Positions 1-64,000 of a DNA stretch of 64,000 nt are shown one piece after another. The notes under the pieces are model-generated. The model ran no database searches and was not told the DNA's origin. It saw only the letters and a program-made list of their open reading frames with translations. Origin of the DNA: Chryseobacterium sp. CY350 (GTDB lineage: Bacteria; Bacteroidota; Bacteroidia; Flavobacteriales; Weeksellaceae); contig NZ_CP116034.1 in assembly GCF_027945075.1 (NCBI RefSeq), forward strand, positions 930,001 through 994,000, in the 5' to 3' direction. The translations under genes were made by a program, and so were the position numbers. Position 1 is the first letter of the stretch. Every line of letters begins with the position of its first letter.

Positions 1-1164
1 GATTTTATGGACGAGATGAAAAAACTCGGCAATAAAATAATCCTGGTAACATCCGAAAACCTTAAAGGAAAAGATTGGCCTTGGCATGCCATTGATGAGG
101 TTTTCTATATGCCCGAAGTGAAACCGTCTGTCTGGAATCTTGATCATCTTGTTCAGGGATTTTCACATCTGATGAAAACACGGAAAGTAGATGCTGTCAT
201 TGCATTAGATGATTATGATGTAGAAAAAGCAGCATTAATTCGCGAGACATTTCGTATTCCCGGGATGGGACAGACTACACACCGTTATTTTAGAGATAAA
301 TTGGCAATGCGTCAAAAAGCCAAAGATTCGGGGATTAATGTCCCAGAGTTTACTGCAGTCTTCAATGATCAGGAAGTAGAAAACTTCACCAACAAAGTCA
401 GTGCACCGTGGGTTCTAAAGCCAAGATCTGAAGCCTCTGCCTCCGGAATCAAAAAACTTAACAACAAAGAAGATCTTTGGACAGCTCTGGAAACATTGGG
501 TGAAGAACGTCATCTTTTTCTTCTGGAAAGCTTCAAGCCCGGTGATGTTTATCATGTTGACAGTCTTACATTCAATAAAAAAATTGTTTTCACATCAGCC
601 TCAAAATATCTGGCTCCGCCGATGGAAGTTTCACATGAAGGGGGTGTTTTCAGAACCAAAACTTTAGGAAGATATTCTGATGAATTTATCGCATTAGATG
701 AAGCCAATTCTAAGGTTCTGATGAACTTTGGCTTGATGAATGGTGCGACGCATACAGAATTTATTCGTGGTAAAGAAGATGGAAAATGGTATTTTCTTGA
801 AACAGCCTCAAGAGTTGGCGGTGCGCATATACCAGATCTTGTGGAAGCATCTAGTAATATTAATATATGGAGAGAATGGGCAAGAATAGAAGACGCATTG
901 CTAAAAGGCAAAAACTATGAAGTCGCAAAACCTACGGGATATTATTCAGGATTGATCGTTGCATTAATTAAAGATAAACAGCCAGATTATGATCAGTTTC
1001 AATGTGAAGAAGTGGTAAAATTTCTTCCAATTGATTATCACGTGGGAATCGTTTACAAATCAAAAGATTCTGAAAAAGTGGTAGAAAGATTAGATCGTGC
1101 TGCTGAAAAGATTTATTCACATCTGCTCAATATTATTCCACCAAAAGAAAAACCAACAGCTTAA
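1..1164 (+). CDS. ATP-grasp carboxylate-amine ligase (5' truncated by window edge)
   Basis: ATP-grasp ligases activate a carboxylate as acyl-phosphate and join it to an amine. The frame is open to the first base (D-F precede the first ATG at base 7), and the usual N-terminal Rossmann strand is incomplete, so the true start probably lies upstream. Visible are an ATP-binding lysine in the segment APWVLKPRSEASASG near residue 140 and a C-terminal metal-binding stretch with ETASRVGGAH near residue 270. It is the first visible gene of a + strand run of amidoligase genes (esterase, RimK-like ATP-grasp, YbdK-like ligase, glutamine amidotransferase). The substrate cannot be read from sequence. The family assignment is firm; the role in a peptide-like metabolite pathway is inferred from context. 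Confidence 0.85.
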   Translation, partial: DFMDEMKKLGNKIILVTSENLKGKDWPWHAIDEVFYMPEVKPSVWNLDHLVQGFSHLMKTRKVDAVIALDDYDVEKAALIRETFRIPGMGQTTHRYFRDKLAMRQKAKDSGINVPEFTAVFNDQEVENFTNKVSAPWVLKPRSEASASGIKKLNNKEDLWTALETLGEERHLFLLESFKPGDVYHVDSLTFNKKIVFTSASKYLAPPMEVSHEGGVFRTKTLGRYSDEFIALDEANSKVLMNFGLMNGATHTEFIRGKEDGKWYFLETASRVGGAHIPDLVEASSNINIWREWARIEDALLKGKNYEVAKPTGYYSGLIVALIKDKQPDYDQFQCEEVVKFLPIDYHVGIVYKSKDSEKVVERLDRAAEKIYSHLLNIIPPKEKPTA

Positions 1165-1297
1165 AGATTAGTTATTATTAAATTAATTGAAATTCAGAAA
1201 CTTATTAATTTAAAATGAATTAATTTGGAACCTAAATGACGATTCAGTTAAAATAACCATATAAAAATTCAGAAATAAAACTAAAAATCTATAGTAC

Positions 1298-2011
1298 ATG
1301 CCACATATAGAACACACAGATTATTACTCACATATATTAGGAATTAGCCTTAAAGTTGAAGTTACGGGACATTTCGGTTATCCGATCATTATGTTTCCGA
1401 CTTCGCAGGGACAATACACTCAGAATCATGATTTTCACCTAAACAGCAGCATAGACTGGTTTGTTGAGCAGGGAAAAGTAAAATTATACAACATTCAGAC
1501 AATTGATGCATGGAGTTTTTATGATGATAAAATTTCTCCCCAGCAGAGAATCAGAAATTACGAAAAATATGTACAATTTCTCATTCAGGAATTTATACCC
1601 TACATCCAGAAACTTCATGGTACACATCGTGTAGCTGTAGCCGGAGCAAGTTTCGGAGGTTATCATGCATCGAATTTTGCTTTTAGATTTCCCGATGTAG
1701 TTTCTCATTTATTTTCACTCTCGGGAGCGTTCAGCATCAGGAATTTCATGGATGGATATTCTGACGATTTGGTTTATTTCAATTGTCCGAGAGAATTTAT
1801 GAAAAACGATGAAGCCTGGAAATACAAACATATGCATATCGTTCTGTGTACTTCAGATGAAGATATCTGTAGAGACAAAAATATTGAAATGGCAGATATT
1901 CTTCGTGCAAAAGGTATCGACTTTTGGTACGATGAAAAAAGGTGGATCAATCATGACTGGCCGCTTTGGCGAATGGCCTTTCCTAACTTTATCGGAACTT
2001 TCTTTTCTTAA
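1298..2011 (+). CDS. alpha/beta-hydrolase esterase (COG4947-like)
   Basis: This 237-residue protein has no signal peptide and carries the nucleophile elbow GASFGG with Ser118, a following helix, and a late His (INHDWP near residue 220) that would complete a Ser-Asp-His triad. It resembles the putative esterase family that includes COG4947. Lying between two ATP-grasp genes, it could release, transfer or trim the product of the ligases, for instance by cleaving an ester or thioester intermediate; this is inference. About 130 bases of AT-rich sequence separate it from the upstream ligase, and 46 bases from the next gene, so a shared transcript is plausible. Confidence 0.85.
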   Translation: MPHIEHTDYYSHILGISLKVEVTGHFGYPIIMFPTSQGQYTQNHDFHLNSSIDWFVEQGKVKLYNIQTIDAWSFYDDKISPQQRIRNYEKYVQFLIQEFIPYIQKLHGTHRVAVAGASFGGYHASNFAFRFPDVVSHLFSLSGAFSIRNFMDGYSDDLVYFNCPREFMKNDEAWKYKHMHIVLCTSDEDICRDKNIEMADILRAKGIDFWYDEKRWINHDWPLWRMAFPNFIGTFFS

Positions 2012-2057
2012 AAATTTAAACAACTCAAATTAATAATAAATCATTAAAAAACAAATT

Positions 2058-3011
2058 ATGGCAAAAAAAGTAGGAATTTTATTTGGTATGGAAGATACTT
2101 TTCCGTGGGCATTTATAGATAAAGTAAATGAACTTGGAAAGGGAGAAATTGTAGCTGAAGCAGTAACAATCGATAAATTAGAGCAGGGTGCAGATTATGG
2201 GTATGCAGTAATTATTGACAGAATTTCGCAGGATGTACCTTTTTACAGAGCTTATCTTAAAAATGCAGCATTAAAAGGAACTTACGTCATCAACAACCCT
2301 TTTTGGTGGAGTGCAGACGAAAAGTTCTTTAATAATGCTTTGATGTCTAAACTTGGAATTCCGTTACCTAATACTGTTTTGTTGCCTTCGTACGAAAGAC
2401 CTACAGATACGTCTGAGACATCGTTCAGAAACCTTAAATTCCCTCATGACTGGGATTATATTTTCAATTACGTTGGTTTCCCAGCTTATATGAAACCTCA
2501 TGACGGCGGCGGCTGGAAAAGTGTTTACAGAGTTGAGAGTCCGGAAGATCTTTGGGAAAAACTTTCTGAAACAGAGCAGTTGGTGATGATGGTTCAGGAA
2601 GAGATTGTATTTCAGGATTATTACAGAGTGTATTGTTTAGGCAAAAAATATGTTCACATAATGCCATATGAACCAAGAAATCCGCATCATTTGAGATATG
2701 CAACAACACATCAGACAGAAGGGAAAGATTTAGAAAAATTGTTAAAAGTGATTCATGATTATACGATTACAATGAATGAAGCTTTAGGTTACGATTTCAA
2801 TACCGTAGAATTTGCCGTTAGAGACGGAATTCCTTATGCAATTGACTTCTGTAATCCTGCGCCGGATGCCGACAGAAATTCTGTTGGTGAAGAAAACTTC
2901 GCATGGATTGTTGAGCATTCTGCAAAACTGGCAATCGAAAAAGCCAAAGAATATGTTCCCGGAAAACAAAATATCTCATGGGGAACTTTTGTGAAAGATT
3001 CAGTAAAATAA
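2058..3011 (+). CDS. RimK-type ATP-grasp ligase
   Basis: A 317-residue cytoplasmic ATP-grasp protein with an N-terminal pre-ATP-grasp domain (KVGILFG), an ATP-binding lysine in AYMKPHDGGGW near residue 152, and a C-terminal metal-binding region (NTVEFAVRDG then IDFCNPAPDADRNS) that supplies the usual Asp and Asn ligands. RimK-type enzymes attach amino acids to a carboxylate. It is the second ligase of the cluster, with only 24 bases to the YbdK-like gene, so the two are probably co-translated. Substrate unknown. Relatives in such neighbourhoods are often annotated only as ATP-grasp domain or RimK-like proteins. Confidence 0.85.
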   Translation: MAKKVGILFGMEDTFPWAFIDKVNELGKGEIVAEAVTIDKLEQGADYGYAVIIDRISQDVPFYRAYLKNAALKGTYVINNPFWWSADEKFFNNALMSKLGIPLPNTVLLPSYERPTDTSETSFRNLKFPHDWDYIFNYVGFPAYMKPHDGGGWKSVYRVESPEDLWEKLSETEQLVMMVQEEIVFQDYYRVYCLGKKYVHIMPYEPRNPHHLRYATTHQTEGKDLEKLLKVIHDYTITMNEALGYDFNTVEFAVRDGIPYAIDFCNPAPDADRNSVGEENFAWIVEHSAKLAIEKAKEYVPGKQNISWGTFVKDSVK

Positions 3012-3035
3012 AACCATAAAAAACACAAATTAAAA

Positions 3036-4154
3036 ATGCATCAGTTTACTATTGGGATTGAAGAGGAATATCAAATCATTGATTTAGAAAGCAGAGATTT
3101 GGTTTCTCACGTTTCAAAAATCATCGAAGGAGGAAAAGCGGTTTTAAGTGAAAATTTAAAGCACGAAATGCACGAATCAATGATTGAAATGGAAACCGGA
3201 ATCTGCCAGAATATACAGGAAGCGCAGGCGGAACTCACCAATCTGAGAAGACATCTCATCAATACAGCTCATGAGCAGGGACTTCGTGTTTCAGGTGGTG
3301 GAACGCACCCGTTCTCAAACTGGGAACACAATACGATTACTAATGGTGAACGTTACAACAAAATTGTAGACGATATGGGCGATGTAGCCCGTGGAAATCT
3401 TATTTTTGGTCTTCACGTTCATATTGGGATTCCGAATCGTGAAGAAGGCGTAAGGATTCAGAATGTGATGCGTTATTTTCTTCCGCACGTTTATGCTCTT
3501 TCCGTAAATTCTCCTTTCTGGATTGGCAGAAATACAGGATTCAGATCTTACAGACAGGAAATATTTGTAAAATTTCCAAGAACGGGTATTCCGAGTTACT
3601 TCAATTCTTTGGCAGAATTTGACAGCTATGTAGATCTTCTGGTGAAAACCGGAACAATTGATAATGCTAAAAAAATCTGGTGGGATTTGCGCGTTCACCC
3701 ATTCTACCCTACCATAGAATTTAGAATCTGCGATATGCCTTTGAGAATCGAAGAAACCGTTTGTCTCGCGGCGATTATGCAAAGTTTAGTAGCTAAAATC
3801 TATAAATTGCATCAGCAGAATTTAAGTTTCAGAAGCTACAGAAGATTGTTGCTTAATGAAAATAAATGGCGTGCTTCCAGAGACGGAATTCACTCTCAGT
3901 TAATTGATTTTGGCAAAGAAGAATCTGTACCATATCCCGATTTACTCAAAGAATTATTAGAGTTCATAGACGATGTTGTAGACGATTTGGGATGTAGAAA
4001 AGAAGTGGAATACGCATGGAAAATATTAGAAAACGGAACAGGTGCCGACAGGCAACTTGCGGTCTATAAAGAAACAGGTGATCTGAAGAAAGTCGTTGAT
4101 TACATGATCTCTGAGACAGAATACGGAATTACTCACGGTGAAAATGCTTCGTAA
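3036..4154 (+). CDS. YbdK-family carboxylate-amine ligase (GCS2 fold)
   Basis: This 372-residue protein belongs to the glutamate-cysteine-ligase family 2 (COG2170, YbdK). The family signature IGIEEEYQI sits at residues 6-14, where the glutamates bind metal, and GLHVHIGIPN follows near residue 125. YbdK has weak glutamate-cysteine ligase activity in vitro, but family members in biosynthetic clusters are thought to make other gamma-type amide bonds. Full family length. It follows the RimK-like gene after 24 bases and is followed by a glutamine amidotransferase, so three amide-forming or amide-handling activities lie side by side. The true acceptor and donor are unknown. Confidence 0.9.
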   Translation: MHQFTIGIEEEYQIIDLESRDLVSHVSKIIEGGKAVLSENLKHEMHESMIEMETGICQNIQEAQAELTNLRRHLINTAHEQGLRVSGGGTHPFSNWEHNTITNGERYNKIVDDMGDVARGNLIFGLHVHIGIPNREEGVRIQNVMRYFLPHVYALSVNSPFWIGRNTGFRSYRQEIFVKFPRTGIPSYFNSLAEFDSYVDLLVKTGTIDNAKKIWWDLRVHPFYPTIEFRICDMPLRIEETVCLAAIMQSLVAKIYKLHQQNLSFRSYRRLLLNENKWRASRDGIHSQLIDFGKEESVPYPDLLKELLEFIDDVVDDLGCRKEVEYAWKILENGTGADRQLAVYKETGDLKKVVDYMISETEYGITHGENAS

Positions 4155-4164
4155 TATTTTTAAT

Positions 4165-4172
4165 AACTTTGC
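4165..4172 (+). promoter_or_regulatory. -7 box inside the amidoligase cluster
   Basis: TAACTTTG matches the Bacteroidota -7 consensus TAnnTTTG and lies 14 bases before the amidotransferase start codon. No TTG is found at the expected -33 distance, so this may be a weak internal promoter. Confidence 0.4.
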
Positions 4173-4186
4173 ATAAAATATGAGTT

Positions 4187-5020
4187 ATGAAAGATCTTAG
4201 AATTGCTTTGCTGGACATGAATAATAATCAGGTAAATCAAGGATTTAAAAACATTAAAGAAATATCTGAAGCCTTCCAGAAGCAGTCTGAAGAAAATATT
4301 AGTATAGAAGTTTTTGATGTAAGATTTAAAAATGAAATGCCCAATGTCAGAGATTTTGACATTTTTATTTCTTCCGGAGGCCCAGGAAATCCGCACAGAG
4401 AAGGTCATGACTGGGAACAGAAATTTGCTGATTTTTTAAATTCTGTTTACGTCCACAATCAACAAAATGAAGCGAAGAAATTTCTGTTTTTAATTTGTCA
4501 TTCTTTTCAGTTAGCTAGCATTCATTGGGAATTAGGAAATATCTGCAAAAGAAATTCGTACTCTTTTGGTGTGATGCCTATTCATAAAACAGAAAATGGT
4601 GAGCAAGAATTCTTATTTAAAAACCTTCCGGATCCTTTTTATGCAGTAGATTCTCGGGCTTATCAATTTATAGAGCCTGATCACGATCGTTTTGAAGAAC
4701 TGGGAATGAAAATTGTTGCGATTGAAAAATTCCGTCCTCATGTGAATTTAGAAAGAGCTGTGATGGCGATTCGCTTTTCAGATGAGATTTTCGGAACTCA
4801 GTTTCACCCCGAGGCAAATCCTGAAGGTATGATCGAGAACCTGAAAGATGAAAAGAATAAAAATGCAATGATTGAAAATTATGGAATGGAAAAATATCTC
4901 GAAACGGTTGACAGGATGGACGATGAAGATAAAATCGTTCTTACACAAGCTCAGATTTTGCCACGATTCTTGAGATTAGCAAAAAAAAACATTTTGAAAG
5001 ACGTTGAAGCAATGGCTTAA
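4187..5020 (+). CDS. class I glutamine amidotransferase-like protein
   Basis: A 277-residue class I glutamine amidotransferase (GATase1) protein. The nucleophile Cys104 sits in LICHSF, and the His207/Glu209 pair sits in FGTQFHPEA, so the catalytic triad is complete; an oxyanion-type SSGGPGNP motif is near residue 62. GATases release ammonia from glutamine for a partner, or act as gamma-glutamyl hydrolases. In this cluster it may supply ammonia to a ligase to make an amide, or cleave a gamma-glutamyl group; the sequence does not decide. The roughly 60 residues after the HPE motif are a C-terminal extension. A hairpin terminator follows directly. Confidence 0.88.
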   Translation: MKDLRIALLDMNNNQVNQGFKNIKEISEAFQKQSEENISIEVFDVRFKNEMPNVRDFDIFISSGGPGNPHREGHDWEQKFADFLNSVYVHNQQNEAKKFLFLICHSFQLASIHWELGNICKRNSYSFGVMPIHKTENGEQEFLFKNLPDPFYAVDSRAYQFIEPDHDRFEELGMKIVAIEKFRPHVNLERAVMAIRFSDEIFGTQFHPEANPEGMIENLKDEKNKNAMIENYGMEKYLETVDRMDDEDKIVLTQAQILPRFLRLAKKNILKDVEAMA

Positions 5021-5042
5021 TCTTTTATAAATAAAAACTATC

Positions 5043-5070
5043 AAAATCGGGCACAATTGCTCGATTTTTT
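5043..5070 (+). terminator. intrinsic terminator or attenuator after the amidotransferase gene
   Basis: Arms AAAATCG (5043-5049) and CGATTTT (5062-5068), with an inner GCA/TGC pair, are followed by a T run. It separates the first five cluster genes from the sixth, which starts 20 bases later and so may be expressed at a lower level by readthrough. Confidence 0.6.
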
Positions 5071-5090
5071 AAATCACAAAAGAAAAAAAC

Positions 5091-6272
5091 ATGATTCCAC
5101 AATACAGAAAACAGTTTAATGAGGAATTTACTCAGGAAAAATATGATCGTTTTAAAGAAATTTTAAAAGAAAAAAGTGGATTGGAAGCTTCTTTCAGACT
5201 TTCTGAGAGTCCGATGTTTCTCACAAATGAATTTAAAGACAAACTGATTGACGCAAGCGAGAGCATTATCGATCAAATAAAAGCTTTGCCAGCGGGAATT
5301 TTAGAAAAAGCTATACCAGAAAACTGCAAAGTTCCCAACGATACAAAACAACCTCATTTTTTCACGATTGATTTTGGAATCTGCAGAAGTGCAAGCGGAG
5401 AAATAGAACCACAATTAATTGAATTGCAAGCTTTTCCATCTCTGTATGCTTTTCAGAAAGTTTTTGAAGAAACATTTTGTGAGGTTTATCCTTTTTTAAA
5501 TGATGTTAAAAGCCAAATGCCACAGGAAGACTTTCAAAATTATCTGAAAGAATTAATTGTTGGTAATGAAAATCCTGAAAATGTAATTCTACTTGAAATT
5601 TTTCCTGAAAAACAGAAGACAGCCGTTGATTTTGCTTTAACTGAAAAATTATTAGGAATAAAAACGGTTTGCCTGACAAAAGTAAAAAAAGAAGGTAAAA
5701 AGTTATTTTACGAAAATGATGGTGAAAAAATTCAGATCAATAGAATTTATAACCGTGTGATTTTTGATGAACTAGACAGAATTCCTGATCTAAAACTTGA
5801 ATTTGATTTCCGCGAAGATGCAGATGTAAAATGGATCACGCATCCGAATTGGTTTTTTAAAATTTCAAAATTCCTTTTGCCGATGCTACAGCATAAGTTC
5901 GTTCCTAAAAGTTATTTTTTACATGAATTTCCTGAGAGTGAAAATCTTGAAAATTTTGTTTTAAAACCTTTATTTTCTTTTGCAGGAAGCGGAGTTAATC
6001 TAAATCCGACAAAAGAAGTTACAGACGCAATTGAAGATAAGGAGAATTATATTTTGCAGCGAAAAGTAGTTTACGAGCCAGTTTTTGAAGACATCAACGG
6101 AGAATTTTCAAAAGCCGAAATTCGCTTACTATATATTTGGAGAGAAAATGACGAACGACCGATTTTGCTTGAAAACCTTGGCAGAATGACGAAAGCTGCA
6201 ATGGTGAATGTAGATTTTAATAAAAAAGATGCGATTTGGATTGGAAGTTCTAATACTTTTTTTGTGGATTAA
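5091..6272 (+). CDS. probable ATP-grasp-fold protein of the amidoligase cluster, uncharacterised
   Basis: A 393-residue cytoplasmic protein that I do not recognise from a characterised family. The C-terminal half carries ATP-grasp-like features: a lysine-glycine stretch NFVLKPLFSFAGSGVN near residue 300, a strand YILQRKVV about 30 residues later, and a late acidic/Asn region (RLLYIWR then LENLGRMTKAAMVNVDFN). The N-terminal half (residues 1-200) is mixed helix with a conserved-looking IELQAFPSLYAFQ. The layout resembles glutathionylspermidine-synthase-like ATP-grasps. Cluster position supports a third ligase. It lies 70 bases downstream of the amidotransferase, behind a hairpin. Fold inferred; function unknown. 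Confidence 0.6.
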   Translation: MIPQYRKQFNEEFTQEKYDRFKEILKEKSGLEASFRLSESPMFLTNEFKDKLIDASESIIDQIKALPAGILEKAIPENCKVPNDTKQPHFFTIDFGICRSASGEIEPQLIELQAFPSLYAFQKVFEETFCEVYPFLNDVKSQMPQEDFQNYLKELIVGNENPENVILLEIFPEKQKTAVDFALTEKLLGIKTVCLTKVKKEGKKLFYENDGEKIQINRIYNRVIFDELDRIPDLKLEFDFREDADVKWITHPNWFFKISKFLLPMLQHKFVPKSYFLHEFPESENLENFVLKPLFSFAGSGVNLNPTKEVTDAIEDKENYILQRKVVYEPVFEDINGEFSKAEIRLLYIWRENDERPILLENLGRMTKAAMVNVDFNKKDAIWIGSSNTFFVD

Positions 6273-6291
6273 CATTAAAACTAACAAAAAG

Positions 6292-6330
6292 ATGGAAGAA
6301 ACATCTCGTTTTGACGTTTTCGATATATAA
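6292..6330 (+). other. candidate 12-residue micro-ORF at the end of the amidoligase cluster
   Basis: An ATG 20 bases after the preceding stop opens a short frame, MEETSRFDVFDI, that ends before the shared terminator. It is acidic and aromatic. There is no Shine-Dalgarno, but neighbouring real genes also lack one. It could be a tiny substrate or leader peptide, a fragment, or chance; nothing else supports it. Confidence 0.15.
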
Positions 6331-6376
6331 AGTTTTTAAAAATTAGAACAAAGCTGGAAACGGTTTGGTAAACAAA

Positions 6377-6405
6377 AACCTCAGAAATATTTCTGAGGTT
6401 TTTTT
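6377..6405. terminator. bidirectional terminator between the amidoligase cluster and cphA
   Basis: A perfect hairpin (arms AACCTCAGAAAT and ATTTCTGAGGTT) is flanked by T7 on the + strand and a run of five A on the other side. It can end both the + strand amidoligase transcript and the - strand cphA transcript. Confidence 0.8.
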
Positions 6406-6454
6406 ATGATAGTAAGCTGTGGCGGACATCTTTGAAGTCCGCCGCAAATATATT

Positions 6455-9082
6455 TTATATTTTACCATCTTCAAGCAACTCTCTCGCTTGATATTCCTGT
6501 ACGAGATCTATTGCATTAGAAATAACATCGCTCAATGCGGTGATGAAGGTTCCTTCTTCAGCCATTCCCATAGCATGTTTTAGAGCTTCAATTTCTTTAG
6601 GAATCGTTTCATAGCTTACATCTCTCCCTGAAGATTGCATTCCCTCGATGATTAAGCCGTTAATCTCCTCCTCTGTTCTTCCTCTTAGATGCTTTTCATT
6701 TCGGATGATAATATGATCAAACATTCTTCCTGCAATTTTACCGCATAATCTGATATCTTCGTCTCTTCTATCGCCAACGCCTGAAATAATTCCTATTTTT
6801 TTTGTCGATTCTACATTTTTAAGATAATCTTCGATCGCTTCATATCCTGCAGGATTGTGTGCAAAGTCTATTAAAACTTTAAAGTTTTTAAATTTAAAAA
6901 CATTCAATCTTCCTGGTGTAAGCTGTGCGCTCGGTATGAAAGTTCGAAGAGAATTTGAAATATCTTCAATACCAAATCCATATAAATAACAAGCTAAACT
7001 CGCTGCCAAAACATTATCAATCATGAATTTTGCTTTACCATCCATGGTGATAGGGAAATCTTTGGCTTTACCAATCCTTATTTTCCAGTCGCCTTTTTTG
7101 ATAGTTACGTAGCCTTCTTCATAGACGCAGGTTGTTTTACCTTCTTTCGCAAATTTTTTGATATATTCATTGTTTTCATCCAAACTGAAAATTGCCACAT
7201 TGCTTGGCAAATCATTGATGATTCTCATTGAATACTCATCCTCGGCATTCAGAACGCTCCATCCATTTTTCTTTACCGCATCCAGAACAACTCTCTTTAC
7301 CTTCGTAAGGTCTTTAAGATTGTGTATGTCATTAAGACCCAGATGATCTTCTTTAATATTGGTTAAAACTCCAATATCGCATTGCGAAAAACCTAAACCG
7401 GAGCGAAGAATTCCACCTCTGGCAGTTTCCAGAACGGCAAATTCTACAGTAGGATCTTTTAATATAAATTCGGCAGAAATAGGACCAGTAGTATCACCTT
7501 TTGTCAACATTGTATTTTGAATGTAGATGCCGTCAGACGTTGTAAATCCTACTCTATACCCGTTACTTTTAACAATATGTGATATTAATCGTGTCGTTGT
7601 TGTCTTACCATTAGTTCCCGTCACTGCAATAATAGGAATCGTAAACGGCTTCCCTTGTGGATATAACATATCTACTACCGGAGCAGCCACATTTCTAGGC
7701 AGACCTTCGCTTGGCGCCAAATGCATTCTGAAACCCGGCGCGGCATTAACTTCAATAATAGCCCCACCACTTTCTTTTAATGGTTGAGTTAAATTTTCGG
7801 CCATAATATCAATTCCGCAAACATCTAAACCGATAATTTTTGAAATCCTCTCAGCCATGGTGATATTTTCCGGATGCACCATATCGGTGACATCGATTGA
7901 TGTTCCGCCTGTTGAGAGATTAGCTGTAGATTTCAGATAAACCACTTCTCCTCTTTGTGGAACTGTATCTAAAGTATAATGAAGTTTCTCTAGTAATTCT
8001 GAAGTATCTTTATCAATACTGATCTCGGTAAGAACATTTTCGTGTCCGTAGCCTCTTCGTGAATCCTGATTTTCTTTATCAATTAATTGCTGAATATTCA
8101 TCTCACCGTCACCAACGATGTGCGCAGGAACTCTTCTTGCTGCAGCAACCATTTTATTATTAATCACTAAAACCCGGAAATCATATCCCGTAACGTATTT
8201 TTCAACAATTACTTTATTTGAATAATTTTGGGCATGTTCCAAACCAATTTTGGCAACTTCCCAATCGTTTACATTGATTGAAGAACCCTTTCCATGATTT
8301 CCGTCTAAAGGTTTTATGACAATAGGATATCCAATTTTCTGAATTATATTTTGAAGCTGTTCTTCTGTGGTAATTAAATCACCTGTCGGAACCGGAATCG
8401 CGGCATCGTGCAGCATTCTTTTCGTTAATTCTTTATTGCAGGCAATATCAACAGCAATCGAGCTCGTATTTCCGGTAATTGTAGCCTGAAATCTTTGTTG
8501 ATTTACTCCGTAGCCCAGCTGTACAAGAGAATTACTTCCCAGTCTTATCCAAGGAATTTTTCTTGATACCGCTTCTTCTACGATACTTCCTGTTGAAGGC
8601 CCAAGACGCACGCGTTCTCTTATTTCCTTTAAACTTTGTATGCAAAGATTAAGATCGTATTCTGTTCCGTTAATTAAGGCATGAGCTATTTCTACCGCTT
8701 GTTCTGCAGCATAAATTCCTGCATTCTCTTCTATATAATCAAAAACTACATTATAAACTCCGGGCGTTTTCGTTTCGCGAGTTCTCCCGAATCCGGAATC
8801 CATCCCGGCAAGAGTCTGAATTTCTAACGCAATATGTTCGATAACATGCCCCATCCAAGTTCCAGTTTCTATACGGTGAAAAAAACCGCCATGTGTACCT
8901 TCAGAACATCTGTGAGTAATTAAAGAAGGAATCAGTTTTTCTATTCTTTCACGGAAGCCCTCAATTTTATTGGTAGGGAAATTCTCCATTTCTTCAAGAT
9001 CCAAACGCATTTGTATCAACTTCTTTCTTCTAATACTCCAGATATTAGGACCCCTCAAAGCTTGTATCTTCTCAATTTTCAT
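6455..9082 (-). CDS. cphA: cyanophycin synthetase
   Basis: CphA polymerises L-aspartate and L-arginine into cyanophycin with ATP, adding Asp to the backbone and Arg to its side chain. At 875 residues it has the full three-domain length: an N-terminal domain (about 1-160), an ATP-grasp domain (about 215-475) with Lys257, the loop GNHGKGSS at 261-268 and the metal-binding EVN at 444-446, and a Mur-ligase-like domain (about 480-875) with the P-loop GTNGKTTTT at 489-497 and DFAHNPAGYEAI later. All expected catalytic parts are present, so the enzyme should be active. It is divergent from cphB across 197 bases and converges on the amidoligase cluster at a shared terminator. The polymer could serve as a nitrogen store. 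Confidence 0.96.
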   Translation of the reverse strand: MKIEKIQALRGPNIWSIRRKKLIQMRLDLEEMENFPTNKIEGFRERIEKLIPSLITHRCSEGTHGGFFHRIETGTWMGHVIEHIALEIQTLAGMDSGFGRTRETKTPGVYNVVFDYIEENAGIYAAEQAVEIAHALINGTEYDLNLCIQSLKEIRERVRLGPSTGSIVEEAVSRKIPWIRLGSNSLVQLGYGVNQQRFQATITGNTSSIAVDIACNKELTKRMLHDAAIPVPTGDLITTEEQLQNIIQKIGYPIVIKPLDGNHGKGSSINVNDWEVAKIGLEHAQNYSNKVIVEKYVTGYDFRVLVINNKMVAAARRVPAHIVGDGEMNIQQLIDKENQDSRRGYGHENVLTEISIDKDTSELLEKLHYTLDTVPQRGEVVYLKSTANLSTGGTSIDVTDMVHPENITMAERISKIIGLDVCGIDIMAENLTQPLKESGGAIIEVNAAPGFRMHLAPSEGLPRNVAAPVVDMLYPQGKPFTIPIIAVTGTNGKTTTTRLISHIVKSNGYRVGFTTSDGIYIQNTMLTKGDTTGPISAEFILKDPTVEFAVLETARGGILRSGLGFSQCDIGVLTNIKEDHLGLNDIHNLKDLTKVKRVVLDAVKKNGWSVLNAEDEYSMRIINDLPSNVAIFSLDENNEYIKKFAKEGKTTCVYEEGYVTIKKGDWKIRIGKAKDFPITMDGKAKFMIDNVLAASLACYLYGFGIEDISNSLRTFIPSAQLTPGRLNVFKFKNFKVLIDFAHNPAGYEAIEDYLKNVESTKKIGIISGVGDRRDEDIRLCGKIAGRMFDHIIIRNEKHLRGRTEEEINGLIIEGMQSSGRDVSYETIPKEIEALKHAMGMAEEGTFITALSDVISNAIDLVQEYQARELLEDGKI

Positions 9083-9126
9083 AGTTTAGTATCGAAATTT
9101 ATATTAATAAAATTATCTTTTCATAT

Positions 9127-9134
9127 CAAAGATA
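9127..9134 (-). promoter_or_regulatory. -7 box of cphA
   Basis: On the - strand this reads TATCTTTG, matching TAnnTTTG, 45 bases upstream of the cphA start. No clear TTG at -33. Confidence 0.4.
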
Positions 9135-9265
9135 ATGCAAAACCTTAAAAAAAACCACAGTGCTGTTAAAGATTTATTAAAAAACTTTCAATTTCGTAAT
9201 CAATTTATAATCAATACAAATGCATTAAAACTGCTTTGAAATTTCCTCAACTATTAATAATTTTC

Positions 9266-9273
9266 TAACTTTG
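9266..9273 (+). promoter_or_regulatory. -7 box of cphB abutting the start codon
   Basis: TAACTTTG ends six bases before the ATG at 9280. With the usual 5-7 base gap to the transcription start, the mRNA would begin at or next to the start codon, giving a leaderless message. This also argues against using the in-frame TTG at 9271, which is part of the box. The nearest upstream TTG (9236-9238) is 27 bases away, longer than usual. Confidence 0.45.
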
Positions 9274-9279
9274 CCTGCT

Positions 9280-10164
9280 ATGAAACCTGTTGGAAAATTA
9301 ATTATTATCGGGGGAGCTGTTAATAAAGGCAGTTTCTCAGAATCCGATTACGATCAGAATATCGAAAAAAATCTTAACTTTTTTGAAAGAGGAATTTTAA
9401 GAAAAATCATTACTGAATCAAAAAACAAAGAAAACTCAATTATTGAGGTTATTACAACTGCATCTCAGATTCCTCAGATTGTAGGAGCAGAATATAAAAA
9501 AGCTTTTGAATTTTTAGGAGCTAAAAATGTCAACATTCTTGATATTCACAACCGCGAAGAAGCCAATTCTGATGCCATCGTTGCAAGAGCAAATGCGGCA
9601 GACGTTGTAATGTTTACAGGCGGAGATCAGCTGAGGCTGACGTCTATTCTGGGCGGAACAAGATTTCACGATACTATTTTATTAAAATATCTGGAGCAGG
9701 ATTTTATCTATTCCGGAACTTCTGCGGGAGCTGCTGCAGCATCCGAAAATATGATTTATCAGGGAAGCAGCTCAGAAGCTCTTTTGAAAGGTGAAATAAA
9801 AACTACACAAGGATTGGGACTTATTGATAACGTTATCGTTGATACCCATTTTGTGCAGCGAGGCAGAATAGGAAGACTTTTTCAGGCTGTAGTTAGTAAT
9901 CCCAGAACTTTGGGAATAGGATTGGGAGAAGATACCGGACTTTTCATTTACAATGACACAATGACCGCTGTAGGTTCGGGACTTGTAATCATCGTAGACG
10001 GAAGGTTTATAAAAGACACTAATCTTACCAATATTAATCTGGGTGAGCCCATTTCTATTGATAACCTGACCGTTCACGTGATGTCTATGAATGATCATTA
10101 TGATTTAACGACCAGAAAACTTACCATAGAAAATTCACAATTTAACCCGATACCGCAAGCTTAA
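9280..10164 (+). CDS. cphB: cyanophycinase
   Basis: CphB is a serine exopeptidase (family S51) that releases beta-Asp-Arg dipeptides from cyanophycin. From the ATG at 9280 the protein is 294 residues, the normal length. The nucleophile Ser148 lies in GTSAGA, FTGGDQ is at 112-117, and a DTHFVQRGR segment near residue 186 supplies the expected His. No signal peptide, so it acts on intracellular granules. I chose the ATG rather than an in-frame TTG nine bases upstream because that TTG lies inside the promoter -7 box. The isoaspartyl peptidase gene follows 83 bases later, so release and cleavage of the dipeptide are probably co-expressed. Confidence 0.95.
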   Translation: MKPVGKLIIIGGAVNKGSFSESDYDQNIEKNLNFFERGILRKIITESKNKENSIIEVITTASQIPQIVGAEYKKAFEFLGAKNVNILDIHNREEANSDAIVARANAADVVMFTGGDQLRLTSILGGTRFHDTILLKYLEQDFIYSGTSAGAAAASENMIYQGSSSEALLKGEIKTTQGLGLIDNVIVDTHFVQRGRIGRLFQAVVSNPRTLGIGLGEDTGLFIYNDTMTAVGSGLVIIVDGRFIKDTNLTNINLGEPISIDNLTVHVMSMNDHYDLTTRKLTIENSQFNPIPQA

Positions 10165-10247
10165 ATATATCATTAAAGATTATTTATTTGCAAATGAATT
10201 CAATTTGTGAATTAATTAATTTCTTATCAACCATCAATCACAATTTT

Positions 10248-11090
10248 ATGAAAATCATCATTCACGGAGGTTTTTTCTCTGAAAGCGATCAAAGCAATGA
10301 CGTGAAAATTGCTAAGCAAAATTCTTTGAAAGATATTGCAAAAAAAGCTTACCTTTATTTAGAAACGCATTCTGCATTTGAGACTGCTGCTTTTGCAGTT
10401 TCTCTTTTAGAAGACGATGAATTATATAACGCGGGGATTGGATCGCAGATTCAAAGTGACGGAATTATTCGCATGAGTGCTGCAATCATGGATGGTGAAA
10501 CTCAGAAAATGAGTGGCGTCATCAATATTCAAAATGTCAAAAATCCGATATTTGTAGCTAAAGATTTAATGAAAGAAGATGACAGAGTTTTGGGTGGAAG
10601 CGGTGCTAAAAATTATGCAACTGAACATGGTTTTGAAGATTTTTCAACCGAAATTCCTCGACGCAGAAAAGAATATGAAGCCAAGTTAAACAATGGTGGA
10701 AAAGGCACTGTAGGATGTGTCGCATTTGATAAAGATAAGAAACTGGCCGTCGCAACATCTACTGGCGGAAAAGGTTTTGAAATTCCTGGAAGGATCTCAG
10801 ATTCTGCCACAGTTGCAGGTAATTATACCAACGAATTCTGCGCTGTCAGTTGTACAGGAGTTGGTGAAGATATTGTGAGCAATGCGACGTCAGCAAAAAT
10901 TGTCACACGAGTAACGGACGGAATGAATCTAAAACAGGCTTTTGAAAAGACTTTTGCAGAGCTAAAAACTATTGACGGTTTTGCAGGAGCAATTGCAATT
11001 GATAAAGATGGAGATATGTATCATCAGGATTCTCATCCAATGATGGTTTTTGCAAGTTATGACGGAGAAAATTTTGAAATATTTAATTAA
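10248..11090 (+). CDS. isoaspartyl peptidase / L-asparaginase (Ntn hydrolase)
   Basis: A plant-type asparaginase/isoaspartyl dipeptidase. The precursor cleaves itself before the nucleophile Thr154 (GGKGTVGCVAFD) to give alpha and beta subunits; the beta subunit carries GNYTNE and a late GFAGAIAI segment. Start chosen at 10248 because family members begin with MKIIIHGG; an ATG 60 bases upstream would add an unlikely extension. The linker before Thr154 (EIPRRRKEYEAKLNNGGKG) is basic and compact. Its place behind cphB fits hydrolysis of beta-Asp-Arg into Asp and Arg, which completes cyanophycin breakdown. The substrate is inferred from context, since homologues also hydrolyse other isoaspartyl dipeptides and asparagine. 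Confidence 0.9.
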   Translation: MKIIIHGGFFSESDQSNDVKIAKQNSLKDIAKKAYLYLETHSAFETAAFAVSLLEDDELYNAGIGSQIQSDGIIRMSAAIMDGETQKMSGVINIQNVKNPIFVAKDLMKEDDRVLGGSGAKNYATEHGFEDFSTEIPRRRKEYEAKLNNGGKGTVGCVAFDKDKKLAVATSTGGKGFEIPGRISDSATVAGNYTNEFCAVSCTGVGEDIVSNATSAKIVTRVTDGMNLKQAFEKTFAELKTIDGFAGAIAIDKDGDMYHQDSHPMMVFASYDGENFEIFN

Positions 11091-11189
11091 ATTTTAACAA
11101 TCTTTTAGTATTACCCAACTTTTTTTGGCACGTATTTTACATACTAAGAGTTATAACAAATTTAAATATAACTTTTAAAATCAGAAATC

Positions 11190-11432
11190 ATGGGAAATAA
11201 AACAAATGGCTTATTAGCATTAGTTGGTTTAGGAGCATTAGCTTATTGGAAATACAAAAAATCTACTCCAGAACAGCAACAAGCAGTAAAAGATAAGTTC
11301 AATAATGCAAAAGACAACCTCAACAAATGGGGAAATGATCTAAAAGACAAAGCAAATGATGTAGCTTCTCAGGCTCAAAATAAATTTGACGAAGCAAAAA
11401 CAAAGGTAGAAGATACTGCTACAAATATGTAG
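11190..11432 (+). CDS. small YtxH-like envelope protein
   Basis: An 80-residue protein with one short hydrophobic segment at residues 8-20 (LLALVGLGALAYW), then a long charged, Lys/Asp/Asn-rich amphipathic helix with repeated AKDNLNKW- and AKTKVED-like heptads. This resembles YtxH/LEA-like small proteins linked to envelope stress in Bacteroidota, though such low-complexity similarity is weak evidence. It stands alone, 99 bases after the isoaspartyl peptidase gene, and ends at a terminator shared with the converging methyltransferase gene. Function unknown. Confidence 0.75.
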   Translation: MGNKTNGLLALVGLGALAYWKYKKSTPEQQQAVKDKFNNAKDNLNKWGNDLKDKANDVASQAQNKFDEAKTKVEDTATNM

Positions 11433-11472
11433 GATTTGCTACAACAATTTTAATATTATTTACATTCATATT

Positions 11473-11508
11473 AAAGAAAAAGTCATCGATTACGATGACT
11501 TTTTCTTT
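11473..11508. terminator. bidirectional terminator
   Basis: A perfect 16-bp hairpin (arm AAAGAAAAAGTCATCG, loop ATTA) serves the small protein gene on the + strand. It overlaps the last codons of the methyltransferase gene on the - strand. Confidence 0.75.
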
Positions 11509-12287
11509 GCTTTTATGGCATAAACCATTGGTATCTTATTTCCAAATTTAGAGATTCTCCATTTTCCTTTTTCGAACTCCTTTACGTGTTTAAAACAGGG
11601 ATAAGGAGACCAATCAAATTCCTGAAAATTCTTAAGCTCTAAATTTTTATTGATTAAATTTTGAAGTACATCAGATAATGGATGATTCCAGGAAACATAA
11701 TCCTGAACGATATCTGCAGAAGAGTCTGCGTATGTACCTTCTAAGGTTTCGGTGATCGGTTTTTCATTAAAATAATTGTAAGCTACACCTTCAAAATCAT
11801 CATCGTACATCCAAACAACAGGATGGAATTCTGCCATAACGAATTCTCCGTCGGGTTTTAAAAAATGACTGACAACATTTGCCCATTTTTCGAGATCCGG
11901 CAACCAACCGATCGTTCCGTAACTTGTAAAAACAATATCAAATTTTTCATCTAAAACATTGGGAAGATTGTAAACATCTGAACAGATAAATTCTGTATCT
12001 GTACCACATTTTTTTGCTAAATCTATTGCCGCGTAGATCGCCTTATCCGATAGATCAATTCCGGTAACTTTTGCTCCCAATCTCGACAGCGATATGGAAT
12101 CTTGCCCAAAATGACACTGTAAGTGCAGAATACTTTTTCCTTTTATATCGCCTAAAAGCTCAAGTTCGATAGAATTGAGTGAAGTTCTTCCTTTTACAAA
12201 TTCATCGACAAAGTAAAAATCTGATTCCAGATGAGGTTGTACCCTCGCATTCCAAGAGTTTTTATTGATTTCTAAATAATTTTTCAT
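11490..12287 (-). CDS. class I SAM-dependent methyltransferase
   Basis: A 265-residue cytoplasmic methyltransferase with a Rossmann fold. Motif I reads ILHLQCHFGQDSISLSRLGA near residue 54, followed by an acidic end of strand 2 (VTGIDLSDKAI) and the strand 4 motif FDIVFTSYGTIGWLPD. The LQCHFGQ form of motif I is typical of a broad uncharacterised family. Substrate unknown. It is the last gene of a - strand group hisS, small membrane protein, methyltransferase, with 4 bases separating it from the previous gene, so they are probably one operon. Confidence 0.85.
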   Translation of the reverse strand: MKNYLEINKNSWNARVQPHLESDFYFVDEFVKGRTSLNSIELELLGDIKGKSILHLQCHFGQDSISLSRLGAKVTGIDLSDKAIYAAIDLAKKCGTDTEFICSDVYNLPNVLDEKFDIVFTSYGTIGWLPDLEKWANVVSHFLKPDGEFVMAEFHPVVWMYDDDFEGVAYNYFNEKPITETLEGTYADSSADIVQDYVSWNHPLSDVLQNLINKNLELKNFQEFDWSPYPCFKHVKEFEKGKWRISKFGNKIPMVYAIKAKKKSS

Positions 12288-12291
12288 TTGG

Positions 12292-12729
12292 CTAATAATT
12301 ATTAACAGTATTCTTAGAGATAAAACGATTAAAATAAAACGTCCAGGGAAATAATGAAATTAGTAAAAATGCAAGCACTATCTTAGACTTGTTATTATAA
12401 TCTTTAACCTTATAGATATAATCATCATATTCTTTAAGATAGTAAACAGCGATTGAAGATTTTGTTGGAAATTGTTCGCAAACTTCAGAACTCAGTTTTA
12501 TTGAATATTTTTTTCCATCCACATTAATTAATACACTAGACGAACTTCTTCCGTATTTTCTACAATGTTGACGAGTAACAATATGCGAACTCTTTACACC
12601 ATTTTCGGTAGTTTTGTGATATTTATTATCTGAATACAAAGCATATATTAACATAATAATCACCATTCCAATAAAGAAAAGATGATTATTACTATAATAT
12701 TTTTTTCGTTTGAGAGTCAAAATTTTCAC
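12292..12729 (-). CDS. hypothetical protein with two membrane segments
   Basis: A 145-residue protein not recognised. It has a basic N-terminus, a membrane segment at about 18-32 ([15 protein letters not shown]), a soluble central part with a beta-rich [19 protein letters not shown] stretch, and a second membrane segment at about 115-132. The topology suggests a small sensor-like or housekeeping membrane protein with the loop on one side. Its start overlaps the end of hisS by four bases (translational coupling), and the methyltransferase follows after four bases. Function unknown. Confidence 0.7.
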
Positions 12730-14093
12730 CCTAAAAACTCCTCCAAAGAAACCGTTTTCTGTTCTCCAGCTTCCAGATTTTTATAAGTAACAGTTTTGTT
12801 TTTAATTTCCTCTTCGCCTAAGAAAACAAGATTTTTAATCCCTTTCTTTTCAGCGTAAGTAAATTGTTTATTTATTTTTGAACTTTCAGGATAAAGCTCC
12901 GCAGAAATTCCTTTTTCTCTTAACCGAACAATTAGTTTTAATGCTTCCAGAGTTTCTTCACCTCCAAAGTTGGCAAATAAATATTCAACGTTAGAAGTAG
13001 CATCTTCAGGGAAAAGATTCAATTCTTCCATCACGAGATAAATTCTATCTAACCCAAAAGAAATTCCGATTCCGGGAACATTTTTCACTCCGAAAACTTC
13101 CGTCAAATTATCATATCTTCCGCCGCCGCCGATAGAACCCATTTGCGCTTCGTCGGCTTTTACCTCGAAAATTGCTCCTGTGTAGTAATCTAATCCACGC
13201 GCCAAAGTAATATCAAAAACCAAATTCTGAATATCAACTCCCAAATTCACCGACTGAGTGAGAACAAATTCCAACTCTTCAACGCCTTTTAATCCGGTTT
13301 CGTTTCCTGCAAATTTTTCTTTCAATTGAAGAAGATTTTCCAAAGCATTATTTGATTGTGTAAAAAGGAAATCCAGTTTATCAATTGATTCCTGAGAAAT
13401 ATTTCTTTCTAAAAGTTCCTTTACTACTCCATCCTTCCCTATTTTGTCAAGCTTATCTAAAGCAACCGTAAACTCAATTAATTTATCGGTTATTCCTGCA
13501 TATTCTGCCAAACCTGAAAGAATTTTTCGGTTGTTGATATGAATTGTAACTGAAACTTTTAATTCAGCAAAAGATTTTAAATACAATTGCACCAAATCTA
13601 CTTCCTGCCAAAGACTTTCGCTTCCCACCACATCGGCGTCACACTGATAAAACTCTCTGAATCTCCCTTTTTGCGGACGGTCTGCTCTCCAAACCGGCTG
13701 AATTTGGTAACGTTTGTAAGGGAATGTCAGCTTTCCATGATTCATCGCTACAAATCTCGCGAAAGGAACTGTTAAATCGTAGCGAAGTGCTTTATCTGTA
13801 AGGTTTTCTGAACTAAAAGGTTTATCCAAAGCTTTCTGAAAATCATTCTGCATCAGAACTTTCTTATCGTCTTTCGCCTCGTTGATACTTGAATTTAAAA
13901 TCTTAAAAATCAAGCGATCTCCTTCCTCTCCATATTTTCCTGTCAAAGTAGAAAGATTTTCAAAACTTGGAGTTTCCAAAGGCTGAAATCCGAACAATTC
14001 GAAATTATTCTGTAATATATTGATGATGTATTTTCTTCTTGAAACTTCCAGCGATGTAAAATCTCTCGTTCCTTTTGCTAAGCTTGGCTTCAT
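12726..14093 (-). CDS. hisS: histidyl-tRNA synthetase
   Basis: Charges tRNA-His with histidine. At 455 residues it has the class II synthetase motifs: motif 2 around [29 protein letters not shown] near residue 125 (described here in parts: the Arg in VWRADRP and the loop RFREF), the HisS signature [15 protein letters not shown], and motif 3 with [11 protein letters not shown]. The C-terminal anticodon-binding domain starts at about residue 365. Essential gene. It heads an apparent operon with a small membrane protein and a methyltransferase. A - strand TAnnTTTG-like box (14128-14135) lies about 35 bases upstream of the start. Confidence 0.96.
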
Positions 14094-14227
14094 ATATAAT
14101 AAGTAATGGATAATGAGTAATTACTTGCAAAAATAAGGAATTGGAAGGACTTTTAAATGAATAAAAAGCCGGAGATTTTGCTCGCCGACCTTTCACTCAA
14201 TCATTTATTTTTAATTTTCTGAATCTC

Positions 14228-14689
14228 TTACACACTTTCTAAAATTTCTAAAATCTCTTCACCATAATTTTCGATTTTATGTTTTCCAAAACCTTTGATA
14301 TCAAGTAATTCTTCTTTTTTAGCAGGTTTATATTTTGCTACAGAAATCAATTCTTTATTGGTCGCAATAAAATATGACGGAAGATTTTGTTCTTTAGCTT
14401 TTTCTGAACGCCAAATTTTTAAAGCATCCAAAATTTCGATCTCATCGGAATTTAGTGCTTCGTCTTCAGCTGAATATTTTGCAGATTTTGAATCTTTAAC
14501 AACATCTTTGTCCACTGCGATTTTATATTCATTAAAATACAGAACTACCGACCAGAAATTTTCGTCATGCACAAATGCGGTCTCCACCTTTACGATCTCG
14601 TGATCGTTGAGAAAATCATCAATCATCTTTTGATCCTGAAGCAAAAATTCATCTGCAATTCTCACTTTTAAAACTTTGATATTCATCAT
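14228..14689 (-). CDS. HRDC domain protein
   Basis: A 153-residue protein. The C-terminal 75 residues form an HRDC helical bundle (ALKIWRSEKAKEQNLPSYFI, then the GFGKHKIENYGEEIL end), a nucleic-acid-binding module usually found in RecQ helicases and RNase D. The N-terminal half is a small alpha/beta segment with no clear match. Stand-alone HRDC proteins of this size are common in flavobacteria and unexplained. The gene lies 22 bases after ssb on the same strand, which suggests a shared role in DNA maintenance. Confidence 0.8.
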   Translation of the reverse strand: MMNIKVLKVRIADEFLLQDQKMIDDFLNDHEIVKVETAFVHDENFWSVVLYFNEYKIAVDKDVVKDSKSAKYSAEDEALNSDEIEILDALKIWRSEKAKEQNLPSYFIATNKELISVAKYKPAKKEELLDIKGFGKHKIENYGEEILEILESV

Positions 14690-14711
14690 GTACGATTTTA
14701 GAATTCAACAA

Positions 14712-15044
14712 TTATTTTCCGCTAAGAAGTAAAAGTTCGTCTACTCTAATTTCTGTAATATATCTTTTCACTCCGTCTTTATCATCATACGATCTGTATG
14801 TAATTTTTCCTTCGATGGCAATTTCTTTTCCTTTCGGAACATATTTCTGAAAGATTTCGGCAGTTTTCCCAAAGGCAACGAGACTGTGCCATTGTGTTTC
14901 TTCTACTTTTTCACCTTTTGCATTGGTATAATGATCGTTTGTTGCCAATGATACGGTAGCTCTCAGAGTTCCGTTGTCGAATGACATCATTTCTACTTCT
15001 TTTCCTGTGTGACCAATCAAGGTGACTTTGTTTCTTAGTGACAT
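14712..15044 (-). CDS. ssb: single-stranded DNA-binding protein (short form)
   Basis: A 110-residue OB-fold protein with typical SSB features: SLRNKVTLIGHTGKEVEM at the N-terminus, then TQWHSLVAFGKTAEIFQKYVPKGKEIAIEG and a final strand. It ends directly after the OB fold, so the acidic C-terminal tail that recruits partner proteins in classical SSB is missing. This suggests either a second, specialised SSB (PriB-like or plasmid-type) or an accessory protein. It is upstream of and probably co-transcribed with the HRDC gene. The 209 bases on its 5' side contain three GTTTGAAA/GGTTGAAA-like copies but no convincing promoter. Confidence 0.88.
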   Translation of the reverse strand: MSLRNKVTLIGHTGKEVEMMSFDNGTLRATVSLATNDHYTNAKGEKVEETQWHSLVAFGKTAEIFQKYVPKGKEIAIEGKITYRSYDDKDGVKRYITEIRVDELLLLSGK

Positions 15045-15253
15045 AACTTTTATTTTTTAGATTAATTATTCAGATAAGAGACGTTCACTGTTTTCTCAAA
15101 TCCCTGTTGCAAAGATTCGAATGGTTTGAAAATTTAATCGGTTGAAAATTATTTGAATACGTTTGTAGTCGTTTGAAAATGATTAACTAATGAGTTATAA
15201 CAAAAACAATCCCTCAAATTTTTAAGTATATTTGAGTATAAAAAGCAAAAAAA

Positions 15254-15751
15254 ATGATTTTCAAAGAGGGCAATAACAATGATTTTTATTGGATCGAACT
15301 CATTTCAGATAATAATTTAATGAAAAATTTTATTTCAGATTTCCCACAATTTATTCTCAATAAAAATCTTGCAGTCATTTCCTTTGATAGCGGTTCCATG
15401 ATTTTGACTGACGAAGAAATTAGTAGAGGATGGAAGTTTGAAAATGAGGTTGCCTATTTTGAATTTCTTAATCTAAATGAACTTTATGGCCCCATTTTCA
15501 GTATTTATGACCAATGGTTTTTTCTGCGAACTGGGGCAAGAATAAAAAAATCAGATATTTTTGTAAATTATCTAGGATTTACCATTGATGAATCCAATGC
15601 TAAAGATTTACCAAATAAAGATATTACAAAACTTTTTTGGAAGACTATTGAAGAAGAAAATGTAGAAAAATTTATTTTAAATGGTGATCTTTTTTCATTT
15701 GGAACAAAAAACAAAAGTGAAATTACACGTATTAAAAATCTATGGATTTAG
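15254..15751 (+). CDS. hypothetical cytoplasmic protein
   Basis: A 165-residue protein without signal peptide or membrane segment, rich in Phe, Asn and Asp. No recognised domain or motif; it may be an immunity-like or SMI1-type small acidic protein, but I cannot show this. The base composition is very AT-rich. It converges with the acyl-CoA-dehydrogenase-like gene and overlaps its 3' end by 20 bases, with no room for a terminator between them. Function unknown. Confidence 0.6.
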   Translation: MIFKEGNNNDFYWIELISDNNLMKNFISDFPQFILNKNLAVISFDSGSMILTDEEISRGWKFENEVAYFEFLNLNELYGPIFSIYDQWFFLRTGARIKKSDIFVNYLGFTIDESNAKDLPNKDITKLFWKTIEEENVEKFILNGDLFSFGTKNKSEITRIKNLWI

Positions 15752-16769
15752 ATATTAATAAAGATCCCCTCCTAAAATTCGCATGCTGCGTCGCCGTAAA
15801 ATAATCACAAAAAATCTGATAAACTTCAGAATCTGTATGTGTTGCCCGAAGTCCCAACTGAAAATAAATTTCCAAAATCTGATGCGATAGTTTTTCTACC
15901 AAACCGATTGAGAAACTGTGAATTTCAGATTGTTTCTCAGAACTTATTAATTCCAAATCTTTCAAAAATTCTTCAATTTTATCAGCAAATTTAAATGCTT
16001 TTTCCAATTCATCATTTATTATTTTATTAATCAATTTCAAGCCAAGATTTGGTCGAATTTTAATAGCTTCCTCCAAAAAATGCGCCGCCATCCCAAGGTA
16101 ATTGACCAGCAATGTCATATCTGCAAAAATCCGAAACGGGATTTTATCTAAAACATCATCCGTAAAAAATTCATCGTAAACAAAACTGTAATCTTCTGAA
16201 ACTCTTGCATTGTTCACTCTAAAAGAATACGTTCCGGTGGCTTTCATTCCCATTGATTTCCAGTTGGGAATAATTTCTACTTGATCTTTATAAATAACAA
16301 AAGAACGGATGATTTCAGAACCCGATTCATCCAATAAAGGATTACCGTTTTCAGTTAATGCAGCATTTAAAGTGAAATGACTTAAATGTGGTGCTCCGGT
16401 TGCAAAATGCCAAAGTCCGTTGATCAGAAAAGTTCCGTCATTTTGTTTCTCGGCAGTACCGCCAATCATTCCGCTACCTCCGAAACAGGTTTTTGGATCA
16501 GAGAATAATTCTTTTGCAATGCTTGGTTTTAAATTTCTTGAGAAAAAATTGGCTCCCGAACATAAAGTGAGCATCCACCCCAAACTTCCATCGATTTTCG
16601 ACCAATCGAACAATACAGACAAACCTTCTCTTAGGTGAAATCCTAATCCACCATAAATTTTCGGAACCCAAATCTGAAGCAATCTTTCATGATGAATTTG
16701 ATTTATGATCGACTCAGAAACTTCAGAAGCTCCCAACATTTCTTTTCTGATTTCTTCAGACGTAAGCAT
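15732..16769 (-). CDS. acyl-CoA-dehydrogenase-like flavoprotein
   Basis: A 345-residue protein of the acyl-CoA dehydrogenase/flavin-monooxygenase superfamily (HpaB/DszC-like architecture): N-terminal helical domain (PKIYGGLGFHLREGLSVLF), beta-domain around residues 115-200 (GTFLINGLWHFATGAPHLSHF, given as parts, then GMKATGTYSFRVNN), and a C-terminal helical domain. The catalytic Glu of true acyl-CoA dehydrogenases is not evident, so it may be a flavin-dependent oxygenase. Its start overlaps the end of pnuT by 14 bases, so it shares the TPP-riboswitch transcript. That link to thiamine is unusual and may point to oxidation of a thiamine-related compound (inference). Confidence 0.75.
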   Translation of the reverse strand: MLTSEEIRKEMLGASEVSESIINQIHHERLLQIWVPKIYGGLGFHLREGLSVLFDWSKIDGSLGWMLTLCSGANFFSRNLKPSIAKELFSDPKTCFGGSGMIGGTAEKQNDGTFLINGLWHFATGAPHLSHFTLNAALTENGNPLLDESGSEIIRSFVIYKDQVEIIPNWKSMGMKATGTYSFRVNNARVSEDYSFVYDEFFTDDVLDKIPFRIFADMTLLVNYLGMAAHFLEEAIKIRPNLGLKLINKIINDELEKAFKFADKIEEFLKDLELISSEKQSEIHSFSIGLVEKLSHQILEIYFQLGLRATHTDSEVYQIFCDYFTATQHANFRRGSLLISKSIDF

Positions 16770-17349
16770 TTTCTCTTTTATTAATTATTTTTCTCCACTC
16801 CAAATATCCTGAAATGGCAACAATGAACAAGAAAGCCGTCAAAACAGCGTACAAATAAAGATCTTTGTGAATCAATAACGGAATTGCAATCATGTTACTA
16901 ATATTCAGCAAAATCCAGTTTTCAATTTTTCTGCGAGCCATGAGCCACATTCCGGCCCATGCAAATGCGCTGACCAAGGAATCCCAAACGGGAACATCAG
17001 AATCTGTAAAATGCGTCAGAAAAACCCAGAACAAACCGAATGTTCCAATGACGATTCCTGCAGTAATTAATTTTTCTTGTTTTGTCGTTTCAGAGATCAC
17101 GGTTTCAGATTTCCGCTTGCCAAACTTCCAATAAAGCCAGCCGTAAATGCTCATTATCAGATAATAAAGGTTAAGCGTAAACTCGGCGTATAGCTTAGAA
17201 GTCATCATCACATACAACGTAAGTGAAACTCCGGCAATACCGAAAAGATAATTGTTTGAATTGTTTTTTCGCGCCAAAAGCACCTGAAAAACTGAAAAGA
17301 AAACCCCAAACCATTCCGGCAAGGTTGTCTGTTGTAAAATTTCCTGCAT
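16756..17349 (-). CDS. pnuT: PnuC-family thiamine transporter (PnuT)
   Basis: A 197-residue inner-membrane protein with seven or so hydrophobic segments and the family motif MSIYGWLYWKFG near residue 88. PnuC-family carriers move nicotinamide riboside, riboflavin or thiamine by facilitated diffusion coupled to kinase trapping. The TPP riboswitch directly upstream says this member carries thiamine. Start set to the ATG at 17349; a TTG three bases upstream is the alternative. It is the first gene of a two-gene operon with an overlapping acyl-CoA-dehydrogenase-like gene. Repressed when thiamine diphosphate is plentiful, if the riboswitch works as usual. Confidence 0.88.
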   Translation of the reverse strand: MQEILQQTTLPEWFGVFFSVFQVLLARKNNSNNYLFGIAGVSLTLYVMMTSKLYAEFTLNLYYLIMSIYGWLYWKFGKRKSETVISETTKQEKLITAGIVIGTFGLFWVFLTHFTDSDVPVWDSLVSAFAWAGMWLMARRKIENWILLNISNMIAIPLLIHKDLYLYAVLTAFLFIVAISGYLEWRKIINKRENAYV

Positions 17350-17393
17350 CAAATTAACTTATATAAATTAAATGATGAGATGATAAAATCAAA

Positions 17394-17470
17394 TTCCCTA
17401 CGTCGGCATTATCCGAATCAGGTGTGGAAGATTCCCGGGTATCATCTCAGCCGCAAACACGCAGCACCCC
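17394..17470 (-). promoter_or_regulatory. TPP riboswitch (THI box) upstream of pnuT
   Basis: Read on the - strand the conserved THI elements appear in order: GGGGTGC, then GGCTGAGATGATACCC, then CACACCTGATTCGG-ATAATGCCGACGTAGGGA (quoted in parts). The match is essentially canonical. An expression platform is visible: TATCATCTCA of the leader (- strand of 17376-17385) is exactly complementary to the TGAGATGATA of the aptamer (17440-17449), so ligand binding would free or trap it. Bases 17480-17727, between the riboswitch and the HPP gene, show nothing else I can name. Confidence 0.96.
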
Positions 17471-17727
17471 ATTGATGGCGCAAAATTGAAGTTTTTTTCT
17501 GAAATAAAAAATTAAATTATAAAGTTTTTTAACCGTAAAAGAGACAAAAGAAATGATTTCAAAAAAAGTATTTCAAAAGCTATCAAAATGTGAAGTTAAT
17601 TTTACGATGAATGTTTTATCATTTTTGAAATATCTAACGCTACGTAATCTTTTGAAACTTTTGCGATAAAACAAAAACCGTTTTCAAACGGATATTTTGT
17701 ATCTTTAAATTTTAATTATCAGAAACT

Positions 17728-18324
17728 GTGAAGAAGACGCTGAGAAGAACCTACCGTGTATCGAAATATGTAATTTATAAAGAAACTCTTGTCGATTACA
17801 AAGAACATTTTTGGTCGTTTCTGGGAGCTTTTTTCGGAATTGGAATTATCGCTTTTTTACAGTCACAATATTTACTGCAAGAGGAAAATGTATTTTTGAT
17901 CGGTTCTTTTGGTGCCTCAAGTGTTTTGATTTACGGAGCTATTCAAAGTCCGCTGGCACAACCAAGAAATCTTATCGGCGGACACGTACTTTCGGCCTTG
18001 GTAGGAGTGACAATTTATCAGATTGTTCCGGATATTTTGTGGCTTTCGGCGCCGTTAGCAGTTTCTTTCTCAATAATTTTAATGCAATATACCAAAACAC
18101 TTCATCCACCGGGAGGCGCAACAGCTTTAATTGCGGTAACGTCAACAGGAAAAATTCCTGAATTGGGATATTGGTATGTGATTTCTCCAGTTTTATCGGG
18201 ATGTATTATCCTATTGATTGTCGCCTTGTTTTTTAATAATATCACAAAAAACAGAAGCTATCCTAACAGCAAAAAATGGAGAAGAATTTTAAATAAAAAA
18301 CACAAACACAATTTGAAAAATTAA
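17728..18324 (+). CDS. HPP family integral membrane protein
   Basis: A 198-residue protein with four or five membrane segments and the family signature: GSFGASSVLIYG near residue 70, and the HPP motif in LHPPGGATALIA near residue 131. HPP proteins have been proposed as nitrite transporters of chloroplasts and cyanobacteria; function in flavobacteria is unproven. Start is a GTG at 17728 because no in-frame ATG exists in the N-terminal part; the basic start MKKTLRRTYR is cytoplasmic. The next gene starts four bases after its stop, so they are probably co-transcribed. Confidence 0.85.
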   Translation: MKKTLRRTYRVSKYVIYKETLVDYKEHFWSFLGAFFGIGIIAFLQSQYLLQEENVFLIGSFGASSVLIYGAIQSPLAQPRNLIGGHVLSALVGVTIYQIVPDILWLSAPLAVSFSIILMQYTKTLHPPGGATALIAVTSTGKIPELGYWYVISPVLSGCIILLIVALFFNNITKNRSYPNSKKWRRILNKKHKHNLKN

Positions 18325-18328
18325 CAAG

Positions 18329-18667
18329 ATGGAATGTATCGAATGCGGCGAAAAAATCACCGGAAGATCCGACAAAAAATTCTGCAATGATGCTTGCCGA
18401 AATGCTTACAATAATAAGCAGAATAAAGATTCTAGCAATCTGATGCGGAATGTGAATAATAAACTTCGGAGGAACTACCGCATTCTCGCCGAAATAAACA
18501 TTGATGGTAAAACCAAAATTGCCAAATCTAAACTTGATGGCTTAGGTTTTGATTTTAATTATTTTACACAAATCAAAGTCTACAAAAATGGTTCAGAGTA
18601 CAAATTTGTTTATGACCAGGGTTACAAAATTTTAGATGAAGATTATATTTTAATTGTTAAAAACTGA
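18329..18667 (+). CDS. zinc-ribbon hypothetical protein
   Basis: A 112-residue protein with an N-terminal four-cysteine zinc ribbon (CIECGEKI at 3-10 and FCNDACRNAYNNK near residues 18-30), then a charged linker and a beta-rich C-terminal segment. The ribbon resembles those in small MJ0042/FmdB-like proteins, but the whole is not recognised. It starts four bases after the HPP gene and ends 19 bases before the epimerase-like gene. Function unknown; nucleic-acid or protein binding is a guess. Confidence 0.7.
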   Translation: MECIECGEKITGRSDKKFCNDACRNAYNNKQNKDSSNLMRNVNNKLRRNYRILAEINIDGKTKIAKSKLDGLGFDFNYFTQIKVYKNGSEYKFVYDQGYKILDEDYILIVKN

Positions 18668-18686
18668 AAAAATCTCAAATCATTAC

Positions 18687-19595
18687 ATGAAAGAAATTGT
18701 AGTAATTACCGGAGCGAGCGGATCTGTTGCAAAAGTTTTAGCCAAAAAACTTGAAAACGAATATTCTGTTCGGTTTCTCACACGTACCAAAAATCATGAT
18801 AATGAATTTGAGTGGAACATTAGCAATAAAACGATTGATGAGAAAGTTTTTGACAATGTAAGTCATGTCATTCATCTTGCGGGAGCCAATATTTCTGAAA
18901 AAAAATGGACGAACGAAAGAAAAAAAGAGATCATTTCGAGCCGTGTAGATTCTGCAAAGTTGATTTTAGAAACACTTCAGAAAAAGAATATTCAGCTTAA
19001 ATCTTTTATTTCAGCATCGGCAATCGGAATTTATGGTGCCATTACATCACAAAAAATATTCACGGAAGAAGATGATAAGGGAAATGATTTTTTGAGCGAG
19101 GTAGTGAGTCTTTGGGAAAATGCAGCAGATGAATTTTCAGTAAAAAAAATCGCCGAAAGAGTTGTAAAGCTGAGAATAGCAGTCGTACTTTCTGAAAAAG
19201 AAGGAGCTTTGAAAAAGATGTCGGTTCCTGTAAAATTCGGTGTCGGATCACCTATTGGAAGTGGTAAACAGTATATTCCGTGGATCCACATTGAAGATAT
19301 TTGTTCAGCCTTTGAATTTGCTTTAAAAAATGAAAATTTACATGGCGCCTACAATGCTTCTGCATCGCAACATACCGATAATGAAAACTTTACAAAAGAA
19401 ATTGCGGAAGTTCTGGATAAGCCGATGTTTATGCCCAATATTCCCTCATTTGTTATGAAGATGATGTTTGGGGAACTGTCTGTCGTATTACTCGAAGGAT
19501 CCCGGACTTCTTCCGAAAAACTTCAGAAAGCAGGATTTAAATTTAAATATCCTGAATTAAAAACAGCTCTAAAAGATCTATTCAACAAAAATTAA
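18687..19595 (+). CDS. TIGR01777-family NAD(P)-dependent epimerase-like protein
   Basis: A 302-residue short-chain-dehydrogenase-type protein with an N-terminal Rossmann motif (VVITGASGSVAKVLAK), HVIHLAGANISEKKW near residue 60, the SAIGIYG motif near residue 108, and the C-terminal domain with PWIHIEDI and GAYNASA typical of the YfcH/TIGR01777 group. The group is widespread and poorly characterised. I start at the ATG at 18687; an in-frame ATG 33 bases upstream would overlap the zinc-ribbon gene and add an unlikely tail. In some bacteria this family is linked to cell division or chlorophyll-like chemistry; no such evidence here. Confidence 0.88.
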   Translation: MKEIVVITGASGSVAKVLAKKLENEYSVRFLTRTKNHDNEFEWNISNKTIDEKVFDNVSHVIHLAGANISEKKWTNERKKEIISSRVDSAKLILETLQKKNIQLKSFISASAIGIYGAITSQKIFTEEDDKGNDFLSEVVSLWENAADEFSVKKIAERVVKLRIAVVLSEKEGALKKMSVPVKFGVGSPIGSGKQYIPWIHIEDICSAFEFALKNENLHGAYNASASQHTDNENFTKEIAEVLDKPMFMPNIPSFVMKMMFGELSVVLLEGSRTSSEKLQKAGFKFKYPELKTALKDLFNKN

Positions 19596-19628
19596 TTAAA
19601 AAAACTATCTTTTCAAGATTGTAAATCT

Positions 19629-20210
19629 ATGCAGAATACAAACGTACATATCGAAAAAACTGAAATTCTATCGGATAACTGGTACACTTTAAGAAAAATA
19701 ACTTTCAATATTCTAAAAAAAGACGGAACCTCCGAAACTCAAAGTCGCGAAGCATACGACAGAGGAAATGGTGCTGTCATATTACTGTATAATACGATTT
19801 CAAAAAACATTATCCTTACAAAACAGTTCAGAATGCCTACGTATATCAACGGAAATCCTGATGGAATGATGATCGAAGCGTGTGCAGGACTTTTAGATGA
19901 TGATAATCCCGAGGAATGTATTTTAAGGGAAACCGAAGAAGAAACCGGTTATAAAATTTCGAAGGTCGAAAAAATATTTGAAGCGTATATGTCGCCAGGT
20001 TCTGTAACTGAAATTCTTCACTTTTTTATAGCCGAATATTCAAGTGAAATGAAAATTACAAACGGAGGAGGTCTGGAAGATGAAGGTGAAAACATTGAAG
20101 TTTTAGAGATTAACTTTGAAAAAGCTCTTGAAATGATTGATTCCGGTGAGATCAAAGATGCAAAAACGATTATGCTGATACAGCATCTGCGTATTAAAAA
20201 TAAATTATAA
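19629..20210 (+). CDS. nudK: NudK-like GDP-mannose pyrophosphatase
   Basis: A 193-residue Nudix hydrolase. The Nudix box is complete: [10 protein letters not shown] then REtEEETG (residues about 88-110) with the catalytic glutamates. The N-terminal [25 protein letters not shown] and [23 protein letters not shown] (in parts) match the ADP-ribose/GDP-mannose pyrophosphatase subgroup. It hydrolyses nucleotide sugars to NMP and sugar phosphate. Starts 33 bases after the preceding gene. The precise substrate is uncertain. Confidence 0.85.
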
Positions 20211-20234
20211 GATATTTGTAAAAAATTAGAAATT

Positions 20235-20804
20235 ATGAAACTGCAATTTTCTGTGATCCTTTTTTTATTGTTTTCTACTGCTGTCTTTAGTCAAAAAAAA
20301 CAGGCTCTAAACACTAAATATCAACATGCTGTTGAACATTTTAAAAGTGAATACAAAAAGAAAAATTATAAAAAGTTTGAAGGAAAAATTACCACAAGAG
20401 ACAATCAAATTATTTTTGATGACAAAGTAATTTTATTCGATAAATCTGATCGGCTGACTGCCGCAATATTACAGCAAGGGCTGATCTATCCTCAACTTCT
20501 CACCGATTATCAAATGAATAAATTTATTGATGAAACTAAGGATAAAACTCAGATACGATTCCTGAAACTGCACAAAAACCCAAGAGCGCCTTTCGATGTA
20601 AATAATATCTCAGTTGAGATCACTGAACTTCCTTTTTTGCAGGAAAAAGACAGTTCAAGGAGATTTAGACTGACAACAAAAAGCAGAAATTTACCCAATT
20701 CTATTGTTTACTTTTTAGAAATTACCAATAACAGAGCAGCGAAAAACATAAGTGCTGAAGAGTTTGTAAAAGGCGCAAAACTGACGTATCTTGATCAGCA
20801 GTAA
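20235..20804 (+). CDS. secreted hypothetical protein
   Basis: A 189-residue protein with a signal peptide (MKLQFSVILFLLFSTAVFSQ, cleavage after about residue 18). The mature part is basic and mixed, with no domain I recognise. It begins 24 bases after nudK and may be part of the same transcript. Probably periplasmic or outer-membrane associated. Function unknown. Confidence 0.7.
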   Translation: MKLQFSVILFLLFSTAVFSQKKQALNTKYQHAVEHFKSEYKKKNYKKFEGKITTRDNQIIFDDKVILFDKSDRLTAAILQQGLIYPQLLTDYQMNKFIDETKDKTQIRFLKLHKNPRAPFDVNNISVEITELPFLQEKDSSRRFRLTTKSRNLPNSIVYFLEITNNRAAKNISAEEFVKGAKLTYLDQQ

Positions 20805-20964
20805 GATTCGATTTTAACTCCGTTATGATTTAATAAACAGATTTTTACAGAGAATTAGTGGCAAAAGTGTGAAAATTAATTAAAACTTAATATGTATCTG
20901 ATTGTTAAATTTAATTCAAACAAATTAATAATCAAAAGCTTACAATTTTCTCAATTAAAAAGCC

Positions 20965-20972
20965 TAATTTTG
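20965..20972 (+). promoter_or_regulatory. -7 box upstream of the J-domain gene
   Basis: TAATTTTG matches TAnnTTTG, 25 bases upstream of the ATG. No clear TTG at -33. Confidence 0.45.
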
Positions 20973-20997
20973 CACTCCGTAAAAAGGATCATCCGTT

Positions 20998-21444
20998 ATG
21001 AAAAGAATAGGCGAACACAGAAAACTTCTTGGGGTAGATAAAACTGCTACTTTAAAAGATTTAAAAACAATTTACAGAAATACGATGAAGGATACACATC
21101 CTGATAAATTTGTAAATGATGAAGAAGGCAAACTGGCTGCAGAGGAAAAAAGTAAATCAATCATTGAAGCCTATCACTTTCTGGTAAGCATCAACCCTGA
21201 AACTCAGGAAAAATATAAAGAAGAATATACTGAAACGATCACAAAATCTAATATTCAGGATTTTTATCTTGAAAAATCGATTTTGAAAGTTCAGCACTTG
21301 AATGGAAAAATGTTTGAATACATCGGTGTTCCAAGAAATACGTATATCAAAATGGTAAATGCTGATTCGCCTAGCCGTTTTGCAAGAAGACACATCTATG
21401 GAAATTTTATCTTTAGAAAGTCCGGTGAAGTGATGGCAGATTAA
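20998..21444 (+). CDS. J-domain protein with C-terminal KTSC domain
   Basis: A 148-residue cytoplasmic protein. The N-terminal 75 residues form a DnaJ-type J domain with the HPD motif (DTHPDKF near residue 33), which stimulates DnaK ATPase. The C-terminal half matches the KTSC domain pattern: LKVQHLNGKMFEYIGVPRNTY then ADSPSRFARRHIYGNF (quoted in parts), a small domain of unknown, possibly nucleic-acid-related role. No Cys-rich or client-binding DnaJ domain is present, so it is a specialised J-protein. It sits alone between a promoter and a terminator. Confidence 0.88.
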   Translation: MKRIGEHRKLLGVDKTATLKDLKTIYRNTMKDTHPDKFVNDEEGKLAAEEKSKSIIEAYHFLVSINPETQEKYKEEYTETITKSNIQDFYLEKSILKVQHLNGKMFEYIGVPRNTYIKMVNADSPSRFARRHIYGNFIFRKSGEVMAD

Positions 21445-21486
21445 TTCTTTTGAAAATAAAAGTAGCTGTAACAACAGTTTAAATAT

Positions 21487-21515
21487 AAAACCGTATTCTC
21501 TGAATGCGGTTTTTT
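21487..21515 (+). terminator. terminator after the J-domain gene
   Basis: Arms AAAACCGTATTC and GAATGCGGTTTT pair with a single T-G wobble and are followed by a T run. Confidence 0.8.
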
Positions 21516-21608
21516 GTTTAGTACTACTCATCTTCTCGATACGAATTTTTAAAAATCTACTTGAATTGACGTGGTTTTGATTATAAAATTTCGAAGGTCA
21601 AAATCTGA

Positions 21609-22481
21609 TTAATCAATCAGATAATTAAATTCTTTTCTATATTGGGACGGACTTTTTCCTGTATATTCTTTAAAAGTTTTGTTGAAATAACTGAAGTTAT
21701 TAAAACCGGATTCGAAGCAAACATCTGTAATGCTTAATGGCTGTTCGGCAAGTAGTTTTAGAGAATGCGTAATTCTGTATTCGTTAACAAACTGGGTGAA
21801 CGTTTTATTGGTGATTTTCTTGAAATAACGACAGAACGAAGGCACTTTCATGCTTGCCAAATCAGAAATCTGCTCCAAAGTAATCTGATCTTTAAAATGA
21901 TCTTTTACATAATTAAAAATATGATTGATTCTCTCATTATCTTCCACCTGCGTCTGAAGGTAATATTTTCCAGCATTTAAAATCCTATAATCCTTTGTAG
22001 AGGCCAAATCTTCCAGAATTTTAATGAATTTGATGAGTTTATCCAAAGAAGAAGAGTTGTGCATTTCTGTAATTTTTAAACCGATTTCTTTTTTGATTTT
22101 GTCTGAAAATACTATACCTGCTTTTGCTTTTTCTAATAAATTGGCAATCTTCTGCATTTCAGGAAGAAACCACATTTCTACGCCTAAAAAATCAGGTTTA
22201 AACTGGATAACCATTTCGTAATCATTGTTGGTATTTTCATTCGTCATGCCGCAATGTGGTAGATTGCTGCCCATTAAAACCAAATCACCGTCAGAAAAAT
22301 AAGAAATATTACTTCCAATTTGTCTTTTTCCCGAACCTCCACAGACGAAAATTAACTCAATTTCCGGATGATAATGCCAAACATGAGATTTGATGTTTTC
22401 ATTTTTTAAAAACTTTAAACTCGTGAAACTGCTTCCCAGATTGGGTTTTACAGCTTCAAAGGCGGGATGAGAATGTTTCAT
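21609..22481 (-). CDS. AraC-family transcriptional regulator
   Basis: A 290-residue regulator: an N-terminal cupin sensing domain (HYHPEIELIFVCGGSGKR and GDLVLMGSNLPHCG, typical of the AraC cupin) and a C-terminal double helix-turn-helix with FCRYFKKITNKTF and SDVCFESGFNNFSYFNKTFK-like segments (the last reads ITDVCFESGFNNFSYF). Such proteins usually sense sugars or small molecules. It is divergent from the secreted-protein gene at 22634 across 152 bases, so it may regulate that gene (inference). A - strand box CAAAATTA (22503-22510) sits 22 bases upstream. Confidence 0.9.
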   Translation of the reverse strand: MKHSHPAFEAVKPNLGSSFTSLKFLKNENIKSHVWHYHPEIELIFVCGGSGKRQIGSNISYFSDGDLVLMGSNLPHCGMTNENTNNDYEMVIQFKPDFLGVEMWFLPEMQKIANLLEKAKAGIVFSDKIKKEIGLKITEMHNSSSLDKLIKFIKILEDLASTKDYRILNAGKYYLQTQVEDNERINHIFNYVKDHFKDQITLEQISDLASMKVPSFCRYFKKITNKTFTQFVNEYRITHSLKLLAEQPLSITDVCFESGFNNFSYFNKTFKEYTGKSPSQYRKEFNYLID

Positions 22482-22597
22482 ATCTTAACCATTAATTGTA
22501 TGCAAAATTAACAAATATTATTTAAATAATTAACATCAAGGTTAAAATAGCACATATATTAGAAAATAGTGTAGTAGAATGGCATCAAGGTTTGCTC

Positions 22598-22605
22598 TAA
22601 ATTTG
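22598..22605 (+). promoter_or_regulatory. -7 box upstream of the secreted beta-protein gene
   Basis: TAAATTTG matches TAnnTTTG, 28 bases before the ATG at 22634. The divergent AraC gene starts 117 bases away, so operator sites could lie between. Confidence 0.4.
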
Positions 22606-22633
22606 CAGTATTAACAAGTGAAAAATTAACAGT

Positions 22634-23230
22634 ATGAAAAAGTATTTAAAATCAGTTTTAGTGATCGGGTTCTTATCAATCTCAATGAGTGCAATGAGCA
22701 AAGAAAAGGATTTTTCTCTTTCATTTGGAAAAAGCAAATCTGAATCTGTAACCTTTAAAATAGCAAACGCAAAAAATATTTCGGTAACAATTTACAGCGA
22801 TGTTGATGGTGAGTTGCTTTCTGAAGATTTAAATTCTGAAAAGAATATTTCTAAATCCTACAGTTTTAAAGATCTCGATTCAGGAATTTATTTTCTGATA
22901 GTAGAATCTGATTTAAAAATTGAGAAATATAAAATAAAAGTAGACTCTAACAAAAAAGTTATCATTGACGAGAAACCTGTTGCAGAAATTGTAAAGCCAG
23001 AATTTTCTGTAATCGGAAATAAAGCAAAAGTGCATTTCTCAGACTTGAAAAATTCAGTGAAGATCACAGTTTCAGATCTTTCAAATACTGTTTATTATAA
23101 TGCGACCAGATCTGCAACCGATGGCAAACTAGATTTGACTTTTGATTTAAATCCAAACACAGCCGACAACTACATCATCAGTGTAGAACAGGACGGAAAA
23201 GTTTTCAATAAAGTCATCAGTTTGAAATAA
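22634..23230 (+). CDS. secreted beta-sheet protein (DUF3244-like)
   Basis: A 198-residue protein with a signal peptide (about residues 1-22) followed by two similar beta-rich repeats of about 80 residues (one with NISVTIYSDVDGEL and GIYFLIVES, the other with SVKITVSDLSNTVYYN and NYIISVEQDGK). The pattern resembles secretion-type sandwich domains and DUF3244-like proteins of Bacteroidota. Probably exported to the periplasm or surface. Function unknown; divergent AraC gene may control it. Confidence 0.7.
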   Translation: MKKYLKSVLVIGFLSISMSAMSKEKDFSLSFGKSKSESVTFKIANAKNISVTIYSDVDGELLSEDLNSEKNISKSYSFKDLDSGIYFLIVESDLKIEKYKIKVDSNKKVIIDEKPVAEIVKPEFSVIGNKAKVHFSDLKNSVKITVSDLSNTVYYNATRSATDGKLDLTFDLNPNTADNYIISVEQDGKVFNKVISLK

Positions 23231-23452
23231 GTATTTATTTCAGTTTAAGAATATTATATAGTTTTCTTTTATAAAGTTAGGTTTTGCTGAGTTTCAGGAA
23301 AATCTAACTTTTTCTTTTTTTAATGCAAGGTTCGCAAGTTTTTTTCACTAAAAACTGTTTTACTTTAGATTTGCAAAGGCGTTTCACTTAGCTAAGAAAT
23401 ACTAAGTTTTTTAAATTGTGATATTTTTAAATATTAAACCAATTTTTTCAGT

Positions 23453-23788
23453 TTGTTTACTGAGCCGATAAGGTTATTTAGATATCTGTTGAGGTTTCGG
23501 ATCAGTCGCTTGCGGTTGACTGACGAGATTTTTGAGGTTGTGGAACCATCTGTTCCTGTGTTTTACGTATGTGGCGAGGTTAAAGATATATCCGAAACGG
23601 TTCCTGACCTGTCGGTTGGGGTAGAAGAACCTATCGGATATGGTCGTCAACGAGCAATTTACGGTTTGGAAGCCCGACGTGAGGGTTACTTAACTATTAA
23701 TTTACGGTTCAGGACACCATTGGACTTGTCGCAGACGTATCCTGAGTACTTCAGGACGTATCAGGATCCTTCTCGAGCGCAGTTTTAA
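23453..23788. other. GC-rich structured element, possible degraded gene or repeat
   Basis: About 45-48% GC in 60-base rows counted by hand, against roughly 30% around it. Two frames are open: 111 codons on the + strand (TTG start), and 71 codons on the - strand (23474-23689) with a stop just upstream and no ATG. The - frame has a protein-like composition (RNRFGYIFNLATYVKHR). It also holds complementary segments: GTTTCGGAT (23494-23502) with ATCCGAAAC (23590-23598), GGAAC/GTTCC (23542-23556) and CCTGA-GTACT-TCAGG (23741-23755). Options are a decayed - strand gene, a structured RNA or a repeat copy. I list it as neither strand because the evidence does not choose. Confidence 0.4.
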
Positions 23789-23851
23789 AAATTCAGTTAT
23801 TAAATATTAATATCTTTAAGGCTTGGGGATTGTCTTACTTATTATTCAAAC

Positions 23852-23883
23852 AAAAAAAGCGCATCAATAAATTGATGCGCTTT
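23852..23883 (-). terminator. terminator of the RND efflux operon
   Basis: A perfect hairpin (arm AAAGCGCATCAAT) is flanked by a run of seven A, which reads as T7 on the - strand, 22 bases after the stop of the permease gene. Confidence 0.85.
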
Positions 23884-23904
23884 AGGTTAATTTAGGTTGT
23901 TATA

Positions 23905-26900
23905 TTAGTCTATGTGTTTCGGCGTGTAACCGTCTTCACTTAGTTCTTTTTCTTCATAATCAGCTTTCATTTCAGCGTCATAATCTACTGTTTCATTTTT
24001 ACCCATTCTTCTCAACATTGAATCGAATAGTGAATAAACCGTAGGAACAATAATTAAGGTAAGGAATAATGACGACGTCAAACCACCGATGATTACCCAA
24101 GCCAATCCGTTGTTCATTTCCGCTCCTGCCCCTTTTGCAATCGCAATCGGAATCATACCGAAGATCATCGCAATCGTTGTCATCAAAATCGGACGAAGAC
24201 GTGCATGGTTAGCCTGAATCAAAGCGTCATGTGTACTTGCTCCTGCTGCTTTTCTCATGTTGGCAAAATCGACAATCATAATCGCGTTTTTCGCCACTAG
24301 ACCAATCAACATAATCATACCCAACATTGTAAAGATATTAATCGTATTTCCTGTAATTGCAAGAATCAACATTACTCCGATCAATGCCAAAGGAATTGAG
24401 AACAATACCACAAACGGATACACAAACGAATCATAGAGCGAAACCATCACCAGATAAACCAGTACAATAGCCGCCAGTAAAGCGATTCCTAAAGTACCCA
24501 TACCTTCTGTCTGATTCTCCATATCTCCGCTCCAGAGGTAATTTACTCCGGCTGGTTTTGTTTTTTCATTGGTCATAAACTGGTCTGCCCATTCGTTGGC
24601 AACATCCGCCATTGCACGACCTACCACTTTAGATTTCACTTTTACGGAAGCTGTTTTATCTCTACGCTCCAGCAAACTTGGTCCTGATCCCATTTTCACA
24701 TCTGCAAACTGACTCAATCTGATTTGCTCGCCTGACGGATTGGTAAACATTAAGTTTCTTACATCATCAATCGACTGTCTGTTGGCATCGCCAAAACGGA
24801 TGTTGATATCATATTCGTATTCTCCGGCTCTGAATTTTCCGTCTGTATTTCCTGAGAATGCAGTCTGCATTGTTTGACCAACACTTGAAAGATTTAAACC
24901 TAAAGAAGACATTTTATCTCTGTCGATATTCACCTGCACTTCAGGGTTTCCTGAGTCGGAAGATAATTCTGCATCTACAGATCCCGGAACTTTTTTAAGC
25001 AAAGCAAGAATTCTGTTGGCTTCTTTGTTTGCCGTTGCGTTATCAGGAGCGGTAACTACCATTTCGATTGGTGCAGCGTCTGCTCCCATCAATCCGATTG
25101 GTGCTGTTTTAAACTCAACTCCGGTGAATTTTTCTTCTAAAGCTCTTTTAATTTTAGCAGATTTAATATCTGTACTTTCGTTACGTTCAGATTTATCAAC
25201 TAAAATTACCTGAATTTCTGATTGGTATAAAGTTGCCTGCGCTCCACCAAAACCTGATGATTGCTGACCAACTGTAGTAATCATATCGACTACGTCTTTA
25301 TCATTTCTCAGGTATTTCTCAACCTGTAAAGTCAATTGGTTTGTTTTTTCAACGGAAGCATCTTTAGGTAATTCCATTTGAACAAGGAACTGACCTCTGT
25401 CCATTTTCGGGAAAAATTCTCCACCGATAAATCCTCCACCCATTAATCCCACTGTCACTACAATCAGAAGTACAAACGTAAGAACAACCGTCATTACCCT
25501 TCTTAAACCGGTTTTTAAAACCCATTCCAGAATTCCTGTAATCCAGTGCGTAAATTTATCTAACTGCTTTTCAAACCAAAGAATAAATTTCTCGAAAGGA
25601 TTTTTCCCCGTCAAATGAACCAACTTTCCAAATCTTGAAGATAGCCAAGGAATAATGGTAAATGATGCCAGTAATGAGAACAGTGTTGCAATAACTACTG
25701 TGACGCAGAACTGCGCTAAGATGTCGGATACCAAACCAGAACTCATCGCAATCGGTAAGAATACCACCACGATTACCATCGTAATTGCTGTTACGGTGAA
25801 GCCAATTTCTGAAGCTCCATCGTAGGCAGCACGGATTCTGCTTTTACCCATTTCCATGTGACGGTAAACGTTTTCCAGTACTACAATCGCGTCATCCACA
25901 AGAATACCTACAACTAGTGAAAGTCCAAGTAGACTCATTAAGTTTAAAGTATATCCCATCAGATACATTCCAATAACTGTTGCAATCAACGATACCGGAA
26001 TTGAAACCATTACAATGAATGCGTTTCTGATGTTGTGAAGGAACAATAGCATTACAACTGCCACCAAGATAATCGCTAAGAATAAATCGAAAATTACATG
26101 ATCTGCAGCCTCAAGTGTAAAGTCTGTGTTATCATCTACGATCGCAACTTTTAATCCCTGAACTGCATAATTGGTCTGAACCTGCTCAATTGTCTTCTTT
26201 ACTGCTTCAGAAACTGATACTGCATTGGCATCAGACTGTTTTTTTACCTGAAGTAAAATGGTGGGATTTTGATTAAATCTCGCTACTTTTTCAATATCTT
26301 TCTGAGTATCGAAAACGGTTGCAATATCAGATAAACGAACCTGAGCTCCGTTTTTATTGGAAACCACAAGACTGTTCATTTCGGCAATATCTCTATATTT
26401 CCCTGAAAGTCTGATGGTAGATCTCGAAGTTCTTGTTTTCAAAGCTCCCGTCGGGAAATCTAAGTTTGAAGAAAGAATAGCCTGCTGTACGTCTGCGATT
26501 GCAACGCCATAACCCTGCATTTTCTTTTCATCTAAATTCACCTGAATTTCTCTCTCCTGTCCACCAACAAGATCAACCTGAGCAACACCGTTTACACGGG
26601 AGAAAACCGGTTCTACTTTTTTATCTAAAAGATCATAAAGCTCTTTGTTATTTAGTTTATCACTTGCAATACTCAATGTCATGATTGGTAAATCATCCAG
26701 TGAGAATTTCTGTAATGATGGCGGATCTGCATCTTCAGGAAGGTCTGCCAAAATAGCATTTACCTTTCTCTGCGCATCATTCAAAGCATAATTTACATCA
26801 GCTCCTGTGTTCAGCTGAACCATAATTACCGATAAACTTTCGTAAGAAGAAGATTCAACTTTTTTTACGTTTTCCAAAGAACCAACGGCGTCTTCAATCT

Positions 26901-27096
26901 TTCGGGTCACCGACGTTTCCACCTCAGAAGGTGAAGCTCCCGGATACACCGTAGAAATCGTAACCATATTGGTTTCAAACTTCGGAATCAATTCGTACCC
27001 CATCATGGAGTAACTTAATAAACCTCCCAGCGTCAGGATCGTAAATAGTACGATAACCAGGGACGGTCTTTTAATGGATATTTCTGCTAACTTCAT
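23905..27096 (-). CDS. RND efflux permease, HAE1/AcrB type
   Basis: The 1063-residue inner-membrane pump of a tripartite system that moves drugs or other hydrophobic compounds out with proton flow. Two large halves with 12 membrane segments and two periplasmic porter loops. The N-terminal motif SLVIVLFTILTLGGLLSYSMMGYELIPKFE (in parts) and the membrane motif GILVDDAIVVLENVYRH, carrying the Asp pair of the proton relay, are clear. It follows the adaptor gene by six bases. The last 40 residues are acidic. Substrate unknown. Regulation by the TetR gene at the head of the operon is likely. Confidence 0.93.
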   Translation of the reverse strand: MKLAEISIKRPSLVIVLFTILTLGGLLSYSMMGYELIPKFETNMVTISTVYPGASPSEVETSVTRKIEDAVGSLENVKKVESSSYESLSVIMVQLNTGADVNYALNDAQRKVNAILADLPEDADPPSLQKFSLDDLPIMTLSIASDKLNNKELYDLLDKKVEPVFSRVNGVAQVDLVGGQEREIQVNLDEKKMQGYGVAIADVQQAILSSNLDFPTGALKTRTSRSTIRLSGKYRDIAEMNSLVVSNKNGAQVRLSDIATVFDTQKDIEKVARFNQNPTILLQVKKQSDANAVSVSEAVKKTIEQVQTNYAVQGLKVAIVDDNTDFTLEAADHVIFDLFLAIILVAVVMLLFLHNIRNAFIVMVSIPVSLIATVIGMYLMGYTLNLMSLLGLSLVVGILVDDAIVVLENVYRHMEMGKSRIRAAYDGASEIGFTVTAITMVIVVVFLPIAMSSGLVSDILAQFCVTVVIATLFSLLASFTIIPWLSSRFGKLVHLTGKNPFEKFILWFEKQLDKFTHWITGILEWVLKTGLRRVMTVVLTFVLLIVVTVGLMGGGFIGGEFFPKMDRGQFLVQMELPKDASVEKTNQLTLQVEKYLRNDKDVVDMITTVGQQSSGFGGAQATLYQSEIQVILVDKSERNESTDIKSAKIKRALEEKFTGVEFKTAPIGLMGADAAPIEMVVTAPDNATANKEANRILALLKKVPGSVDAELSSDSGNPEVQVNIDRDKMSSLGLNLSSVGQTMQTAFSGNTDGKFRAGEYEYDINIRFGDANRQSIDDVRNLMFTNPSGEQIRLSQFADVKMGSGPSLLERRDKTASVKVKSKVVGRAMADVANEWADQFMTNEKTKPAGVNYLWSGDMENQTEGMGTLGIALLAAIVLVYLVMVSLYDSFVYPFVVLFSIPLALIGVMLILAITGNTINIFTMLGMIMLIGLVAKNAIMIVDFANMRKAAGASTHDALIQANHARLRPILMTTIAMIFGMIPIAIAKGAGAEMNNGLAWVIIGGLTSSLFLTLIIVPTVYSLFDSMLRRMGKNETVDYDAEMKADYEEKELSEDGYTPKHID

Positions 27097-27102
27097 CTTC
27101 TG

Positions 27103-28164
27103 TTACTTTACGATATTGATTTTTGAACCGTTATCAAGGTTGATCTGTCCGCTGGTAATCACTTGCTCGCCGCCATTCAATCCGCTGATGATCTGTACTT
27201 TGTCGCCATATACTTTTCCTGTTTTCACGGTAATCATTTTAGCAGTACCATTCTGAACGATAAAGATTTGCCCTGAACTTACTCCGTTTGCAAAAGCTTC
27301 TGCAGGAACCGTCAGCATATTCTGAGTTTCAGCACCGTTATTTGTTTTGAATAATGCCGTTGCATACATACCCGCTTTCAGGTTTCCTCTGTTCTGAACT
27401 TCAATTTCTACTGGGAAATTTAAAGAAGCATCACTTTTTGGAGCGATAAATGTAATTCTTCCGCTGAAAGATTCTTCAGGTAAAACATTGACATTAATTG
27501 CTACTTCCTGACCCAATTGAATTCTTCCGATTTGGCTTTCGTCAACCAAAACTGAAAGTTTTAAGCTGTTGATATTTACGATTTCGAATAAAGCGGTTCC
27601 CGGAGCAACCACCATTCCCGGCTCTACCATTTTTTTGTTGATAATACCGCTGATTCCTGCTCTGATGCTTGTATCATTTACTTTTACACCTTGAGCTCTT
27701 ACTGCAGCCTGCATATTTTTCAACTGTAATCTTGAATTGTCTAACTGTTGTTTTGTAACACCTCCTGTTTTGAAAGCATTCTCGTAACGCTGGTTATCTG
27801 CAATTGCGTTCTGCAAATTATTCTGAGCCTGAGTAACGTCTACTTCAATCGCATCTCTTTTAATGGTTGCTAAAACCTGACCGGCTCCTACTCTAGAACC
27901 TTCTTTCACCAAAACGCTCACAATACGTCCTGAAATTTCAGAAGACTGATTTGATTCCTGTTTTGGGATAAAAGTTCCGTTTGCAGTATAATCTGTGTTG
28001 ATATTTTCTCTGGAAACAGTCACTACATTCACATTGATTTTATCAACCTGTTTTGCTACTTCTTTTACTTCGGTTTCCTGTTTCTTTTTGTTATCAGTAA
28101 TTTTCCAAGCTGCCAAACCAATAAGCACTGCAGCGACGATGATATATATTAAAGTTTTTTTCAT
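27103..28164 (-). CDS. RND efflux periplasmic adaptor (membrane fusion protein)
   Basis: A 353-residue MFP/HlyD-like adaptor. It has an N-terminal membrane anchor (about 4-18), no lipobox Cys, a lipoyl-like domain (VKEGSRVGAGQVLATI), a coiled-coil hairpin with QNNLQNAIADNQRYENAFKT, and beta-barrel and membrane-proximal domains at the C-terminus (NGGEQVITSGQINLDNGSK). It connects permease and outer-membrane channel. Tight spacing to both neighbours (six bases and 68 bases) places it in the same operon. Confidence 0.92.
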   Translation of the reverse strand: MKKTLIYIIVAAVLIGLAAWKITDNKKKQETEVKEVAKQVDKINVNVVTVSRENINTDYTANGTFIPKQESNQSSEISGRIVSVLVKEGSRVGAGQVLATIKRDAIEVDVTQAQNNLQNAIADNQRYENAFKTGGVTKQQLDNSRLQLKNMQAAVRAQGVKVNDTSIRAGISGIINKKMVEPGMVVAPGTALFEIVNINSLKLSVLVDESQIGRIQLGQEVAINVNVLPEESFSGRITFIAPKSDASLNFPVEIEVQNRGNLKAGMYATALFKTNNGAETQNMLTVPAEAFANGVSSGQIFIVQNGTAKMITVKTGKVYGDKVQIISGLNGGEQVITSGQINLDNGSKINIVK

Positions 28165-28232
28165 TTTCAGTAATGATTATTTTTAATGTAAATGGAATCT
28201 CTTTAAAGAAGATTTCACTATAGTTTATTAAA

Positions 28233-29585
28233 TTAAGGGTTTTGTAAAGTATTAAGTTCGCCTTTAGCCTTGATCAATTTAATCTCGGCCTGTTTGTAAT
28301 CTAATAATGCATTGGCATAGTTTTGTTTTGCCTGTGTTAGCGCATTTTCAGTATCCAGAACTTCTGTAAGAGTTGCCAGACCGTACTGATAATTGGCTTG
28401 TGTATCTTTCTGTACTTTCTCAGCCAGCTCCACATTGTTTTGCATACTTTCGATATTGATTAATGAATTTTCCATATTGGTAATGGCGTTTTTATAATCA
28501 AGGCTTAATGAAAGCTGTGTATTTTCGATATCCAAATCCAGATCATCGATATCAATCTGTGCCTGCGCAATTTTAGATTTTGTGGCTCCACCCGTAAAAA
28601 TCGGAATATTGATATTTAAACCAATTGCAGAAAAATCACTCCAAAGTACACCTTTACTAAGTCCGTTTGTTAAAGGAAACTTCCCACCTGTTGCTCCCCA
28701 ACCGTAGTTGGCAACCAAATTAACAGTAGGATAAAGATATGCTTCCGTTGCTTTTTTATTGTAAATGAGAAGTTCTCTGTTTTTCTGTAAAACCTTTACC
28801 TCAGAGCGGCTATTCAGATCAACATTTGATGCCAATAGTTCTGGTTTTGGCTCAATAGATTTTTGTTCAAGAACAATTTCTGTATCGATAGGAATTCCCA
28901 TATAAAATTTCAAAGAATTTTTAGATAGCTCCACACTGTTAATTAAAGTTTGCTTATTTGATCCGATGTTAGTAAGCTGAACATTTGTTCTGTCTAAATC
29001 TATTTTTTTTGCTAAACCATTATCTACAAGACTTTTAATAACGCTTCTTACTTTTTCAGTATTTGCATAACTTTCGTTTACAGTTTTCAAATTTTCTTCC
29101 TGTACAAATACCTGATAATATGCTGTAGCAACATTTTCAATCAATTGCTCATTCGTTAACTGAGCATTGAGTATGTAAAATTCTCTTGTAGATTTTGCAG
29201 CTTTCAATCCCGTGAAAACTCTCTGATCAAAAATTGCCTGCTGTACCTGTGCAGTTGATGTGGTTTGCCATGGCTGTCCCAATTTTGCACGAATGCTTTG
29301 TCCGCCAAACTCCAGTAAAGACTCCTGAATCACCGGATTGTAGGTAAGACCGGAAGTTATACTGATCTGTGGTAAGGCTCCGGCTCTCGCCTCGGCGATT
29401 TTATAATCAGCCTTTTTGATCTGCAAAGCTGCTTTTTTGGCTTCTGCTTTATTTTGCAACGCCTGTTTTATGGCCTCTTGCAAAGACACCTGTTGCTGGG
29501 CAAATGCAGATGTAGAGCCGAAAATCATAAATGCTGCAGCTATACCTATTTTTAGCTTTCTTGCAGTTATACGTTTTCTATTCAT
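28233..29585 (-). CDS. outer-membrane efflux protein, TolC family
   Basis: A 450-residue TolC-like channel with a signal peptide (MNRKRITARKLKIG, hydrophobic to about residue 29) and the two long periplasmic helical repeats that form the alpha-barrel (QVSLQEAIKQALQNKAEAKK near 32, and ESYANTEKVRSVIKSLVDNGLA). It completes the tripartite pump. The order channel, adaptor, permease is typical of Bacteroidota. The 95 bases to the tetR gene contain no obvious promoter, so transcription probably begins at tetR. Confidence 0.9.
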   Translation of the reverse strand: MNRKRITARKLKIGIAAAFMIFGSTSAFAQQQVSLQEAIKQALQNKAEAKKAALQIKKADYKIAEARAGALPQISITSGLTYNPVIQESLLEFGGQSIRAKLGQPWQTTSTAQVQQAIFDQRVFTGLKAAKSTREFYILNAQLTNEQLIENVATAYYQVFVQEENLKTVNESYANTEKVRSVIKSLVDNGLAKKIDLDRTNVQLTNIGSNKQTLINSVELSKNSLKFYMGIPIDTEIVLEQKSIEPKPELLASNVDLNSRSEVKVLQKNRELLIYNKKATEAYLYPTVNLVANYGWGATGGKFPLTNGLSKGVLWSDFSAIGLNINIPIFTGGATKSKIAQAQIDIDDLDLDIENTQLSLSLDYKNAITNMENSLINIESMQNNVELAEKVQKDTQANYQYGLATLTEVLDTENALTQAKQNYANALLDYKQAEIKLIKAKGELNTLQNP

Positions 29586-29680
29586 AATTTTATACTTCGT
29601 TTATTTTTTGTAGTTGATTTCTTTCTTTGCTTTATTCCTAAATGACGAATCAGTTTTATAAATACTTTAACATTTTTTTA

Positions 29681-30274
29681 TTATTTCGTAAAAAGCATGT
29701 TTAGAATGATTTCTTTCCGCTCCGTAATGATCTGATCAAATTCTTTATCACTAATCATAAGATTTTCTAAGAATAAAGGACGTACAGCACTCGGAAAAAC
29801 CAGCAGCGAAACCATATTCAGCAGAAACTGTACGGGAGCCATTTTCACAATATTTCCCAACTGCATTTCTTTCTCAATGTCTCGGTACAATTTTTTCAGT
29901 TCAGCTTCTTCAACGTCTTTTTTATGGCAGCTCCCTTTATTGATTTGTGAAACGATGTATGTTTCTAAATAAGGATACTGAAGACTGGTAGACAAACTTC
30001 CATCAATAAATTCTGCGATCTTTTCTTTAAAAGGAAGATCAGAATTCATAATGATCTCAGATTTCTTTTTCTCAACGCGATGAGCTTCATCAAAAATTAT
30101 CTGAATCAAATTGTCTCGTGACCGAAAATAATAATTGATCAACGTTCGGTTAACGCCTGCTTCGTCTGCAATCTCCTGTGTAGTTGCATTAAATTTCCCC
30201 TGAACAAAGAATAAATTCTTCGCAGTCTCCTTGATTAATTCCTGTGTTTGATCTTTCTTTTCTTGTTTTGACAT
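29681..30274 (-). CDS. TetR-family repressor of the efflux operon
   Basis: A 197-residue regulator with the N-terminal TetR helix-turn-helix (TTQEIADEAGVNRTLINYYFRSRDNLI, in parts, at about 28-54) and a helical ligand-binding domain. It heads the efflux operon, and paired TGTTAAACA sites flank its own promoter just upstream. It most likely represses itself and the pump until a substrate binds. The effector is unknown. Confidence 0.92.
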   Translation of the reverse strand: MSKQEKKDQTQELIKETAKNLFFVQGKFNATTQEIADEAGVNRTLINYYFRSRDNLIQIIFDEAHRVEKKKSEIIMNSDLPFKEKIAEFIDGSLSTSLQYPYLETYIVSQINKGSCHKKDVEEAELKKLYRDIEKEMQLGNIVKMAPVQFLLNMVSLLVFPSAVRPLFLENLMISDKEFDQIITERKEIILNMLFTK

Positions 30275-30277
30275 TTT

Positions 30278-30336
30278 TGTTAAACAATTTTGTGCAAATA
30301 TATATCAAACATTTGTTTTGACAAAATTGTTAAACA
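30278..30336 (-). promoter_or_regulatory. tetR/efflux promoter with paired operator sites
   Basis: On the - strand a -33 TTG (30322-30324) and -7 TATATTTG (30295-30302) are 19 bases apart. TGTTAAACA occurs at 30278-30286 and 30328-30336 on the + strand, and AACAATTTTGT/ACAAAATTGTT (30283-30293 and 30321-30331) are perfect 11-bp inverted arms that overlap the transcription start and the -33 box. This is the expected layout of an autoregulated TetR operator. Confidence 0.75.
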
Positions 30337-30370
30337 AAATAATTAACAGAAATTGTCTGATAATTATCAT

Positions 30371-30400
30371 AAAAAAAGTCTGAACAAAAATGTTCAGACT
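30371..30400 (-). terminator. terminator of the CvfB-like gene
   Basis: AGTCTGAACA and TGTTCAGACT form a 10-bp stem with an AAAA loop; the adjacent A run gives a T tract on the - strand. Confidence 0.8.
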
Positions 30401-30424
30401 CAGTTTTTATTTCGAAAGTAAATT

Positions 30425-31249
30425 TTAGACGAGCTTTATTTTATCATCCAAAAGATCTACTATTTTGTCTTTATACAAACCACCAAGAGCTTTTTTGAAG
30501 TTCTTTTTACTCATCTGTAACTCTTCTTTGATTTCTTCGGGAGAAGATTTATCAGATAAATATAGAAGTCCAAAATTTTCTTCGAGTTTGTTGATTATTT
30601 TCTGTTTAAATTCATCTACGTTTTCAAAACCTTCAGGCTGAAGTGAAACATCAATTTTACCATCTTCACGTACCGCTTTGATGTATCCTTCCTCTTCAGA
30701 TAGCGGATATAGTTTTTTATAAACATCTGATGTATAAATCAATCCAATGTATTTTTTATTGACGACAACGTTCCATCCGAGTTCGCTCTCATTCATCATA
30801 ATAAGCTCTACCTTATCACCTTTTCGAAAAGGAACATCTTCGTATTGTGGATTTCTCTTAAATTTTGTAGTCCCGGTAATTAAACCCAATTCTTCGTCAA
30901 CGTATAAATTGACAAGGTATCTTTTCCCTTCAACGATCTTCGTTTTCTGTTGTTTATAAGGAACAAAAAGGTCTTTAATGATTCCCCAATCCATAAATGC
31001 ACCGCTCGGAAGACTTTGCACACAACTCATCACACCAAACTCGCCCACTTCAGCTACCGGAATCTCTGTTGTTGCTTTTAATTTGTGATCATCCTGATAC
31101 ACGAAAACTTCAATCTCGTCACCAATCTCTTTTTCTTCGCGAATAAAGACTTTAGATAAAAAAGCAGTTTCACCAGTTTCGGATTCGAGCATCCAGCCAG
31201 AATTATTTTTTTCTGAAATTTTTAACGTCTGAGTTTTTCCGATTTGCAT
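30425..31249 (-). CDS. S1-domain RNA-binding protein (CvfB/YitL family)
   Basis: A 274-residue protein with two or three S1-like OB domains (for example GWMLESETGETAFLSKVFI, VGEFGVMSCVQSLPSGAFMDWG and KGDKVELIMMNESELGWNVV, given in parts) and a C-terminal winged-helix-like region (ELQMSKKNFKKALGGLYKDKIV). CvfB binds RNA and affects virulence-gene expression in staphylococci. Here it stands alone between two terminators. Length matches the family. Confidence 0.85.
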   Translation of the reverse strand: MQIGKTQTLKISEKNNSGWMLESETGETAFLSKVFIREEKEIGDEIEVFVYQDDHKLKATTEIPVAEVGEFGVMSCVQSLPSGAFMDWGIIKDLFVPYKQQKTKIVEGKRYLVNLYVDEELGLITGTTKFKRNPQYEDVPFRKGDKVELIMMNESELGWNVVVNKKYIGLIYTSDVYKKLYPLSEEEGYIKAVREDGKIDVSLQPEGFENVDEFKQKIINKLEENFGLLYLSDKSSPEEIKEELQMSKKNFKKALGGLYKDKIVDLLDDKIKLV

Positions 31250-31330
31250 TGATGATAAATTTAGTTTGCAAAGGTACGGAAATTAGTTTGAGAGTTATAA
31301 AAATGCAGTGTTGTAGTTTTAGTTAAAACA

Positions 31331-31361
31331 AAAAAAAGACTGCCAATCCTGACAGTCTTTT
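31331..31361 (-). terminator. terminator of lpdA
   Basis: AAAAGACTG (31334-31342) and CAGTCTTTT (31353-31361) pair across a CAATCCTGA-type loop; the long A run gives a T tract on the - strand. Confidence 0.8.
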
Positions 31362-31395
31362 ATAAATATTTAAATTTTAATCTTTAAAGTAGATA

Positions 31396-32799
31396 TTACA
31401 TATGCAATGCTCTTTTTCCTGTAGCATCCAAAGCTGCTTCTTTAATAGCTTCTGCATAAGTTGGGTGTGCGTGAGAACTTCTTGCAATATCTTCTGCACT
31501 TGCACGGAATTCCATTGCGATTACGCCTTCTGCGATCAAATCGGCAGCTCTTGCTCCGATCATATGGAAACCAAGAACCTCATCAGTTTTTTCGTCTGCA
31601 ATGATTTTCACCAAACCATCAACATCACCACTTGCACGGCTTCTACCTAAAGCTCTCATTGGGAAAGTTCCGATTTTGTAAGCAACACCTTCTTCTTTCA
31701 GTTGCTCTTCAGTTTTACCAACTCCGGCAACTTCCGGCCAAGTGTAAACAACGCCGGGAATTAAGTTATAATTGATGTGAGGCTTTTGTCCGGCCAAAGT
31801 TTCAGCAACAAAAACTCCCTCTTCTTCAGCCTTGTGAGCCAACATTGCTCCTTTGATCACATCACCAATTGCATAAATGTTTGCAACATTGGTCTGCAAA
31901 TGGTCGTTGGTTTTTACTCTTCCTCTTTCATCTAATTCAACACCAGCTTTTTCCAAACCAAGTCCGTCAGTGAAAGGTCTTCTACCTACAGAAACCAAAC
32001 AGTAATCTCCTTCTATGGTTACTTCTTCTCCTTTTTTATCTTTTGCAGTCACTTTTACAGAATCTCCATTTCTTTCGACTGCAGAAACAGCTGTAGAAAG
32101 CATAAATTTCATTCCTTGTTTTTTAAGAACTTTAGTCAATTCCTTGCTTAAAGCTCCATCCATTGTAGGAATTATTTTATCCATAAATTCAACTACAGTT
32201 ACCTGAGCGCCTAATCTTAGGTAAACCGAGCCTAATTCAAGACCGATTACTCCACCGCCAATCACTACCATGTGCTTAGGAATTTCTTTTAAATTCAAAG
32301 CTTCAGTAGAAGTAATTACTCTTTCTTTATCTAAAGTGATAAACGGCAAAGAGGAAGGTTTAGAACCTGTAGCGATAATTGTATATTTAGAATCGATTGT
32401 TTCAACAGAACCGTCGTTTTTTGTCACTTTAATCTGAGTTGCAGATTCAAAACTTCCAAGGCCTTCAAAAACGGTAATTTTGTTTTTGTCCATCAAAAAG
32501 TTGATTCCTTTTGTAGTCTGATCTACCACTTCATTTTTTCTCGCAATCATTCTTGCGATATCAGCCTGTGGCTCATTAATGATAATTCCGTGGTTTTCAA
32601 AATTATGTTTTGCGTTTTCGAAATGTTCAGAACTGTCTAGAAGTGCTTTTGAGGGAATACATCCAACGTTAAGACAAGTTCCGCCTAAAGTTGAATATTT
32701 TTCAATAATTGCTGTTTTGAAACCTAATTGCGCAGCGCGAATTGCAGCTACATAACCTCCAGGACCAGAACCTATTACGGTAACATCGAATTGACTCAT
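31396..32799 (-). CDS. lpdA: dihydrolipoyl dehydrogenase
   Basis: A 467-residue flavoprotein (E3) that reoxidises lipoamide in pyruvate, 2-oxoglutarate and branched-chain dehydrogenase complexes, reducing NAD. The FAD motif GSGPGGYVAAIRAAQLG is at 10-26, the redox-active disulfide lies in GGTCLNVGCIPSK, the NAD motif is GGGVIGLELGSVYLRLG, and the C-terminal HAHPTYAEAIKEA holds the catalytic His-Glu pair. Full length. It has its own promoter and terminator, so it is transcribed alone. Confidence 0.96.
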   Translation of the reverse strand: MSQFDVTVIGSGPGGYVAAIRAAQLGFKTAIIEKYSTLGGTCLNVGCIPSKALLDSSEHFENAKHNFENHGIIINEPQADIARMIARKNEVVDQTTKGINFLMDKNKITVFEGLGSFESATQIKVTKNDGSVETIDSKYTIIATGSKPSSLPFITLDKERVITSTEALNLKEIPKHMVVIGGGVIGLELGSVYLRLGAQVTVVEFMDKIIPTMDGALSKELTKVLKKQGMKFMLSTAVSAVERNGDSVKVTAKDKKGEEVTIEGDYCLVSVGRRPFTDGLGLEKAGVELDERGRVKTNDHLQTNVANIYAIGDVIKGAMLAHKAEEEGVFVAETLAGQKPHINYNLIPGVVYTWPEVAGVGKTEEQLKEEGVAYKIGTFPMRALGRSRASGDVDGLVKIIADEKTDEVLGFHMIGARAADLIAEGVIAMEFRASAEDIARSSHAHPTYAEAIKEAALDATGKRALHM

Positions 32800-32839
32800 T
32801 GTATTATTATGATTTATTATTATCTAGTATAAAGTATTA

Positions 32840-32869
32840 CAAATTTACTGATTTATTGCCACGCTGCAA
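32840..32869 (-). promoter_or_regulatory. lpdA promoter
   Basis: On the - strand TTG (32867-32869), a 19-base spacer and TAAATTTG (32840-32847) fit the Bacteroidota promoter, 41 bases upstream of the ATG. Confidence 0.7.
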
Positions 32870-32907
32870 AGTGAGATTTGTCAAGTTTAATGAAGAAAAA
32901 TAAGTAA

Positions 32908-33258
32908 TTACAGATCTACATTCAGTTTTCCTTGTCCAAAAGATCCGGCACTTTCAAAATAAGAACCTCCGAAAATATACCAGTCAAGATTTTCCAAGTA
33001 TTCGACTGCATTTTCAGGTTTCATTCCTGCGACTTCTTTTTTTGCGATAATCCCTTTGTACCACCTTCCGGATTTTGTAAAACTTTCAAATTCCACAAGA
33101 TATTTTAGCCAGATTCTCTGACAAAGTTTGCATTGCAAAATACTTACATCAGCATATCTTCCGTTGGTTTCATCGATCCCAACCTCTGACGTTCTATAAT
33201 CCGTATGGTGCAGTTCCGGTTTTTCGCAGATACATCCCAACTTTTGGATTTTATTCAT
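32908..33258 (-). CDS. hypothetical cysteine-containing protein
   Basis: A 116-residue cytoplasmic protein with CxC (LGCICEKP near residue 8) and CxxC (LQCKLCQRIW near residue 42), which could form a zinc ribbon. The rest is aromatic and not recognised. It lies upstream of lpdA on the same strand but has its own start region. Function unknown. Confidence 0.65.
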   Translation of the reverse strand: MNKIQKLGCICEKPELHHTDYRTSEVGIDETNGRYADVSILQCKLCQRIWLKYLVEFESFTKSGRWYKGIIAKKEVAGMKPENAVEYLENLDWYIFGGSYFESAGSFGQGKLNVDL

Positions 33259-33328
33259 GAAAATTTTGTTTTAAAATTATTGCTGGTCAAATGTAATAAA
33301 ATATCAAAATTTAAATACTTCATATGTT

Positions 33329-34411
33329 TTATTTTTTCATCAAATCAAGCAAAACCTTCTCATAATTATCCAAAATTATATCTTTTGAAAATCTAGATTT
33401 TATGGAATTAATAATCCACTCTTTATCGTAATTCTGCTGCAAAATAGATCTTATTTTTTGTGCAAAACCTTCATGATTATCAATATTTCCGATTTCTCCG
33501 TTGATGTCATTCTGAATGATTTCGTTAATTCCACCCGGACAGTTGTTGGCCAAAGAGTACGTACCACAAGCTCCAGCTTCCAATAAAACATTGGGAAAAC
33601 CTTCATATCTCGACGAAAGAATAAATAAATCGGCAAATTTTAAAAACTGATAAGGATTTTCCTGTCTTCCGTGGAAGACTACATTTTTTAAACCTAGAAA
33701 ATCTTTCATCTGATGAAGAATTTCACGGTCTTTACCGTCACCCAAAATATGCAGAATTATTTTTTCATTTTTAAGCCTTGCAAAAACTTTCAGCAGATTG
33801 TCAAAACCTTTTCTGGCAGACAGATTCCCAATCGCCACTACGTTTTTATAATTGTATTTGAAACTGTCTGGTTTTTGAGAAAACGAAAGTTTTTCATTAA
33901 TAAAATCAAAGTCAACAGGATTATTTATTTTAATGATTTTTGAACGGTTTATTTTAAAATTATTTACGAGATCATTCATCATATCATCACTTTGAGCAAT
34001 GATCTGCTGATAATTATTGTAGAAATTATAGAAAAACTTAATCTCCTTTTTAGTCACATGTTCTGAAACTACATTGGTTTCTCTAGCAATAAACTTAACC
34101 TTGGGAAAAAGCTTGATAAATAAAGATAAATATGCATTTACTTCACCAAATCCCGAGAAAACGATATCCGGTTTTCTACGGTAAATCTCTTTTAAAATGG
34201 GTTTTAAAGAATGTCTGATTCTTTCTGTACCAATATCGATAATTTCGACATCACTTTTAAGAAAATCCAGATAACCTCCCTGTTTTCGCAAAAGCAAAAT
34301 CTTAGGCTCAAAACGATCTCTGGAAAGATGATTTGCAATGGTGGTGACGATTCTTTCTGCACCTCCGGTTTCGAGATCCGGCAGAATAAATATGACAGAA
34401 ATTTTTTTCAT
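33329..34411 (-). CDS. glycosyltransferase, GT4 family
   Basis: A 360-residue GT-B retaining glycosyltransferase. The N-terminal domain starts with ISVIFILPDLETGGAERIV, a typical sugar-acceptor-domain start. The C-terminal domain has AIGNLSARKGFDNLLKVFA and the EX7E nucleotide-sugar site (SRYEGFPNVLLEAGACG). Cytoplasmic or peripheral-membrane, probably in cell-surface glycan or lipid-glycan synthesis. No other glycan genes adjoin it. The start lies only seven bases beyond the T tract of a terminator hairpin, so either the hairpin leaks or the promoter is hidden in it. Confidence 0.88.
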   Translation of the reverse strand: MKKISVIFILPDLETGGAERIVTTIANHLSRDRFEPKILLLRKQGGYLDFLKSDVEIIDIGTERIRHSLKPILKEIYRRKPDIVFSGFGEVNAYLSLFIKLFPKVKFIARETNVVSEHVTKKEIKFFYNFYNNYQQIIAQSDDMMNDLVNNFKINRSKIIKINNPVDFDFINEKLSFSQKPDSFKYNYKNVVAIGNLSARKGFDNLLKVFARLKNEKIILHILGDGKDREILHQMKDFLGLKNVVFHGRQENPYQFLKFADLFILSSRYEGFPNVLLEAGACGTYSLANNCPGGINEIIQNDINGEIGNIDNHEGFAQKIRSILQQNYDKEWIINSIKSRFSKDIILDNYEKVLLDLMKK

Positions 34412-34417
34412 GAGTAT

Positions 34418-34444
34418 AAAAAATGCTAAAGTTTTCCTTTAGCA
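34418..34444 (-). terminator. terminator of the recQ transcript, just before the glycosyltransferase
   Basis: TGCTAAAG and CTTTAGCA (34424-34431 and 34437-34444) form a stem; A residues 34418-34423 give T6 on the - strand. Confidence 0.7.
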
Positions 34445-34457
34445 ATAGTAAATATTT

Positions 34458-34574
34458 TTATTTATTTCCTTGTAAAAACCATTCAATTAAAAAATTAAAG
34501 ACATAAAATATCATAATATAACAACCCAATAAAAATAGAGCGAAATACAGTGCATATTTTATATATTTCTTCAT
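34458..34574 (-). CDS. 38-residue small membrane protein downstream of recQ
   Basis: A short frame too small for usual gene callers. It begins with ATG three bases after the recQ stop and ends 14 bases before the terminator hairpin. The 38 residues have a basic start (MKKYIKY), one membrane segment (ALYFALFLLGCYIMIFYVF, about 8-26) and a polar end (EWFLQGNK). Its close position after recQ suggests translational coupling. I infer that it is real from its fit between recQ and the terminator and its membrane-protein composition. Function unknown. Confidence 0.55.
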   Translation of the reverse strand: MKKYIKYALYFALFLLGCYIMIFYVFNFLIEWFLQGNK

Positions 34575-34577
34575 ACT

Positions 34578-36782
34578 TTAATTCGCGACATCACTGATGA
34601 ATTTAATTCTCAGCATTCGCACTTCATCATCAGAGAGTTCATCACCAAACTCATCCAGCAGAACTTTCATGCTGTCGCTTTCAGATTCCGTCATAAATTC
34701 CATGAAATCATCTACGATATCTTCATCAAAATTTTCTTCAATGTAATAATCGATATTAAGTTTTGTTCCCTGATAAACAATTCGTTCCATTTCCTTCAAC
34801 AAATCGTTCATTGACAGGTTTTTTGCTCTTGCTATATCTTCAAGATCAATCTTTTTATCTGTACTTTGAATAATAAAAACTTTATGGCTTGATTTATTCG
34901 CAACGTTTTTCAGAACCATGTCCTGAGTACGCTCGATATTGTTGTCTTCGACATATTGAGAAATAAAATCAGCAAATTCCTTACCGTATTTTTTAGCTTT
35001 TCCTTCACCGACACCGTAGATCTTTGCAATTTCTTCAAGAGTAATCGGATATTGAACAGTCATGTCTTCCAAACTTGGATCCATGAAAACCGTATAAGGC
35101 GGAATGCCATGTTTTTTGGCAACTTTTTTTCTTAATTCTTTTAATAGTCCAAATAAATTCTGGTCTAGACCTCCTGCTGCCTGCATCTGTACCTGATCAC
35201 TGTCTGCTTTTGTCTGAGAGAGATCAAATTCGCGGTCTTCAGCTATCAGAAAAGATTCTTTATGCTTCCCATCAATTACCTGATGGCCTTTTGGTGAAAT
35301 CTTCAGTACACCATAGGTTTCAATATCTTTCTGCAGAAAATTCTGAACAGTTGCCTGTCTTAAAATTGTTTTCCAGTAATTATCTTTTTCATCTTTTCCG
35401 AAACCAAAAAATGAGGTTTGCTCTAATTTGTAAGATTTCGTAACCGCATTTTCTTTTCCAACGATTACCGAGATAAGATCTTTAGATTTAAACTTTTCGC
35501 TGGTTACATTAATTAGTTCCAAAACTTTTTCTAAATCTTTAGTCGCATCTTTTAATTTTGGAGGATTCGAGGCATTATCGCACATATTCGCGCCTTCACC
35601 AGTAACCGGATCGAAAGTTTCACCGAAATAATACAAAATATATTGCCTTCTACTCATTGAAGTTTCGGCATATCCTACGACCTCATTTAAAAGCTGTAAC
35701 CCGATTTCTCTTTCGGAAACAGGCTTTTGAGCTAAGAATTTTTCTAATTTTTCAATATCTTTCGGATCGTAGAACGCAAGACAATGACCTTCTCCGCCAT
35801 CTCTTCCTGCACGACCTGTTTCCTGATAATAGCTTTCCAGAGATTTTGGGAAATCATAATGAATCACGAAACGCACATCAGGCTTATCGATTCCCATCCC
35901 AAATGCAATCGTTGCTACTATGACATCAGCTTCTTCCATCAGAAACTTATCCTGATTGGTCACTCTAACTTTTTGATCAAGACCTGCATGATATGGAAGT
36001 GCGTTTACACCATTAACTTGCAAAAGCTGAGCAAATTCCTCTACTTTTCTTCGGCTTAAACAGTAAACAATTCCAGATTTACCTTTATGTTTATTAATAA
36101 ATTTTACAATCTCTTTATCGACATTCACTTTCGGGCGAACTTCATAAAATAAATTAGCTCTGTTAAAACTTTCTTTAAATACCAAAGCATCCGTCATTCC
36201 CAACGTTTTCTGAATATCGTCCTGAACCTTTGGCGTTGCTGTAGCTGTAAGTGCAATCACCGGAACATCGGCAATTTTATCTATGATTGATTTTAAATTT
36301 CTGTATTCCGGTCTGAAATCGTGTCCCCATTCTGAAATACAGTGCGCTTCATCAATCGCAACAAATGATATCTTTACATCCCTAAAAAATTCAAGGTAAT
36401 CTTCTTTAATCAGAGACTCTGGGGCAACGTATAAAAGTTTTGTTTTTCCGCTTTTTATATCGTCAAAAACCTGTTTGGTCTGGGTTTTGTTGAGAGAAGA
36501 ATTGAGAACGTGGGCTACTCCATTTTCAGACGACAATCCGTTGACGGCGTCTACCTGATTTTTCATTAAAGCGATCAATGGAGAAACTACAATTGCAGTT
36601 CCTTCAGAAATTAGTGCAGGAAGCTGGTAACACAAAGATTTACCACCTCCTGTAGGCATTAAGACAAAAATGTCTTTTCCTTGCAGCAATTCTTCAATAA
36701 TAAGTTCCTGCTGACCTTTGAAAGTAGAAAAACCGAAGTATTTCTTTAACTCGCCTGATAAATTGGCTTTTTTTGCGCTCAT
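34578..36782 (-). CDS. recQ: ATP-dependent DNA helicase RecQ
   Basis: A 734-residue 3'-5' DNA helicase used in recombination and fork repair. Walker A is at 43-49 (TGGGKS), DEAH is near residue 146, [19 protein letters not shown] leads into the zinc-binding RQC region, and an HRDC-like domain ([18 protein letters not shown]) lies near residue 545. The roughly 100-residue acidic C-terminal tail is typical of the flavobacterial form. A - strand box matching TAnnTTTG (36815-36822) lies 33 bases upstream of the start. Confidence 0.95.
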
Positions 36783-36791
36783 CTAAATTTG
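36763..36791 (+). promoter_or_regulatory. promoter of the arabinose-5-phosphate isomerase gene, within recQ 5' end
   Basis: TTG (36763-36765), an 18-base spacer and TAAATTTG (36784-36791). A second overlapping set uses TTG 36773-36775 and TAAATTTG 36798-36805 with a 22-base spacer. The leader would be about 140 bases. Confidence 0.5.
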
Positions 36792-36941
36792 TATTGCTAA
36801 ATTTGCATCTAACCCAAAGTTATAACTTTTTTACTGAAAATAAAAGTAAAACCGATTTATAAAAATAAGACATGCATCATTCACTCTTAAATTATGCAGT
36901 TTCTCTTGGGAATATTTTTAGACAGAAATCATATCCAAAAA

Positions 36942-37901
36942 ATGGACACATCAAACATTATTTCAATCGCCAAGAGCACTTTAGCTATAGAAATTGCAGA
37001 ATTAGAAAAGTTGAAAAACAGAATAGATCATGATTTTGTGAAGGCAGTAGAAATCATCAATTCAGCACAGGGAAAATTAATTGTTGTAGGCATAGGAAAA
37101 TCTGCTCATGTCGGAAATAAAATCGTTGCTACTTTAAATTCTACCGGAACTCCGTCGCAGTTTCTGCATGCTTCAGAAGCTATTCATGGTGATTTGGGCG
37201 TAATTCAAAAACAAGATGTAGTGTTATGCATATCCAATTCCGGAAATTCTCCTGAAATTATCAATCTGGTCACTTATTTAAAAGATTACTCTTCTGCATT
37301 AATAGGAATGACCGGAAACCGAAAAAGCAAACTAGCAGAATATTCTGATGTCATTCTTGATACCCGAGTCGATCTGGAAGCTTGTCCGAATAAACTTGCG
37401 CCTACAAGTTCTACAACGTTACAAATGGCGTTGGGAGATGCTTTGGCAATATGTTTAATGGAACTGAATGATTTTAAAGAGCATGATTTCGCGAAATTTC
37501 ATCCTGGCGGAAGTTTGGGTAAAAATCTTACGGCAAGAGTTGAACAGTTTGTTTCCTCTAAAAAGCCTATGGTTTCAGAAGAATCTTCGATTAGAGATGT
37601 CATTATCTCAATCAGCTCATCAAGTCACGGAATTACCGTTGTTACCAGCGGAGAAAAAATTACCGGAGTTATTACCGACGGAGATTTGCGTAGAATGCTC
37701 ATGAATGGCGACGATATTTCTAAAGTTTTGGCAAAAGATATTATGTCCGAAAATCCTAAAACCATCGAGAAAAATGCTCTGGCAAAAGAAGCGATGAAAA
37801 TTATTAAAGATAATAATATCGGGCAGCTTATTGTTGTTGACAATGGTAATTATTTTGGAATAATTGATATTCATAAGCTTTTGGACGAAGGCATTAATTA
37901 A
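36942..37901 (+). CDS. kdsD: arabinose-5-phosphate isomerase (KpsF/GutQ type)
   Basis: A 319-residue SIS-domain sugar isomerase that makes D-arabinose-5-phosphate from ribulose-5-phosphate, the first step to Kdo for LPS. SIS domain at about 30-180 (GIGKSAHVGNKIVATLNSTGTPSQF, in parts), then two CBS domains. Start set to the ATG at 36942, giving MDTSNI; an in-frame ATG 48 bases upstream would add 16 hydrophobic residues unlike the family. A promoter lies inside the recQ 5' end. tatC follows 153 bases later. Confidence 0.92.
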   Translation: MDTSNIISIAKSTLAIEIAELEKLKNRIDHDFVKAVEIINSAQGKLIVVGIGKSAHVGNKIVATLNSTGTPSQFLHASEAIHGDLGVIQKQDVVLCISNSGNSPEIINLVTYLKDYSSALIGMTGNRKSKLAEYSDVILDTRVDLEACPNKLAPTSSTTLQMALGDALAICLMELNDFKEHDFAKFHPGGSLGKNLTARVEQFVSSKKPMVSEESSIRDVIISISSSSHGITVVTSGEKITGVITDGDLRRMLMNGDDISKVLAKDIMSENPKTIEKNALAKEAMKIIKDNNIGQLIVVDNGNYFGIIDIHKLLDEGIN

Positions 37902-38005
37902 TTGGGGTTGAAATTTAGGTTACATTAAAAATTAGGCTGATTGGATAAACAATCTTTATAAACGTTAATTTTAAACATTCGAGCCATAACTTCCTGTTTC
38001 CGTAA

Positions 38006-38034
38006 TTGAACTCCCGCTTTTTTTCCTAAATTTG
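38006..38034 (+). promoter_or_regulatory. tatC promoter
   Basis: TTG (38006-38008), an 18-base spacer and TAAATTTG (38027-38034), 20 bases before the start codon. One of the best matches in the window. Confidence 0.7.
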
Positions 38035-38054
38035 ACAACATTAAAAAAAATTCT

Positions 38055-38879
38055 GTGAGTGAAGGTAAAGACATGTCCTTTTTTGGGCATATTGGAGAAC
38101 TGAGAGGTCATCTTATCCGTTCTATTATTGCTATTATTGTTGCAGCTGTAGTTGTTGGATTCAACATCAACTGGATTATGGATCATGTTTTCTTCGGACC
38201 AACCAGAAATGATTTTCCAACTTTTAAAATCGTCAATCATTTTTCGAGAATGGTTTTGGGTGAAGATAGTATTGAGCTTCCCAAAGAATTTCCGGTGCGT
38301 GTACAAAGACTTTATCAGCAGTTTAATGTAATGATGGCCGTTTCTATTTTCGGCGGTCTGGTGATAGGTTTTCCATACATCGTTTGGGAACTATGGCGAT
38401 TTATAAGTCCGGCTTTACATCCCAACGAGAGAAAAAATTCAATATTCATCATCAATTCTGTTTGGGTTCTCTTTATGTGCGGCGTTTTGTGCGGATATTA
38501 TCTGATCTTACCCTTCGCAGTAAATTTTGGGGTGATTTTTAAAATTTCCGATATTATAATTCCGCTTTACGATTTGAGCGATTATACTACTTTATTTTTA
38601 CAGGTCGTTATAGGAATGGGTGTCGTTTTTCTTTTTCCTGTATTGATCTATTTTCTTACCAGTATCGGTATTCTGAATCCTGCTTTTATGAAAAAATACA
38701 GAAGACACGCAATCGTTTTAATAATGGTTGTCGCTGCAATAATCACTCCGGCTGATGTTTTGAGTATGATGATGGCAGCATTGCCACTGCTATTTTTATA
38801 CGAATTCAGTATTTTAATGTGCGGATATACCTACAGAAAAGTACAGAAAAGAGAAGCAAAACTTCCTGCTGTAAGATAA
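38055..38879 (+). CDS. tatC: Sec-independent protein translocase TatC
   Basis: The 274-residue receptor subunit of the twin-arginine pathway. Six membrane segments; N-terminal SFFGHIGELRGHLIRSI and the cytoplasmic-loop motif WELWRFISPALHPNERK are TatC hallmarks. Start is a GTG at 38055; the ATG at 38073 would still keep the conserved part. Own promoter and terminator. No tatA/tatB adjoins it, as usual in this group. Confidence 0.95.
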   Translation: MSEGKDMSFFGHIGELRGHLIRSIIAIIVAAVVVGFNINWIMDHVFFGPTRNDFPTFKIVNHFSRMVLGEDSIELPKEFPVRVQRLYQQFNVMMAVSIFGGLVIGFPYIVWELWRFISPALHPNERKNSIFIINSVWVLFMCGVLCGYYLILPFAVNFGVIFKISDIIIPLYDLSDYTTLFLQVVIGMGVVFLFPVLIYFLTSIGILNPAFMKKYRRHAIVLIMVVAAIITPADVLSMMMAALPLLFLYEFSILMCGYTYRKVQKREAKLPAVR

Positions 38880-38914
38880 ATTTAACAAGAGAAAAATTTA
38901 TATGTAAATAAACC

Positions 38915-38953
38915 AATAGTTTATCGGATTAAACCCTGATAAACTATTTTTTT
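38915..38953 (+). terminator. tatC terminator
   Basis: AATAGTTTATC and GATAAACTATT form an 11-bp stem followed by a T tract. Confidence 0.85.
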
Positions 38954-38997
38954 TAATTTAACTTTCAATAATTACTGAAAGTTCAAAAATATTTGTC

Positions 38998-39005
38998 TAC
39001 ATTTG
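38998..39005 (+). promoter_or_regulatory. -7 box of the DoxX/DUF2071 module
   Basis: TACATTTG matches TAnnTTTG, 22 bases upstream of the first gene of the module; no TTG at -33. Confidence 0.4.
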
Positions 39006-39027
39006 TTTAGAAATAAATACAATTATA

Positions 39028-39399
39028 ATGAAGAATTTTTTAACCTATTTTATTGCAACGGTATGGCTTATCAACGGTCTATTTTGTAAAGTTCTAAATC
39101 TGGTTCCTCGTCATCAGGAAATCGTTTCGAGAATTTTAGGTGAAGATTATTCAAGAATAGCAACAGTTCTTATTGGGGTTTCAGAAATAATTATGTTTTT
39201 CTGGATCATATCTGGATTTAAATCTAAACTCAATGCAGTAGTACAAATATTCGTGATTGCAATTATGAACACTCTCGAATTCATTTTGGTTCCAGATCTA
39301 CTTCTTTGGGGACATTATAATTCGTTGTTTGCTTTCATATTCATTATTTTGATTTATTTTAATGAATTTAAATTAAAACTAAAAACACAAAAACAATAA
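39028..39399 (+). CDS. DoxX-like membrane protein
   Basis: A 123-residue protein with four hydrophobic segments (residues 3-20, about 47-62, 70-88 and 97-112). It has an early WLINGLFCKVLNLVPRHQ and a conserved-looking GVSEI that match the DoxX-like family (PF13781). The role in Bacteroidota is unknown. Its stop codon overlaps the start of the next gene by one base (TAATG), so translation is coupled. First gene of a four-gene module. Confidence 0.75.
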   Translation: MKNFLTYFIATVWLINGLFCKVLNLVPRHQEIVSRILGEDYSRIATVLIGVSEIIMFFWIISGFKSKLNAVVQIFVIAIMNTLEFILVPDLLLWGHYNSLFAFIFIILIYFNEFKLKLKTQKQ

Positions 39400-40136
39400 T
39401 GATTAATTTTTTAAAGAATCATCCGTTTCCTGTAGAAGCTTTTTTTGAAAGTTCACTGGTTTTCACGTTTGCAGTTCCGAAAGAAGAATTACAGAATCTC
39501 ATTCCAGAATGTCTCGAACTGGATACTTTTCAAGATCAATGGGCTTTCGTTGCTGTAGCAATGGTTCAGACAAAAGATCTTCGACCGAAAGGTTTTCCAA
39601 AACTTATGGGAAATGATTTCTTCCTGATTGGCTATCGTGTTTTTGTGAAATATACCAACAACGCAGGAAAAAGATTACGAGGTTTGTACATTTTAAAATC
39701 TGAAACCGACAAAAAGAAGATGGAATTCTTAGGAAATATTTTTACCCATTACAATTATACGACAACCGATATTCAGCAATCGGAACATGAAAATGTAAAA
39801 GAAATTTATTCAATTCATTCAAAATTTAATGTAAGGCTAAGTAACAACGAAGAAATTATTTCGCTTCCGGAAAATTCCCCTTTTGCAACATGGAAAGAAG
39901 CGAGAAGATTTGCCGGACCTTTACCTTTTACTTTTACCTTTAATAAAAAAGCAAAGGAAGTTTTGATTATCGAAGGTGTAAGACAAAACTGGGTTCCCGA
40001 ACCTGTAAAAGTTTTGGATTATCATTTTGATTTTTTGGACCAATTAAACCTGAAAAACCCCATTTTGGCAAACGCATTTATCATTAAAAATATTCCATAT
40101 CATTGGAAAAAAGGAAAAATAGAATCATGGAAATAA
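39399..40136 (+). CDS. DUF2071 (YqjF-like) protein
   Basis: A 245-residue cytoplasmic protein of the DUF2071/acetoacetate-decarboxylase-like superfamily, with FAVPKEELQNLIPECLELDTF near the N-terminus (in parts) and GLYILKSETDKK in the middle. The catalytic Lys of acetoacetate decarboxylase is not evident. Often found with DoxX-like proteins. Overlaps both neighbours, so it is translationally coupled. Function unknown. Confidence 0.75.
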   Translation: MINFLKNHPFPVEAFFESSLVFTFAVPKEELQNLIPECLELDTFQDQWAFVAVAMVQTKDLRPKGFPKLMGNDFFLIGYRVFVKYTNNAGKRLRGLYILKSETDKKKMEFLGNIFTHYNYTTTDIQQSEHENVKEIYSIHSKFNVRLSNNEEIISLPENSPFATWKEARRFAGPLPFTFTFNKKAKEVLIIEGVRQNWVPEPVKVLDYHFDFLDQLNLKNPILANAFIIKNIPYHWKKGKIESWK

Positions 40137-40879
40137 ACAGAAGAAAATTTCAGGGTGTGCTGAATATTTTAAGCTTCAACCGACATTTTTATTTTTTTGG
40201 AATCGGGATTTTAGCTTTAATGATCATCAGTCACCAAATCTTTCACTGGTCAGATTTTTTGTTTTGGATCATCATTATTTCATTTTTGTACGGTTTAATT
40301 ATGCCTTTAATCGTTTCGGCATATGTTTACGATTTCTCAGGATATTATGATTTTAAATGGTTGAAAAATTGCGCAATTAATGATTCAGAGGTTAAGCAAA
40401 TCCTTAATATCAATGCAGGTTTTGACGAAACCAGTTTTATCATTAAAAAGAATTTTCCTAACGCCGATCTGAAGGTTTTTGATTTTTATGATGCGGAAAG
40501 ACACACTGAACCGGCTATTATCAGAGCGAGAAAAGTGAGTATGGTTTATCCAGACACGCAACAAATGAAATCAAATTTAATAGTAAGCGATGATCATTCT
40601 GGTGATCTCATATTTCTTTTGTCGGCGGTTCACGAGATCAGATCAAACGATGAAAAAATTCAGTTTTTAAAAGAATGTTACCGCGTTTGCAAACCAAATG
40701 GAAAGGTAATTATGGTGGAACATCTCCGAGATTTTCCGAATTTTTTAGCTTTTTCTGTGGGATTTACTCATTTCTTTTCGAAAAGAATCTGGAGAAATGC
40801 TTTCAAAAATTCGGGTTTTACAACATTTGAAGAAGTTAAGTTTACACCATTCATGTCTATTTTTATCTGCACACCTTAA
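40127..40879 (+). CDS. membrane-anchored class I methyltransferase-like protein
   Basis: A 250-residue protein with two N-terminal membrane segments (about 20-65) followed by a Rossmann-type methyltransferase domain: ILNINAGFDETSFIIKKNFP near residue 95 stands in for motif I but lacks the usual Gly-x-Gly; DADLKVFDFYD and DLIFLLSAVHEI follow, and KPNGKVIMVEHLRDFP matches a later strand. Start set to the ATG at 40127 (overlaps the previous stop by 10 bases); an in-frame ATG 24 bases earlier is an alternative. Loss of the motif I glycine raises doubt about SAM binding. Confidence 0.7.
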   Translation: MEINRRKFQGVLNILSFNRHFYFFGIGILALMIISHQIFHWSDFLFWIIIISFLYGLIMPLIVSAYVYDFSGYYDFKWLKNCAINDSEVKQILNINAGFDETSFIIKKNFPNADLKVFDFYDAERHTEPAIIRARKVSMVYPDTQQMKSNLIVSDDHSGDLIFLLSAVHEIRSNDEKIQFLKECYRVCKPNGKVIMVEHLRDFPNFLAFSVGFTHFFSKRIWRNAFKNSGFTTFEEVKFTPFMSIFICTP

Positions 40880-40890
40880 AATTTTTCACA

Positions 40891-41289
40891 ATGCATATTC
40901 ATTTCGTTATCATTGTAATTCTCTTCATTATTTTAGCTTTGATTCATATTATTTTTCCTAAATATTTTGATTGGGAAAACGAATTTAAATCTTTAAGCCT
41001 TATTAATCGTCAGATTATGAAAGTTCACACCATTTTTATAGCTTTCACGGTTCTTTTGATGGGTCTGCTTCTTATCACATCTTCAAATGAATTGCTTGAA
41101 ACCAATCTTGGTAAAAAGATAATCTTCGGATTGGCAATTTTCTGGACATTCAGACTGATCATTCAGTTTTTCGGTTATTCAGCAAAACTGTGGAAAGGCA
41201 AATTGTTTGAAACTACCGTTCATATTACTTTTTCTCTTCTTTGGTTCTACATTAGTTTTGTATTCTGGATCGCATATATTGACTATTAA
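40891..41289 (+). CDS. four-segment membrane protein
   Basis: A 132-residue hydrophobic protein with four membrane segments (about 4-22, 48-66, 77-96 and 108-128) and no recognised motif. It begins 11 bases after the methyltransferase-like gene and ends the module. The short basic and acidic loops carry no clear cofactor ligand. Function unknown; co-occurrence with the other three genes is the main clue. Confidence 0.7.
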   Translation: MHIHFVIIVILFIILALIHIIFPKYFDWENEFKSLSLINRQIMKVHTIFIAFTVLLMGLLLITSSNELLETNLGKKIIFGLAIFWTFRLIIQFFGYSAKLWKGKLFETTVHITFSLLWFYISFVFWIAYIDY

Positions 41290-41314
41290 ATTAAGATTAT
41301 TAGAATTTAATTTA

Positions 41315-41322
41315 TATTTTTG
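41315..41322 (+). promoter_or_regulatory. -7 box upstream of the M1 peptidase gene
   Basis: TATTTTTG matches TAnnTTTG, 22 bases before the ATG at 41345. No TTG at -33. Confidence 0.35.
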
Positions 41323-41344
41323 AAATCATCAAATTTCACATTGT

Positions 41345-42976
41345 ATGAAAAAGATTTCACTATCTGTTTTATTAATTTCAGGATTGACTTTCGGTCAGTT
41401 TTTTGAGCAAAATAAAACTTTCACAAACCAAGACACTTTAAAAGGTTCTGACACAGAATTCCGAAATTTTTGGGATGTTAAAAAGTATGAATTATCTGTA
41501 GAACCCAATTTTTCTCAGAAAAGCATTAAAGGAAACAATAAAATCAGTTTTGAAATCATAAAAGACGTCACAAATCCTGTCTTTCAAATCGATCTTCAAA
41601 TGCCGATGAAAGCGGATAAAATTGAATGCAGTTTCCCGACTAAAAATGATTTTAAAAGAGATGGCGACTTCATTTTCGTCACAGCCAATAAAAAATTCAA
41701 AAAAGGAGAAAAATATACCATTGACGTAACGTACTCTGGCAATCCTGTAATTGCCAAAAGAGCTCCGTGGGACGGCGGCTGGGTTTTTACTAAAGATGAA
41801 AAGGGAAATCCCTGGATGAGTGTTGCCGATGAAGGTATCGGCGCTTCCATCTGGCTTCCTACAAAGGACATCTGGAGCGACGAGCCAGAGAACGGAATCG
41901 TTATGAAAATCATCACTCCGTCAGATCTTGTGGGAATCGGTAACGGAAGACTGACAGACAAAAAAACCGAAAACGGAAAAAACATTTTTACCTGGGAAGT
42001 TAAAAATCCTATTAACGCCTACTCTATTATTCCGAACATCGGTAAATATGTAAATTTTAAAGATTCTTACGACGGCGAAAAAGGTAAACTTGATCTCGAT
42101 TATTGGGTACTCGATTATAATTTAGATAAAGCAAAAAAACAGTTTCAGCAGGTAAAACCTATGTTGAAAGCCTTCGAATATTGGTTCGGGCCCTATCCTT
42201 TCTATGAAGACTCTTACAAACTGGTAGATTCACCCTATTTAGGAATGGAACATCAAAGCAATGTGGCTTATGGAAATGGTTACCAAAACGGATATCTGGG
42301 AAATGATCTTTCGGGAACCGGTGTTGGTTTAAATTGGGATTATATCATCGTTCACGAAAGTGGTCATGAATGGTTTGCCAATAATATTACTGCAAAAGAC
42401 CAGGCAGATATGTGGATTCATGAGAGTTTTACAATGTATTCTGAAGTACTTTTTACTGAAAATTACATGGATAAAAAATCCGCTAACATTTATGCTCAGG
42501 GAATTCAGAATAATATTGCGAATGATATTCCGATCATCGGAAAGTATGGCGTAAGAAATGAAGGAAGCGGCGATATGTATCCGAAAGGTGCTAGCATGCT
42601 TCACACAATGCGACAGATTTTGAATAACGACGAGAAATTCAGACAGATTTTAAGAGGCCTGAATAAAGATTTTTATCATCAAACGGTAACGACCGAACAA
42701 ATTGAAAAGTACATTTCTCAGAAGTCCGGAATTGATTTTTCGAGTATTTTTAATCAATATTTAAGAACAACAAAAGTTCCTGTTTTAGAATATTCTCAAA
42801 ATGGAACTGAACTGAAATATCGTTTTACCAACGTGGTAAAAAATCTGAATCTTCCCGTGAGATTTGGCGATCAGATGATTTCTCCTACTGAAAATTGGCA
42901 AAAAATTACACTTAAAAACAGCCAGCCAGTTGAGTTTAATAAGAATTACTATTTGAGATATAAGAAAGTATCGTGA
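41345..42976 (+). CDS. M1-family metallopeptidase (aminopeptidase-like), secreted
   Basis: A 543-residue zinc peptidase with a signal peptide (MKKISLSVLLISGLTFGQ). The zinc site is complete: H337-E338-x-x-H341 with E360 as third ligand (HEXXH-X18-E), and LGMEHQS near residue 300 takes the place of the GAMEN exopeptidase motif. The N-terminal beta domain is typical of the M1 family. Probably cleaves peptides in the periplasm or at the surface. It precedes an orphan secreted gene and an M61 peptidase. Confidence 0.9.
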   Translation: MKKISLSVLLISGLTFGQFFEQNKTFTNQDTLKGSDTEFRNFWDVKKYELSVEPNFSQKSIKGNNKISFEIIKDVTNPVFQIDLQMPMKADKIECSFPTKNDFKRDGDFIFVTANKKFKKGEKYTIDVTYSGNPVIAKRAPWDGGWVFTKDEKGNPWMSVADEGIGASIWLPTKDIWSDEPENGIVMKIITPSDLVGIGNGRLTDKKTENGKNIFTWEVKNPINAYSIIPNIGKYVNFKDSYDGEKGKLDLDYWVLDYNLDKAKKQFQQVKPMLKAFEYWFGPYPFYEDSYKLVDSPYLGMEHQSNVAYGNGYQNGYLGNDLSGTGVGLNWDYIIVHESGHEWFANNITAKDQADMWIHESFTMYSEVLFTENYMDKKSANIYAQGIQNNIANDIPIIGKYGVRNEGSGDMYPKGASMLHTMRQILNNDEKFRQILRGLNKDFYHQTVTTEQIEKYISQKSGIDFSSIFNQYLRTTKVPVLEYSQNGTELKYRFTNVVKNLNLPVRFGDQMISPTENWQKITLKNSQPVEFNKNYYLRYKKVS

Positions 42977-42992
42977 TAATTTAAACTAAAAA

Positions 42993-43679
42993 ATGATGTA
43001 TAAATGTTTTTTAATATTCTCAATTTTATCCTTTAACATTTCAGCCGGTCAAGAACTAAAGACTGTAAATATTTTTGAAAATCAATATAATAAAATCACT
43101 TATAAATTATTTCAAGATAAACTTGATTTTTTTTCTTTAAATAATATTGAGAATTCTAATTCAGAAAATATCATTAGATTTTGGAATACATCTAACTGCA
43201 TACAACTCGAAAAATCAAAAAACTTCATAAGTGGTAAAATAATTTTTGTTATTCAAAATTCTGATAATAAATTAGAGTTTTTAAGAAAAGAAATTTCATT
43301 AAGTGAAAATCAGATAAATGAAATTTTAAAAATCATAGCTGATTATAAATTAGATCAACTACCTACTGAAGAAAACATAAAAAAATGGAAAACTGGTTTT
43401 GATGGACACTTGTATGAGATCGAATTATTAATAAATAAAAAATATCAATTTAAATCCTATTGGACTCCAGAGATTCAAGATAATCCTGAAGGAAAATTAT
43501 TAGTGAATTTAAAAAACAATATAGAAAAAATTGTAAATATTAGTAATCTTTTTAAAGAATTTATTTCAGAAAATAAATTTCCATGCTATAAATACTATGG
43601 CACATCATATTCAATTTGTACTATTTATACAAAAAAGGAAACAAGAAGATTAAAAAGAAATGCAAGGAAGATGAAATAG
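42993..43679 (+). CDS. hypothetical secreted protein, very AT-rich
   Basis: A 228-residue protein with a signal peptide (about residues 1-19). The mature part is lysine-, asparagine- and isoleucine-rich without a recognised domain, and it ends in the basic stretch RRLKRNARKMK. Its coding sequence looks much more AT-rich than its neighbours, which can mark an acquired gene. It starts 17 bases after the M1 peptidase gene. Function unknown. Confidence 0.6.
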   Translation: MMYKCFLIFSILSFNISAGQELKTVNIFENQYNKITYKLFQDKLDFFSLNNIENSNSENIIRFWNTSNCIQLEKSKNFISGKIIFVIQNSDNKLEFLRKEISLSENQINEILKIIADYKLDQLPTEENIKKWKTGFDGHLYEIELLINKKYQFKSYWTPEIQDNPEGKLLVNLKNNIEKIVNISNLFKEFISENKFPCYKYYGTSYSICTIYTKKETRRLKRNARKMK

Positions 43680-43767
43680 TGATTTTCTAAAATTAAAATT
43701 GCTTGAATTCAGATTCATCTGTAACAAAACCAATTTTCCGTCAACTACTTATCTATAATTAAATCTA

Positions 43768-45624
43768 ATGAAAAAAACAGCATTTAGCTTAGGAATTCTT
43801 GCAGCAGCTTTCGTTAACGCGCAGTCGATCAAAACAAATATCGACCTTGTCAACGTAAAAGACGATAAAGTTGCCGTAACGATGGAATTTCCGAAAATGA
43901 AATCGGGAGATGTGAAATTTCACTTCCCAAAAACCGTTCCCGGAACTTATTCTGTGGATGATTACGGACGGTTCATCGAAGGAATCAAGTTTTTAGATAA
44001 TAAAGGAAAAGAATTGGCTTTCACAAAAGTTGGAGACAATACTTATACGCTTAAAAATGCACAGGCTTTAAATAAAGTTACTTATTTTGTAAATGACAGT
44101 TTTGATGAAGAAGGTGACGCTACAAAGCATAAAGCGGTATTTTCACCATCAGGAACCGATATTGAGCAAGGTAAAATTTATATGGTCAATACTCACGGAT
44201 TTGTTGGGTACATTGATAATATGCAGGATGTCCCGTATCAGTTGATTATTCAGAAACCGGCTGATTTCTACGGCACAACAGCATTGGTTGATCAGGACAA
44301 ATCTGAAGCTACTGATACTTTTATTTTGGCAAATTATGCTAAACTTACAGATTCTCCATTGATGTATTCAAAACCTGATTTCATCACATTTAATGCTGGT
44401 GGAATGGACTTGGTTTTAGGCGTTTATTCACCGACAGGAAAATATAAAGCAGCAGATTTTAAAGAAAACCTTGAAAAAATGGTTTTAGCTCAAAAGAAAT
44501 TTTTGGGAGACATGAATACCAACAAAAAATATGCGATCATGCTTTATCTTGCAGGAACAGAAGGTCCTCAAATAAAAGGTTTTGGTGCATTGGAGCATCA
44601 CGAATCTACAAGCGTAGTTTTGCACGAAATGATGCCTAAAGAAGCGATCGATGAAGCCATTGTAGACGTGGTTTCTCACGAGTTTTTCCATACAGTGAAT
44701 CCTTTGAAAACGCATTCGGAAGAAATTCATTATTTTGATTATGCAGATCCTAAAATGTCTCAGCATCTTTGGATGTATGAAGGTGGAACTGAATATTTTG
44801 CTAATTTATTTCAGATTCAGGAAGGTTTGATCACCAAAGATCAGTTTCTTCAAAGAATAAGTGACAAAATTAAAAATTCAAAAAGCTACAACGATACAAT
44901 GCCTTTTACGGTAATGAGTAAAAATGTTTTGCTTGATGAATACAAAGATCAGTACAGAAATGTTTATGAAAAGGGAACACTTTTGACGATGTGTCTTGAC
45001 ATTGAATTGAGAAAATTGTCGAATGGTGAAATGGGTTATCGTGATATGATCAGAAAATTATCACAGAGATTTGGTGAAAACAAACCTTTCAAAGATGATA
45101 AACTGATTGACGAATTGGTAACCGTAACAGGTTATCCTCAAGTAAAAGATTTTTATAATAAATATATTGCAGGAAGTCAACCGACACCTTACGCAGAATA
45201 TTTGGCACAAGTAGGTGTAGAAATCAACAAACAGGAAACTCCACCAATTTTTTGGTTTGTAAAAGACCCGAACCAAACAGGTTATAACGATAAAAACAAC
45301 ACATTTGTGTTTGACGAGCATTCTGCTTTATCTCCGTTTGCAAAAAGTATCGGATTCAAAATCACTGACGAAATTGTGGCTTTGGACGGAAAAACAATTA
45401 ATATTCAAAATATTCAGGAATTTATTAATTATTCTAAAACGATCAAAGACGGACAAAATGTTACCGTAACGATTCTCAGAAAAAATGGTGATAAATCTGA
45501 TAAGATAGAGCTTAAAGGAAAAGCTGTTTTAGACAAAATGACGATGGAAACATTACAGTTTAAAGCAAATCCGACACCGGCTGAAAAGAAACTTCAAGAC
45601 CAATGGTTAACCGGTAAAAAATAA
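43768..45624 (+). CDS. M61-family metallopeptidase with PDZ domain
   Basis: A 618-residue exported peptidase of the glycyl-aminopeptidase (M61) family. Signal peptide at about 1-18, N-terminal beta domain, zinc motif H304-E305-x-x-H308 in VSHEFFHTVNPLK, then a C-terminal PDZ-like region near 490-580 (GFKITDEIVALDGKTINIQN). The third zinc ligand probably is the Glu in YEGGTEYFANLF. Likely periplasmic, degrading peptides with small N-terminal residues. Ends in a strong terminator. Confidence 0.9.
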   Translation: MKKTAFSLGILAAAFVNAQSIKTNIDLVNVKDDKVAVTMEFPKMKSGDVKFHFPKTVPGTYSVDDYGRFIEGIKFLDNKGKELAFTKVGDNTYTLKNAQALNKVTYFVNDSFDEEGDATKHKAVFSPSGTDIEQGKIYMVNTHGFVGYIDNMQDVPYQLIIQKPADFYGTTALVDQDKSEATDTFILANYAKLTDSPLMYSKPDFITFNAGGMDLVLGVYSPTGKYKAADFKENLEKMVLAQKKFLGDMNTNKKYAIMLYLAGTEGPQIKGFGALEHHESTSVVLHEMMPKEAIDEAIVDVVSHEFFHTVNPLKTHSEEIHYFDYADPKMSQHLWMYEGGTEYFANLFQIQEGLITKDQFLQRISDKIKNSKSYNDTMPFTVMSKNVLLDEYKDQYRNVYEKGTLLTMCLDIELRKLSNGEMGYRDMIRKLSQRFGENKPFKDDKLIDELVTVTGYPQVKDFYNKYIAGSQPTPYAEYLAQVGVEINKQETPPIFWFVKDPNQTGYNDKNNTFVFDEHSALSPFAKSIGFKITDEIVALDGKTINIQNIQEFINYSKTIKDGQNVTVTILRKNGDKSDKIELKGKAVLDKMTMETLQFKANPTPAEKKLQDQWLTGKK

Positions 45625-45627
45625 AGC

Positions 45628-45661
45628 AAAAAAAAGCGGAGAAAATTTCTCCGCTTTTTTT
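45628..45661. terminator. bidirectional terminator
   Basis: GCGGAGAAA and TTTCTCCGC form a 9-bp stem flanked by A7 and T8. Serves the M61 gene on the + strand and the GLPGLI operon on the - strand. Confidence 0.85.
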
Positions 45662-45680
45662 ATTATAAATTTCTTAAATC

Positions 45681-46580
45681 TTATTTATATAAATCCGGTT
45701 CTATGGGATTATTATTCTTTTTAAATCCTTCTTTCGCCTTCTTCTCCATTTCTCTGAAAACCTGATTCGGATCTGAAATTTCTTTTCCGTTTGCTGATGT
45801 TGTTTTGAAAACCACTCTGTTTGTTTCGGTATTCTTCATCATCATTTCACGCATATTTTTCGTCGGATCATTTACATAAGATTTCCAGGCTTTTTTAAAT
45901 TGGTTTTTATTGATTTCAATATCTTTTCCACCCATTCCGTAGATTTGTACTCCTTGCGGAAGTTCCGTTTCTTTTTCAGCAGCTATTGCAATCATTTTAT
46001 TTCCCACCAAAGTCATCGAATGCGACCCTGTTTTATCTTCAATTTTCACAATTAAACCCGGAAGTCCGTAGAATTTATAAGGCCCGTCCTGAAATGGCAG
46101 ATCAGTAGAAAACCAAGCAGTCCATTCTCTTCCGCCAAAATTTGTTGTAGCTTTCTGAGTATTGTATGCTCCTATTTTCTGCTTATTCTGAAGAATTTTC
46201 CATTCTGGTTTTTGATCTTCTTCAATTTTATAACTGTCGCTGGAAATTCTTGTAAAAAGATATGTTTTAAAGTCCGGATATTGCTTTCTTACTTTATAAG
46301 AGATCTGTCCCGGCTTTTCTCTTCTATTGATATTGATGTTATTCGGACTTAGTTTCAACTGTTTTTCAAGATCTGCTTTTGATGTAGAATCTGATACAAA
46401 TTTATCCTGACTGTAATAATTTGATCCGTTTTTATCGATATCTAAAAGCATTATTTCCTTTTTAATATCTGCTTTATCTGTAGAATCTGAAATAAATTTA
46501 TATTCGTAAAAGAAACGATTGCTTTGCGAGAATATTAATATCGCAGAAAGTAAGAAGCTTAGACTTAAAATCTTTTTCAT
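45681..46580 (-). CDS. GLPGLI family protein
   Basis: A 299-residue exported protein (signal peptide MKKILSLSFLLSAILIFSQ) with the family signature GLPGLIVKIED near residue 178. GLPGLI proteins are typical of Bacteroidota; their function is not established. The N-terminal 60 residues contain two SDST-x-KAD-type repeats. It is closely similar in order and motifs to the next gene, so the two are likely tandem duplicates. Last gene of the BlaI operon, four bases after its neighbour. Confidence 0.88.
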   Translation of the reverse strand: MKKILSLSFLLSAILIFSQSNRFFYEYKFISDSTDKADIKKEIMLLDIDKNGSNYYSQDKFVSDSTSKADLEKQLKLSPNNININRREKPGQISYKVRKQYPDFKTYLFTRISSDSYKIEEDQKPEWKILQNKQKIGAYNTQKATTNFGGREWTAWFSTDLPFQDGPYKFYGLPGLIVKIEDKTGSHSMTLVGNKMIAIAAEKETELPQGVQIYGMGGKDIEINKNQFKKAWKSYVNDPTKNMREMMMKNTETNRVVFKTTSANGKEISDPNQVFREMEKKAKEGFKKNNNPIEPDLYK

Positions 46581-46584
46581 TATG

Positions 46585-47409
46585 CTATATTTTAATTAAT
46601 TCTATTCTGTTATTATCTTTTTTAAATCCTGCTTTTATGCGTTCTTCCTGCTCTTTCATTTGATTTGCCGTACCGTCTTTCATGATCATCGTTACGCCAC
46701 CCATCTGCATTTGTCTACGGCCTTTCGTTGGGTCGTTCTCAAAGTCTTTCAACAATTTTTCATATTGCTTCTGATTAACGTTAATTTGTTTTTCACCAAA
46801 AATATCTGATGGAATATTAGCGATCGTTTTTACAGCCTGCAAATTGAAAACATGAGATTTTGTAACATCTTCGATTTTCACAATAAGCCCGGGAAGACCA
46901 TGGAATTTATACGGACCATCCTGAATGGGGATTTCAGAAGCAAACCAAGCAATCCATTTTCTTCCGCCAAATTCTGTTTCGGCTTTCTGTGTGTTCCACT
47001 CCCCGATTTTCTGTTTTTTAGATTTTATCTTCCAATTAATTTTTCGGTCATCAGAAACTTTGTACTGGTCGCCAAGAATTTGATTATGCAAAAAAACTTT
47101 GTAATCAGGATAATCTTTTGATATAGAATATCTTACCAGGCCTTTTCGCATGTCAGATCTTACGTTCATCATTCCGGTTGTGGCCAGCTGTTTTTCAAGA
47201 TCAACTCTCATGATTGAATCTGAATGATAAACGGTATAACTGTAAAATTTCGACTGTGACGGCGAAGTATCCAGAATCATCATCTCAGATTTTACATCTG
47301 CAATATTGGTAGAATCAGGAATAAATTGATACTCGTAAGTAAAACGCTTATTCTGTGCGCTGAAAAATGTAGTGATAAATGATAAGCTGAAAATGATAAT
47401 GTATTTCAT
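46585..47409 (-). CDS. GLPGLI family protein
   Basis: A 274-residue exported protein with a signal peptide (about 1-18) and the same GLPGLIVKIED motif; the segments IQDGPYKFHGLPGLI and WIAWFASEIP are shared with the adjacent paralogue at 45681. Divergence between the two is mainly in the C-terminal third. Seven bases separate it from the upstream M56 gene, so it is co-transcribed. Function unknown. Confidence 0.88.
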   Translation of the reverse strand: MKYIIIFSLSFITTFFSAQNKRFTYEYQFIPDSTNIADVKSEMMILDTSPSQSKFYSYTVYHSDSIMRVDLEKQLATTGMMNVRSDMRKGLVRYSISKDYPDYKVFLHNQILGDQYKVSDDRKINWKIKSKKQKIGEWNTQKAETEFGGRKWIAWFASEIPIQDGPYKFHGLPGLIVKIEDVTKSHVFNLQAVKTIANIPSDIFGEKQINVNQKQYEKLLKDFENDPTKGRRQMQMGGVTMIMKDGTANQMKEQEERIKAGFKKDNNRIELIKI

Positions 47410-47416
47410 ACTGTTT

Positions 47417-49306
47417 TTATTTTGTGGAAAATTCTACTTTATCAAGTTTTGAAAAACCTTTATCACCGTACGGCGTTCTGTACATTTTTACAGATTTGAA
47501 AGGAGCTTTTGCTACTTTAATATCTTTATATGAAACTTCATCTTCAAAACTCTTCATATATTTTTTAAGCTCTTCTTTTGTAAATTCTTTTCCATCAATA
47601 AAAAATCTTCCATCAGTTATAGACATCATCATTACACTAGATTTTACTGGTGCTTTACTTTTATCAACTTTTGACAACGATTGGTCTTTGTTTTTTAAAT
47701 AAGAACCAATTTCATCAAACTTGAAAACGATTATATCTTCTTTTCTGCCTTCAAACTCTTTTTCTGATTTAATACGTAGCCTTTCTGAATCTTCTCTTAG
47801 TTTCGATATTTCAGCTTGAGTAAGTGGATTTTTATCATAATCTCTTCCTTTTTTAAAATTTATGCTTTCTTTTTCCATCACGTCAGCGGCTTCCTGTGCA
47901 GACTTTCTAGCTTTTGCCGCTTCCAAAACTGATTGTCGCAGGTTCTCGCTTTCTTCATCAGAAGAAACCATTCTTGTCATAAACAAAAACATATCGTTGC
48001 CCACATTATTTTCCTTCATTAGCTTGTTTCTTACAGAACTGGAGAACTTATCATTGTTTCTTGCCGCACTGTAAATCATCACTTTTATACGTTCATTTTT
48101 AGGCGAAGAATGACTGAAAATATAATTGGGAGTTTCTCTATTTTTTTTAAGAAAATCTTGATATTCAGATTTACTTACCTTCTTCCCTTCTACCAAAAAA
48201 ATATCAACTTCTTCCGCATCACTTAAAAATTTCTCCAAAGGATCTCCGTTGATTTTTGCAATCTTTATATTTGAAATGGCAGCAGCAGTTGAAGTTTCTG
48301 AACTGATTGGTGTAATAGTATCTCTTGATGCGAGTTTTTTACCCGTTACAGATTTTTCAACAATTACTTTAGTGTTATTATTGAAACTTTCAGCCTCCAA
48401 TGTTTTTATAATTTTTTCAGCATCTGTGTTCACTTTTTCTATTTCCTTGTTTTTCGCATTTACCATGTACGCAAAGGCAACAGTAAATAAAACCGGTAAT
48501 GCTAAAATTCTACGCAAATACCCGAACTTTGTATGTGGTTTTTGAATCATTTTAAGTCTTTTTTTTATGTTTGAACTAAGAAACGGACTGGTAATCGAAA
48601 CTTGATTTCCCGGAAAATGACTGGCCAAAAGCATCTGCGCAAACGCTTTGGTATCCGAATGTCGTACCGCTTTTTTATCTGCTAAATATTCGTGAATTAA
48701 ATAAATTTCTTTTTTAAGTAAATGAAAAAACGGATTGAACCAAAAAACAGCATTCACGATTTCGATGAAAACTTTGTCATAAGAATGTTTCTGCTCAATA
48801 TGAACCATTTCATGTTTCAAAATCTGTTTTCCGATGTCCGAATTGATCGCTATCGTATTTTTCCAAAACAGATTTTTAAAATAAGAAAAAGGCGCTTCTG
48901 AAAGATTGGTCTGGTAAAAATTGATTCCCTCAATCTTTTCTCTTTTAAATTGAGCTTTGAATTTATGAATTTTAAAGATTCCAAAGAAGAATTTTAATAG
49001 TAAAAAAATTGTGATTCCTAAAATCCCATAGTTGAAAAATTTAAGATAATTAATTCCGTCATTTGTGTTTTTGTAATCCGTGAAAGTTTGAAATTTATTG
49101 ATTAAAATAAATACTTTATCGCTAAATTCTATCGTGAAATATTCAACTTTTAACAAAGGCAAAATAAAGGAAATAGCCATTATTGAAAGAAGATAAAATC
49201 TGTTGTAATGATGGAATGTTTTGTCTTTCAGGGCAATCTGATAGTACAAAAACATGACACCGGAACCGATTACTACTTGTAAGAAATATAAAAACAGAGC
49301 TTCCAT
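47417..49306 (-). CDS. M56-family (BlaR1-like) metallopeptidase, second copy
   Basis: A 629-residue membrane metallopeptidase. N-terminal membrane segments, zinc site HEMVHIEQKHS near residue 165 with a downstream HEYLADKKAV, a central membrane segment (LALPVLFTVAFAYMVNAKNKE) and a long soluble C-terminal part. BlaR1-like sensors bind a signal outside and cleave a BlaI-type repressor inside. Strongly related to the adjacent copy at 49352 in its first 280 residues, then divergent. The extracytoplasmic tail contains coiled-coil stretches and may be the sensor. Confidence 0.9.
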   Translation of the reverse strand: MEALFLYFLQVVIGSGVMFLYYQIALKDKTFHHYNRFYLLSIMAISFILPLLKVEYFTIEFSDKVFILINKFQTFTDYKNTNDGINYLKFFNYGILGITIFLLLKFFFGIFKIHKFKAQFKREKIEGINFYQTNLSEAPFSYFKNLFWKNTIAINSDIGKQILKHEMVHIEQKHSYDKVFIEIVNAVFWFNPFFHLLKKEIYLIHEYLADKKAVRHSDTKAFAQMLLASHFPGNQVSITSPFLSSNIKKRLKMIQKPHTKFGYLRRILALPVLFTVAFAYMVNAKNKEIEKVNTDAEKIIKTLEAESFNNNTKVIVEKSVTGKKLASRDTITPISSETSTAAAISNIKIAKINGDPLEKFLSDAEEVDIFLVEGKKVSKSEYQDFLKKNRETPNYIFSHSSPKNERIKVMIYSAARNNDKFSSSVRNKLMKENNVGNDMFLFMTRMVSSDEESENLRQSVLEAAKARKSAQEAADVMEKESINFKKGRDYDKNPLTQAEISKLREDSERLRIKSEKEFEGRKEDIIVFKFDEIGSYLKNKDQSLSKVDKSKAPVKSSVMMMSITDGRFFIDGKEFTKEELKKYMKSFEDEVSYKDIKVAKAPFKSVKMYRTPYGDKGFSKLDKVEFSTK

Positions 49307-49351
49307 GATGATCAGTTTTTGAATTTATTTTAAATGACAAGTCTTACACAA

Positions 49352-51301
49352 TTATTGTTTTGAATTTTCTTTCTTTGTATTTATAATTATTTCTCCCTTT
49401 GCTTTACCGTTAACCTTGCTTTTAACAACATTCATATCTTTAATATTCTTTGCATCAAATGCAGCTAAATCTTCACGTGAAACAACTTTTCCATCAATGG
49501 TTACTTTCATGTCTTCTTCGAAAGCATCTTTACCATTTATATAAAACTTATTTACCCCGGAATTAGAATTTTCGGTACCATCGGTGATTACCCTCGAATT
49601 TTGAGTTTTTACAATTTTATTATTGACGGTATTCTCAGAATCCACATATTTTGAAATAACGGTATAGTCAGCTTTTGGAGCAGCATGTGCATCAACCGAT
49701 ATCATCCAAGGATTATTTTGGGCTTTTGCTCTCACAATTTCTGCTTGCTTTCTCGAAATCTCAGCTTGTTTTTTTGACAGTTCAGCTTTTTCCTTTGATA
49801 ATTTCTCTAGTCGTCTCTGATCCTTTTGAGATAAATGCGAATACTTTATTTCCCTGTAAGTTGAAACGCCTGTATATCCACGAGTAATGGGGGGTGTTAT
49901 AGGAGTTGGCGGTCTTTTGAAATTATTATCAGCATAAACTTTTTCACCCTGCAATACCTCAGTTAATCTGTTATCAAGTTCTTTCTTTAAATTCCTGTAT
50001 CCTTCACCTTCATGATTGGTCATATCAACTGTTGCATTTCTATTCTCATTCAGTCTCAGAGTGTAGTTTTTACCTTCGGGTGAGGTTGTTCTAAATTCTA
50101 AATCATTAAAAATAATTTCACTATCCTTTTCATTAAGATTTCTATAAACGATCTTATCCATCTCACCGGAAAGCTGTTTTAATTCTTTAGCCTTCAACTC
50201 AAATTCATAGCTTTTATCGCCTTTTTCTTTAGCAATTTTCTTTAGTTCAGCAGCTTTTTCTTTTGATTTTTCGCTTAACGTTTTCAGCTTTTCAGACTGA
50301 ATCTTTAATTGTTCGTTAGCTTTAGAAATATTAACTTCCTGTCTCTCTACGATCTGATCGATACTACTTTTAGGAGAAATGGTATCTTTTTTAATCTCAG
50401 AAACTGCTTTTTCTATTTCAATATTGGTTTCTGCAATTTCTTTGTTTTTCGCGTTCACCATGTAAGCGAAAGCAACTGTAAATAACACCGGTAATGCAAA
50501 AATTCTACGCGCATAACCGAATTTGGTTTGTGGTTTTTGTAACATTTTAAGTCTTTTTTTAAGGTTTGAACTTAGAAACGGACTGGTCGCTGGCAACTCT
50601 TTTCCGGAAAAGTGGCTCGCTAATAGCATCTGCGCAAATGCTTTGGTGTCCGATTTTTTGACGGCTTTTTTATCAGCCAGATATTCGTGAATTAAGCTTA
50701 TTTCTTTTTTGATGATATGAAAAAACGGATTGAACCAGAAAATCGAGGTAATAATCTCCATTAAAATCTTATCGTAAGAGTGTTTCTGTTCGATGTGAAC
50801 CATTTCGTGCTTCAAAATCTGCTTTCCGATGTCCGAATTGATGACGATTGTATTCTTCCAAAACAGATTTTTAAAATATGAAAACGGAGCTTCTGAAAGG
50901 TTAGTCTGGTAGAAATTGACGCCTTCAAAAGTTTCTTTCTGAAACTGATTTTTAAACTGAGCAATTTTTAGAATGCCATAAAGTAATTTCCCTAAAAAAT
51001 AGAGAGACACCAATCCCAGAGCTGAAAAAATAATTCTAAAATAAATGTTATCATGGTCTGTAGAGTTATTTGAATTAAAATTTTGCAACTTATTAAGAAG
51101 CACATAAAGATCGTTGCTCACCTCAATTGTAAAATCTTCTACTTTCACCAGCGGCAGTAAAATCGAGATCAACATGGCCGACAAAAGATAAAATCTGTTA
51201 TAATGATGAAACGTCTTGTCTTTCAAAGACAACTGATAATACAAAAACATTACACCCGAACAGATGATTACTTTTCCAAAATATAAAATCAGTGTTTCCA
51301 T
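49352..51301 (-). CDS. M56-family (BlaR1-like) metallopeptidase, first copy
   Basis: A 649-residue membrane metallopeptidase with H165-E166-x-x-H169 and E206 in LIHEYLAD, four predicted membrane segments in the first 280 residues, then an extracytoplasmic tail of about 370 residues. The tail has a coiled coil (SKEKAELSKKQAEISRKQAE near 500) and ends in a beta-rich stretch with GKAKGEIIINTK, resembling a TonB-dependent-receptor plug-like segment. Starts one base after blaI, so the two are translationally coupled. Probably the sensor for the BlaI repressor. Confidence 0.92.
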   Translation of the reverse strand: METLILYFGKVIICSGVMFLYYQLSLKDKTFHHYNRFYLLSAMLISILLPLVKVEDFTIEVSNDLYVLLNKLQNFNSNNSTDHDNIYFRIIFSALGLVSLYFLGKLLYGILKIAQFKNQFQKETFEGVNFYQTNLSEAPFSYFKNLFWKNTIVINSDIGKQILKHEMVHIEQKHSYDKILMEIITSIFWFNPFFHIIKKEISLIHEYLADKKAVKKSDTKAFAQMLLASHFSGKELPATSPFLSSNLKKRLKMLQKPQTKFGYARRIFALPVLFTVAFAYMVNAKNKEIAETNIEIEKAVSEIKKDTISPKSSIDQIVERQEVNISKANEQLKIQSEKLKTLSEKSKEKAAELKKIAKEKGDKSYEFELKAKELKQLSGEMDKIVYRNLNEKDSEIIFNDLEFRTTSPEGKNYTLRLNENRNATVDMTNHEGEGYRNLKKELDNRLTEVLQGEKVYADNNFKRPPTPITPPITRGYTGVSTYREIKYSHLSQKDQRRLEKLSKEKAELSKKQAEISRKQAEIVRAKAQNNPWMISVDAHAAPKADYTVISKYVDSENTVNNKIVKTQNSRVITDGTENSNSGVNKFYINGKDAFEEDMKVTIDGKVVSREDLAAFDAKNIKDMNVVKSKVNGKAKGEIIINTKKENSKQ

Positions 51302-51302
51302 G

Positions 51303-51668
51303 TTAATCCTTGTTTTTTAGTTCATTTAAAAGCATTTCAAGATCTTCAACAGTCATTTCGTTTTTTTCAACTAAAAATGAAACGGCACTTTTGTATGATC
51401 CTTTGAAATAATTTTTCACCAGACTTTTCATGGTCTTACCAGAATATTGCTCTTTAGAAACAAGAGGAAAATATTCGTGCTGCCTTCCGTAAACGTTATA
51501 ATCTACAAATTCTTTATCCTTTAAAACTTTCAGAATCGTAGAAACGGTATTGGTATGAGGTTTCGGCTCCGGGAAAAGATCCAGAACATCTTTTAGAAAA
51601 CCTTTTTCGATTTTCCATAAATACTGCATGATCTGCTCCTCCGCTTTTGTTAAGTTCTGAATTTTCAT
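51303..51668 (-). CDS. BlaI/MecI/CopY-family repressor
   Basis: A 121-residue winged-helix repressor: LTKAEEQIMQYLWKIEKGFLKDVLDLF and TNTVSTILKVLKDKEFVDYNVYGRQHEYFPLVSKEQY (in parts) match the BlaI fold, with the C-terminal dimerisation helix that M56 proteases cleave nearby. It is the first gene of an operon with two M56 peptidases and two GLPGLI proteins. A TACA-N2-TGTA operator lies upstream. Whether it controls beta-lactam resistance is not shown; the nearby genes suggest an envelope-stress signal. Confidence 0.93.
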   Translation of the reverse strand: MKIQNLTKAEEQIMQYLWKIEKGFLKDVLDLFPEPKPHTNTVSTILKVLKDKEFVDYNVYGRQHEYFPLVSKEQYSGKTMKSLVKNYFKGSYKSAVSFLVEKNEMTVEDLEMLLNELKNKD

Positions 51669-51728
51669 AAAATCATTTTTAAGATTCTAATTGGTAGCAT
51701 TTATCAAATATCACTATCAAATTAGTTA

Positions 51729-51760
51729 TACAAATGTAGAAATAAAATTCATCCCGACAA
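51729..51760 (-). promoter_or_regulatory. blaI promoter with embedded BlaI operator
   Basis: On the - strand TTG (51758-51760), a 19-base spacer and TACATTTG (51731-51738). TACAAATGTA (51729-51738) is a perfect TACA-N2-TGTA BlaI-type palindrome that contains the -7 box, so repressor and polymerase compete. The rest of the 327-base gap (51669-51995) is AT-rich and shows no gene. Confidence 0.8.
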
Positions 51761-51995
51761 CTATTTTTTTAGTGATAAACGCAAATTAGATATATGTAAC
51801 TGATAATCAGAAAGATATTTTTAACCCAAATATATTGAATTACTAACAAACTAACTTTTATGTGTAATCGATTGTTACTAAAAATCATGTTTAAATTGTA
51901 AATTCTTAAAACTTGTTAATATTTATTAAATAAAATTAAAATCTACTTGCTTAAACTGAGAAAATATATTTATTTTAGTGCTTTAAAAATTTCTC

Positions 51996-52565
51996 ATGAA
52001 AAGATATAATCTACTTACTGTTTTATTATTGTTTATTTTTAGCCTTACATCAGCGCAGGTTTCTTCAGTTTTCGGTTCTGTGACCGAAGCAAAATCAAAA
52101 ATAGAAGCCACAGTTCCGGTTGTAGTGGAACATTTAAAAAAGATCAGTGAAAAGCAAGGTGATGCAACAGTTTTAACAAACGGAAAAGCAGCCTTAAAAA
52201 ATGAATACAACAAAGTTTCTCAGGAATTCGAGCTATACAAAGGAAATATGGCAAGCTGTATTTTGGGAAAATCAAAAAAAGCGACAAAGTGTATGAACTA
52301 TCATACACAATTCTTCAGAAATACTTTGGGAATCTACGAAAACTACATCAATTACATTACTAAAAAGAACGGTTATCTTGGTGTATCTGATGACAGTATC
52401 AAACTTGATTTTAAACCAACAGAGCTCGCTACGAAAATTGATAAAGATTTTCAAGGTGCAGCAGGAGCGGTAAAGAAAATGAAAGGAAACAGCAAATCTA
52501 GCTACTTCGATCATCTGAAGTCAGAAGATATGAAACTTCAGAACTTTGATACTTTGGCAAACTAA
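51996..52565 (+). CDS. secreted helical hypothetical protein
   Basis: A 189-residue exported protein (signal peptide about 1-20, cleaved before QVSSVFG). The mature part is helical and lysine-rich, with a pair of Cys (SCILGKSKKATKCMNY near residue 87) that may form a disulfide. No recognised domain. It is divergent from blaI over 327 bases and ends in a strong terminator. Function unknown. Confidence 0.7.
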   Translation: MKRYNLLTVLLLFIFSLTSAQVSSVFGSVTEAKSKIEATVPVVVEHLKKISEKQGDATVLTNGKAALKNEYNKVSQEFELYKGNMASCILGKSKKATKCMNYHTQFFRNTLGIYENYINYITKKNGYLGVSDDSIKLDFKPTELATKIDKDFQGAAGAVKKMKGNSKSSYFDHLKSEDMKLQNFDTLAN

Positions 52566-52570
52566 AAAAA

Positions 52571-52605
52571 AATATCCCGCTTCATGAAGCGGGATATTTT
52601 TTTCT
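52571..52605. terminator. bidirectional terminator
   Basis: AATATCCCGCTTCA is a perfect inverted repeat of TGAAGCGGGATATT, flanked by A and T runs, between converging genes. Confidence 0.85.
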
Positions 52606-52610
52606 TATAA

Positions 52611-53009
52611 TTAACTTACAATATATTCTGATATCAAAGGCTGATCTTTAGTGTTGTCCCAAAATAGCTTCCAGTCTTCTGTAACGTCCATATCTATCTT
52701 CTGATCTTTCATTTCTGCCACGTAACGCACCTTAAAATTAACTGCAAACCAATCTTTACCTTCTTTCGTAATTTTTACATCACTAATATGATGTTTGGTG
52801 TTTGACAACATATTATTTTTCGATTCGGTAAACCAATTTGAGAAAGCTGCATGACCCATAAAAAGATCATTTCCAGGAAATTTCATCTTCACATCTTCAG
52901 ATAAATATTGAGTGAAAAAGCTATTATCATCTAATTGATCAAAATGCTCAAACCATTTGTTCATAAAAGATCTTATCTTTTCTAAATTATTTTCTCGTAA
53001 ATTTTCCAT
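52611..53009 (-). CDS. SnoaL-like (NTF2-fold) protein
   Basis: A 132-residue protein from the ATG at 53009, with the NTF2/SnoaL pattern: a helical start (IRSFMNKWFEHFDQLD), LSEDVKMKFPGNDLFMGHAAFSNWF (in parts) and a beta-sheet end (DWKLFWDNTKDQPLISEYIV). Such proteins are small isomerase-like or ligand-binding proteins. The longer frame from 53090 adds 27 residues that look non-coding. No partner gene adjacent. Confidence 0.75.
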   Translation of the reverse strand: MENLRENNLEKIRSFMNKWFEHFDQLDDNSFFTQYLSEDVKMKFPGNDLFMGHAAFSNWFTESKNNMLSNTKHHISDVKITKEGKDWFAVNFKVRYVAEMKDQKIDMDVTEDWKLFWDNTKDQPLISEYIVS

Positions 53010-53204
53010 TTTTATATGTGTAATAATATTTAATTCTTTCGATTCGAATTTCAAACTCTTTCCTTTTAACCGCATAAGTAGAAAAGACAATAAATTTCAT
53101 TATCTTAATTTAATTTCTCTTTTTATAGACTAATAAGATTTGCATATTCTTGTGAACTTTGGTAGCACATTTCATTCCAATAATGAATTCAAAAATAAAA
53201 GCAC

Positions 53205-53236
53205 AAAAAAAGGAGAACTACTTTCGTAATTCTCCT
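53205..53236 (-). terminator. terminator of the tRNA cluster
   Basis: AGGAGAA and TTCTCCT pair, with an A run that reads as T7 on the - strand, directly after the last tRNA gene. Confidence 0.7.
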
Positions 53237-53238
53237 GT

Positions 53239-53314
<76 letters not shown>

Positions 53315-53353
53315 GTGAATTTTTAGAGTGCTTACCGAAAGCACTGATCTTAG

Positions 53354-53426
<73 letters not shown>

Positions 53427-53465
53427 GTGTATTTTTAGAGTGCTTACCGACAGCACTGATCTTAG

Positions 53466-53538
<73 letters not shown>

Positions 53539-53549
53539 ATATTGGATTG

Positions 53550-53579
53550 CAAATATACGAATTAATTTTAAAAATGCAA
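53550..53579 (-). promoter_or_regulatory. promoter of the initiator tRNA cluster
   Basis: On the - strand TTG (53577-53579), a 19-base spacer and TATATTTG (53550-53557), 12 bases from the first tRNA. Confidence 0.75.
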
Positions 53580-53626
53580 GTTTTTCCTGCAAATAAAGCA
53601 GTTCCCGAAAATAATTTAAATATTTG

Positions 53627-53634
53627 TACCTTTG
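53627..53634 (+). promoter_or_regulatory. -7 box abutting the YrdC/Sua5-family gene start
   Basis: TACCTTTG ends three bases before the ATG at 53638, which would leave almost no 5' leader. An in-frame TTG at 53632 is part of the box, so I reject it as a start. Confidence 0.45.
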
Positions 53635-53637
53635 TTT

Positions 53638-54249
53638 ATGGCAAAAATTTTAAGAATATATCCCGACAATCCGCAGGAAAACCTTATCAATGAGGTCATT
53701 AAAACCTTAAATAATGGCGGGTTGATTATTTATCCTTCTGATACCGTTTACGCATTGGGCTGTAATATTTTTGATATTAAAGCCATGGAAAAACTGGCGC
53801 AGATCAAAAAACTGAAGTTAGATAAAGCTAAATTTTCTATCATCTGTAACGATCTCAGTCATCTTTCGGATTTTACTAGACCGGTAGACACTTCTGTTTT
53901 CAGATTTTTAAAGAGTCATCTTCCTGGTCCGTTTACGTTTATTCTTGAAGCTAACAAAAGTTTACCGTTAGCTTATAAAAATCATAAAACTATCGGGATT
54001 CGTGTTCCGGATCATTCTATTCCTCAATTGATCGTAGAAAAGCTGGGTCATCCTATTGCGTCAACATCCATCAAAGATGACGATGAAATTATCGAATATT
54101 CTACAGATCCTGAATTGATTGCTGAGAAATACGATCATCTGGTAGATATCGTGATAGATTCCGGTTATGGAGACAACGTAGCTTCTACTATAGTTGATCT
54201 TACATCTGGTGAGCCGGAAATAATCAGACAGGGAAAAGGGGAAATTTAG
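53638..54249 (+). CDS. YrdC/Sua5-family protein (YciO-like)
   Basis: A 203-residue protein of the YrdC/Sua5/YciO family. TsaC/Sua5 makes threonylcarbamoyl-AMP for the t6A tRNA modification. Conserved segments: YPSDTVYALGCNIFD near residue 34, and STSIKDDDEI near 145. The opening IYPDNPQENLINEV and the short length resemble E. coli YciO more than TsaC, so it may be the YciO branch with uncertain activity. Start set to ATG 53638. It begins a + strand run of four close genes. Confidence 0.85.
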   Translation: MAKILRIYPDNPQENLINEVIKTLNNGGLIIYPSDTVYALGCNIFDIKAMEKLAQIKKLKLDKAKFSIICNDLSHLSDFTRPVDTSVFRFLKSHLPGPFTFILEANKSLPLAYKNHKTIGIRVPDHSIPQLIVEKLGHPIASTSIKDDDEIIEYSTDPELIAEKYDHLVDIVIDSGYGDNVASTIVDLTSGEPEIIRQGKGEI

Positions 54250-54257
54250 AAGAGTTT

Positions 54258-54962
54258 ATGATGAGTCTTAACGGGAAATATTCTATTGGCATTCTACTTA
54301 CGTTTGTATTACTTGCCTTTTCAATGCTTTATTCGATTCCTTTGATCAATTATTTTTTTCATTTTAAAACCATTACTGCTGATCTTTTCTTTTATAACAG
54401 ACTTTCGATCTGGTTTGTATTGATACTTATCGTTGTCTACAATTTATCTTTTGAGAACAGGTCATTCTTCGTTTGGGCAGACAAAAAATATTCTTTAGGA
54501 TTTTATTTTGCAGCAGTATTTGCTCTTTACCTAATATGCGTGGTCGGGGGCACTGTTCTTAATGGAATCATCATGCTCATCACTCATGAAAAAATAAGTG
54601 ACAAGCTGGTGCAGCTCAGTTCGATTTTTAAAAACAATTACTTTCTGATTATTTTCACGTGTCTTACTGCGGGAGTTACCGAAGAATTATTAATGCGCGC
54701 TTACATTCAGCCAAGAATTGAAAAAATTTATAACAGTCCATCTTTGGGAATTATTGTCTCTTCATTACTGTTTGGGATCTTACACAGTACTTACGGAACA
54801 ATCGGTCAGGTTGTTGTACCATTCTTCATAGGAATCGTTTTTTCATTATTTTATAAAAAATATTCCAACATTAAAATTTTAATTATCTGTCATTTCATGT
54901 TTGATTTTATTTCTGTAATGCTGATGAATACGATTGATCTTAAACAATTATCTGCCTTTTAA
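54258..54962 (+). CDS. CPBP-family intramembrane metalloprotease
   Basis: A 234-residue membrane protein with seven or so segments and the CPBP/Abi motifs: E142-E143-x3-R147 in TEELLMRAYI, H176 in FGILHSTYG, and a late HFMFD. These residues bind the catalytic zinc or form the active site. Substrate unknown; bacterial members mature exported peptides or act as bacteriocin immunity. It starts eight bases after the YrdC-family gene. Confidence 0.9.
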   Translation: MMSLNGKYSIGILLTFVLLAFSMLYSIPLINYFFHFKTITADLFFYNRLSIWFVLILIVVYNLSFENRSFFVWADKKYSLGFYFAAVFALYLICVVGGTVLNGIIMLITHEKISDKLVQLSSIFKNNYFLIIFTCLTAGVTEELLMRAYIQPRIEKIYNSPSLGIIVSSLLFGILHSTYGTIGQVVVPFFIGIVFSLFYKKYSNIKILIICHFMFDFISVMLMNTIDLKQLSAF

Positions 54963-54965
54963 ATT

Positions 54966-55724
54966 ATGAAAATCATTACGTCACCTGCAAAATTAATGAA
55001 TACGGAATTCTCGACAGATCTGTTAAGAAGTACCACTCCGAAATTCATTGATGATTCAGAATTTATCCATTCATTTTTAAAACCTAAATCTCCAAAATAT
55101 CTTTCCGAGCTGATGGAAATTTCCTCAAAACTCGCAGATGAAAACTGGGACAGAAATCAGAAATGGAAACCAAAACCCACAGCAACAGATTCTGCTCCTG
55201 CAATGTATGCATTTACCGGAGAAGTCTACAGAGGTCTGGATGCTAAAACTTTAGATAAAAAAGCAGTCGATTATTTACAGAAAAATTACAGAATACTTTC
55301 GGGATTATACGGTTTGCTGAAACCATCCGATAAAGTGATGCTTTACCGACTGGAAATGGGAAGACCATTTGAGTTTGATGAGTACAAAAATTTATATTCT
55401 TTCTGGACGGAAAAAGTGACAGAACATCTCAATTCTGAGATGAAAAAAAATGAACTCCTTCTCAATCTCGCAAGCAACGAATACTTTAAAGTAATAGATC
55501 GGAAGAAACTTAATCATAAAATCATTGATTTTGAATTTTACGAATTGCGTGAAGGAAGCCTGAAAACCATCGTTGTTTATACAAAACATGCGAGAGGTTT
55601 GGTGGTAAGATTTTGTGCTGAAACACAGGCTAAGACATTGAATGACGTAAAAGCTTTCAACTATGAAGGCTACAGAATTGATGAAGAAAAATCGACAGAT
55701 ATTAAATTGGTTTTTACAAGATAA
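54966..55724 (+). CDS. yaaA: peroxide stress protein YaaA family
   Basis: A 252-residue cytoplasmic protein with the start MKIITSPAKLMN and the central YAFTGEVYRGLDAKTL typical of YaaA/DUF328. In E. coli YaaA limits free iron during peroxide stress. Length is normal. It starts three bases after the CPBP gene and ends one base before prmC. Confidence 0.92.
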   Translation: MKIITSPAKLMNTEFSTDLLRSTTPKFIDDSEFIHSFLKPKSPKYLSELMEISSKLADENWDRNQKWKPKPTATDSAPAMYAFTGEVYRGLDAKTLDKKAVDYLQKNYRILSGLYGLLKPSDKVMLYRLEMGRPFEFDEYKNLYSFWTEKVTEHLNSEMKKNELLLNLASNEYFKVIDRKKLNHKIIDFEFYELREGSLKTIVVYTKHARGLVVRFCAETQAKTLNDVKAFNYEGYRIDEEKSTDIKLVFTR

Positions 55725-56576
55725 ATGACAATTTCAGAATTTAAAAGACATTTTAAAAAAGAACTTTCAGATTTGTATACAGATTCTGAAACCGACTTTT
55801 TATATTCAATTTTTGCTGAAAAGTTGTTAGATTTAAATCAGATTCAACTTAGAATGATGTCTGAAAATGATTTATCAGATGAAGACGAAAGTAAATTTCA
55901 AGAAATAATTTCAGAATTAAAAACAGGAAAGCCATATCAACATATTTTAGGTGAAACCGAGTTCTACGGAATGACTTTTTTTGTGAATGAAAATGTATTG
56001 ATTCCACGTCCGGAAACTGAAGAATTGCTGGAAATTGCAATTAGTAAAATTCAAAATTCAGATTTAAATTCTAAAGGTTTAAAGATTTTAGACATTGGTA
56101 CCGGAAGCGGCGTAATTCCTTTAGTTTTAAAGAAATACTTTCCAAATTCTGAAATTTCATCCATTGATTTTTCAGAAAAAGCATTGGAAGTTGCAAAAAG
56201 AAATGCCGAATTTCATCAGCTTGACGTCAAATTCATTCATTCAGATTATCTGAATTTAGATCTGACCGAAAACTATGATATTATCATTTCAAACCCACCA
56301 TACATCGGGATTGAAGAAGAAGTAGAAATCAAAGATTCTGTAAAAGGATTTGAGCCTAATATGGCATTATTTTCACCAACTTCAGATGCATTAATTTTTT
56401 ATAGAAAGATCGCCAAAGATGCCGAAAAATATTTAAACAAAAACGGACTATTGTTTTTGGAAATTAATCAGAAATTGGGTCAGGAAACTTTAGAATTGTA
56501 TGAAAACACTTTTTCGAAAGCTGAATTGATAAAAGATTTATCCGAAAATGACCGTTTTATTTTTGCCATTAAGTAA
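55725..56576 (+). CDS. prmC: peptide chain release factor N5-glutamine methyltransferase
   Basis: Methylates the Gln of the GGQ motif in release factors RF1 and RF2. The 283-residue protein has an N-terminal helical domain, then the SAM-binding DIGTGSGVIPLVLKKYFPN near residue 120 and the catalytic NPPY (IISNPPYIGIEEE near 190). The gene directly abuts yaaA with no spacer. Four genes, 53638-56576, form one likely operon. Confidence 0.95.
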   Translation: MTISEFKRHFKKELSDLYTDSETDFLYSIFAEKLLDLNQIQLRMMSENDLSDEDESKFQEIISELKTGKPYQHILGETEFYGMTFFVNENVLIPRPETEELLEIAISKIQNSDLNSKGLKILDIGTGSGVIPLVLKKYFPNSEISSIDFSEKALEVAKRNAEFHQLDVKFIHSDYLNLDLTENYDIIISNPPYIGIEEEVEIKDSVKGFEPNMALFSPTSDALIFYRKIAKDAEKYLNKNGLLFLEINQKLGQETLELYENTFSKAELIKDLSENDRFIFAIK

Positions 56577-56600
56577 ATTGTTCTATTAAAAAAATCTTCA

Positions 56601-56632
56601 AAAAAATCGGTTATTTCTAACCGATTTTTTTC
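56601..56632. terminator. bidirectional terminator
   Basis: AAAAAATCGGTTA and TAACCGATTTTTT pair across TTTC. It serves prmC and overlaps the last codon of the rhomboid gene. Confidence 0.85.
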
Positions 56633-57270
56633 TTTATAAATATTTCGTACGATAAATAGAGAAGTGGCAATGCCATAATTCCTATAAACATAGAATTTTC
56701 TATGGCCGCTTCAGGCTGAGTAGCAATTGCATAAACCAATCCGAAAAACGCTCCACCTAAGTGTGCAGCGTGTCCTAAATTATCCCATTGTTTAGGATTT
56801 AGCATCATATAGACTGAGTATCCAAAATATAAAAGTCCAAAAACAAAACCAGGAATTGGAATTGGGATAAAAAACATATATAGACTCATCTTAGGAGCCA
56901 TCGCAATTGCCGCGAATAGCACCCCAGAAACACCACCACTTGCTCCGATTGCCGAGTACCACGGTTGTTTTTGATAAATAAACAGAGAGAAGATGTTGCC
57001 TAAAAGTATGGAACCTATATATATAATAATAAATCCTGCCGCACCAAATCCCTCCAAAATAACCGGTCCGAAGAAATATAAAGTCATCATATTAAACAAC
57101 AGGTGCATCATATCTGCATGTAAAACCCCTGCAGAAAGCAATCTTATATATTCCTTTTTGTTCAGAATTGCGCCTACATTGAATTTATACTGTTCAAAAA
57201 TACTCTGGTTGTTAAAAGCTATAAAGCTGATAATTGCGGTTATTGCTATGATTAATATTAATATACTCAT
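56617..57270 (-). CDS. rhomboid-family intramembrane serine protease
   Basis: A 217-residue membrane protease with six segments. Catalytic S111 lies in GASGGVSG, catalytic H170 in GHAAHLGGAFFG, and HADMMHLLFNM near residue 51 is the usual rhomboid motif. It cleaves membrane-embedded substrates. It lies 10 bases after parC on the same strand, so the group parE, membrane protein, parC, rhomboid may form one operon. Confidence 0.92.
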   Translation of the reverse strand: MSILILIIAITAIISFIAFNNQSIFEQYKFNVGAILNKKEYIRLLSAGVLHADMMHLLFNMMTLYFFGPVILEGFGAAGFIIIYIGSILLGNIFSLFIYQKQPWYSAIGASGGVSGVLFAAIAMAPKMSLYMFFIPIPIPGFVFGLLYFGYSVYMMLNPKQWDNLGHAAHLGGAFFGLVYAIATQPEAAIENSMFIGIMALPLLYLSYEIFIKKKIG

Positions 57271-57280
57271 ATTTTAATTT

Positions 57281-59863
57281 TTAGTCTTCAGTATTCCCGG
57301 CATCAAACAAATCACCAATCGTGCCACCATCTTCATCTGCAGAAGGGGAAAATGGCTCATCATCGACTTCAGGCTCTTCTTCTTCCTCCGGTTCGGGAAT
57401 AGTGACATTAATCGTCTTAACTTTAAATTTTGTAAACTGATTTCCTATTGCTTTTATTCCTTTCACGGCAATAAATTCATCAATATTAATCACTTCAGGA
57501 TCACGTTCTTTTCCTTTATCTTTTGCAAAAATAATTTCTGCAGTTGCACCATTTGAAACCAAAATTCTTTCTATAAAAGATTTCGGATGTTCTGACGGCA
57601 TAAAAGTCTGCGGATTGGTAGTATTCTCCAGCAAAAATCTCTTAATAAAATAAATATCTTTTTCGCCGTCATAATAAATACAGGTAATCGGTTGCTGTGG
57701 CCTCCACTTTTCCAGAATAATATATTCATCATCAAAGCGGTTTCCAAGGTCAAAACTGATCAATTTTGCTTCACCATGAGAATTGACAGTTAGTATCTTA
57801 TCATCACCTTTGAAACTCCCCAGCAAAGTTCCGCGCACATCTGCATTGAGACGTCTCACCGTATCATCAAACCAGATTTTTCTCGGCGCCAAAGTAGAAA
57901 CTCCTTCTTCTTTTAAATCTACTTTTTTCACTGAATATTTGGTTACCAGATTTCCTTTAGAATCCCGGCCTTTGATTCCTATTTCTGAAAAATCAATATC
58001 CATTTTATTTTTTCGGATTCTCGGATTTGGCTTTAAAAGTACTGTCACGGTCTCTGCCTCACCATTCGGATTTGCCGAGAAATAAAGAGTTTCAGAACCC
58101 CGCGCGTCTGAAGCTAACCGATAATCTGTATTTCTAGTCACTCCCGTTACCGAAAAACGCTTCATATAATACGGCCCCTGCATTCCTTCTCGGTAAATCA
58201 TATTATAGACCGTTCTTTTGTCGTTTTTTTTCCAGATAGCAACGTGAAGAATATCTTTTCCGATGAAGGTTTTGGCTTCCACTTTTACGACTTTCATGCT
58301 ACCGTCTTTTCTGAAGGTAATGATGTCGTCAATATCTGAACAGTCAAATAAAAACTGATCTTTTTTAAGCGAAGTTCCAATAAAACCTTCCTCAAAATTG
58401 GCGTAGAATTTTTCATTCGCAACCGCAACTTTTGATGCATCGATGGTATCAAAAATTCTCAGTTTAGTTTTGCGTTCTCGCCCTTTTCCGTATTTTTTCT
58501 GAATATTTAAATAATAGTCAATTGCGTACGTAATCAGATTTGCTAAATGATGCCTTACCTGCTCAATTTTACCTTCGAGCGATAATATATTTTCTTTAAA
58601 TTTATCTAGATCAAACCTTGAAATTCTCTTAATTCTAATCTCCGTAAGCCTAAGAATATCTTCTTCTGTAACTTCTCGTAAAAGATGTGCTGTGTGAGGT
58701 TTTAGACCAATTGCGATTGTCTTCAAAACATCTTCCCAGCTTTTTACTTCTTCTATATCGTGATAAATTCTGTTTTCGATAAAAATTCTCTCTAAAGAAG
58801 AAAAATGCCAGCTTTCCTGCAATTCATTCAACTCAATCTCCAATTCTTTTTTCAACAATGAGACCGTATGATCGGTGTTCATTCGTAAGATCTCAGAAAC
58901 ATTTAAGAACATTGGTTTATCACCAACAATCACACAGGCATTAGGCGAAATCGTCACCTGACAGTCTGTGAATGCATACAAAGCATCAATTGTTTTGTCT
59001 GGCGAAACTTCGTTGTGGAGATAAATCAGAATCTCAACCTTATCTGAGGTATTATCTTCAATTTTCTTTATTTTAATTTTACCTTTTTCATTGGCTTTGA
59101 TGATAGAATCGATCAGATCGCCGGTATTTTTTGAAAAAGGAAGCTCAGAAATCATCAAAGTATGCTTGTCTACCTGAGAAATCTTGGCTCTTGCTCTTAC
59201 TTTTCCGCCTCTGTGACCGTCATTGTATTCTGAAACATCCAGAAAACCTGCCGTCAGAAAATCTGGAAAAAGCTCGAACTTTTTTCCTTTTAAATAGGCT
59301 ACAGAAGCACTGATTAATTCATTAAAATTATGAGGAAGAATTTTTGTGGAAAGTCCAACACCAATTCCCTCAACTCCTTGTGCCAAAAGCAAAGGAAATT
59401 TAACGGGCAAATCTACTGGTTCATTATTTCTTCCATCGTAAGATTTTGACCAGACGGTTGTTTTCGGGTTAAAAACCACTTCCAAAGCAAAAGGCGTGAG
59501 TCTTGCTTCAATATATCTCGCTGCCGCAGCAGAATCTCCTGTATAAATATTTCCCCAGTTTCCCTGCGTATCAATCAGCAATTCTCTCTGCCCGATTCCC
59601 ACCATTGCGTCGGTAATCGATGCGTCACCGTGAGGGTGATATTTCATTGTATTTCCAACGATATTGGCAACTTTATTATATCTGCCGTCTTCCAGCTCAC
59701 GCATAGAATGCATAATTCTACGCTGAACCGGTTTGAAGCCATCGTAAACTGACGGTATTGCTCTATCTAAAATTACATAAGATGCATAATCCAGAAACCA
59801 GTCTTTATACAGTCCTGAAACTTTTTTTAAGCTTTCGCCTTCGTGAGAGTTTTCTTCTATCAT
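57281..59863 (-). CDS. parC: DNA topoisomerase IV subunit A
   Basis: The 860-residue breakage-reunion subunit. Catalytic Tyr117 in AARYIEARLT, RRIMHSMRELEDG near residue 49, and a C-terminal beta-pinwheel with repeats such as GEAKLISFDLGNRF near 700. An acidic tail (EEEEPEVDDEPFSPSADEDGG, quoted in parts) ends the protein. It is paired with parE (60368-62254) across a small membrane gene, which supports topoisomerase IV rather than gyrase. Full length. Confidence 0.95.
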   Translation of the reverse strand: MIEENSHEGESLKKVSGLYKDWFLDYASYVILDRAIPSVYDGFKPVQRRIMHSMRELEDGRYNKVANIVGNTMKYHPHGDASITDAMVGIGQRELLIDTQGNWGNIYTGDSAAAARYIEARLTPFALEVVFNPKTTVWSKSYDGRNNEPVDLPVKFPLLLAQGVEGIGVGLSTKILPHNFNELISASVAYLKGKKFELFPDFLTAGFLDVSEYNDGHRGGKVRARAKISQVDKHTLMISELPFSKNTGDLIDSIIKANEKGKIKIKKIEDNTSDKVEILIYLHNEVSPDKTIDALYAFTDCQVTISPNACVIVGDKPMFLNVSEILRMNTDHTVSLLKKELEIELNELQESWHFSSLERIFIENRIYHDIEEVKSWEDVLKTIAIGLKPHTAHLLREVTEEDILRLTEIRIKRISRFDLDKFKENILSLEGKIEQVRHHLANLITYAIDYYLNIQKKYGKGRERKTKLRIFDTIDASKVAVANEKFYANFEEGFIGTSLKKDQFLFDCSDIDDIITFRKDGSMKVVKVEAKTFIGKDILHVAIWKKNDKRTVYNMIYREGMQGPYYMKRFSVTGVTRNTDYRLASDARGSETLYFSANPNGEAETVTVLLKPNPRIRKNKMDIDFSEIGIKGRDSKGNLVTKYSVKKVDLKEEGVSTLAPRKIWFDDTVRRLNADVRGTLLGSFKGDDKILTVNSHGEAKLISFDLGNRFDDEYIILEKWRPQQPITCIYYDGEKDIYFIKRFLLENTTNPQTFMPSEHPKSFIERILVSNGATAEIIFAKDKGKERDPEVINIDEFIAVKGIKAIGNQFTKFKVKTINVTIPEPEEEEEPEVDDEPFSPSADEDGGTIGDLFDAGNTED

Positions 59864-59872
59864 TACTTCTTA

Positions 59873-60346
59873 CTATCTTCTTTCTTTGTTTGCTTTGATT
59901 ACTTTATTGAGCGAAAATTTGAGGTCGTTGATTTCTTTTTTTGTAAGGTATGAGATTTCATATTTTAAAGTCGTAGATCCGTTGTTTTTGCTGGAGATCG
60001 TCACGTACAATCTCTTGATAAAAAGCATAGTTATGGTCTCAAATTTTATTAATTTATACTTGGGAAATTCATCGCTCAGCGGCTTGCTGAGAAACGGGAT
60101 AATATTCCTGTTTTTGATGTGGAGAGCCTCACCGTCACTGTCGTACTCGAAAATCTGGCGTCCGTTGACATAGAAAGTAATTAATAATATGAGAGGCAAA
60201 ATAATCAAAAGATAGCTAAATCCCCCAAGAATATTAAACTTATATTTTTCTAATATAAAACCTACAACTCCTATACACAGTGACATTAGTATAAGTGTAT
60301 TGAAGAAACTATAGACAGGAGTTTTCTTACGGTTACTTAATCTCAT
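59873..60346 (-). CDS. small membrane protein between parE and parC
   Basis: A 157-residue protein with two membrane segments (about 12-30 and 38-56) followed by a soluble domain of about 90 residues (PH-like strand pattern: ALHIKNRNIIPFLSKPL). No match recognised. It lies 9 bases before parC and 21 bases after parE, so it is in their operon. Function unknown. Confidence 0.7.
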   Translation of the reverse strand: MRLSNRKKTPVYSFFNTLILMSLCIGVVGFILEKYKFNILGGFSYLLIILPLILLITFYVNGRQIFEYDSDGEALHIKNRNIIPFLSKPLSDEFPKYKLIKFETITMLFIKRLYVTISSKNNGSTTLKYEISYLTKKEINDLKFSLNKVIKANKERR

Positions 60347-60367
60347 AAAAAATTAACTAAATTTTCT

Positions 60368-62254
60368 TTAAAGCTCTTCTGCTTCTGTGACAATCTCTTT
60401 GTCACTTATATTTGAATCTTCCACTACCAGATTTTCAAGGATAAAAACCTGTCTGTCCGGAGTATTTTTTCCCATGTAAAATTCCAGCAACTGCTCAATC
60501 GTCTGGTCTTTACCGAGAACGACAGGTTCTAAACGAATGTCTTTTCCGATGAAATTTTTAAACTCATCTGGCGAGATTTCCCCTAACCCTTTAAATCGGG
60601 TAATTTCCGGGTTTTTACCTAATTCATTTAAAGCTTTTACTCTTTCAAGCTCAGAATAACAATATCTTGTTTCCTTTTTGTTTCTAACTCTAAATAATGG
60701 AGTCTGAAGGATATATAAATGTCCGTTTTTGATTACATCCGGAAAAAACTGAAGAAAAAATGTGATCATCAAAAGTCTGATGTGCATACCGTCGACATCT
60801 GCGTCGGTAGCGATAATGACTTGATTATATCTTAAATCTTCAAGACTCTCTTCAATATTCAAAGCTGCCTGCAACAGGTTGAATTCTTCATTTTCGTACA
60901 CCACCTTTTTTGTTAAACCATAACAGTTCAGCGGTTTACCTTTCAAAGAAAATACAGCCTGCGTTTCTACATCTCTTGACTTGGTGATCGATCCCGATGC
61001 AGAATCTCCTTCTGTAATGAAAATCTGGGTTTCAGCTTTTCTCTCTGCCTTCTGATCGTTGTAATGCTGTCTGCAGTCACGTAGTTTTTTATTATGAAGC
61101 GAAACTTTTTTCGCTCTTTCTCTTGCTAACTTCTGAATACCTGAAAGTTCTTTTCTTTCTCTTTCTGAGATCAAAATTTTTCTCTGAATCGCTTCTGCAA
61201 TCTCCGGATTTTTATGTAAAAAATTATCTAATTTACTTTTTAAGAAATCGATAATGAAAATTCTTACCGTCGGACCATTCGGACCGATGTCATTAGAGCC
61301 TAATTTTGTTTTTGTCTGAGATTCAAAAACAGGTTCTTCAACGTTGATAGAAATTGCGGCAACAATAGATTTTCGAATGTCGGAAGCATCAAAATTCTTA
61401 TTAAAGAATTCACGAATTGTTTTCACATAAGCTTCACGAAAGGCATTCAAATGAGTTCCGCCCTGCGTTGTATTTTGTCCGTTAACGAAAGAAAAATACG
61501 TTTCCGTCTGCGATTTGTCTGTATGCGTGACTGCCAATTCTATATCATTGTCTCTCAAATGAACGATCGGATACAGTACATCACTCTCCAACTCTTCTTC
61601 CAACAAATCTTTAAGACCGTTTTCAGAATAAAAAGTTTCACCGTTAAAAAGAATTTTCAAACCGGGATTCAGGTAAGAATAATTACGGAGCATTCTCTCA
61701 ATATATTCTTTTCTGAATTTAAAATGAAGGAAAATATCTGCATCCGGCACAAAAGAAATCTCCGTTCCATTTCTGTCTGAAGTGTCTTTTTCTGCATGAT
61801 CTTCGGTGATCATCCCTCTCGAAAATTCCGCCATTTTCATCTTCCCTTCACGGAAAGAGCGAACTCTGAAATAGTCTGAAAGCGCATTCACCGCTTTGGT
61901 GCCGACGCCATTCAAACCAACTGATTTCTTAAAAGCTTTGCTGTCGTATTTACCACCGGTATTCATTTTTGAAACGGCATCTACGACTTTTCCTAACGGA
62001 ATTCCACGACCAAAATCACGGATCGTCACTTTTCCGTCATCCACTTTTATTTCTATCCTCTTGCCAGACTTCATCCTAAACTCATCAATCGAGTTATCGA
62101 GAATCTCTTTAAGTAAAATATAAATACCATCGTCCGCAGACGAGCCATCGCCCAACTTCCCGATATACATTCCGGGGCGCAGACGGATATGCTCCTGCCA
62201 ATCGAGGGTTCTGATGTTATCTTCGGAATATACAGGGTTTATTTCTTGTGACAT
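60368..62254 (-). CDS. parE: DNA topoisomerase IV subunit B
   Basis: The 628-residue ATPase subunit. GHKL motifs [10 protein letters not shown] and [23 protein letters not shown] (in parts) form the ATP site, a transducer domain follows, and TOPRIM motifs EGDSASGS and [10 protein letters not shown] give the metal site. With parC it decatenates chromosomes. Head of the group parE, membrane protein, parC, rhomboid. Confidence 0.96.
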
Positions 62255-62266
62255 AAATTATTTCAG

Positions 62267-62295
62267 CAAACATACAAAAATACGAAATCGCGCAA
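62267..62295 (-). promoter_or_regulatory. parE promoter
   Basis: On the - strand TTG (62293-62295), an 18-base spacer and TATGTTTG (62267-62274). A second box, TATTTTTG, follows at 62275-62282. Confidence 0.6.
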
Positions 62296-62439
62296 AAATA
62301 TCCGAATATTTCGACTCATTTTTTATGATATTTTCTTAGTAAATCATATGTTTTTGATCTCTCAATAAAATTCCTTTGATGATCTATTTTTAAATTTCAA
62401 AAAATACTGTACATTCGAATGAAGTAAAAAATTACGTTC

Positions 62440-63588
62440 ATGATACAACTTCCTTTTTCTAAACTTTCTAACGTGGGAACCACAATTTTCAGTCAGATGA
62501 CCCAACTGGCAAATGAAAACGAAGCTATTAATTTATCACAAGGGTTTCCTGACTTCTTGCCGGACTCCAAATTGCTTGATCATGTAAATCATTTTATTCA
62601 GAAAGGATTTAACCAATACGCTCCGATGGGCGGAATGATAGGGCTGAAAGAAGAAATCGCAAGAAAAATAGAAAAATCTCATCAAGCGATTTATCATCCG
62701 GATGCTGAAATTACAATTACTGCGGGTGGAACTCAGGCTATTTTTACCACAATTGCCACTTTTATTAAAATTGATGATGAAGTGATTATTTTCGAACCTG
62801 CGTACGACTGCTACGAGCCAACTGTGGAACTTTTCGGTGGTATTGTAAAACGATTCGAAATGAAAGCTCCTGATTATAAGATCGATTGGAATGCTGTCAA
62901 AAATTTAGTTTCAGAAAAAACAAAAATGATTATCCTGAATAATCCCAACAATCCTTCAGGAAAAATTTTGGAAGAGAATGACATTCAGGAATTAACTAAA
63001 ATCGTAAAAGACACGTCTATATTGATTTTAAGTGATGAAGTTTATGAAAACATTGTTTTCGACGGAAAGGAGCACTTAAGCATCTGTCGATATCCGGAAC
63101 TTAAAGACAGAAGTCTTTTAGTTGCATCTTTCGGAAAACTTTTTCACGTTACCGGATGGAAGATAGGATATTGCGCGGCTCCGAAAGCTTTGACAGACGA
63201 GTTTCGTAAAATTCACCAGTTTAATGTTTTCTCTGTTAACACACCAATTCAGCTTGCTTTGGCTGAGTACATGAAAAATGAGGAACATTATCTTAAATTG
63301 GATGAATTTTTTCAGGAAAAAAGAGATTTTTTAAGACAAGGTTTAGCAAATACTTCATTTGAATTACTGGATTGCGAAGGAACATATTTTCAAGCCTTAA
63401 AATATGATAAAATTTCGGATAAAAGTGATTTTGATTTTGCTAAAGAACTTACCATTAATCATAAAGTTGCGACCGTTCCATTTTCTTCTTTTTATAAAAA
63501 TAAGCTGAATGAAAACGTGATCAGACTCTGTTTTGCCAAAAAAAAGGAAACTTTGGAAAAAGCGATTGAGAATCTTTCAAAAATATAA
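62440..63588 (+). CDS. pyridoxal-phosphate aminotransferase (methionine/kynurenine type)
   Basis: A 382-residue class I aminotransferase. Motifs: SQGFPDFLPDSKLL at the start, NNPNNPSGKILEENDI near residue 167, SDEVYENIVFDG near 198, and the PLP lysine in SFGKLFHVTGWKIGY near 230. It resembles E. coli YbdL and KAT-type enzymes that transaminate methionine, aromatic or kynurenine substrates. It diverges from parE. Confidence 0.92.
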   Translation: MIQLPFSKLSNVGTTIFSQMTQLANENEAINLSQGFPDFLPDSKLLDHVNHFIQKGFNQYAPMGGMIGLKEEIARKIEKSHQAIYHPDAEITITAGGTQAIFTTIATFIKIDDEVIIFEPAYDCYEPTVELFGGIVKRFEMKAPDYKIDWNAVKNLVSEKTKMIILNNPNNPSGKILEENDIQELTKIVKDTSILILSDEVYENIVFDGKEHLSICRYPELKDRSLLVASFGKLFHVTGWKIGYCAAPKALTDEFRKIHQFNVFSVNTPIQLALAEYMKNEEHYLKLDEFFQEKRDFLRQGLANTSFELLDCEGTYFQALKYDKISDKSDFDFAKELTINHKVATVPFSSFYKNKLNENVIRLCFAKKKETLEKAIENLSKI

Positions 63589-63672
63589 TAGTTGAGAATT
63601 ATTAAAAATCACAGAAGTATTTTTGACTTATACTGAAGATGGCAAATTACATACTACAGATGTTTAAAAAAT

Positions 63673-63703
63673 AAAAAAAGCGCTTTCAAATGAATGAAAG
63701 CGC
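63673..63703 (-). terminator. ychF terminator
   Basis: GCGCTTTCA and TGAAAGCGC form a 9-bp stem with an adjacent A run that is a T tract on the - strand. Confidence 0.8.
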
Positions 63704-63737
63704 CTTTAAAATACTATATAACTAACTTTTAATATTT

Positions 63738-64000
63738 TTAAACATTAAATCTGAAGTGCATAATATCACCGTCTTGCACGATGTATTCTTTTCCTTCAAC
63801 AGAAAGCTTTCCAGCTTCCTTTACTTTCGATTCTGTACCGTACTGTACATAATCATTGTATTTTATAACCTCAGCGCGGATAAAACCCTTTTCAAAATCA
63901 GTATGAATCACACCTGCAGCTTGAGGAGCCGTCCAGCCTTGCCCGATTGTCCAGGCTCTCACCTCTTTTACTCCAGCTGTAAAATATGTTTGAAGTTTTA
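63738..64000 (-). CDS. ychF: YchF-family GTPase/ATPase (C-terminal part, runs off window)
   Basis: The window holds the last 87 codons of a conserved ribosome-associated P-loop ATPase. The end is the TGS-like domain with [14 protein letters not shown] (read through 64000), then [20 protein letters not shown] and the C-terminal [11 protein letters not shown]. The N-terminal G domain lies beyond the edge. YchF/Ola1 proteins bind ribosomes and are linked to redox response. A terminator follows. Confidence 0.95.

What the first reader, a model, noticed from the sequence alone, without database searches (positions are those of the whole stretch)
1..11090. Amidoligase cluster next to a complete cyanophycin system
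Seen: two clear ATP-grasp ligases and a third probable one, a YbdK-type ligase, a glutamine amidotransferase and an esterase on the + strand, converging at a terminator with cphA, followed by divergent cphB and an isoaspartyl peptidase. Known: cyanophycin is Asp/Arg polymer; ATP-grasp/GCS2/GATase neighbourhoods were flagged in comparative genomics as likely makers of novel peptide-like compounds. Inference: the cluster may make a related amino-acid conjugate, or modify cyanophycin or its dipeptide. I know of no described link between such a cluster and the cyanophycin genes.
Basis: partly seen in the sequence, partly recalled or inferred. Interest (0 to 1): 0.8.

Follow-up and report, generated by a model that had tools for sequence, protein, structure and literature searches.

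The report
Glutathionylspermidine-like amidoligase cluster beside cyanophycin genes
Beside its genes for the nitrogen store cyanophycin, this bacterium (closest relatives: Chryseobacterium) carries a set of peptide-joining enzyme genes that recurs across many Bacteroidota, mostly with no cyanophycin synthetase gene next to it, and that likely makes a small, still unidentified peptide conjugate resembling glutathionylspermidine.

The parts
1..1164 (+). AG1, ATP-grasp ligase (gene starts 48 bases before the window; 403 aa); nearest solved sequences are L-amino acid ligases
   Evidence: 4wd3, 72 bits
1298..2011 (+). E2, alpha/beta-hydrolase of the PF00756 esterase family; Ser118 (GASFGG), Asp189, Asp212 and His219 conserved in at least 93% of 39 homologues
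2058..3011 (+). AG2, RimK/LysX/ArgX-fold ATP-grasp ligase (by model); 57-92% identical to 22 aligned orthologues
3036..4154 (+). GCS2, YbdK-family carboxylate-amine ligase
4187..5020 (+). GAT, class-I glutamine amidotransferase-type protein; Cys104, His207, Glu209 conserved in at least 93% of 44 homologues; gap to AG3 under 200 bp in 42 of 44 loci holding both
5091..6272 (+). AG3, ligase of the YgiC/YjfC/glutathionylspermidine synthetase/eukaryotic glutathione synthetase fold (by model)
6374..6403 (.). perfect 15-nt inverted repeat with flanking A/T runs: likely bidirectional terminator between AG3 and cphA
6455..9082 (-). cphA, cyanophycin synthetase (a neighbour, not part of the inferred pathway)
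9271..10164 (+). cphB, cyanophycinase (neighbour)
10188..11090 (+). Asparaginase_2-family, isoaspartyl-peptidase-type gene (neighbour)

Best explanation
The genes E2-AG2-GCS2-GAT-AG3, usually with the second esterase E1, form a conserved cluster that occurs both with and without cyanophycin synthetase in the genome, and it likely makes a small gamma-glutamyl-type peptide conjugate by the logic of glutathionylspermidine synthesis. Shown: the three ligases co-occur across genomes even where they are unlinked; GCS2 is of the YbdK family; AG2 and AG3 model as the RimK/LysX fold and the glutathionylspermidine-synthetase/glutathione-synthetase fold. Inferred: GCS2 would activate a side-chain carboxylate (probably of glutamate) and join it to an amine or amino acid; AG2 would add a further residue; AG3 would phosphorylate the peptide carboxylate and cap it with an amine, amino acid or polyamine. 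GAT, the constant neighbour of AG3, would either hydrolyse a gamma-glutamyl amide (a make-and-break pair, as in the fused E. coli Gsp synthetase/amidase) or feed ammonia to AG3. The esterases, and in the window's family the M17 aminopeptidase, would trim or recycle the product, and AG1, of the L-amino acid ligase type, would add one more residue. The cyanophycin genes are a lineage-specific neighbour whose degradation would at most supply Asp and Arg.
Confidence: 0.45

Rival explanations
1. GAT and AG3 form an ammonia-transferring amidotransferase, so that the product is a small peptide with a terminal carboxamide, comparable to the osmolyte N-acetylglutaminylglutamine amide (recalled).
For: GAT keeps the Cys-His-Glu triad and Gln108 (that this Gln contacts the substrate is recalled); it is within 200 bp of AG3 in 42 of 44 loci and overlaps it in 13 by my ORF starts; it stays with AG3 where GCS2 is missing (L161, L176, L179).
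Against: The nearest characterised fold relatives of AG3 use amines or amino acids, not ammonia (recalled; partly); the Verrucomicrobia-labelled locus has AG3 but no GAT.
Confidence: 0.25
2. The cluster tags or modifies proteins: AG2 works like RimK on a protein target, and its basic tail holds it on nucleic acid or ribosomes.
For: RimK/LysX fold of the model; 26 of 41 AG2 copies have basic tails of 22-280 residues, two with repeated AT-hook cores.
Against: The nine loci of the window's family have tails of only 5-6 residues, so the tail is not needed; GCS2, AG3, two esterases and aminopeptidases together point to a small molecule.
Confidence: 0.12
3. The cluster modifies cyanophycin or its beta-Asp-Arg dipeptide.
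For: Conserved convergence with cphA in the genus; co-occurrence odds ratios 9.6 (family) and 3.5 (class), not corrected for relatedness; Hymenobacter loci have cphB and an isoaspartyl-peptidase-type gene within about 12 kb of AG3; AG1 resembles L-amino acid ligases (that 4wd3 is RizA is recalled, and that RizA makes arginyl dipeptides is from a listed abstract, PMC9321006).
Against: 10 of 31 AG3+ class genomes have no cphA; phi 0.22; AG1 is also present in genomes without cphA (L106, L107); separate, convergent transcription.
Confidence: 0.08
4. The cluster makes a glutathione-like low-molecular-weight thiol.
For: Glutathione-synthetase fold of the AG3 model plus a GCS2 ligase; the one Hymenobacter E1 tested (L110) is fused to a DinB_2 domain that also matches mycothiol and YfiT bacillithiol transferases.
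Against: All 31 AG3+ class genomes have BshC of bacillithiol synthesis; the YfiT match is 39.3 of 160 bits.
Confidence: 0.07

Closest known systems
Glutathionylspermidine synthetase/amidase and YgiC/YjfC peptide-spermidine ligases (E. coli)
   Different: Gln replaces Asn and the Arg is missing in AG3; the hydrolase is a separate class-I GATase-type protein; GCS2 and a RimK-fold ligase are encoded beside it
Glutathione synthesis (GshA/GshB, eukaryotic GS; recalled)
   Same: GCS2-type ligase plus glutathione-synthetase-fold ligase
   Different: GCS2 is of the YbdK subfamily; further ATP-grasp ligases, GATase and esterases; the AG3+ class genomes carry the bacillithiol gene bshC
E-64 pathway (Cp1B ATP-grasp ligase), PMC12568646 (abstract and passages seen)
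   Different: fungal, with an oxygenase and an ANL-type amide synthetase
Cyanophycin metabolism (cphA/cphB/iaaA)
   Same: stands next to the cluster here
   Different: separate transcription unit; not adjacent in the other families sampled
Amidoligase neighbourhoods of Iyer et al. 2009 (recalled; paper not held)
   Same: ATP-grasp, GCS2 and GATase genes together
   Different: whether this exact cluster is listed there could not be checked

Membership tests
Cyanophycin synthetase and cyanophycinase | curated NCBIfam cut-offs passed | tested here: met
   TIGR02068 1263 of 850; TIGR02069 226 of 126.6
Isoaspartyl peptidase (iaaA) | equivalog model PRK10226 passed | tested here: not met
   127.7 of 567 bits; only the family PF01112 is passed
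Glutathionylspermidine synthetase/YgiC family | same overall fold | tested here: met
Glutathionylspermidine synthetase/YgiC family | Pfam GSP_synth gathering score | tested here: not met
   18.9 of 29.3 bits
Glutathionylspermidine synthetase/YgiC family | R-x-D ... E-x-N signature (metal-binding role recalled) | tested here: not met
   D94 and E111 invariant in A2, but Gln113 for Asn and no Arg two before D94
Glutathionylspermidine synthetase/YgiC family | ligates a peptide to a polyamine | not testable with these tools
   needs enzyme assay
YbdK carboxylate-amine ligase (GCS2) | family model passed | tested here: met
   TIGR02050 306.7 of 176.4; PRK13515 535.7 of 371
RimK alpha-L-glutamate ligase (AG2) | subfamily model TIGR00768 passed | tested here: not met
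Class-I glutamine amidotransferase | Pfam cut-off and Cys-His-Glu triad | tested here: met
   39.3 of 22.8 bits; Cys104, His207, Glu209 in at least 93% of 44
Graspetide (RiPP) cluster | precursor peptide gene beside the ATP-grasp gene | tested here: not met
   the five gaps of 24-133 bases between the window's genes 1-6272 hold no + strand ORF of 20 aa or more lying wholly inside them; other loci not tested

The most novel reading that the evidence does not exclude
Bacteroidota, and some bins labelled Verrucomicrobia and Ignavibacterium, run an unrecognised glutathionylspermidine-like pathway whose product is a peptide-amine conjugate made at the nucleoid: in most lineages the central ligase AG2 is anchored to DNA or another polyanion by a histone-H1-like or AT-hook tail, and in two lineages (the Chryseobacterium family and Hymenobacter) cyanophycin-degrading genes were drawn beside it to feed it with amino acids.
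Probability: 0.12. Interest if true: 0.85.

Novelty: new variant of a known kind. Interest (0 to 1): 0.55.

Why it matters
A gene cluster found in 12 families of the class sample, with AG2 57-92% identical among aligned copies, must make something selected for, yet I found no known product. Placing AG3 in the glutathione/glutathionylspermidine synthetase fold gives a concrete set of substrates to try. The result also corrects a tempting misreading: closeness to cyanophycin genes is lineage history here, not the pathway's general logic.

Tried and rejected
General cyanophycin link: tested by co-occurrence and distance and rejected as a general role. RiPP precursor: none found in the window's gaps. 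Thiol replacing bacillithiol: BshC (E 1e-20) is in 185 of 197 class genomes, among them all 31 AG3+ ones. Cluster-linked cyanophycinase as a wider rule: of 32 AG3+ or AG2+ class genomes, 24 have a cphB match, but one lies near AG3 only in G000, G020 and G055, judging by coordinates; the isoaspartyl-peptidase family PF01112 is in 32 of 32 and so uninformative, apart from places near AG3 in G000, G020, G055 and about 11.5 kb away in G047. PDB sequence searches found nothing for AG2 and GAT at the limits used and only YgiC at E 0.051 for AG3. Papers: in the listings of ten searches I saw no paper describing this cluster; the library holds open-licence papers only. Iyer et al. 2009 could not be read. 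I saw passages only of PMC4431377, PMC12568646 (outline and abstract 65), PMC12506659, PMC10948618, PMC11573002, PMC2922099, PMC8939145; PMC9321006 only in a listing; a Dyadobacter paper lists cyanophycin genes as unique to one of two strains.

Limits: co-occurrence statistics are not corrected for relatedness; Fisher values treat related genomes as independent. Many genomes are drafts, so 'different contigs' does not prove distance. The 47 loci were chosen by me: 20 of the 31 AG3 genomes (fetched), 26 of the 80 loci, and L008. The 40 loci handed to searches were chosen because one search showed no cphA in their flanks; one genome was not held, 39 searched. From the AG2 count I left out one match (G034, 31% identity) as a paralogue. 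ORF calls in my scripts are mechanical; the cphA of one of three fetched Hymenobacter-type regions (L184) was not returned. In one search only 8000 AG2 candidates could be scored, and all 8000 passed.
Full report
What is there. The window is bases 930001-994000 of a single-contig 4.09 Mb genome; the nearest named relatives of its AG3 gene are Chryseobacterium records (76-85% identity over 27 loci), so it is most likely a Chryseobacterium. Reading upstream shows that the + strand set begins earlier: an esterase (E1, PF00756), an M17 aminopeptidase (PF00883), AG1, E2, AG2, GCS2, GAT, AG3. Gaps inside the window's part are 24-133 bases. A perfect 15-nt inverted repeat with T-runs at 6374-6403 separates AG3 from cphA.

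A conserved cluster. Mapping the window's proteins on these loci and on 20 further loci from unnamed class genomes, then clustering all ORFs of 47 chosen loci, gave a core E1 | E2-AG2-GCS2-GAT-AG3, all six in 33 of 47 loci. Outside the window's family E1, where found, is on the opposite strand. AG1 is in 10 of 47 loci (nine of the window's family and L176) and M17 in the nine. Of the 14 incomplete loci, three lack only E1 (L105, L136, L170), one only E2 (L171), one only GAT (L128, a Verrucomicrobia-labelled bin, which has an M29 aminopeptidase there), three lack GCS2 and one or both esterases (L161, L176, L179), and six hold only a part of the set (L114, L144, L163, L167, L172, L175); for the last four of these AG2 lies elsewhere in the genome.

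The pathway test. In 197 class genomes AG3 is in 31 and AG2 in 31, 30 shared; GCS2 is in 28, 27 shared with AG3. phi is 0.96 and 0.90. In G063, G102, G120 and G021 the genes are on different contigs or megabases apart and still co-occur. Exceptions: G147 has AG3 and GCS2 without AG2, G110 has AG2 and GCS2 without AG3 (both drafts), and G001, G132, G152 and G182 have AG2 and AG3 without GCS2 at E 1e-80. These numbers are not corrected for relatedness.

The cyanophycin test. cphA (E 1e-200) is in 83 of the same 197; it is in 21 of 31 AG3+ and 62 of 166 AG3-negative genomes (phi 0.22, odds ratio 3.5). The AG3+ genomes of families f16 (5), f61 (2), f35 (1) and f3 (1) have none. Of the 19 genomes outside the window's family with both, one (G063) has them on one contig, 34 kb apart; in four the contig ends within about 4 kb of AG3. 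In the window's family (148 genomes), AG3 is in 73, cphA in 96, both in 64, odds ratio 9.6. Own genus: 24 of 24 have both, 23 on one contig, all convergent, 100-4353 bp apart. Genera g128 and g123: 3 of 3, convergent, 90-1110 bp. In the other 37 genomes with both: in g124, 12 of 21 are on one contig, 19-82 kb apart; in g139 five of six are 4.6-52 kb apart; in g122 one is 25 kb and two are hundreds of kilobases or more apart; g132 90 kb; the rest are on different contigs or, in one g144 genome, megabases apart. Nine AG3+ genomes have no cphA, among them the four AG3+ of g136 and the three AG3+ of g126; 32 of 75 AG3-negative genomes keep cphA. So the closeness looks like an inherited, loosening neighbourhood. 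Among the 80 named loci, 27 have cphA in the fetched flank, all labelled Chryseobacterium or Halpernia; of 39 genomes of loci without it, 15 have cphA elsewhere. These genomes have two to four cphB-like genes each, which makes a chance neighbour easier. In two such regions looked at (L183, L185) cphA stands elsewhere, without cphB beside it. This could be chance or a hint that amino acids from isopeptides feed the pathway.

How it likely works. GCS2-type, RimK-fold and Gsp-fold ligases together resemble the toolkit of glutathione and glutathionylspermidine synthesis (recalled). I infer stepwise growth of a small peptide with a gamma-glutamyl link, capped by AG3 with an amine or amino acid, and turnover by GAT, esterases and lineage-specific aminopeptidases. 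The order of steps and all substrates are inference. The strongest rival is a GAT-AG3 ammonia transfer giving a peptide amide.

Oddities. Of 41 AG2 copies, 26 have C-terminal tails of at least 20 residues (22-280), all with K+R of 0.15 or more (mean 0.27, D+E 0.07); L166 (280 residues, 11 AT-hook-core matches) and L171 (150, 6) stand out; the nine of the window's family have 5-6 residues (the AT-hook and histone-H1 likeness is recalled). One paper search joining ATP-grasp and AT-hook listed nothing on it (top 10 of 49 seen). E1 of L110 (Hymenobacter) is fused to a DinB_2 domain, yet bshC is in all 31 AG3+ class genomes, so the cluster does not replace bacillithiol.

Verdict. Observation confirmed; the reading as a peptide-like metabolite cluster is likely, the tie to cyanophycin is lineage-specific. 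Novelty: a new variant of a known kind, since each enzyme family is known, while the combination and its product were not described in the papers I could see.

Noticed in passing
L166:12159-13922 (-), L171:4346-5716 (+), and 24 other AG2 copies: 26 of 41 AG2 ligases, none of the window's family, end in basic, variable, Lys-rich tails, many also rich in Ala/Pro; two have repeated AT-hook cores (RGRP type, recalled motif), unusual for an ATP-grasp ligase.
   Followed up: partly
window genome G000: L181:7999-11536 (+) and L182:6855-10263 (-): Two further cphA-cphB pairs, 41-42% (cphA) and 37-41% (cphB) identical to the window's; the genome thus has three pairs, and two more cphB-like genes near 1.566 Mb. 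Pfam's cyanophycin-synthetase N-terminal domain is not matched in the two extra cphA.
   Followed up: partly
L110:4117-5676 (-); genes of like length in L112, L113, L165: Hymenobacter-type E1 is about 520 aa; in L110, the one tested, an esterase is fused to a C-terminal DinB_2 domain matching YfiT bacillithiol transferases below the cut-off.
   Followed up: partly
L109-L113, L115, L121, L129, L138 (Hymenobacter): Isoaspartyl-peptidase-type genes (nine of nine) and cphB (eight of nine in the locus, the ninth just outside by coordinates) upstream of the amidoligase core, without cphA there.
   Followed up: partly
L008:5611-8968 (-), upstream of the window: Two genes that look like glgA and glgB (recognised by eye, no family search) lie divergent from E1; the glgB-like gene is there in L070, L091, L096, L103 and L106 too, so the cluster stands between glycogen-type and cyanophycin genes in several members of the window's family.
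   Followed up: no
L128:8925-9950 (+): In a Verrucomicrobia-labelled bin an M29 aminopeptidase takes the place of GAT.
   Followed up: partly
L118, L122, L130, L137, L147 downstream of AG3: A class-III (argD-like; Pfam tested in L118 only, the others by clustering) aminotransferase gene follows AG3 within 200 bp and may belong to the pathway there.
   Followed up: no
window 53242-53538 (-): Three tRNA genes in a row.
   Followed up: no
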